Source of the DNA: a virus
Direction: 5' to 3' (one strand)
IMG/VR virus record: IMGVR_UViG_3300014720_004620
Span: 1 to 22,976 of that record
Length of the DNA: 22,976 nucleotides
Shown: one piece after another, positions 1 through 22,976 of the stretch
How the letters are laid out: every line of letters starts with the position of its first letter
How positions within the stretch are numbered: the stretch's first letter is position 1
Program-made: the position numbers and the translations under genes
Notes under the pieces: model-generated
Seen by the model: the letters and a program-made list of their open reading frames with translations, nothing else
What the model was told of the DNA's origin: nothing
The model's database searches: none

Positions 1-744
1 GTATTTCCTATACTAACCGGGTTTATGTCTGGAGTTGATGTTACTGATGTTCTTGGTATAGAAAAATATGAGCCACCAATCCCAGCCCAAATAGTTGGTG
101 ATGCCCGATCTTTTAGTTGGCCTGTTAGTAAAACAGATGAGATTAGAGTACAGTCTGATAGTCAGTATGGGTTTATAGAACAATTAACAGGAAAACAATA
201 TTATATTAGTCTAAAACTAGATGGTACAAGCAGCACATTTTTAATTGATCCTAAAGACGAAATTTTTCATGTTTGTGGCAGAAATTACAGTTATAAAAGA
301 AATCCCGACCATAGTTTTTGGAAAATAGCAGATAAATATAATATAGAAGAAGGACTAAGATCATTTTGGGAAACTGGTCATAGATTAGCAATTCAAGGAG
401 AGATTGTTGGGCCGGGAATCCAAAAGAATCCTTTAGGACTACCATATACTGATTTATATGTTTTTAATGTTGTAGATGTTAGAACTAATACAAAATTATG
501 CTTAGATAAGGCTCTGATTGTTACAAAGAAACTAGGACTAAATTTTGTTCCAATCCTTGAACAAGGTACTCATTTTGTTTATACTAAGGATGAACTACTA
601 GAGTTAGCAACAGGCAAATATAACCAACATTTCAGTTCTTCCAAACCTTCTCAAGACCGTGAAGGCATTGTTATTAGAAGTATTTGTGGTGAGATTAGTT
701 TTAAGGCTATAAATAACGAATTTTTACTTAAAAATCAAGATTGA
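1..744 (+). CDS. RNA ligase, Rnl/DRB0094-like, 3' part (5' end outside window)
   Basis: This is a nucleotidyltransferase-fold RNA ligase that would seal 3'-OH/5'-phosphate RNA ends through a lysyl-AMP intermediate. The frame is open from base 1, and the residues before the ATG at 25 (GFMSGVDVTDVLGI) fit the linker that precedes the ligase domain in this family. The gene therefore most likely begins upstream of the window. Counting from the ATG at 25, motif I is KLDGTS with the AMP-accepting lysine at residue 64 (base 214). A GEIVG motif lies near residue 125, motif IV is EGIVIRS at 213-219, and motif V is the FKAIN segment with Lys227. The five core motifs appear intact. In phages such ligases can repair tRNAs cut by host anticodon nucleases, and the rtcB gene 1.7 kb downstream supports an RNA-repair role. 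The N-terminal domain cannot be judged. Confidence 0.88.
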   Translation, partial: VFPILTGFMSGVDVTDVLGIEKYEPPIPAQIVGDARSFSWPVSKTDEIRVQSDSQYGFIEQLTGKQYYISLKLDGTSSTFLIDPKDEIFHVCGRNYSYKRNPDHSFWKIADKYNIEEGLRSFWETGHRLAIQGEIVGPGIQKNPLGLPYTDLYVFNVVDVRTNTKLCLDKALIVTKKLGLNFVPILEQGTHFVYTKDELLELATGKYNQHFSSSKPSQDREGIVIRSICGEISFKAINNEFLLKNQD

Positions 745-757
745 TAAATTCAATATT

Positions 758-1039
758 ATGAAATGTCCTAATTGTGTAACTCCTTGGAAATGTAATGGGC
801 CTCACCTTGAAGAAAGATGCCAAGGGTTGTATAATAGTGCCGATGGCTACTTTATTTTCAATGCTTTAAGACAAAAATATCTTTTTATCCCTTTTGAAAA
901 AGAGTATACTGAAAGTCAGTTGTTAGATATAAGTAATACTTTGAAATTTTTGAATAAAGAAAAGTATAAGAGTCAAAATAAAAGATTAGAAGCATTACAA
1001 AAACTAACCGAACTAGATGAGGAACTGGGATTATCGTAA
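758..1039 (+). CDS. hypothetical protein with N-terminal Cys cluster
   Basis: This 93-residue protein is of unknown function. The N-terminus begins MKCPNC and carries further Cys residues near positions 12 and 21 plus a His, so a small zinc site is possible. The C-terminal half is charged and helical, rich in Lys, Glu and Leu. It starts 13 nt after the RNA ligase stop with no clear Shine-Dalgarno sequence. Its stop overlaps the next start (TAATG), which indicates a polycistronic unit with translational coupling. I do not recognise a family. Confidence 0.75.
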   Translation: MKCPNCVTPWKCNGPHLEERCQGLYNSADGYFIFNALRQKYLFIPFEKEYTESQLLDISNTLKFLNKEKYKSQNKRLEALQKLTELDEELGLS

Positions 1040-1449
1040 TGAAAAGTAAAAAGAAAAAACCTCGCTTCGATTGTGATGTTAATGGAGGTATTATTGTTAC
1101 TTGTGCATTAAGATATGCTCTTGGTCGAATGACTTATGTGCCGGGTGCGGTTCAAGATTGGATTAGAACTTACTGGGATAGTTTAAATTCTAATACCAAA
1201 TGTGTTGTTGTAAGGGATGTTTTTGAATATCTATATGATGAATTTAAATCAAGTGGTAAATACGAAATACCATTTGGAGGATATGATGTTAGAGAGTGGG
1301 AAAAGTTTGCTATTGACAGATATTGGCTGTTAGATTACAATGAACGCAAATACATTGACGAAGAATTGAAAAGTCGAGCCAAAGATAGTAAATGGCTAAA
1401 AAACTGGATGATTCCTAAAATATACGCAAATCATAATTATGAACTTTGA
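1039..1449 (+). CDS. conserved phage-type hypothetical protein (ALRYALGR motif)
   Basis: This 136-residue protein has a very basic N-terminus (MKSKKKKPR). The following segment around residues 23-35 (CALRYALGRMTYV) and an ERK/WL region resemble small proteins I recall from many phage genomes that have no assigned function. There is no signal peptide or membrane segment. It overlaps the preceding gene by 1 nt and the next by 11 nt, placing it in one operon with both. The resemblance is from memory and no function is claimed. Confidence 0.75.
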   Translation: MKSKKKKPRFDCDVNGGIIVTCALRYALGRMTYVPGAVQDWIRTYWDSLNSNTKCVVVRDVFEYLYDEFKSSGKYEIPFGGYDVREWEKFAIDRYWLLDYNERKYIDEELKSRAKDSKWLKNWMIPKIYANHNYEL

Positions 1450-1777
1450 ACAAGCAAAAGAATTATCTTTTCTAGTACCCTGGAAAACTATGGAATGTTT
1501 TAGCGGGTCAGACTGCTGGTGCAGAATTATTATGCCAATTGAGCCGATTCTTTATAGTCATCCAGAAAATCCAGAGAATAAACATGAATATAGTATTGTA
1601 GATGCTGGAGCATTAGATCAAGAAACTGCTGAGTATATGGTAGATCTACATAATTCGTGCTTGGAAAGAATCGAAAAGATTACTCCTAGTAATGAAGAGT
1701 TATTGAAGATGGTAGATGAATTATGGGAAGAGAAACATGGTGAAATTTGTAAAATTGTAAGAAAAGAGATAGACTAA
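1439..1777 (+). CDS. hypothetical protein
   Basis: This acidic 112-residue protein has a Cys-containing motif near residues 20-28 (CFSGSDCWC) and a charged helical C-terminus. The start lies inside the end of the preceding gene (11 nt overlap), and its stop overlaps the next ATG (TAATG). No family is recognised. The tight overlaps and the codon use, which matches its neighbours, support it as a real gene. Confidence 0.72.
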   Translation: MNFEQAKELSFLVPWKTMECFSGSDCWCRIIMPIEPILYSHPENPENKHEYSIVDAGALDQETAEYMVDLHNSCLERIEKITPSNEELLKMVDELWEEKHGEICKIVRKEID

Positions 1778-2019
1778 TGAGCGGCTGGAATTACAGAGTA
1801 TTCAAAAGAATCCATAATCATAAATATCTGCATGAGCCTGAGACTCTTTATGAAATTAAGGAGGCTTTTTATGATGATAACGGGAAAGTTAATGGGTGGG
1901 CAGAAACGCCAGACGTTATAGCAGACAGTTTGGATGGCTTGAAATGGACACTAAATAAAATGATGGAAGGTTGCAGTAAACCTATAATTGATGACAATAA
2001 TGGAGAAGAACTGAATTAA
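1777..2019 (+). CDS. conserved hypothetical protein, 'WNYRVF' type
   Basis: This 80-residue protein begins SGWNYRVFKR and continues with a YEIKEAFYDDNGKVNGWAE segment. That pattern recurs in small soluble proteins of phages and some bacteria, as I remember them (N-terminal WNYR, central YDxNGxxxGW). The function is unknown. It is the last gene of the first gene run and is followed by a non-coding stretch of about 115 nt that contains hairpins. Confidence 0.75.
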   Translation: MSGWNYRVFKRIHNHKYLHEPETLYEIKEAFYDDNGKVNGWAETPDVIADSLDGLKWTLNKMMEGCSKPIIDDNNGEELN

Positions 2020-2111
2020 CAGTCACCTTTAGGTTGATCGCTAAAAGGTAACGTCCTGAGCCTCTAGTTCGTCTACTAATGACGTTCAACGCTCAATAAT
2101 GGGGGCGTTTT
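2020..2111 (+). ncRNA. structured non-coding stretch, possible small RNA or leader
   Basis: This gene-free stretch is richer in G+C than its surroundings and can fold into three consecutive hairpins. The first is ACCTTTAG (2025-2032) with CTAAAAGGT (2041-2049), leaving one bulged A. The second is AACGTC (2050-2055) with GACGTT (2081-2086). The third is AACGCTC (2088-2094) with GGGCGTT (2103-2109), followed by a short T-run. It could be a small RNA, a processed intercistronic structure, or a leader for the gene at 2135. I see no sigma70-like promoter directly upstream. It does not match a tRNA or any riboswitch I know. Confidence 0.4.
2088..2111 (+). terminator. possible weak intrinsic terminator
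   Basis: A stem of seven pairs, AACGCTC with GGGCGTT and one T-G wobble, closes an 8-nt loop and is followed by TTTTC. The stem is G+C-rich for this genome, but the T-run is short. It may act as a partial terminator or attenuator between the first gene run and the gene at 2135. Confidence 0.4.
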
Positions 2112-2134
2112 CAATACAACAAAGGAGAAAAATT

Positions 2135-2455
2135 ATGGCTAAATCAGCATCAATGTTAGCAAAAGAATTTATATACGGTCTTTTAAAAAAGACAGACTTC
2201 GACAGTCTGGATGATATAGAAGTTTTTGATTCACAAAAATATGATGTTTCGGATGATTCTTTCATCGGAGTTTATGCTTGGGGTAATCTTGATACTGATA
2301 CTCCAGTTGGACATTCTATAGAGTGGAAAAAAGACTCCTATTCTGTTACTGATGTGATGGAAGAAATTAAGAACGAACTACAAAACGAATATGTTGGAAA
2401 GATCAAACCTTTAAAGGATGGCGTTCATCTTATTCTGAAAAGGATAAAAGAGTGA
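2135..2455 (+). CDS. hypothetical protein
   Basis: This acidic protein of 106 residues is of unknown function. I chose the ATG at 2135 because AAAGGAG (2121-2127) lies 7 nt before it. An earlier in-frame ATG at 2099 falls inside the loop of the hairpin at 2088-2109 and has no ribosome binding site. The protein starts MAKSASMLAKEF and contains many Asp residues in its middle. Its stop overlaps the GTG start of rtcB, so the two are probably translationally coupled. Confidence 0.75.
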   Translation: MAKSASMLAKEFIYGLLKKTDFDSLDDIEVFDSQKYDVSDDSFIGVYAWGNLDTDTPVGHSIEWKKDSYSVTDVMEEIKNELQNEYVGKIKPLKDGVHLILKRIKE

Positions 2456-3819
2456 TAAGCGGGAAAACATTAATTGATTTAGGATATCAACCATCAAAAT
2501 GGTTTAGTTCTGTCATAGACTATGCTAATACTAATGATCTCAATACAGAACAATTGCATAACCATATAAGTTCAATACTTCCTAAAGTTGTTGAACCATT
2601 GTATAATCCTATAGATTTCCACAAAAATATTCTAGCAGACAATGAGCATGAGCTGAAAAATATAGAGTCTGTTTATGAGGCTATGAACTCTTTGTTAACA
2701 ATACCCACAGCAGTAGATGCTGCTATAATGCCAGATGCTTGTCCTACAGGTAAAGATGAAATTCCTGTTGGCGGAATAATAGCGACTAAAAACGCTATTC
2801 ATCCTCGTATGCACAGTGCTGATATATGTTGTTCTGTTATGGCTACTGACTTAGGCTATGCTGATCCTAAGATGGTACTAGATGCCGCTTTTGAGATTAC
2901 TCATTTTGGTATAGGAGGAAGAGACAGAGATAATCAATTAATAAGATTGCCTATTGATCTTAAAGATAAAATACAAAATAATTACTATTTAAATAGTGAT
3001 AAAAGTTTAAAGTATGCTCATAGTCACCTTGGTACTCAGGGTGATGGTAATCATTTTTTATTTATTGGAATAAGTAAGAGTAATAATCATACTTACTTAG
3101 TTACTCATCATGGTAGCAGAGGTTTTGGGGCAAATCTTTATAATGAAGGAGTATACAAAGCAGAATTATTTCGTAAAGAAATTGCTCCTAATATTAGTAG
3201 TAAAAATGCTTGGATTCCTTTTGACACTAAAGAGGGTCAGGATTATTGGGAGGCTCTACAAATTGTAAGAGAATGGACTAAATTAAATCACGAGTCTCTA
3301 CATGACGCTATAAAGACAAAAGTTTCTAAATTTTTATATTCTGAAAGATTTTGGAATGAGCATAATTTCGTCTTTAAAAAAGATGATGTATTTTATCATG
3401 CCAAAGGAGCAACTCCTATGGAAGATGGTTTTGTACCAGACTCATATAAAGGATTAAGGCTTATTCCATTAAATATGAGCCAGCCTATATTAGTAGTAAA
3501 AGCATCAGACAACAATACTGGATTAGGTTTTGCTCCTCATGGTGCTGGTCGTAATTTTAGTAGATCTGAACATAAAAGATCTAAACTAATTGATAAAACA
3601 TCCAAACAATTATTTTATGAAGAAACAAAAGGGCTTGATGTCAGATTTTTTTCTGGAAAAATAGATGTAAGCGAATTGCCCAGTGCTTACAAAAATGCTG
3701 ACAAAATTAAACAACAAATTACTCACTTTAATCTAGGTACTATTGTTGACGAAATAGACCCTTATGGATGTATTATGGCTGGACATATAGAAAAGCCATG
3801 GAGAAAAAGAAAAATATAA
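2452..3819 (+). CDS. rtcB: RtcB family RNA ligase
   Basis: This is a GTP- and Mn2+-dependent RNA ligase that joins 2',3'-cyclic phosphate or 3'-phosphate ends to 5'-OH ends, as in repair of tRNAs cut by ribotoxins. The protein has 455 residues. Metal-ligand motifs are present: ADIC (Asp124, Cys126), GDGNHF (His201) and THHGSRG (His219/220). The guanylylation site HGAGR is at 363-367 with His363 as the expected nucleotide acceptor, followed by SRSE. The C-terminus keeps the IEKPWR-like end (446-451). The start is GTG at 2452, overlapping the previous stop, with AAGGA about 10 nt upstream. No archease is seen in the window. With the ligase at the window start, the phage encodes ligases for both kinds of RNA ends. 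Confidence 0.95.
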   Translation: MISGKTLIDLGYQPSKWFSSVIDYANTNDLNTEQLHNHISSILPKVVEPLYNPIDFHKNILADNEHELKNIESVYEAMNSLLTIPTAVDAAIMPDACPTGKDEIPVGGIIATKNAIHPRMHSADICCSVMATDLGYADPKMVLDAAFEITHFGIGGRDRDNQLIRLPIDLKDKIQNNYYLNSDKSLKYAHSHLGTQGDGNHFLFIGISKSNNHTYLVTHHGSRGFGANLYNEGVYKAELFRKEIAPNISSKNAWIPFDTKEGQDYWEALQIVREWTKLNHESLHDAIKTKVSKFLYSERFWNEHNFVFKKDDVFYHAKGATPMEDGFVPDSYKGLRLIPLNMSQPILVVKASDNNTGLGFAPHGAGRNFSRSEHKRSKLIDKTSKQLFYEETKGLDVRFFSGKIDVSELPSAYKNADKIKQQITHFNLGTIVDEIDPYGCIMAGHIEKPWRKRKI

Positions 3820-3826
3820 GTTTGTA

Positions 3827-4786
3827 CTAATTACATTTTTTATATGTATCTATATCGGTTTGTAAATAATTTTGATAAGTTATTTGATCTAAATGAAACC
3901 ACTTAATCAACATATTAGAATCTGTGTGTTTGATCAGTTCTCCGTATATTTTAATGTCTTCTTTAATATAGCATATTTTGTTATAAGTAATAACTAGATG
4001 AAAAAATCCGTTTGGAGCAGAACTGTTCATGATTCTAATCTCTGGTATTTCTCCTTTGTTTATGGTCTTATTGTCATACTCATTTATATATCCAAAAAGT
4101 CTTTCTAAAGAATGAGAATACGAACCATCGTTTTGATCATCAACCTTATTTTTTTCTTGTAATAAAAACGAATTGATTTTATCTAAAACATCTTTTTTGA
4201 CAAAATATTTTTGAAATAGCTGTGTTTTACTAGCGAAGATATTCCCTCCGCAGAAATTTTTACTTGGAGCTTTATCATAGTCTATACCAATAATTTTACA
4301 TAATTCTTGAATTTTTTTTGTATTCAAAAATTCTTGATCCTTTAATATTAGTTGCTCATTGCATAAAGATCCAATTTTTTCATCCGCCAATAATTTAGAA
4401 CAATTATTTAAAAATATGGTTTTTGAACCCAATAAAGAATGTAAAAGAATAGTTCTCCAGTTTATGTATTTTTTATTACTTTTGCCTAAATATGATTTTT
4501 TTGAATGTAACTTAAAAAATATAGGTTCTTTTAAAGGATTAAGTAAATTAATTTGATACAAAAAAGGTCTCACGTCCACTCCACAATTATCTTTAAAATA
4601 CTGAAAAGATACATTAGAAAAATATTTATTAGCTTCGTTAACTATTTGTGAATTATCATTTTTTGCATACAAACCTATATATAGATTTATATGTTTCTCA
4701 ATAGGTTTAAGTAAATGGAGAAATTCTGGCCATAAATCAATATGATAAATCCATAATAGTATGGCTGCTTTTTGGTCTATTTTCAT
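3827..4786 (-). CDS. RgpF / rhamnan synthesis F-like protein
   Basis: This 319-residue protein resembles the RgpF family (rhamnan synthesis protein F), which takes part in bacterial surface polysaccharide assembly. Features supporting this are VDVRPFLYQI, where RgpF proteins have a GRDxxPFL-like segment; FFKLHSKKS followed by WRTILLHSLLGS; and a late FCGGNIFASK segment matching the family's GxMFW/A region. It is the only clear reverse-strand gene, converging on rtcB with a 7-nt gap. It is extremely AT-rich (Lys, Asn and Ile abundant) compared with neighbours, suggesting separate acquisition. No Shine-Dalgarno sequence precedes the ATG. It may modify the host envelope or decorate the virion. 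The assignment rests on remembered motifs. Confidence 0.72.
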   Translation of the reverse strand: MKIDQKAAILLWIYHIDLWPEFLHLLKPIEKHINLYIGLYAKNDNSQIVNEANKYFSNVSFQYFKDNCGVDVRPFLYQINLLNPLKEPIFFKLHSKKSYLGKSNKKYINWRTILLHSLLGSKTIFLNNCSKLLADEKIGSLCNEQLILKDQEFLNTKKIQELCKIIGIDYDKAPSKNFCGGNIFASKTQLFQKYFVKKDVLDKINSFLLQEKNKVDDQNDGSYSHSLERLFGYINEYDNKTINKGEIPEIRIMNSSAPNGFFHLVITYNKICYIKEDIKIYGELIKHTDSNMLIKWFHLDQITYQNYLQTDIDTYKKCN

Positions 4787-4808
4787 AAATTCGTTGTCTA
4801 GGCTCTGT

Positions 4809-4836
4809 TTGACAAAACCATCTATATTAGTATAAT
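4809..4836 (+). promoter_or_regulatory. sigma70-like promoter, distal of a tandem pair
   Basis: TTGACA (4809-4814) and a perfect TATAAT (4831-4836) are separated by 16 nt. Transcription would start near 4843 and run towards the DUF4325 gene. A second promoter follows 46 nt downstream of this -10. Unlike the other promoters here, it has no CGAT element. Confidence 0.75.
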
Positions 4837-4881
4837 AATCGCAGACTCGCGGAAGTCATAAAAACAAGTTTAAGGTTGGCG

Positions 4882-4910
4882 TTGACATTTGACGATATAC
4901 GGGTTAGAAT
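4882..4910 (+). promoter_or_regulatory. sigma70-like promoter with CGATA element, upstream of DUF4325 gene
   Basis: TTGACA (4882-4887) and TAGAAT (4905-4910) have a 17-nt spacer that contains CGATA. Half of the inverted repeat ATATACGGG / CCCGTATAT lies in the spacer (4895-4903) and the other half beyond the predicted start (4923-4931). This is a likely operator geometry. Confidence 0.8.
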
Positions 4911-4935
4911 GAGTAGTTCTGGCCCGTATATTTTT
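4895..4935 (+). terminator. 9-bp inverted repeat plus T-run: terminator for distal promoter or operator
   Basis: ATATACGGG (4895-4903) and CCCGTATAT (4923-4931) are perfect inverted repeats 19 nt apart, followed by T residues to 4935. RNA from the promoter at 4809 would contain both arms and could form a terminator hairpin. RNA from the promoter at 4882 would start inside the loop and escape. As DNA, the repeat could instead bind a repressor. The sequence cannot tell these apart. Confidence 0.5.
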
Positions 4936-4948
4936 AGGAGTACACAGA

Positions 4949-5245
4949 ATGAAGGGACCGCTAATATATTATCCTATTGCAGAAATGTACGGCACAGATC
5001 TGTCTAGTACTAAACTGTCTTCGGAACTTAGGTCTTTGATTTTAGAAGAAATTGATCTAGGATTTAATGTGGAAATAGACCTGAAGAATGTTCGCACATT
5101 GACAAACGGATGGATTAGAAATGCTTTTGGTCTAATTATCAAAGATAAAGGATACGAATTTTTTAAACAGCACATTCAAATTATTAATATGTCTAATGAT
5201 ATCCGACAGTCTATTTTAGAGGGTATAGATCAGGTTATATCATGA
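4949..5245 (+). CDS. STAS-like protein (DUF4325 type)
   Basis: This 98-residue protein resembles the STAS-like DUF4325 family. The central strand VEIDLKNVRTLTNGWIRNAF followed by a hydrophobic helix and a late IINMSNDIR strand match the family's 'vtiDf.gv..lt.sfi.eaFG' pattern. Members often sit beside kinases or in mobile and defence contexts, and their role is unclear. It is the first gene behind two tandem promoters, with AGGAG 8 nt before the ATG. Its stop overlaps the next start (ATGA). Confidence 0.65.
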   Translation: MKGPLIYYPIAEMYGTDLSSTKLSSELRSLILEEIDLGFNVEIDLKNVRTLTNGWIRNAFGLIIKDKGYEFFKQHIQIINMSNDIRQSILEGIDQVIS

Positions 5246-5451
5246 TTGCAAGATTGCTATACGCTGTTATAGGAGCCACAGGATTAAGCATAGTACTTAG
5301 TTTGATACTTTTTAGTATATTCTATTTTATAGTCCATACTTTAAAATATAACTATGGTAATGAAAACTACTGGGTGTTTAGTTATACTTTTGTATTTAGT
5401 ATTTTTGTATGGATAATTAGTTTTGGTATTTTTTGTAGTTTTATTGAATAA
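5242..5451 (+). CDS. small two-helix membrane protein
   Basis: This 69-residue protein has two hydrophobic segments, about residues 5-33 and 43-66, joined by a short polar loop (KYNYGNENY). It overlaps the DUF4325 gene by ATGA, so the two are co-translated. The function is unknown. An inner-membrane protein with its termini on the same side is the likely topology. Confidence 0.75.
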   Translation: MIARLLYAVIGATGLSIVLSLILFSIFYFIVHTLKYNYGNENYWVFSYTFVFSIFVWIISFGIFCSFIE

Positions 5452-5475
5452 TCTATCTTAAATGAAAGACAATAT

Positions 5476-5667
5476 ATGAGTTTATGGGAAAGCATAAGTA
5501 AAATTTTTAATTTATTTTCGCGTCAAAAATCTTATGAAGAATTGACAGTAGAACTAGATGACAAAATGCAAGATCTTTATACTAGGATGGGTTGGCAACC
5601 ACAAAAAATTAACGATAGATTAGAAAAAACTATAAACTGGACTCTAAAAAACGATAGATGGCTATAA
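5476..5667 (+). CDS. hypothetical protein
   Basis: This 63-residue protein is soluble and charged, with a central amphipathic helix and several Trp residues (MGWQPQ, NWTLKNDRWL). It ends 1 nt before the next start. No family is recognised and there is no clear Shine-Dalgarno sequence. Its position inside the gene run is the main support. Confidence 0.65.
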   Translation: MSLWESISKIFNLFSRQKSYEELTVELDDKMQDLYTRMGWQPQKINDRLEKTINWTLKNDRWL

Positions 5668-5668
5668 T

Positions 5669-6280
5669 ATGAATAAAGGATTTACTGTAATAGGTGACGT
5701 TCATGGTAAGTATGAAAGATACCATAAAATTGTAAGGCAACAGGATTTTTATCCGTACACGTTACAGTTGGGAGATTTTGGTTTTAAATATGAAACACTA
5801 AAGAATGTGGATTCAACAAAACATCTTATTTTACCGGGTAATCATGATAATTATTATATGTGTTATAGATACCCTCATTTTTTAGGAGATTTCGGTTTTA
5901 CTTCTTTGAATGGCACAGAGTTTTTCTATTATCGTGGAGCATATAGTATAGACAGACAATATCGTACAATAGGTATAGATTGGTGGCAAGAGGAACAAGT
6001 AACTATTGAAGACTTTATGAAAGCAAGAGAGTTGTATAGGTCTACCAAACCAGATATTGTTATAACCCATGATTGTCCAGAAAACATAGCCCTAATCATG
6101 CTTAACAATCAAGGTAGACTATATCAAAATACAACGGGCTGGGCATTACAAGAACTTCTAAATATACATGAACCTAAATTATGGATATTTGGACACTGGC
6201 ATCAGTCAAGGACTATAGAATACGGCAAAACCCAGTTTATATGCCTTGACGAACTGGAAGTTTATGATATAAAGGGTTGA
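5669..6280 (+). CDS. calcineurin-like metallophosphoesterase
   Basis: This 203-residue phosphoesterase has the full set of dimetal motifs: GDVHG (9-13), GDFG (35-38), GNHDN (57-61), ITHDCP in the middle, and GHWHQ near the C-terminus. Members cleave phosphomonoesters or diesters of nucleotides, RNA or proteins; the substrate here cannot be read. Phage homologues are common, often in the same neighbourhood as RNA ligases. No membrane segment is present. It starts 1 nt after the preceding stop. Confidence 0.9.
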   Translation: MNKGFTVIGDVHGKYERYHKIVRQQDFYPYTLQLGDFGFKYETLKNVDSTKHLILPGNHDNYYMCYRYPHFLGDFGFTSLNGTEFFYYRGAYSIDRQYRTIGIDWWQEEQVTIEDFMKARELYRSTKPDIVITHDCPENIALIMLNNQGRLYQNTTGWALQELLNIHEPKLWIFGHWHQSRTIEYGKTQFICLDELEVYDIKG

Positions 6281-6332
6281 GCCTAGCGTTGGATTGTTAG
6301 CAATATTCTCATTAAGGAATCAAAAAGTAATT

Positions 6333-6542
6333 ATGAACAATAAAGCTAAAAAAATAGTGAAAGATTTCTATCTGTCTGTTATTTGGTATTTAAAGAAAGA
6401 ATACAAGCCTAAATATTATAGATATTGTGAGTCTCATATGAATACAATGTATGAAAAAGTTTCACCTCTTTATTGGGGAGGATCTAATATTTCTAATACA
6501 GCAGCAGAGTTAGTAGAGTACATCAAGAAAGCATCTGTATGA
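6333..6542 (+). CDS. hypothetical protein
   Basis: This 69-residue protein is basic and aromatic-rich (Tyr, Trp). I chose the ATG at 6333, with AAGGA at 6314-6318, over an upstream in-frame TTG at 6294 that has no ribosome binding site. The spacing of 14 nt is long. The stop overlaps the next ATG (ATGA). No family is recognised. Confidence 0.65.
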   Translation: MNNKAKKIVKDFYLSVIWYLKKEYKPKYYRYCESHMNTMYEKVSPLYWGGSNISNTAAELVEYIKKASV

Positions 6543-6751
6543 TTACATATCAAATTAAAATGTTCAAAGGGTTCCACAATGAACTTAATGAGGAAACTAT
6601 AAACAAATGGCTCCAAGATAATTCTGCTACAATAGATAATATTGTCAATATTTCTCATAGTTCTTATGTTGGGGGAGGGTGTATGACAGTAACATACATT
6701 AAGAAAAACCCTTTAGATAAAAACCATGATAATCAGATCCACTATAGATAG
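6539..6751 (+). CDS. hypothetical protein, possibly Cse60-like
   Basis: This 70-residue protein has the layout of the small Cse60-type family found in bacilli and phages: an N-terminal strand (YQIKMFKG), a helix NEETINKWLQDN, and a strand ending CMTVTYIKK. The resemblance is general rather than decisive. It overlaps both neighbours (ATGA upstream, 26 nt downstream). Confidence 0.6.
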   Translation: MITYQIKMFKGFHNELNEETINKWLQDNSATIDNIVNISHSSYVGGGCMTVTYIKKNPLDKNHDNQIHYR

Positions 6752-6992
6752 TGATTGTGAAGGTAGATTATACTATATAACTAAACATATGGGTAAGGAG
6801 ACTGTTGTACATCTACCTAAGTATAAATCTAGATTATCAGAATATGATGGAGAGCAGTTGATTAAAGAATTACGAAAAGACCCCAATACAAAAACCATAT
6901 ACCTATACAAAATCAAATATAATGACGGTATGATATCTTTGATAGCCAATCCAGATAAACCCATAGGCTCTTTTCATTGTGAGGAAAAATGA
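6726..6992 (+). CDS. hypothetical protein
   Basis: This 88-residue protein is basic, with a predicted alternation of beta strands and one helix (GEQLIKELRKDPNTKTIYLYKI). Its start lies inside the preceding gene (26-nt overlap) and its stop overlaps the next start. No family is recognised. No Shine-Dalgarno sequence is visible, so translation is probably coupled. Confidence 0.62.
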   Translation: MIIRSTIDSDCEGRLYYITKHMGKETVVHLPKYKSRLSEYDGEQLIKELRKDPNTKTIYLYKIKYNDGMISLIANPDKPIGSFHCEEK

Positions 6993-7219
6993 CTGAAAGT
7001 TATAGAGATTTTTTGACTACTATCAATGATACATTTTGGAATCATAAACCTATTCTAAGATATGGCCAAACAATAATGAATGTTTTATATGATGTATGGC
7101 CCGAAAAACACAAAGAAATTGTAGGATCAGTATACGATTGTTTTTATGATGATACCAAAGTAGAATCACTGTTAAATTTATTAGAAACCAATTGGAAAAA
7201 GGAAGATAGTAATGTATAA
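6989..7219 (+). CDS. hypothetical protein
   Basis: This 76-residue soluble protein is helical and acidic (SYRDFLTTIND, then VYDCFYDDTK). GAGGA lies 6 nt before the ATG. It overlaps the preceding gene (ATGA) and the secreted repeat protein downstream by 8 nt. No family is recognised. Confidence 0.68.
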   Translation: MTESYRDFLTTINDTFWNHKPILRYGQTIMNVLYDVWPEKHKEIVGSVYDCFYDDTKVESLLNLLETNWKKEDSNV

Positions 7220-7664
7220 ATTTTTTATATTTGTTATAGTTATTACTTGCATGGGTGCTGATTATCAAACAAAAAACAGACCAGATTTTCCCAATAATAG
7301 AACTGGTATTTCTCAACCTATGGGAAACGGTACATTATCAAGGAGATCTGATGGTTCTTCTAGTTATACTAAACCTTTTGGTAATGGTAGTATAACACAA
7401 GAAAGAGATTACAGTGGAAAAACAGTCACGGGTATTACTCAACCTTTTGGTTCTGGCAACATTACTCGTTGGAGTGATGGAAGAACAACAACAACCAATA
7501 AATTCGGTAATGGAACTATTGTTAGAGAACAGTATAAAAATGGTAGTTCTTTAAAGGGTACGGTTCAACCTTATGGTAACGGTACTCAAACCAGATGGTC
7601 AAATGGAGCGACCAATAGTAATACAAAGTTTGGGTCTGGATCTATTAATAGAGATAAGAAATAA
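7212..7664 (+). CDS. secreted protein with FGNG beta-hairpin repeats
   Basis: This 150-residue protein has an N-terminal signal-like segment (residues 2-16, hydrophobic, ending CMGA). Cleavage after GADYQ's Ala is plausible; VITC could be a poor lipobox. The rest is a clear tandem repeat. The tetrapeptide (M/F/Y)-G-(N/S)-G occurs at 37, 56, 79, 98, 121 and 140, giving alternating spacings of 19 and 23 residues, so about two and a half repeats of 42 residues. Each half-repeat carries Arg/Trp-Ser-(D/N)-Gly. Rich in Gly, Asn, Thr and Ser, it should be a beta-solenoid or beta-hairpin stack outside the cytoplasm. AAGGAAG precedes the start. The function is unknown; an exported surface or periplasmic role is inferred. 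Confidence 0.8.
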   Translation: MYKFFIFVIVITCMGADYQTKNRPDFPNNRTGISQPMGNGTLSRRSDGSSSYTKPFGNGSITQERDYSGKTVTGITQPFGSGNITRWSDGRTTTTNKFGNGTIVREQYKNGSSLKGTVQPYGNGTQTRWSNGATNSNTKFGSGSINRDKK

Positions 7665-7669
7665 ATAAG

Positions 7670-7750
7670 ATGATCTCTAGATATAGTTTTTTCATATTTT
7701 TAATAGGTATAGCTTTTTTTATTGGCTACTATATAGGATATAACTACTAA
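7670..7750 (+). CDS. 26-residue membrane peptide
   Basis: A very short reading frame encodes MISRYSFFIFLIGIAFFIGY followed by YIGYNY, a single hydrophobic helix with one Arg near the start. It begins 5 nt after the secreted repeat protein and its stop overlaps the next ATG (TAATG), exactly the spacing used by confirmed neighbours. Small membrane peptides are frequent in phages. Support is from context and hydrophobicity only. Confidence 0.5.
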   Translation: MISRYSFFIFLIGIAFFIGYYIGYNY

Positions 7751-8025
7751 TGGGTATTCATAATCTACTTCATAGCTTGAACGAAGAAATCTCTGAAAGA
7801 GATAGCAAAATCAAATTTCTTAGTAATAGAAATTCTGAACTAATAAAGGTTGTTGCTACTGTCAGGTCTTTACTAGAAAAGTCTTTGAAACACCCAACAG
7901 GTCTAAATCAATCTGTATACGATTCTATAGACCTATGCAGGGCGAGTTTTAGTTATATGGACTACTCTTCGGGTAAAACTAAAAGAGACCCTCCGTTGGC
8001 TGAAACAGACAAAATTTTACCATGA
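7750..8025 (+). CDS. hypothetical coiled-coil protein
   Basis: This 91-residue protein has a predicted coiled-coil N-terminal half (LNEEISERDSKIKFLSNRN) and a polar C-terminus. It overlaps the tiny membrane peptide upstream by 1 nt and the ATG at 8022 downstream by ATGA. No family is recognised. Confidence 0.65.
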   Translation: MGIHNLLHSLNEEISERDSKIKFLSNRNSELIKVVATVRSLLEKSLKHPTGLNQSVYDSIDLCRASFSYMDYSSGKTKRDPPLAETDKILP

Positions 8026-8641
8026 TTTATCTCGAAAATAAAAAAAGTACAATACAGTAGTTATTACTAGCGACTCTCAAGAAGAACTTGGTAAAACATT
8101 TATACGATTTCAAGAACATTATGAAAGCTGTAATCCAGCTTTTAAAGGTAAAATATTCACATTAGGCCAATACAAACATTGGTATTCTCAAGAATACGGA
8201 GCAGATACGTATTTCGTTGATTGGAAGGGTTTTAATTTCCCTAGTTATATTTTAAAACCATTTAGAGAGGGACTTTTTGATCCATTAACAATCTATGAGC
8301 AAAAATTATTAATGTTATTGAAGTATAGGTACGACGATTTTTATATTGTGGGAGCCAACGATACCGACACTCTTAGGCATGAATTGGCACACGCTCTTTA
8401 TTATACAGATAAATCTTATAGAGAAAAGATAGACTCTATCTTTAAGAGAAATGCCCAAGATTTAGATGTTCTGAAAAAGTTTATATTAAACAAAGGATAT
8501 CATTTTGATGTATTGCACGACGAACTTCAAGCCTATATCATAGATAATGATGACTTTTGCCTAAGTAGTGTTCCAAAAAAACTTATTAGATCTATACATA
8601 GATTATATAACATACATACAGAGTCAAAAAATGAGACTTGA
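8022..8641 (+). CDS. HExxH zincin-like phage protein, interrupted by a -1 frameshift
   Basis: The ATG at 8022 overlaps the previous stop (ATGA) and gives MIYLENKK before an in-frame TAG at 8058. A -1 step in the seven-A run at 8041-8047 continues as KYNTVVITSDSQEELGKTF, open without a stop to 8641. No ATG exists in that frame before 8312, so taking 8312 as the start would lose about 90 conserved-looking residues. The joined product has about 206 residues. It contains HELAHAL, an HExxH zinc motif, followed by LHDELQAYI whose Glu is a likely third ligand. This layout matches a protein family I remember from phages and large viruses, function unproven. The frameshift may be a sequencing error, a real mutation, or slippage. 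Confidence 0.7.
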
Positions 8642-8990
8642 TCAAGCCCTAGAGTTAAAGAATGGTGAAAAATTAATTGATTGTTTCTCTGATGTCATGA
8701 TCGTTCTCTCCATATCTGATGTTACAGAACATGGTGTTGTTACTGTTTTGGACACAATCATGAATAAAAGAGATTATAATTATACAGACCTATATCTCCC
8801 TGACCTTTATGAAGAAACAGACGATGAGGTATATTGGATTAAATGGGCAACAAAAAATAGGCAATTGGTATTAGATAATATTAAAAGAGGTTTTCAGTAT
8901 TCAGATATGAAATCAATCTACCAAATAGGTTTTGTAGATGGTTTTACTTATAACAGAAAAATAAAAGCAGAAGAACAACTTCAAAAATGA
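8631..8990 (+). CDS. hypothetical protein
   Basis: This acidic protein of 119 residues begins MRLDQALELKNGEKLIDCF. I chose the ATG at 8631 because an upstream in-frame start at 8568 would bury 63 nt more in the preceding gene. The overlap with the preceding HExxH gene is 11 nt, and the downstream overlap is ATGA. It contains an FVDGFTYNRK segment. No family is recognised. Confidence 0.68.
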   Translation: MRLDQALELKNGEKLIDCFSDVMIVLSISDVTEHGVVTVLDTIMNKRDYNYTDLYLPDLYEETDDEVYWIKWATKNRQLVLDNIKRGFQYSDMKSIYQIGFVDGFTYNRKIKAEEQLQK

Positions 8991-9190
8991 GCAAAGATGA
9001 TTTAATTCCAAAATATAGATTCTTATCTAAAGAAAAAACAGAAGAAGTACTAAATAAGTGTCAAGATGATGATATGAAACAATATATCAAACAGTTAATA
9101 TCTCTAATAGGTTATCAGAAATCAATAATTGATGAGCAAATAATGACTATTGTTGCTATTAAACATAAACTATACTGGAAAGAGACATGA
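8987..9190 (+). CDS. hypothetical protein
   Basis: This 67-residue helical protein is rich in Lys, Asp and Ile (KYRFLSKEKTEEVLNKC). It overlaps both neighbours by ATGA, indicating strict translational coupling. No family is recognised. Confidence 0.65.
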   Translation: MSKDDLIPKYRFLSKEKTEEVLNKCQDDDMKQYIKQLISLIGYQKSIIDEQIMTIVAIKHKLYWKET

Positions 9191-9408
9191 ATATTTTTAC
9201 TGTAGAAGATCAAATATTATTGGTGAATATATGCCAACAATGTCTAAGATCAAGCACTTTATCTAAAAAACAAATCAGCGATATCAATTGCATGATTAAC
9301 AAATTACAAAATAATATTTTTACACAAAAGGAACAAGTGAAATGCTATGGAAAGAAGTTAAGAGTTGGTGCAAAGAAAACGGCTATAAGACTGACAGAAG
9401 CAAAATAA
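9187..9408 (+). CDS. hypothetical protein
   Basis: This 73-residue protein contains four Cys and an acidic-hydrophobic start (MNIFTVEDQILLVNICQQC). Its last 22 residues are read from the 67-nt overlap with the next gene and look basic and unstructured. Either the long overlap is genuine or the 3' end is a drifted extension. No family is recognised. Confidence 0.55.
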   Translation: MNIFTVEDQILLVNICQQCLRSSTLSKKQISDINCMINKLQNNIFTQKEQVKCYGKKLRVGAKKTAIRLTEAK

Positions 9409-9623
9409 AGAAAGAAGAAGATGAAGAATCTAATTCTTACCTATATACTTGGATAAAAATAGATGATCCCGAAATTAATGGTACAGCCACTAGTGTCAGT
9501 AAATTAGCAACTATTATTTACAATCGTCTTACGAATAATAAATGGGTAGAGTATCAAAAAGAATACAAAGAAAAACTAGCAAAAACAGATATCGATCATG
9601 GACAAGAATTTGGATTCAAATAA
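9342..9623 (+). CDS. conserved phage-type hypothetical protein
   Basis: This 93-residue protein begins MLWKEVKSWCKENGYK and has a later segment SVSKLATIIYNRLTNNKW. I remember this arrangement (WxEVKxWA..GY followed by S(V/I)SKLA..IYN..TNN) from small phage proteins of unknown function. AAAGGA lies about 10 nt before the ATG, favouring this start despite the 67-nt overlap with the gene before it. Confidence 0.7.
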   Translation: MLWKEVKSWCKENGYKTDRSKIKKEEDEESNSYLYTWIKIDDPEINGTATSVSKLATIIYNRLTNNKWVEYQKEYKEKLAKTDIDHGQEFGFK

Positions 9624-9783
9624 TAAAATATCGGTTAAAATACAATCTGTTGCAATCACTATAGGCGGCATATGTTCATCTGCAATAAATGGCATCGTTG
9701 CATATATAGCTGTTTATTTCTTTAAGCCTATATGGGAAAAGTATATTATCAACATATGGAAAGAAAGAGGAAATGATGAATAA
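9598..9783 (+). CDS. small membrane protein
   Basis: This 61-residue protein has one clear hydrophobic helix, about residues 17-42 (VAITIGGICSSAINGIVAYI and onward), and a basic, Trp-containing C-terminus. It overlaps the preceding gene by 26 nt and the next by 11 nt. It could be holin-like by size, but nothing in its context supports that. Confidence 0.65.
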   Translation: MDKNLDSNNKISVKIQSVAITIGGICSSAINGIVAYIAVYFFKPIWEKYIINIWKERGNDE

Positions 9784-10432
9784 TTATCTCAATATAGATA
9801 TTCCCACATTTACTGCATATCTTGATAGCTCTTTTCTATATAATAAACCTCCAGATAGTAAAGCAGAAAGATTACCCGTAGAAGTTTTTGCTTACACCAG
9901 CATACCTCAAAGGTGTGGTCTTTTTTCTGTGATGACTGAATATGGTAGTCAACACGCTAGAGTCCCAATACATTATTTAAGATCTCTTGATAAAGAAGGC
10001 ACTGATTATCCATTGGATTGGTTGCAATTGTGGGATAGTCTTAGCTATTATAGTACTGTAAATGTTTTTCAATATCTTAAAAATAGAGCTGCGAATATAA
10101 TACTAAAAAATCATAAAAAAGAAAAAGTAAAATATCTATTTACTATCGATTGGTGTTTGGGTTCAAATTATGTGTATGGTTATGGTGAAATGGCTGGAGG
10201 TCATAAATGCGGCCATGTTTTTGAAGGCGACGGCCAATATTTCATTCAACCAAATAACAGGGTGTTATGGATGGATGGTGGTAGTTGGATCAATAAAACT
10301 TTAGAAGAAAAACCAAAGTGGAAAGTTTTTTCTAGAGAATTTAGTTGTGAACATCAAGGAAGCAGATGGATTACAGATCCAGAAGAAGATTATTGGTTTT
10401 ATGATTTTAAACAACCTGATAGAGATACCTAA
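9773..10432 (+). CDS. hypothetical protein, 219 residues
   Basis: This soluble protein is rich in aromatic residues, Gly and His. Notable segments are GSQHARVPIHYLRSL, FTIDWCLGSNYVYGYGEMAG and GHKCGHVFEGDG. It has several His/Cys residues but no motif I can assign. AAGAGG precedes the start; two adjacent ATG codons (9773, 9776) are possible. The larger size suggests an enzymatic or structural role, but no function is claimed. Confidence 0.75.
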   Translation: MMNNYLNIDIPTFTAYLDSSFLYNKPPDSKAERLPVEVFAYTSIPQRCGLFSVMTEYGSQHARVPIHYLRSLDKEGTDYPLDWLQLWDSLSYYSTVNVFQYLKNRAANIILKNHKKEKVKYLFTIDWCLGSNYVYGYGEMAGGHKCGHVFEGDGQYFIQPNNRVLWMDGGSWINKTLEEKPKWKVFSREFSCEHQGSRWITDPEEDYWFYDFKQPDRDT

Positions 10433-10434
10433 AT

Positions 10435-11109
10435 ATGAAATCTGACTTTATCATTATAAGCGATATTCATTTAGGATCTCATATTTGTCAAGATAAAAAA
10501 ATTTTAGATTTTTTACAATCTATAGAATCTCGGACAGAACATCTTATAATCAATGGAGACCTATTTGATAATTGGAATTTTGCTAGATTGAGCCATGTAC
10601 ATTGGCAAATATTAAAAACTATCAGAAAAGCATCTGAAAAAATACGAACAACATGGATCGCTGGTAATCACGACGGCCCAGCAGAGATTATATCACAGCT
10701 ATTAAATGTAGAATTTATAGAAGAATATACATTTATGAATGGTGATAAAGTTTTTATAGTATTACACGGAGATATCTTTGATGATTATATATCAAAATAT
10801 CCAAGGCTAGCTAAAATAGCTGACTATTTTTATAGATGGGTTCAAAAACTTGATAAGTCTCTATATTGGGCTAGAAAACTTAAAAGAAGCAGTAAAACAT
10901 TTTTAAGAGCAGTAGAAGTGGTACAAAAGAGAGCCATAGAATATTGCAAGAAACACAAAGCAAATACTATTTGTTTGGGACATACCCATCATCCCGCTGC
11001 TATTGACTCAGGAGGGGTGGCGTACTATAATAGTGGGTCATGGACAGACATAATTTGCACATATATCTCAATTACACAAGGTAAGGCGGAACTTAAGTAT
11101 TATGATTGA
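10435..11109 (+). CDS. LpxH-like metallophosphoesterase
   Basis: This 224-residue calcineurin-fold phosphoesterase most resembles the UDP-2,3-diacylglucosamine diphosphatase-like group (COG2908). Motifs are SDIHLGS (Asp10, His12), NGDLFDNW (40-47), AGNHDG (76-81), LHGDIFDDY in the middle, and GHTHHP near residue 183, followed by YYNSGSWTD. The GDxxD and NSGSW segments are typical of LpxH-type rather than generic phosphoesterases. Whether it acts on lipid A precursors is unknown, and many members of this group lack tested substrates. It overlaps thyX by 8 nt. Confidence 0.85.
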   Translation: MKSDFIIISDIHLGSHICQDKKILDFLQSIESRTEHLIINGDLFDNWNFARLSHVHWQILKTIRKASEKIRTTWIAGNHDGPAEIISQLLNVEFIEEYTFMNGDKVFIVLHGDIFDDYISKYPRLAKIADYFYRWVQKLDKSLYWARKLKRSSKTFLRAVEVVQKRAIEYCKKHKANTICLGHTHHPAAIDSGGVAYYNSGSWTDIICTYISITQGKAELKYYD

Positions 11110-11755
11110 GGAACCTTTAGTAAAATTGATTTCTGTAACGCCAGATGCGGAAAAACTTATGGCGTATTGTGCTAGGGTTAGCAACCCTTCTAATCAAGAA
11201 AACCAAAACTATGCTAGATTAATAAAGTACTGTATAGATCATAAACACTGGAGTATTTTTGAACAGGCTTTTATGACTGTGGAAATTAATACCACCAGAG
11301 GATTAGCGGCACAAATTCTTAGGCATAGAAGTTTTACATTTCAAGAATTCAGCCAAAGATATGCCGATGCTAGTCTTTTAGCCCAGGAAATTCCTCTATT
11401 CGAATTACGTCGTCAGGATAATAAAAATAGACAAAATAGTATCGATGATATAGATAAACAAATAATTTATAAGTGGAATAGTAAACTTAGAGAACACTTT
11501 GCTAAAAGTAAAGCTATATATGATGGTATGATAGCAGACGGCATAGCGAAAGAGTGTGCTAGGTTTGTATTGCCTTTAGCAACCCCAACTAGACTTTATA
11601 TGTCTGGATCGGTTAGATCATGGTTGCATTATATCGAACTCAGATCATCTAATGGGACACAAAAAGAACATATGAACATTGCACAGGCGTGTAAACTCCT
11701 TTTTGTTCAAGAATTTCCTATTACTGGAGAGGCTTTAGGTTGGAATTCAATATAA
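11102..11755 (+). CDS. thyX: flavin-dependent thymidylate synthase
   Basis: ThyX converts dUMP to dTMP using methylene-tetrahydrofolate, FAD and NADPH, supplying thymidine for phage DNA. The protein has 217 residues, the usual size. The ThyX signature RHRx7S is present as RHRSFTFQEFS (74-84), followed by QRY. HKHWSIFEQ (47-55) matches the conserved HxSxFEH-like region, and SWLHYIELR with a following GTQKEH matches the C-terminal substrate-binding segment. The start at 11102 overlaps the phosphoesterase gene. Confidence 0.95.
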   Translation: MIEEPLVKLISVTPDAEKLMAYCARVSNPSNQENQNYARLIKYCIDHKHWSIFEQAFMTVEINTTRGLAAQILRHRSFTFQEFSQRYADASLLAQEIPLFELRRQDNKNRQNSIDDIDKQIIYKWNSKLREHFAKSKAIYDGMIADGIAKECARFVLPLATPTRLYMSGSVRSWLHYIELRSSNGTQKEHMNIAQACKLLFVQEFPITGEALGWNSI

Positions 11756-11853
11756 TAATATATGCTTTTTTAGGCATTGTTATAGTGGAAATATTAGTAA
11801 GAATAATAAGTAAGTTATGGGACATTTATTTATATTCTAATAAGAAAGAGTAA
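11740..11853 (+). CDS. 37-residue membrane peptide with TTG start
   Basis: A short frame starting at TTG (11740) encodes a peptide with one hydrophobic helix (NIIIYAFLGIVIVEILV) followed by a basic, polar tail ending SNKKE. GGAGAGG (11726-11732) lies 7 nt before the TTG, a strong Shine-Dalgarno sequence otherwise unexplained inside the thyX 3' end. It overlaps thyX by 16 nt and ends 1 nt before the next ATG. It fills what would otherwise be a 99-nt gap. Confidence 0.5.
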   Translation: MEFNIIIYAFLGIVIVEILVRIISKLWDIYLYSNKKE

Positions 11854-11854
11854 T

Positions 11855-12046
11855 ATGCAAGAATCAGAATACTTGGTTACTGGTCAGGGATACGAACTCA
11901 CTGATAAATACAAGCAGACGTTATTGCTTCATAATACATTTATGGCAAAAAATGAAATCGACGCTAAACAATTGTTTGATAAGCATTTTTCTAATACGCA
12001 TAAAATAATTAAAGTATATTCAGCAGAAAATTTAACGAATTACTAG
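11855..12046 (+). CDS. hypothetical protein
   Basis: This 63-residue soluble protein begins MQESEYLVTGQGYELT and has a mixed alpha/beta composition, with a DAKQLFDKHF helix. It starts 1 nt after the preceding membrane peptide and ends 1 nt before the next gene. No family is recognised. Confidence 0.65.
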   Translation: MQESEYLVTGQGYELTDKYKQTLLLHNTFMAKNEIDAKQLFDKHFSNTHKIIKVYSAENLTNY

Positions 12047-12047
12047 T

Positions 12048-12653
12048 ATGGACACTAAGATCAATTTTATCAGTAAAGTTGTCAGAGAATTACTTTCACA
12101 TAATTTTGCTGTATTTTTACATAATAAAGAACATATAGACGGATATGGAGGTTGGTTCGGGACAGATATTGGTGAGGAAGAATTTGTGGTAGCAATGAAA
12201 CATCACATGAGTTTTGAGATATTAATACATGAATATTGTCATTTCTTACAATGGAAAAACGATAGAGAGTTTTGGGATAATTCTTGCGAGTACTATGACA
12301 CTTTGTTTGATTGGATAGCTAACCCTACTTTAGAAATATCAGAAGAAGATCTAAATAAAAGTTTACATACAATACTTTCGATAGAACACGATTGTGAAAA
12401 GAGAGTTCTAAAATTAGTAAAAAATAATCCAATCGAAAATTTTAATCAAGACCAATATATTAGAGCTATTAATGCTTATCTATGGTCTTACCATATAAAT
12501 AAACAATTAAGACAAAGACCAAAAAAGCCAATTTACTCCCAAAGAGTACTGGAGCATATGCCTAATACATTCAATTTTGATGTAAATTTTTACTTAGATA
12601 TCAATAATTTACCATCATTGTCTAAAAAGGTATTACTCGCTGAATACGAATAA
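12048..12653 (+). CDS. HExxH zincin-like hypothetical protein
   Basis: This 201-residue protein carries IHEYCHFLQW near residues 60-70, an HExxH zinc-metallopeptidase-type motif, and a later IEHDCEKRVL segment (about 112-121) that could supply the third ligand. The fold may be a minimal zincin. Whether it is a peptidase or only binds metal cannot be decided. There is no signal peptide, so it would act in the cytoplasm. It closes the gene run before the uvdE promoter. Confidence 0.72.
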   Translation: MDTKINFISKVVRELLSHNFAVFLHNKEHIDGYGGWFGTDIGEEEFVVAMKHHMSFEILIHEYCHFLQWKNDREFWDNSCEYYDTLFDWIANPTLEISEEDLNKSLHTILSIEHDCEKRVLKLVKNNPIENFNQDQYIRAINAYLWSYHINKQLRQRPKKPIYSQRVLEHMPNTFNFDVNFYLDINNLPSLSKKVLLAEYE

Positions 12654-12668
12654 TTCTAAAGTCGTATT
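12643..12668. repeat. inverted repeat AATACGA / TCGTATT overlapping the uvdE -35
   Basis: AATACGA (12643-12649) and TCGTATT (12662-12668) form a perfect 7-bp inverted repeat with a 12-nt centre. The right arm ends on the first two bases of the -35 hexamer. It may be an operator or a short hairpin after the upstream stop codon. There is no T-run, so a terminator is unlikely. Confidence 0.4.
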
Positions 12669-12695
12669 GACACAACAGCCGATAAGTAGTATAAT
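12667..12695 (+). promoter_or_regulatory. consensus sigma70-like promoter for uvdE
   Basis: TTGACA (12667-12672) and TATAAT (12690-12695) are both perfect, with the optimal 17-nt spacer. The spacer contains CCGATAAGTA. The predicted start near 12702 leaves a very short leader containing the GGAG ribosome binding site. Confidence 0.88.
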
Positions 12696-12713
12696 GCCAA
12701 AAACGGAGATTTT

Positions 12714-13664
12714 ATGAGTATTAGACCGGGCCTTTGCTGTATTTCACTGTCTTTGCAGGATCGTGACCCTCCTGTTAAATTTCAGACTATGACCTTTAAA
12801 AGATTTTCATCTCTGCCTCGTAACGAAGCCCTAGAGATTCTAGGGGGTAGAATTCTGAACAACCTTCAAACCACTAATGAAACTATTAAGTTTTGTGGAG
12901 AGAATGGCTGGGTCTATCGCGTATCATCTGATATATTCCCTCTCATTACTTATGATGAGGCTAATGTCTCTTTGGAGGATCTACCTCAACATAACGATAT
13001 TCAAGATGAGTTTGACAGTATAGAGCGATCTATTAAAGATACGGGTGTTCGTGTATCAGCCCATCCATCGGAGTTTAATGTTCTTGCGTCAACAAATCAA
13101 AAAGCAGTAGAAAAAACGATTACCGAACTAAATTTTTACAGTAGTTTTTTTGATCGCATAGGGCTTCCAGATAATTATAATGCTCCCATGAATATGCACA
13201 TTCATAATAGGAATGGAACACTTTATGAAATTATCGAAAGATTTATGTCTAACTTTAATAGACTAGATGAAAATTGTCGTAAACGTCTTGTAATCGAAAA
13301 TGACGATAAGCTTAATTGCTGGAGCGTAAATGAACTAGTTAATGTTTTTCATTATAAAACACAAATACCAATCACTTTCGACTACTTGCATCACAAATGC
13401 CATCCAGACGGTCTGGATGAAGAACAAGCGTTAAAAATGTGCTATAATACATGGCATGATTATAGACCTCTTTTTCATTATAGCGAAAGTAAAATTGGTA
13501 ACAACCCAAGGGCTCATGCTGATTATGCTGAAAACTATTTGAATACTTATGGTTTAGAATTTGATTTAGATTTTGAGCTTAAAAGTAAGTGCCTAGCAAT
13601 TAAAAACTATAAAAATCTTTTCCCTGAACTTTTTAATAATCATACTAATCCTATAGGAGTTTAA
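12714..13664 (+). CDS. uvsE: UV damage endonuclease (UvdE/UvsE family)
   Basis: This TIM-barrel endonuclease would nick DNA 5' of UV photoproducts and other lesions. At 316 residues it has the usual bacterial length. Conserved metal-binding segments appear in order: SAHPSEF (115-121), MHIHN (161-165), VIENDD (193-198), FDYLHHKCHP (222-231), HYSES (255-259) and AHADY (267-271). The N-terminus RPGLCCISL is also the family's first strand. It sits directly behind a consensus promoter with GGAG 7 nt before the ATG. Codon use is less AT-extreme than in the surrounding small genes. A later ligase and glycosylase-like gene suggest a repair pathway. Confidence 0.95.
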   Translation: MSIRPGLCCISLSLQDRDPPVKFQTMTFKRFSSLPRNEALEILGGRILNNLQTTNETIKFCGENGWVYRVSSDIFPLITYDEANVSLEDLPQHNDIQDEFDSIERSIKDTGVRVSAHPSEFNVLASTNQKAVEKTITELNFYSSFFDRIGLPDNYNAPMNMHIHNRNGTLYEIIERFMSNFNRLDENCRKRLVIENDDKLNCWSVNELVNVFHYKTQIPITFDYLHHKCHPDGLDEEQALKMCYNTWHDYRPLFHYSESKIGNNPRAHADYAENYLNTYGLEFDLDFELKSKCLAIKNYKNLFPELFNNHTNPIGV

Positions 13665-13666
13665 CA

Positions 13667-13813
13667 ATGTCTCAAGTGGGCGTAATTGTAATTGGCGACA
13701 ATATTAATGTACAAAAATTTATTGAACTAGCCAAAAGTGATCCGAAAATTACTATAGGTAAAGAAGAAGTGCTGCCTGACGGTACTAGGTACATACCCCT
13801 TAATAAGAGTTAA
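13667..13813 (+). CDS. 48-residue hypothetical protein
   Basis: This small protein begins MSQVGVIVIGDNINVQKFIE and ends RYIPLNKS. The alternation of hydrophobic strands and one helix suggests a small alpha/beta fold. AGGAG overlaps the end of uvdE, 8 nt before the ATG. No family is recognised. Confidence 0.6.
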   Translation: MSQVGVIVIGDNINVQKFIELAKSDPKITIGKEEVLPDGTRYIPLNKS

Positions 13814-13818
13814 TAATT

Positions 13819-13965
13819 ATGAGTGCTTGGCTGATCGCTGTTACAGGTGTTGCATATTTGTATATTGCTCTTGAACAGGGCTATAAGGGTAATACTGGTA
13901 TGCTTATTGCTTATATAGGATACGCTTTTGCCAATGTTGGTCTTTATATTTTAGCAAGCAAGTGA
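13819..13965 (+). CDS. 48-residue two-helix membrane protein
   Basis: Two hydrophobic segments (about residues 3-18 and 26-46) flank a short polar loop (EQGYKGNTG). Gly- and Ala-rich helices and the YLYIALEQGYKGN / AYIGYAFANVGLY arrangement are typical of small phage membrane proteins I remember. It starts 5 nt after the preceding stop. Confidence 0.62.
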   Translation: MSAWLIAVTGVAYLYIALEQGYKGNTGMLIAYIGYAFANVGLYILASK

Positions 13966-13968
13966 TCT

Positions 13969-14196
13969 ATGAAAGAACCCCAAAGAATAAGATTGAATCC
14001 AGAATCGCCCACTTCAAAAGAAGTAGTAAAAACGCCGATGCCATCCATGTATAAACCAGAATGGGATGCGATGGATAATCAAATAGATGATATATACAGT
14101 CCTTTGGATATAAAAAAATTGGATATCAATGATGAAAATAATCAACAAAACAATAAGACGAGCATACAAGAACTGGAGTCCGACGCGACTGATTAG
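13969..14196 (+). CDS. hypothetical proline-rich acidic protein
   Basis: This 75-residue protein is low in hydrophobic residues and rich in Pro, Asp, Asn and Gln, so it is probably largely disordered. Its C-terminal 22 residues overlap the deaminase-fold gene by 68 nt. The PMPSMYKPEWDAMD segment is the most distinctive part. No family is recognised. Confidence 0.55.
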   Translation: MKEPQRIRLNPESPTSKEVVKTPMPSMYKPEWDAMDNQIDDIYSPLDIKKLDINDENNQQNNKTSIQELESDATD

Positions 14197-14590
14197 ATGC
14201 TACCATTATGCCGCCGCATACGATGGTACTAAACTTATTGGATTTACTCAAAATAATCCTATTAAAACTCATACAGGCGCCTACAGAATAGGGGAGGATT
14301 TTAATCTGCCTAAATATAAGGAGTATCCATTTTTTCATGCTGAAAGTCATCTTATTTCTAAATTACTTGATCGCTATAATACCATTGATTCTAATTGGTC
14401 AATTGTTGTTATGCGAATTAATAGAAAAGGATTGATTCTTGGGAGTAAGCCATGCGAAAATTGCCATAAACTTTTGAGTAGTGTTGGACTAAATGATGTT
14501 TATTATAGTACAGATTGTGGTAATTTTAGTGATAGTTTTGGAACTTTGACTACAGCAAACGAGTTGACCGTGCCGATGGTTATGGTATAA
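14129..14590 (+). CDS. cytidine-deaminase-fold protein
   Basis: This 153-residue protein has the zinc site of the deaminase superfamily: FHAES (His70, Glu72) and SKPCENC (Cys109, Cys112), with the usual strand after it (LNDVYYSTDCG). Glu72 would be the catalytic proton shuttle. The spacing HxE-x36-PCxxC is within the normal range for nucleotide or nucleic-acid deaminases. The N-terminal 20 residues are basic, hinting at nucleic-acid binding. Free nucleotide, tRNA or DNA are all possible substrates. The start may be 14129 or 14132. The promoter for the next gene lies inside its 3' end. Confidence 0.72.
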   Translation: MMKIINKTIRRAYKNWSPTRLIRCYHYAAAYDGTKLIGFTQNNPIKTHTGAYRIGEDFNLPKYKEYPFFHAESHLISKLLDRYNTIDSNWSIVVMRINRKGLILGSKPCENCHKLLSSVGLNDVYYSTDCGNFSDSFGTLTTANELTVPMVMV

Positions 14591-14591
14591 T
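14564..14591 (+). promoter_or_regulatory. sigma70-like promoter with extended -10
   Basis: TTGACC (14564-14569) and TATAAT (14586-14591) have a 16-nt spacer containing CCGATG, and TGG directly before the -10 gives an extended -10. It lies within the end of the deaminase-fold gene and drives the zinc-ribbon gene at 14611. Confidence 0.78.
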
Positions 14592-14610
14592 CCGCCATAC
14601 GGAGGTTACT

Positions 14611-14829
14611 ATGAACTGTATTTATTGTCAGAACACAATGGATTTTGATAGGTACGAGTTTCTTACAGAAACTGGTCGTAAGATTATTTGCAAGGATTGT
14701 AGCGTTGAAAATCGTGCTGTAGGATTTATGGATTGGGGACATAAAACAGCCCCTAGTCTTGTTATGGTTCCAAGTAATGCTACTGAAACTATTCGTAAAC
14801 TTGATAGAGCAAATCGGAGGGCTAGATAA
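14611..14829 (+). CDS. small zinc-ribbon protein
   Basis: This 72-residue protein has two CxxC pairs, CIYC near residue 3 and CKDC near residue 27, making a zinc ribbon. The following GFMDWGHKTAPSLVMV segment matches small conserved phage proteins I remember, of unknown function. GGAGG is 5 nt before the ATG and a promoter lies directly upstream. It overlaps the next gene by 1 nt. Confidence 0.78.
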   Translation: MNCIYCQNTMDFDRYEFLTETGRKIICKDCSVENRAVGFMDWGHKTAPSLVMVPSNATETIRKLDRANRRAR

Positions 14830-15050
14830 TGAATCATATTCACATGACTTGGCTTGACTTATACAACTTTCTCCATCAACGAGCCAATGATATTAAAAAT
14901 CTTGGTAGTTTTGATTGGCAAGCACAAGTAGTGGTACATGATGCTGAAACAGGTGACGAACATTCTTGTGACACATACTATATTAGTGATAACCGTGGAG
15001 ATGATCGTTTCGTTTTAATTACTAATCTAGAGAAGGTGTTTAATGATTGA
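14829..15050 (+). CDS. conserved hypothetical protein
   Basis: This acidic 73-residue protein begins MNHIHMTWLDLYNFLHQR, and its beta-rich centre includes WQAQVVVHDAETGDEHSCD. The layout (helix WxxLxxxL, then strand and turn with TGDE) is like small phage proteins I have seen. Function unknown. It overlaps the previous gene by 1 nt and the next by 8 nt. Confidence 0.7.
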   Translation: MNHIHMTWLDLYNFLHQRANDIKNLGSFDWQAQVVVHDAETGDEHSCDTYYISDNRGDDRFVLITNLEKVFND

Positions 15051-15273
15051 ATTTGAAATAGAAAATCTCTTGTTTAAACAAGTTACTAAACCTAAAAATC
15101 ATCTAATGACCAAAATTATTAATTTATGGGATAATCGTTACAGAATCAATGTTTATATTGAAACTTATGAGGATAATCTTGTAAAGAAACGTATTCATAG
15201 TAGTTATTTTTGTCATTATAATAATGGTAATCTAAGTATAATAAATCCTACACATGAAGAATCATCCGGCTAA
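15043..15273 (+). CDS. hypothetical protein
   Basis: This 76-residue beta-rich protein alternates hydrophobic and charged residues (YRINVYIETYEDN) and ends with a polar His/Glu tail. It overlaps both neighbours (8 and 20 nt). No family is recognised. Confidence 0.62.
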   Translation: MIEFEIENLLFKQVTKPKNHLMTKIINLWDNRYRINVYIETYEDNLVKKRIHSSYFCHYNNGNLSIINPTHEESSG

Positions 15274-15472
15274 AAACTCTAGAGGTTTCCTTTTACATAG
15301 CCCTTTTTCTAATAGGTATTTTTATAGAGTATATAAAAAAGACGGAAATTTTATAGACTATGAAATACTTTGTGAAGAACTAGAAATAGAAATAATTTCT
15401 GATTGGATAGATTTATACGAGTCTGAAAATAAAAATTATATTGATTGGAATAAAAAAACTTTAGGTAAATAA
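15254..15472 (+). CDS. hypothetical protein
   Basis: This 72-residue protein has a basic N-terminus and an acidic C-terminal half (CEELEIEIISDWIDLYES). The HSPFSNRYFYRVYKKDGNF region looks like paired beta strands. Its start overlaps the preceding gene by 20 nt. No family is recognised. Confidence 0.62.
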   Translation: MKNHPAKNSRGFLLHSPFSNRYFYRVYKKDGNFIDYEILCEELEIEIISDWIDLYESENKNYIDWNKKTLGK

Positions 15473-15474
15473 AA

Positions 15475-15915
15475 ATGGACGAACAAGAAAAAAACTGGAA
15501 TACTCTTTACGAGAAGTATCCAAATCTATTTGAGAATAAAAATAAAAGTCCTAGAATAAGCCCTATGGGATTTGGGATAGAGTGTGGTTTGGGGTGGTAT
15601 GAAATTATCAGTAGTGTTTGTTGGATGATCGCTCAACATGAGCGTAATAAAGAAGACAACAGGAAGTATCTTGAAAAGAATGATCCAGAAAGACTAGCCT
15701 CAGAACCAGAATATTTTCCAGTAAAATTCGATCAAGTAAAAGAAAAGTACGGTGGACTTCGCCTCTATTTTAGCGGAGGTAATGAATATGTAGAGGGTCT
15801 TGTGAGTATGGCAGAAGCCATGAGTTATAAGATTTGTGAAGTTTGTGGGAACAAAGGAAGGACTAATGAACATGGTTGGATTTCTACTCTCTGCGAGGCT
15901 CACAGAAATTGTTAA
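15475..15915 (+). CDS. conserved phage protein with C-terminal Cys/His site
   Basis: This 146-residue protein matches a family I remember from many phages. It has an N-terminal GFGIECGLGWYEII segment, a central FDQVKEKYGGLRLYFSGG, and a C-terminal KICEVCGNKG with a later WISTLCEAH, which together would bind zinc. The function of the family is unknown. It is the last gene before the next promoter. Confidence 0.82.
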   Translation: MDEQEKNWNTLYEKYPNLFENKNKSPRISPMGFGIECGLGWYEIISSVCWMIAQHERNKEDNRKYLEKNDPERLASEPEYFPVKFDQVKEKYGGLRLYFSGGNEYVEGLVSMAEAMSYKICEVCGNKGRTNEHGWISTLCEAHRNC

Positions 15916-15925
15916 AGAACACCCC

Positions 15926-15953
15926 TTGACAAAGACGATAAGTATGCTACACT
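15926..15953 (+). promoter_or_regulatory. sigma70-like promoter upstream of the gene at 15996
   Basis: TTGACA (15926-15931) and TACACT (15948-15953) are 16 nt apart, and the spacer contains ACGATAAGTA, nearly the same as in the uvdE promoter. The leader before the ATG at 15996 carries CGGAGAG. Confidence 0.75.
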
Positions 15954-15995
15954 TAGAGAGTAACTAGAACTCAAACATACGGAGAGTACAAAACT

Positions 15996-16415
15996 ATGGG
16001 TCTTGGTAAGGGTAAAAAGGCTTGTTCTAAATGTGGGACTATTACTGGCCCCCGTGCTTATCTTTGTAAGAAGTGCAATACTCCTTTTGCTTTTAAGAAC
16101 AAGGCGAAGGGAGATAGACACACAAAAATTATTCATAACATCAATTGGAAAGAACTCCAAAAGGGAGATAAAATTAAAGTTTCTGGTGGCCCATATTTTG
16201 TTCACATGGGGGAATTTATCCCTATGGGTTATCGTGGAAAGTTTATTGTTGACAGAATTGATACTAATGGTATTTTGGCATGGGGTATTGACAAGAACGC
16301 AGGATTTTGCCATATCTGGATGAATGGCGATATTCAGAATAAAGAGACAGGAGTATGGAAAACCCCTCACAAACTTATTAAGCTGAAACAAAGAGAGGCA
16401 GTATCTGCTTCATGA
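15996..16415 (+). CDS. zinc-ribbon protein with C-terminal beta domain
   Basis: This 139-residue protein has an N-terminal zinc ribbon (CSKC at residue 10, CKKC at about 24). After it comes a beta-rich domain with KGDKIKVSGGPYFVHMGEF, GYRGKFIVDRI and GILAWGIDK, a pattern that suggests an SH3-like or KOW-like barrel. Zinc ribbon plus barrel proteins often bind nucleic acid, but this is inference. GGAG precedes the ATG by about 10 nt and a promoter is directly upstream. Confidence 0.75.
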   Translation: MGLGKGKKACSKCGTITGPRAYLCKKCNTPFAFKNKAKGDRHTKIIHNINWKELQKGDKIKVSGGPYFVHMGEFIPMGYRGKFIVDRIDTNGILAWGIDKNAGFCHIWMNGDIQNKETGVWKTPHKLIKLKQREAVSAS

Positions 16416-16693
16416 ATACCGACGATAGAATCAAGGCATATAATAAATTATGCCAACTAAGACTTGAAACAGAGTTTTTAATTGATAATATCCAAGAAGT
16501 ATTGAAGGTGTATTTTCCAGAAGAATACGATCAATCATATCAGCATTGGATTCCTCAAATCAAAACTGCATTAAAAAATGATACTCAATGGTTGCCTAGA
16601 GGAGTATATTCAATGGAGCATACCCTAGATAGAATCCATGATAGATTGCAAGAAATAAATAGTGTCAAAGGTGTATCTAAATATATCAAATAA
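16412..16693 (+). CDS. hypothetical helical protein
   Basis: This 93-residue protein is predicted all-helical, with the segments AYNKLCQLRLETEFLIDNI and HTLDRIHDRLQEI. It overlaps the zinc-ribbon gene by ATGA. No family is recognised. Confidence 0.68.
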   Translation: MNTDDRIKAYNKLCQLRLETEFLIDNIQEVLKVYFPEEYDQSYQHWIPQIKTALKNDTQWLPRGVYSMEHTLDRIHDRLQEINSVKGVSKYIK

Positions 16694-16704
16694 TTGAGTT
16701 AACT

Positions 16705-17064
16705 ATGGATCAAGAATTTTACGCACTAACCGATTTGCAAGGATATGCTAAACAGTTGAGATATGCTGTTGGAGAAAGTATATCTAAAAATAATCAAGAA
16801 AATTTAGACGACTATATTAGTATAGGACAGATTATTAATTTGGTTAACGATCATTGTTTGGGATATGATGAAATGAATAGACCTATACTGGATGAGGAAA
16901 CAAATGAAGATATTTTTCAAGAAGTTCTTTCTTGGTTTCACAATATTGCACTTTCAAAATTAGCAAGTAAAGGTCTAATTGAGTGTGCTTGGGACGATGA
17001 TAAACAAGAGATGATTTTCTGGGCTCCCAACAAGGCAACAGATGATGCAGCAAAAAATCATTGA
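16705..17064 (+). CDS. hypothetical acidic protein
   Basis: This acidic 119-residue protein has a helical core (VLSWFHNIALSKLASKGLIE) and a final strand containing CAWDDDKQEMIFWAP, which resembles a winged-helix arrangement; that is speculative. A small coiled-coil gene starts inside its 3' end. Confidence 0.68.
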   Translation: MDQEFYALTDLQGYAKQLRYAVGESISKNNQENLDDYISIGQIINLVNDHCLGYDEMNRPILDEETNEDIFQEVLSWFHNIALSKLASKGLIECAWDDDKQEMIFWAPNKATDDAAKNH

Positions 17065-17203
17065 TAATGAGATTAAGAGACTGGAGGAAGAGATATACCT
17101 CCTAAAAGAATATCTGTTATCTGACTGTTGCCGACAATGTTATGAGATTCTATCAAAAATAGAGCAATATGAAAAAGAAATCAAAGACCTAGAGACAAAG
17201 TAA
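17045..17203 (+). CDS. 52-residue coiled-coil protein
   Basis: A short frame from ATG 17045 (or 17042) encodes a heptad-like, Glu/Lys/Leu-rich helix, EIKRLEEEIYLLKEYLL, a central CCRQC, and a second helix ILSKIEQYEKEIKDLE. The two helices around a Cys turn could form a hairpin similar to a zinc hook, but only three Cys residues are present. It overlaps the preceding gene by 20 nt and ends 1 nt before the next. Confidence 0.6.
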   Translation: MQQKIIDNEIKRLEEEIYLLKEYLLSDCCRQCYEILSKIEQYEKEIKDLETK

Positions 17204-17204
17204 C

Positions 17205-17384
17205 ATGGAACCTTTGAGTCAGAAAAGACTAGAAAAACTAAAGAGACAAGGTAAACTAAGAGATGGTTTTGAATTGTGGGTAGATAAGCATAACCATAAG
17301 TTTGAACTAATCAGAACAGTTACTAGCATTGTAGGACTAATCATGAGTAGCATTATTATGCTAAAAGTTTTTAGCGTCATCTAA
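17205..17384 (+). CDS. 59-residue membrane protein
   Basis: A basic N-terminal half (SQKRLEKLKRQGKLRDG) is followed by one hydrophobic helix (about residues 38-58). The protein is probably anchored in the membrane with its basic part in the cytoplasm. It starts 1 nt after the previous stop and ends 17 nt before the -35 of the tRNA promoter. Confidence 0.62.
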   Translation: MEPLSQKRLEKLKRQGKLRDGFELWVDKHNHKFELIRTVTSIVGLIMSSIIMLKVFSVI

Positions 17385-17401
17385 GGATTTGGTTTCAAGG
17401 G

Positions 17402-17430
17402 TTGACACTCACAAGCCGATACTATACAAT
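17402..17430 (+). promoter_or_regulatory. sigma70-like promoter for the tRNA/tmRNA unit
   Basis: TTGACA (17402-17407) and TACAAT (17425-17430) have a 17-nt spacer containing GCCGATA. The predicted start near 17437 is only about 5 nt before the tRNA. The tRNA, two small genes and the tmRNA could be one transcript. Confidence 0.8.
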
Positions 17431-17441
17431 ACAAGGAACAC

Positions 17442-17517
17442 GGGGCGTAAGGTAAGCCGGTAGCATCCGACACTCTTATAAGGTGTTCATAGGTACGTTC
17501 GACTCGTACACGCCCTA
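17442..17517 (+). tRNA. tRNA with anticodon UAU (Ile, AUA codon), weak D-arm
   Basis: A cloverleaf can be drawn by hand. The acceptor is GGGGCGT (17442-17448) with ACGCCCT (17510-17516), where pair 1-72 is G-U. The anticodon stem is ACACT/GGTGT with loop CTTATAA, giving anticodon TAT (17477-17479) with T33 before it. The T-stem GTACG/CGTAC is perfect with loop TTCGACT. The discriminator is A17517 and CCA is not encoded. The D-arm (17451-17468) contains GG and reads as two G-C pairs followed by mismatches, which is unusual. A tRNA reading AUA would help a phage with AT-rich codon use if the host rarely uses AUA. The weak D-arm and G1-U72 leave doubt about charging. Confidence 0.75.
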
Positions 17518-17523
17518 CTAAAT

Positions 17524-17742
17524 ATGTTTACTCAAATTCTCAAAAATAGAAGTTGGAAACTTAAATTAAGTATAAAGAAAAGAGTTTGCTATATTAGTGG
17601 TGAATCTTTATGCTTTAAATTCTCTTATAGAGGACGTAAGTATATTTCTACATTTCTTAATGGTCACAAACCAATAGTTGATGATATTTGGCTATCTAAA
17701 AAACAGTTTTTATCAAATTATTCTAGGAATAAAATTATATGA
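17524..17742 (+). CDS. hypothetical basic protein
   Basis: This 72-residue protein is strongly basic (NRSWKLKLSIKKRVCY) and beta-rich, with a KPIVDDIWLSKKQF helix near the end. It begins 6 nt after the tRNA, with no Shine-Dalgarno sequence that is independent of the tRNA. It overlaps the next gene by ATGA. No family is recognised. Confidence 0.58.
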   Translation: MFTQILKNRSWKLKLSIKKRVCYISGESLCFKFSYRGRKYISTFLNGHKPIVDDIWLSKKQFLSNYSRNKII

Positions 17743-17942
17743 CAAATAGAGTTCGTAGATTATCTGTGTTTGTGCTGCTTTTTGGTGCATTTATTTTTTG
17801 CACCGCGTACTGCGTTGTTCTTTATCAAAAGCATAATAACTTCACATATCAGACCACAGACCAAGAACTGAATCAGATTCAAAATGAGATTAAAAGACTA
17901 GAAAAACAATCACAAAAGGGGTATGAAAACAAGGGCGAGTAA
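17739..17942 (+). CDS. small single-pass membrane protein
   Basis: This 67-residue protein has a basic start (MTNRVRRLS), a hydrophobic helix (about 9-29, with two Cys), and a charged coiled-coil tail (DQELNQIQNEIKRLEKQSQK). The topology resembles i-spanin or Rz-like proteins (N-in, single helix, helical tail outside), but there is no Rz1-like partner. Its last 10 nt overlap the 5' acceptor strand of the tmRNA. Confidence 0.62.
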   Translation: MTNRVRRLSVFVLLFGAFIFCTAYCVVLYQKHNNFTYQTTDQELNQIQNEIKRLEKQSQKGYENKGE

Positions 17943-18288
17943 AGGTTTCGACTACATAAAGAGATTTGTATTAGCAAGTAGTGGTTGATCGACCGGCCAC
18001 TTTAAAAGTCGATTAAAACGCTTTAACTGGCGAAACTCAGTTAGCACTTGCTGCCTGACAAAAAAGGGCAGTAACGGATTGCGATTGCGAATGAGGGTAG
18101 CGATCAAAAATCCGTCGTTAAATCCCTCTGCACTTACAATATCCAACGGGTTGTAGGTTAAGAGAAGTTGGTAAGACAGAACGAGTGTTGTTTGTTCTTT
18201 AATTCTGTTTAACTTATGAACAAAATAAACTTGTAGAAAATGCATTTTGAACTATGATAGGACAGGGGTTCGACTCCCCTCTCGTCCA
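17933..18288 (+). ncRNA. ssrA: tmRNA (transfer-messenger RNA), tag ending ALAA
   Basis: tmRNA rescues stalled ribosomes and tags the nascent protein for proteolysis. The acceptor is GGGCGAG (17933-17939) with CTCGTCC (18281-18287). It includes the G3-U70 pair that alanyl-tRNA synthetase recognises, and discriminator A18288; CCA is not encoded. The T-arm is AGGGG, TTCGACT, CCCCT, and GGTTTCGAC (17944-17952) is the conserved D-like segment. Pseudoknot 1 pairs AGTGG with CCACT and TTGATCGAC with GTCGATTAA. The tag frame 18020-18058 reads ALTGETQLALAA then TGA, with the stop in the loop of CTGCC/GGCAG as in typical tmRNAs. Further pairings ACGGATT/AATCCGT with GAGGG/CCCTC, CCAAC/GTTGG, and TTTGTTC/GAACAAA support three more pseudoknots. 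The resume codon (GCT 18020, or AAC 18017) is inferred. Confidence 0.93.
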
Positions 18289-18304
18289 CTTAATAGATTA
18301 TAAT

Positions 18305-18870
18305 ATGGAACACATATATCCAAATATCGAAGGATGGTTTGATTTCCACACATTCTATAATTCTGTCCTTGATAGATTACCTCAAGATTATATCTTTGTG
18401 GAAGTTGGGGTTTGGAAAGGTAAAAGTTTATCTTATTTTGTCATAGAAAGTATCAATAAAAGTAAAAATGGTAAAATTTATGCTGTAGACCATTGGTTAG
18501 GTAGCGAAGAGCATCAAAAAGATTCTTGGGCTTATGATCCACTAACTCAAATAGAGGATGGATTATATAATGAGTATTGTAAGAATATTGTCCCTATTAG
18601 GATTATATATTTGATATCAAAAACTCGTCGGAAGTGGCGAGTAATACTTTTGAAAATCAGAGCATCGATGCTGTTTTTATTGATGCTAGTCATGATTATG
18701 ATAATGTGTACCGTGATATTTCTTCTTGGTATCCAAAGGTAAAGTTTGGGGGAATTATTTCTGGTCATGATTATGACTGGCCAGGAGTAAATAGTGCTGT
18801 TAATAATTTTGCTAAGGCTCACAATATGGGTATTGTTAGTTATGACAATGTTTGGGAATTACTCTATTAA
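18305..18870 (+). CDS. class I SAM-dependent methyltransferase, interrupted by a -1 frameshift
   Basis: The first part (ATG 18305) contains FVEVGVWKGKSLSYF, the SAM-binding motif I of Methyltransf_24-like proteins, then IYAVDHWLGS. After about residue 106 this frame turns into hydrophobic noise ending at 18742. The second part, in the -1 frame, runs to 18870 with SIDAVFIDASHDYDNVYRDI and GGIISGHDYDWPGV, the expected continuation. Joining at the A-run 18619-18623 gives ISKNSSEVASNTF and a product of about 188 residues. The substrate is unknown; such enzymes modify sugars or small molecules in many phage and polysaccharide loci. The break may be a sequencing error, a true mutation, or slippage. 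Confidence 0.78.
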
Positions 18871-18881
18871 GATATTTTAAT

Positions 18882-19241
18882 ATGAGAAAAATTTGTACCT
18901 ATTGTGGAAAACGAAAAAATAAAAAAAGTTTTCCAAAACATAGTATGTACAAAGATAATCTGGACAGCAGATGTAGGAGTTGTGTTAAAAAACACTCTAA
19001 AGTAAGAAGTAAATTACATAAAAAAGCACCAGAAAAACCCGACATTTGTGAATGTTGCGGTTTATTTCCTATTAAATGGTGTTTAGACCATGATCATTCT
19101 GATGATAGTTTTAGAGGTTGGATATGTGATAAATGTAATACTGGTATAGGAAAACTTGGAGATGATTTAGATGGTGTAATTAAAGCTGTTAATTATTTAA
19201 TAATGGCTAAATCTAGGAAACACCATGCTAAATCAAATTAG
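18882..19241 (+). CDS. HNH / recombination endonuclease VII-like nuclease
   Basis: This 119-residue protein has a zinc site (CTYC at 5-8, CRSC at 31-34) with FPKHSMYKDNLDSRC between the pairs. A second module has CECCG, then LDHDH (68-72) as the HNH core, and ICDKCNTGIGKLGDD (81-95) completing it. This pattern matches endonuclease VII-like HNH proteins, which are common in phages, often as free-standing homing nucleases or Holliday-junction resolvases. I chose ATG 18882 because the upstream in-frame start at 18852 lies in the methyltransferase. Its position directly after a broken gene is compatible with a mobile nuclease. Confidence 0.85.
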   Translation: MRKICTYCGKRKNKKSFPKHSMYKDNLDSRCRSCVKKHSKVRSKLHKKAPEKPDICECCGLFPIKWCLDHDHSDDSFRGWICDKCNTGIGKLGDDLDGVIKAVNYLIMAKSRKHHAKSN

Positions 19242-19797
19242 AGATACTTTGGCTTCTGAAGAAGCGGAATACTTCTCTATAGCCTTTTTTGTTCATGTGA
19301 TAGTTTTGCTTCTACTCTCTTTTATAGTAGACGCATCAATACCTTCTAAGAGTAGAATTATTATACATTCTTCTCCGATAGAGGAAGAACATGCCGGTAT
19401 TTTTACAACATTACAAAATCAAAAACTTCCAGAGCTAGATAAAGCTATGAGCGCCTTGGTAGAAGATTTAAATGATCGTGGATTACTACAAGATACCGCT
19501 ATTATTTGGATGGGAGAATTTGGTAGAACCCCTAATATAAACGGTAATACTGGTCGTGATCATTGGGCTAGAAGTTGGAGTGTTGTGGTTGGAGGGGCAG
19601 GATTTAAGAAGGGTATTATTGTTGGCGAGACAAGTGAAGATGGTAAAGAAGTTATAACAGAGCCATATTCGTCTCAAGATTTAATGGCCAGTGTACTTAA
19701 ATCATTAAATATTTCTTTAGAAACAACTTTTACATCCAAAAATGGTAGACCCATGAAAATAGCCAATAGTGGTAAAGTAATTAAAGAATTATTTTAA
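19225..19797 (+). CDS. chimeric protein: membrane N-terminus plus DUF1501 C-terminal part
   Basis: Residues 1-55 hold one transmembrane helix (about 18-36, FSIAFFVHVIVLLLLSFIV) and a polar linker. From about residue 58 to the end the protein matches the C-terminal third of DUF1501 proteins: LPELDKAMSALVEDLNDRG, WMGEFGRTP (95-103), GRDHW (110-114), VVGGAGFKKG, and the family's closing GRPxxIxxxGxxIxELF. The first 300 or so residues of a normal DUF1501 protein are absent. DUF1501 is typical of Planctomycetes, where it has sulfatase-like features. This is therefore probably a fragment captured from a host gene and fused to a different N-terminus. The membrane position would place the DUF1501 part outside the cytoplasm. 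It overlaps the HNH gene by 17 nt. Confidence 0.82.
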   Translation: MLNQIRDTLASEEAEYFSIAFFVHVIVLLLLSFIVDASIPSKSRIIIHSSPIEEEHAGIFTTLQNQKLPELDKAMSALVEDLNDRGLLQDTAIIWMGEFGRTPNINGNTGRDHWARSWSVVVGGAGFKKGIIVGETSEDGKEVITEPYSSQDLMASVLKSLNISLETTFTSKNGRPMKIANSGKVIKELF

Positions 19798-19802
19798 TAG
19801 TA

Positions 19803-20024
19803 ATGACTTTAATAAATAAATGGAAAATACATTTACAAGAAAATAAAATGACATATTTACAGCATTTAAGTTTTGCTGTGATACATGGATTTTTATGTAT
19901 TGTCGCTGGTATACTATTAGTATTTCATGGACTTTTACCATGTTTTTTTCTAACTGCTGGTAGTGACTTAGTTACACTTTTAAGTAAAAGATTCAAGAAA
20001 CGCAATCAAAAAGACGATACTTGA
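19803..20024 (+). CDS. DUF6356-like membrane protein
   Basis: This 73-residue protein shows the pattern of the DUF6356 family: an N-terminal HLQEN, MTYLQHLSFAVIHGF, GILLVFHGLLPCFF, then TAGSDLVTLL. There is one strong hydrophobic segment (about 24-50). The match of HLQENKMTY supports the start at 19803 rather than the ATG at 19848. Function unknown; homologues I remember occur in phages and proteobacteria. Confidence 0.7.
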   Translation: MTLINKWKIHLQENKMTYLQHLSFAVIHGFLCIVAGILLVFHGLLPCFFLTAGSDLVTLLSKRFKKRNQKDDT

Positions 20025-20049
20025 CAAAGGCTTGATGCTACGGTATACT
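20021..20049 (+). promoter_or_regulatory. sigma70-like promoter for the DNA ligase gene
   Basis: TTGACA (20021-20026) and TATACT (20044-20049) have a 17-nt spacer. Here the CGATA element lies immediately before the -35 (20015-20019) instead of in the spacer. The -35 overlaps the stop codon of the upstream gene. Confidence 0.82.
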
Positions 20050-20075
20050 GGATACAAACACAGGAGACTATTTGG

Positions 20076-21389
20076 ATGACTCACGATTTTGATTATGTTT
20101 GGGGAATGGTTCGTGATCTTAGGGCCACTAGTAGCACCATTGATAAGCAAGGTATTATCGAGGACTATTGTAATCATAGTAGTAGTGCTGCAAATTTTGC
20201 TAAGAAAATTCTGCTCTACACCTACCACCCTTTGTGGCAGTATAATGTTACCAGTGACAATCTAAAGAAAAAAAACCACCTTATTGCACGAAAGAATGAG
20301 TATAACAATTTCTTCGATCTGCTGGATGATCTAAAAAATCGCAGAATTACTGGTCACGACGCTATTGCTGCTGTTAATAGTTTTATCGAACATAATGATG
20401 AGTATGAGGAACTTATTCATTGTATTATTGATAAAGACTTGAAAACCCGTGCTGGCGACAAGATTATTAATAAGGCTATTGAAGATCATATTCCAGAGTT
20501 TAGCGTTGCTCTAGCAGATAAATATGAACCTAGTATTGTAGACTGGAAGGATGGATGGTATGTTAGTAGGAAGATCGATGGTGCTAGATGTATTGCTATT
20601 GTTGATAGTGATGGGAATGCTACCTTTTATTCCCGTACAGGAAAGGCTTTTGAGACTCTTGATATTGTTAGCGGCGGTATCAAAAGTTTGGGTATTGCTA
20701 ATGTAGTTTTTGATGGAGAGTTGTGCTTGGTGGATGAAAACGGAAACGAAGATTTCCAAGGAATTATGAAACAACTGAAAAAGAAGGATCATACTATTCC
20801 TAATCCATCCTATAAAATCTTTGATATGATTAGTCACGACGAGTTTTATAGCAAGAAAGGGGAGAAGAATAAGCCGTATTCCGTCAGACTGAATAACCTA
20901 AAAGAAGTTATGAAGAAGAATGGGTGTCCATGCTTGACCGTGCTGGATCAAGACAAGATTAAAGATGATGATCATTTTGCTGAGTGGGTTTCCAAATCCA
21001 CCAAACAAAAATGGGAAGGTCTTATGCTTCGTGCTGATGAACCATACAAGGGAAAGAGAAGCAAGGATTTGCTCAAGTATAAGAGTTTCTTTGATGATGA
21101 ATATGAAGTAGTCGATACTGAGTTTGGCCCATTTAGATATGTTCTTAATGGTAAAGAGCATGAGGAAACCATGCTCTCTTGTGTAATGATCAAACATAAA
21201 GGTTATACTGTTAGAGTTGGTAGTGGATTTAGTATCGAACAACGCCAGGAATTTTACTGCAATCCTAGTAAGATTCTTGGAAAAATTATTACTGTTCAAT
21301 ATTTTGAAGAAACTAAAAATCAAGAAGGAGGGATTAGTCTTAGATTTCCTACCTTCAAAATTCTACATGGTTCCGCTAGAACCGTTTAA
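20076..21389 (+). CDS. ATP-dependent DNA ligase
   Basis: This 437-residue enzyme would seal nicks in DNA through lysyl-AMP. Motifs are RKIDGAR with Lys166 (motif I), YSRTGK (185-190, Ia), FDGELC (212-217, III), FDMI (249-252, IIIa), WEGLMLR (313-319, IV) and LLKYK (332-336, V). The N-terminal 145 residues are helical, as in the DNA-binding domain of phage T4/T7-like ligases, and the C-terminus is an OB-fold candidate (GYTVRVGSGF, ITVQYFEET, LRFPTFK). GGAG is about 10 nt before the ATG. Codon use is less AT-extreme than in the small genes, like uvdE. It acts in repair and replication. Confidence 0.96.
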   Translation: MTHDFDYVWGMVRDLRATSSTIDKQGIIEDYCNHSSSAANFAKKILLYTYHPLWQYNVTSDNLKKKNHLIARKNEYNNFFDLLDDLKNRRITGHDAIAAVNSFIEHNDEYEELIHCIIDKDLKTRAGDKIINKAIEDHIPEFSVALADKYEPSIVDWKDGWYVSRKIDGARCIAIVDSDGNATFYSRTGKAFETLDIVSGGIKSLGIANVVFDGELCLVDENGNEDFQGIMKQLKKKDHTIPNPSYKIFDMISHDEFYSKKGEKNKPYSVRLNNLKEVMKKNGCPCLTVLDQDKIKDDDHFAEWVSKSTKQKWEGLMLRADEPYKGKRSKDLLKYKSFFDDEYEVVDTEFGPFRYVLNGKEHEETMLSCVMIKHKGYTVRVGSGFSIEQRQEFYCNPSKILGKIITVQYFEETKNQEGGISLRFPTFKILHGSARTV

Positions 21390-21400
21390 AGAAACGGGTC

Positions 21401-21429
21401 TTGACAAACCGATACCATTAGTGTAGAAT
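21401..21429 (+). promoter_or_regulatory. sigma70-like promoter for the HhH glycosylase-like gene
   Basis: TTGACA (21401-21406) and TAGAAT (21424-21429) have a 17-nt spacer containing ACCGATA. It lies 11 nt after the ligase stop, just behind a small hairpin (CCGTTT/AAACGG, 21382-21397). Confidence 0.82.
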
Positions 21430-21454
21430 CGTAGCATACCACTTGGAGACATAT

Positions 21455-22159
21455 ATGATTATTGAGAACACTGTTAGCATCACGCCTATTGCTGAAATCA
21501 ACACAACTAAAGCAGATGAATTCTTTAAGACATTTCCTAGAGACAAGGTTGTATCATATAAAGAATATTGGGAAAGTGTTCGTCCTCAAAATCATGAGGA
21601 TATTTTTAGGCGCTATCTATTTGCTTATTGCAGCGTCCATACTACATGGAAGGGCAATTGTTCAGGCTATAGTGCTATTAAGAATTTTACTGAATGGTTC
21701 GATAGTAAGGATATGCTTTTAGACAAACTCAAGAATAGTGGAGTCGGACTCCATAATAATCGCACAGAATATATTTGGGATTTTAAGAATAAATTTTGGG
21801 ACAACCCAAAAGATTTTTATCTCACCACCAAGAAGTATCATGTAAAGAAACGAGACAGTATTCTAAATAAGATTAGCGGAATCGGTTTGGCTAAAATTAG
21901 TTTTGCTCTCGAAATGATACATCCTAATGAGGCTCGCGTACTCTGTGGAGATATTCATCAACTTAGACTTTACGGAGTTGAGACTCTCAAGTATAATAAA
22001 TCTAGATCTGGTAGCAATACCTATAAGAAGATGGAGCGTCACTGGATGATTAACTGCGGCAAACATAAGATTCCATCTTATATTGCTAGGTCACTTTACT
22101 GGGATAATCTGCAAAAGAAAGAGGATAGTAGGTATTGGAGTTTTGTTCTGGAGGATTAA
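21455..22159 (+). CDS. HhH-GPD-like DNA glycosylase
   Basis: This 234-residue protein contains a helix-hairpin-helix signature, NKISGIGLAKISFALEM (138-154), followed after a short linker by CGDIHQLRLYG (164-174). The Asp166 position matches the catalytic Asp of the HhH-GPD superfamily. Lys147 may be the catalytic lysine of a bifunctional enzyme, though it is one position off the OGG1 spacing. The rest is divergent. The substrate could be an oxidised or deaminated base. I chose ATG 21455 because the upstream TTG at 21443 contains the GGAG ribosome binding site. It lies in its own promoter unit, next to the DNA ligase. Confidence 0.72.
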   Translation: MIIENTVSITPIAEINTTKADEFFKTFPRDKVVSYKEYWESVRPQNHEDIFRRYLFAYCSVHTTWKGNCSGYSAIKNFTEWFDSKDMLLDKLKNSGVGLHNNRTEYIWDFKNKFWDNPKDFYLTTKKYHVKKRDSILNKISGIGLAKISFALEMIHPNEARVLCGDIHQLRLYGVETLKYNKSRSGSNTYKKMERHWMINCGKHKIPSYIARSLYWDNLQKKEDSRYWSFVLED

Positions 22160-22161
22160 TT

Positions 22162-22311
22162 ATGGGCCAAAATGGTAAAGGTTCTAGACCGAGACCAAAA
22201 ACTGTAACAAATGAAACGTGGAGTAAAAATTGGGATAATATTTTTAAGCCACAAAAAGAAAGTAAAAACAATGGGAATGGGAGTAAAGGTACTAATAAAC
22301 GTAAAAAATGA
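22162..22311 (+). CDS. small basic phage-type protein (GSRPRP motif)
   Basis: This 49-residue protein begins MGQNGKGSRPRP and continues WSKNWDNIF, a pattern of small phage proteins I remember (MGKGSxPRP...WDxIF) without known function. The Lys/Asn/Gly-rich tail is probably disordered. GGAGG is 7 nt before the ATG. It overlaps the next gene by 41 nt. Confidence 0.68.
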   Translation: MGQNGKGSRPRPKTVTNETWSKNWDNIFKPQKESKNNGNGSKGTNKRKK

Positions 22312-22450
22312 TAACGGTACTTTCAATACAGAATACGGTTATATTTTACGTCGTTTGAATTGTGATCTATACGAGATATGGGGCGAAACATCACAGTCAG
22401 TATTGTGGTTATCTAGAGAAGAATTTAAAGAACTACCAAAAGAAGAGTAG
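22271..22450 (+). CDS. hypothetical protein
   Basis: This 59-residue protein is beta-rich (GVKVLINVKNDNGTF, then GYILRRLNCDLYEIWG and SVLWLSREEF). The alternation of strands ending in a WLSREE helix is typical of small SH3-like phage proteins. I chose ATG 22271; an upstream in-frame start at 22211 would add 20 residues read out of frame inside the preceding gene. No family is recognised. Confidence 0.62.
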   Translation: MGMGVKVLINVKNDNGTFNTEYGYILRRLNCDLYEIWGETSQSVLWLSREEFKELPKEE

Positions 22451-22453
22451 ACC

Positions 22454-22726
22454 ATGTACATACATAATTTTGAAGAAAACAAAATACTATTTTTAATGTG
22501 TGATTGTAAAAGTGAAGTACTAAGCATAGAATATGATCCAGAAATTAAGATGGCTGATTTAGCCATATATGAGAATAGTGTGTCTTACTTAAATAAAATG
22601 AGTTTTTGGCAGAGACTTAGATACTCTTGGAGGGTTTTGACCAAAGGCAAGCCATTTGGTGATCAAATGATGCTTACAAAAGAGCAACTCAAAAGTATCA
22701 AAGAATTTATATCTCAAATAGTATAA
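22454..22726 (+). CDS. conserved phage hypothetical protein
   Basis: This 90-residue protein has ILFLMCDCKSEVLSIEYD at its N-terminus, a central AIYEN, and MSFWQRLRYSWRVLTKGKPF in the second half. I remember this layout (CxCxSHxLxI, then RLRxxWxxLxGK) from small proteins in many phages. Function unknown. It starts 3 nt after the preceding stop. Confidence 0.75.
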   Translation: MYIHNFEENKILFLMCDCKSEVLSIEYDPEIKMADLAIYENSVSYLNKMSFWQRLRYSWRVLTKGKPFGDQMMLTKEQLKSIKEFISQIV

Positions 22727-22766
22727 GGTGTATCTAATATAGTCAAAATTTTATATGGAGGCTAAT

Positions 22767-22976
22767 ATGAAAACAGCAAATAATTTTATTGCAGATGAGT
22801 TAGCCAATAAAGTCTATCACTTAAGTAGAGCGCTAGAGCAAGCTAAAAGTATTATTGACACTTTAGAAGAACAAAATAAAAATCTTATAGACGTTCTTAA
22901 TGGTTTAACGTCTGAAAAAATCGAAGACCATGTTATGAGCAACGAGGTTTTGAGTGAACACTCATACGCGATGTAA
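22767..22976 (+). CDS. hypothetical coiled-coil protein
   Basis: This 69-residue protein is helical (ELANKVYHLSRALEQAKSII, then DTLEEQNKNL). I chose ATG 22767, with GGAGG (22757-22761) 5 nt before it; an in-frame ATG at 22755 overlaps that site. Its TAA is the last codon of the window. No family is recognised. Confidence 0.68.
   Translation: MKTANNFIADELANKVYHLSRALEQAKSIIDTLEEQNKNLIDVLNGLTSEKIEDHVMSNEVLSEHSYAM

Follow-up and report, generated by a model that had tools for sequence, protein, structure and literature searches.

A sigma-70-like promoter nested in an RNA hairpin before a DUF4325 gene of a viral genome, and hairpins of the same layout at tRNA-Ile promoters of related phages

The proximal of two sigma-70-like promoters (P1 and P2) that precede a DUF4325 gene in the virus record analysed here (22,976 bases in all, hereafter the window) shares its DNA with a predicted RNA hairpin at 4894-4932, and hairpins that likewise enclose a -10 element are found before tRNA-Ile(TAT) genes of related phages, where the paired positions covary. 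The interpretation that we favour, at roughly even chances, is that the hairpin is a 3'-end-forming, terminator-like element fused to P2, at which RNA reading through from upstream would end near 4935, and from which RNA initiated at P2 would escape. The transcription starts, the termination and insulation as the purpose of the arrangement are all inferred from the DNA sequence.

The DUF4325 locus and its promoters

The features of the locus, together with one promoter used for comparison, are as follows.

3827-4786, minus strand: RgpF-like gene (Pfam PF05045, 3.1e-12)
4809-4836, plus strand: P1, distal sigma-70-like promoter (TTGACA 4809-4814, spacer 16, TATAAT 4831-4836; 12/12 in the pattern scan)
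4882-4910, plus strand: P2, proximal promoter (TTGACA 4882-4887, spacer 17, TAGAAT 4905-4910; 11/12 in the pattern scan)
4894-4932, plus strand: RNA hairpin (17 bp, 5-nt loop GAGUA, -22.8 kcal/mol), nested around the -10 element of P2
4895-4903 and 4923-4931: repeat arms ATATACGGG and CCCGTATAT, with a T-run at 4931-4935
4927-4935, plus strand: T-rich tract TATATTTTT, 3' of the G+C part of the stem, a possible termination zone
4937-4941, plus strand: Shine-Dalgarno sequence AGGAG of the DUF4325 gene, read from the sequence, outside the hairpin
4949-5245, plus strand: DUF4325 (STAS-like) gene (Pfam PF14213, 3.2e-09), ATG at 4949, the first gene 3' of the hairpin
17402-17430, plus strand: CGATA-type promoter of the window's own tRNA-Ile(TAT) gene, with no hairpin (comparison site)

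The window also encodes RNA ligase, rtcB, thyX, uvdE and DNA ligase, as well as tRNA-Ile(TAT) and a tmRNA (17933-18289, tag GETQLALAA; contig L037 has a tmRNA too). Two overlapping frames (18254-18742 and 18634-18870) match the first (1-41) and last (63-105) parts of Methyltransf_24, which could mean that the frame of a single gene is broken or that the sequence contains an error. In the product of 19225-19797 an unrelated N-terminus is joined to the C-terminal third of DUF1501 (profile positions 257-390); DUF1501 is typical of Planctomycetes, and possibly a hint at the host of this phage. The DUF4325 product itself has a sole match in PHROGs, to a family without assigned function (0.00048).

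All identified genes of the window lie on the plus strand, with the exception of the RgpF-like gene, which is separated from the DUF4325 gene by an intergenic region of 162 bases containing P1, P2 and the repeat. This gene is likely to be an insertion into an operon, because its G+C content is low (0.252 vs 0.328 for the window) and because in the closest relative, L008, whose RtcB is 90% identical to that of the window, rtcB is followed directly by a membrane protein gene and a DUF4325 gene, with RgpF absent. A search for the RgpF gene in viral contigs found none, and a blastn search of 3800-7000 against annotated phages gave no match. P1 and P2 would restart an operon that the inserted gene would otherwise cut off, if the events took place in this order.

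Promoter sites scoring at least 11/12 number 9 on the plus strand and 0 on the minus strand of the whole window, vs a mean of 0.40 and a maximum of 1 in shuffled sequences (n = 20), and 12/12 sites number 2 vs 0 in 20 shuffles. The tandem promoters proposed in the initial annotation are borne out in this respect, both P1 and P2 being, as judged by sequence, real and beyond chance. Transcription usually starts 6-7 nt past the -10 element, which would place the starts near 4843 (P1) and near 4917 (P2). An imperfect palindrome, GACTCGCGGAAGTC, lies at 4844-4857, exactly at the presumed start of P1.

The spacer of P2 contains CGATA 5 nt past the -35 element, and the spacer of P1 is without it. CGAT occurs in 55 of 122 candidate promoter spacers vs 6.4 in shuffled spacers (it is missing from the other 67), and CGATA is strongly directional (67 occurrences vs 2 of its complement), with an offset from the -35 element of 3-5 nt in 54 of 72 cases and sometimes of 9-11 nt. 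The element, in the form (C)CGATA, was observed in spacers at window positions 4882, 12667, 14564, 15926, 17402 and 21401 and also in L022-L041; its strict form was found in at least 120 viral-contig stretches vs 26 stretches of the genome collection. P2 thus appears, by its CGATA, to belong to a promoter class of this phage group. The literature on CCGATA in connection with promoters and phages, as far as it was covered (few subscription journals), does not describe the layout. This group-wide spacer element is a second distinctive trait of these promoters.

The hairpin at P2 and hairpins at tRNA promoters

In sense RNA, residues 4894-4910 pair with 4916-4932. The initial annotation had described a nested repeat with arms of 9 bp; the repeat is indeed present around P2, but that size falls short of the 17-bp RNA hairpin. 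A 43-nt fold scan of all 22,976 bases returned this hairpin as the most stable (-23.4 kcal/mol; next best -18.0). None of 200 shuffles of 4843-4948 folds as stably (z -3.95), and shuffling the 162 nt between the genes 300 times never yielded a 43-nt hairpin as good (best -19.4). The antisense strand folds at only -13.8 kcal/mol, 9.6 kcal/mol weaker than the sense strand. As had been claimed earlier for RNA from the distal promoter, both arms can be held only by RNA that starts upstream of P2, and P2 RNA, from its presumed start near 4917, lacks the 5' arm 4894-4910.

Nested hairpins are no general feature of these promoters, since the mean z of the nested fold over all 122 candidates is -0.05, with two outliers, the window site at 4882 (z -6.9) and L022:3064 before a tRNA-Ile gene (z -7.3). 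Among 670 distinct promoters a strong nested fold was found in 3, vs 74 of 60,000 random positions, i.e. 3 against 0.48 expected, an excess that is weak when crowding between genes is allowed for. With such numbers, the case rests on covariation at the tRNA-Ile promoters and on the strength of the window hairpin. Helices in L124 and L237 were counted as chance, since both lack a good promoter and the layout does not match. A separate repeat family of the related phages, made up of scattered palindromes, TCGCTCTAAGTCCTTG...CAAGGACTTAGGGCGA followed by G+C-rich DNA, was seen in L206, L127, L134, L163, L241, L022:5168 and others.

A scan for tRNA-Ile starts gave 102 stretches, and 65 distinct upstream regions, that of the window included, were extracted from the loci analysed; identical upstream stretches were merged (L224 is not kept apart from L136, and L018 and L022 are one contig). 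Twenty of the 65 fold at -27 kcal/mol or below, and in 17 the hairpin encloses the -10 element (L323, L347, L136, L289, L300, L308, L301, L286, L271, L302, L185, L287, L304, L313, L333, L233 and L022/L018). These 17 were picked by eye, and L292, L275 and L303 were excluded for having a strong fold with no promoter in the loop. Among the 48 remaining regions 39, that of the window among them, have CGAT[AG] near the promoter; the tRNA-Ile(TAT) promoter is either of the CGATA type or within a covarying hairpin, and the two types seem to have been interchanged between phages.

Fifteen of the 17 regions were aligned in register (L286 and L308, in which the apex differs, were dropped). RNAalifold reported 19 pairs, 12 of them with changes on both sides. 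An independent count over the 15 rows, set against shuffles, gave 96.8% vs 84.4% of cells paired, 42 vs 14.7 cells with both sides changed, and covariation of 0.594 vs 0.341 (0 of 500 shuffles in each case); the signal collapses once the partner is displaced by 1-3 columns. The 17 pairs in 15 rows comprise 194 Watson-Crick, 58 G.U, 0 A.C and 3 other combinations, and sense RNA folds more stably than antisense in 15/15. The rows are related and were selected for a strong sense fold, and the counts are not independent events; still, the contrast between the strands together with the double changes would be hard to explain without RNA structure. The sequence of the stem is not conserved across the alignment. 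In 17/17 cases an upstream frame (72-86 codons) terminates 53-58 nt ahead of the tRNA, and the helix, which has no U-tract, stops a few nt short of the tRNA 5' end. Lacking a U-tract, these hairpins are therefore not ordinary intrinsic terminators. A further nested hairpin promoter was found in L128, ahead of tRNA-Arg.

The window hairpin has the same layout as the tRNA-Ile set, its -10 element being enclosed by a helix of at least 14 bp (the helices of the window, the tRNA-Ile set and L128 measure 14-21 bp), and is a single instance without homologues. Unlike the set, it has a T-run and is followed by a DUF4325 gene, and no ORF ends immediately before it. Its apex lies at -10+8 vs +3 in most of the tRNA-Ile hairpins, and because of this difference it may be of separate origin. 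The hairpin loci come from phages of the same kind, as indicated by at least one CGAT[AG]-type promoter in each of the 19 hairpin loci counted and by DUF4325 relatives on two hairpin contigs (L018/L365 and L301/L382).

Searches for DUF4325 relatives returned 10 and, with an alignment, 30, those on the same contigs included. The region of P1, P2 and the hairpin was found at none of these 30 loci. The DUF4325 gene and the gene upstream of it share 4 nt in 24 of them, and a loose promoter pattern occurs at 2, both without a strong fold. Searches for the exact arms at the same spacing gave no match in viral contigs, and TTGACA plus the left arm matched only twice, in coding DNA of unrelated phages.

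Possible functions of the hairpin

According to the interpretation that we favour, RNA from upstream, initiated at P1 or reading through from the rtcB operon, antisense to the inserted RgpF gene, would contain both arms, fold the hairpin and mostly end near 4935, so that a P1 transcript would measure about 93 nt. RNA from P2 would begin within the repeat's 3' half, could not fold the hairpin and would express the DUF4325 operon under the usual CGATA-type promoter of the phage. With RNA from upstream stopped and P2 RNA free, the DUF4325 unit would therefore be insulated in very little DNA.

The stem is G+C-rich and stable, as in an intrinsic terminator, with the core CGGG/CCCG followed by the U-tract UAUAUUUUU and then AGG; its G+C part ends 9 nt ahead of the last T of UAUAUUUUU. 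The tract is short and interrupted (5 T plus TATA). With a terminator score formula from the literature, applied to the window and 20 relative stretches, the hairpin scores -5.3, the best in the window and rank 19 of 128; scores above -10 were obtained by 26 real vs 10 control hairpins. A simple terminator scan does not list the hairpin, the likely reason being that the stem extends into the T-run. Termination near 4935 is therefore plausible yet borderline, since controls too exceed -10 beside the score of -5.3.

Several observations favour a terminator-like element fused to P2: the hairpin is both the most stable fold and the best-scoring terminator in the window; its stability is a property of the sense strand (-23.4 vs -13.8); relatives keep hairpins around the -10 element with two-sided changes in 12 of 19 pairs; the frame end before the tRNAs fits the 3' end of an upstream RNA that shares DNA with the next promoter; terminator-like hairpins are paired with promoters in L026 (1729) and L024 (2035), where the promoter follows 20 nt further on; and without P1 and P2 the DUF4325 operon would be severed by the antisense gene. 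It is weakened by the short U-tract and a score in the range shared with controls, by the tRNA-Ile hairpins, which lack a U-tract and mostly differ in apex position, and by the window hairpin being a single instance.

The helix could instead serve RNA processing or end protection, being cut by RNase III or shielding the upstream RNA at its 3' end once a different cut has been made (in the relatives, by RNase P at the tRNA). Helices of 14-21 bp in the window, the tRNA-Ile set and L128 speak for this idea, as do the tRNA sites, where a helix without a U-tract ends just short of the tRNA; we nonetheless regard it as unlikely, given that the window hairpin has a T-run and no tRNA downstream. The two-state switch suggested in the initial annotation would have P1 and P2 in different time classes, with early P1 RNA stopped unless termination is relieved, and possibly acting as a small RNA, until P2 opens the operon later. 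The absence of any gene from P1 to the hairpin would suit it, as would the timing of T4 genes by promoter-in-hairpin layouts (PMC2988022, PMC3014915). Both promoters are sigma-70-like and CGATA is present in P2 only, by which two regulators could tell them apart, but with CGAT missing from 67 of 122 candidates its absence is no class mark. Moreover, no antiterminator fold comes near in energy (-6.3 for the fold without the terminator vs -30.2), and the leader has matches elsewhere only at P2-type promoter stretches, which makes the switch distinctly unlikely. What stands of the original idea of a switch through a terminator is that the hairpin is RNA-like, that only upstream RNA holds both arms and that hairpins of the same layout covary.

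Its other half, that the repeat might be an operator, is not supported, and we consider a dimeric repressor bound to a palindrome over the -10 element and start of P2 most improbable. The DNA symmetry of 13/15 around the -10 element would suit such a protein, but the 17 pairs include four mismatches at the DNA level, each of them a G.T of the sense strand and hence G.U in sense RNA. A protein operator fits less well than an RNA structure, since repressor binding would not call for such a bias, although the bias might also come from G.T pairs on a single DNA strand. In addition, the 9-mer has no copies above chance elsewhere in the window (5 matches with at most 1 mismatch vs 3.39 expected, none of them paired at another promoter), the spaced arms recur in no viral contig and the comparable hairpins lack sequence conservation. 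Translational control of the T4 type, in which the hairpin of the long RNA, absent from P2 RNA, would hinder ribosomes at the DUF4325 start, is very unlikely. It has in its favour a layout like that of T4 e, soc and I-TevI and the seg43 hairpin upstream of a free ribosome site in phage 25 (PMC2988022). However, the Shine-Dalgarno sequence lies outside the helix, and in folded models its unpaired fraction is 0.40 in P1 RNA vs 0.35 in P2 RNA (AUG: 0.64 vs 0.62); since it is about equally free in both, hiding of the ribosome site is not supported. A model of a longer read-through RNA from 4750, with the AUG unpaired at 0.05 and the Shine-Dalgarno sequence at 0.32, would speak mildly against that verdict.

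We speculate, more tentatively than for the terminator-like element itself, that this phage group has a class of promoters in hairpins, in which read-through RNA would fold a helix of 14-21 bp by which the upstream RNA is ended, cut or sealed, whereas RNA begun at the promoter starts inside the helix and escapes. Such a class, which remains a somewhat doubtful proposal, would be maintained through compensatory changes at the tRNA promoters and would have an independent origin at the DUF4325 operon, where the addition of a distal promoter would yield a short RNA and possibly a timing switch.

Comparison with known systems

The literature on DUF4325, terminator-promoter overlap, terminators and loops in phages, and planctomycete phages does not describe the layout as far as it was covered, few subscription journals being included. 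A late promoter within an RNA hairpin is known from T4 e, soc, 49, I-TevI and segB and from Aeh1 mobE (PMC2988022, PMC3014915). As in those genes, the proximal promoter of the window lies in the 5' part of the hairpin, so that only upstream RNA forms it. However, the T4 and Aeh1 hairpins hide the ribosome site, which in the window lies outside and is about equally accessible, and their promoters are T4 late ones, whereas those of the window are sigma-70-like. In seg43 of Aeromonas phage 25, a very stable hairpin lies just upstream of a free ribosome site, its role being left open in the passage on it (PMC2988022); the window shares this arrangement but has in addition a T-run and a nested sigma-70 promoter, neither of which that passage mentions for seg43.

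With intrinsic (Rho-independent) terminators the window hairpin shares a G+C stem followed by a U-rich tract; unlike these, and unlike the terminator-promoter pairs of compact phages, it overlaps its promoter and has a short, interrupted U-tract. In the L026 and L024 pairs the two elements are 20 nt apart, and in the window they overlap. Also comparable are the tRNA-Ile(TAT) hairpins of the same phage group, with the -10 element in a long helix and G.U wobbles in the sense strand, although there the apex is at the -10 element itself (5 nt further on in the window), there is no T-run, an ORF ends upstream and a tRNA follows downstream. If the favoured interpretation is true, it would represent a compact insulation of a transcription unit in tight genomes, where the terminator of one RNA is the next promoter, and the covarying hairpins before tRNA-Ile offer a testable comparative basis for this idea. 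Altogether, a promoter within a hairpin is of a known kind, and the window presents a variant of it, with an unusual comparative footing.
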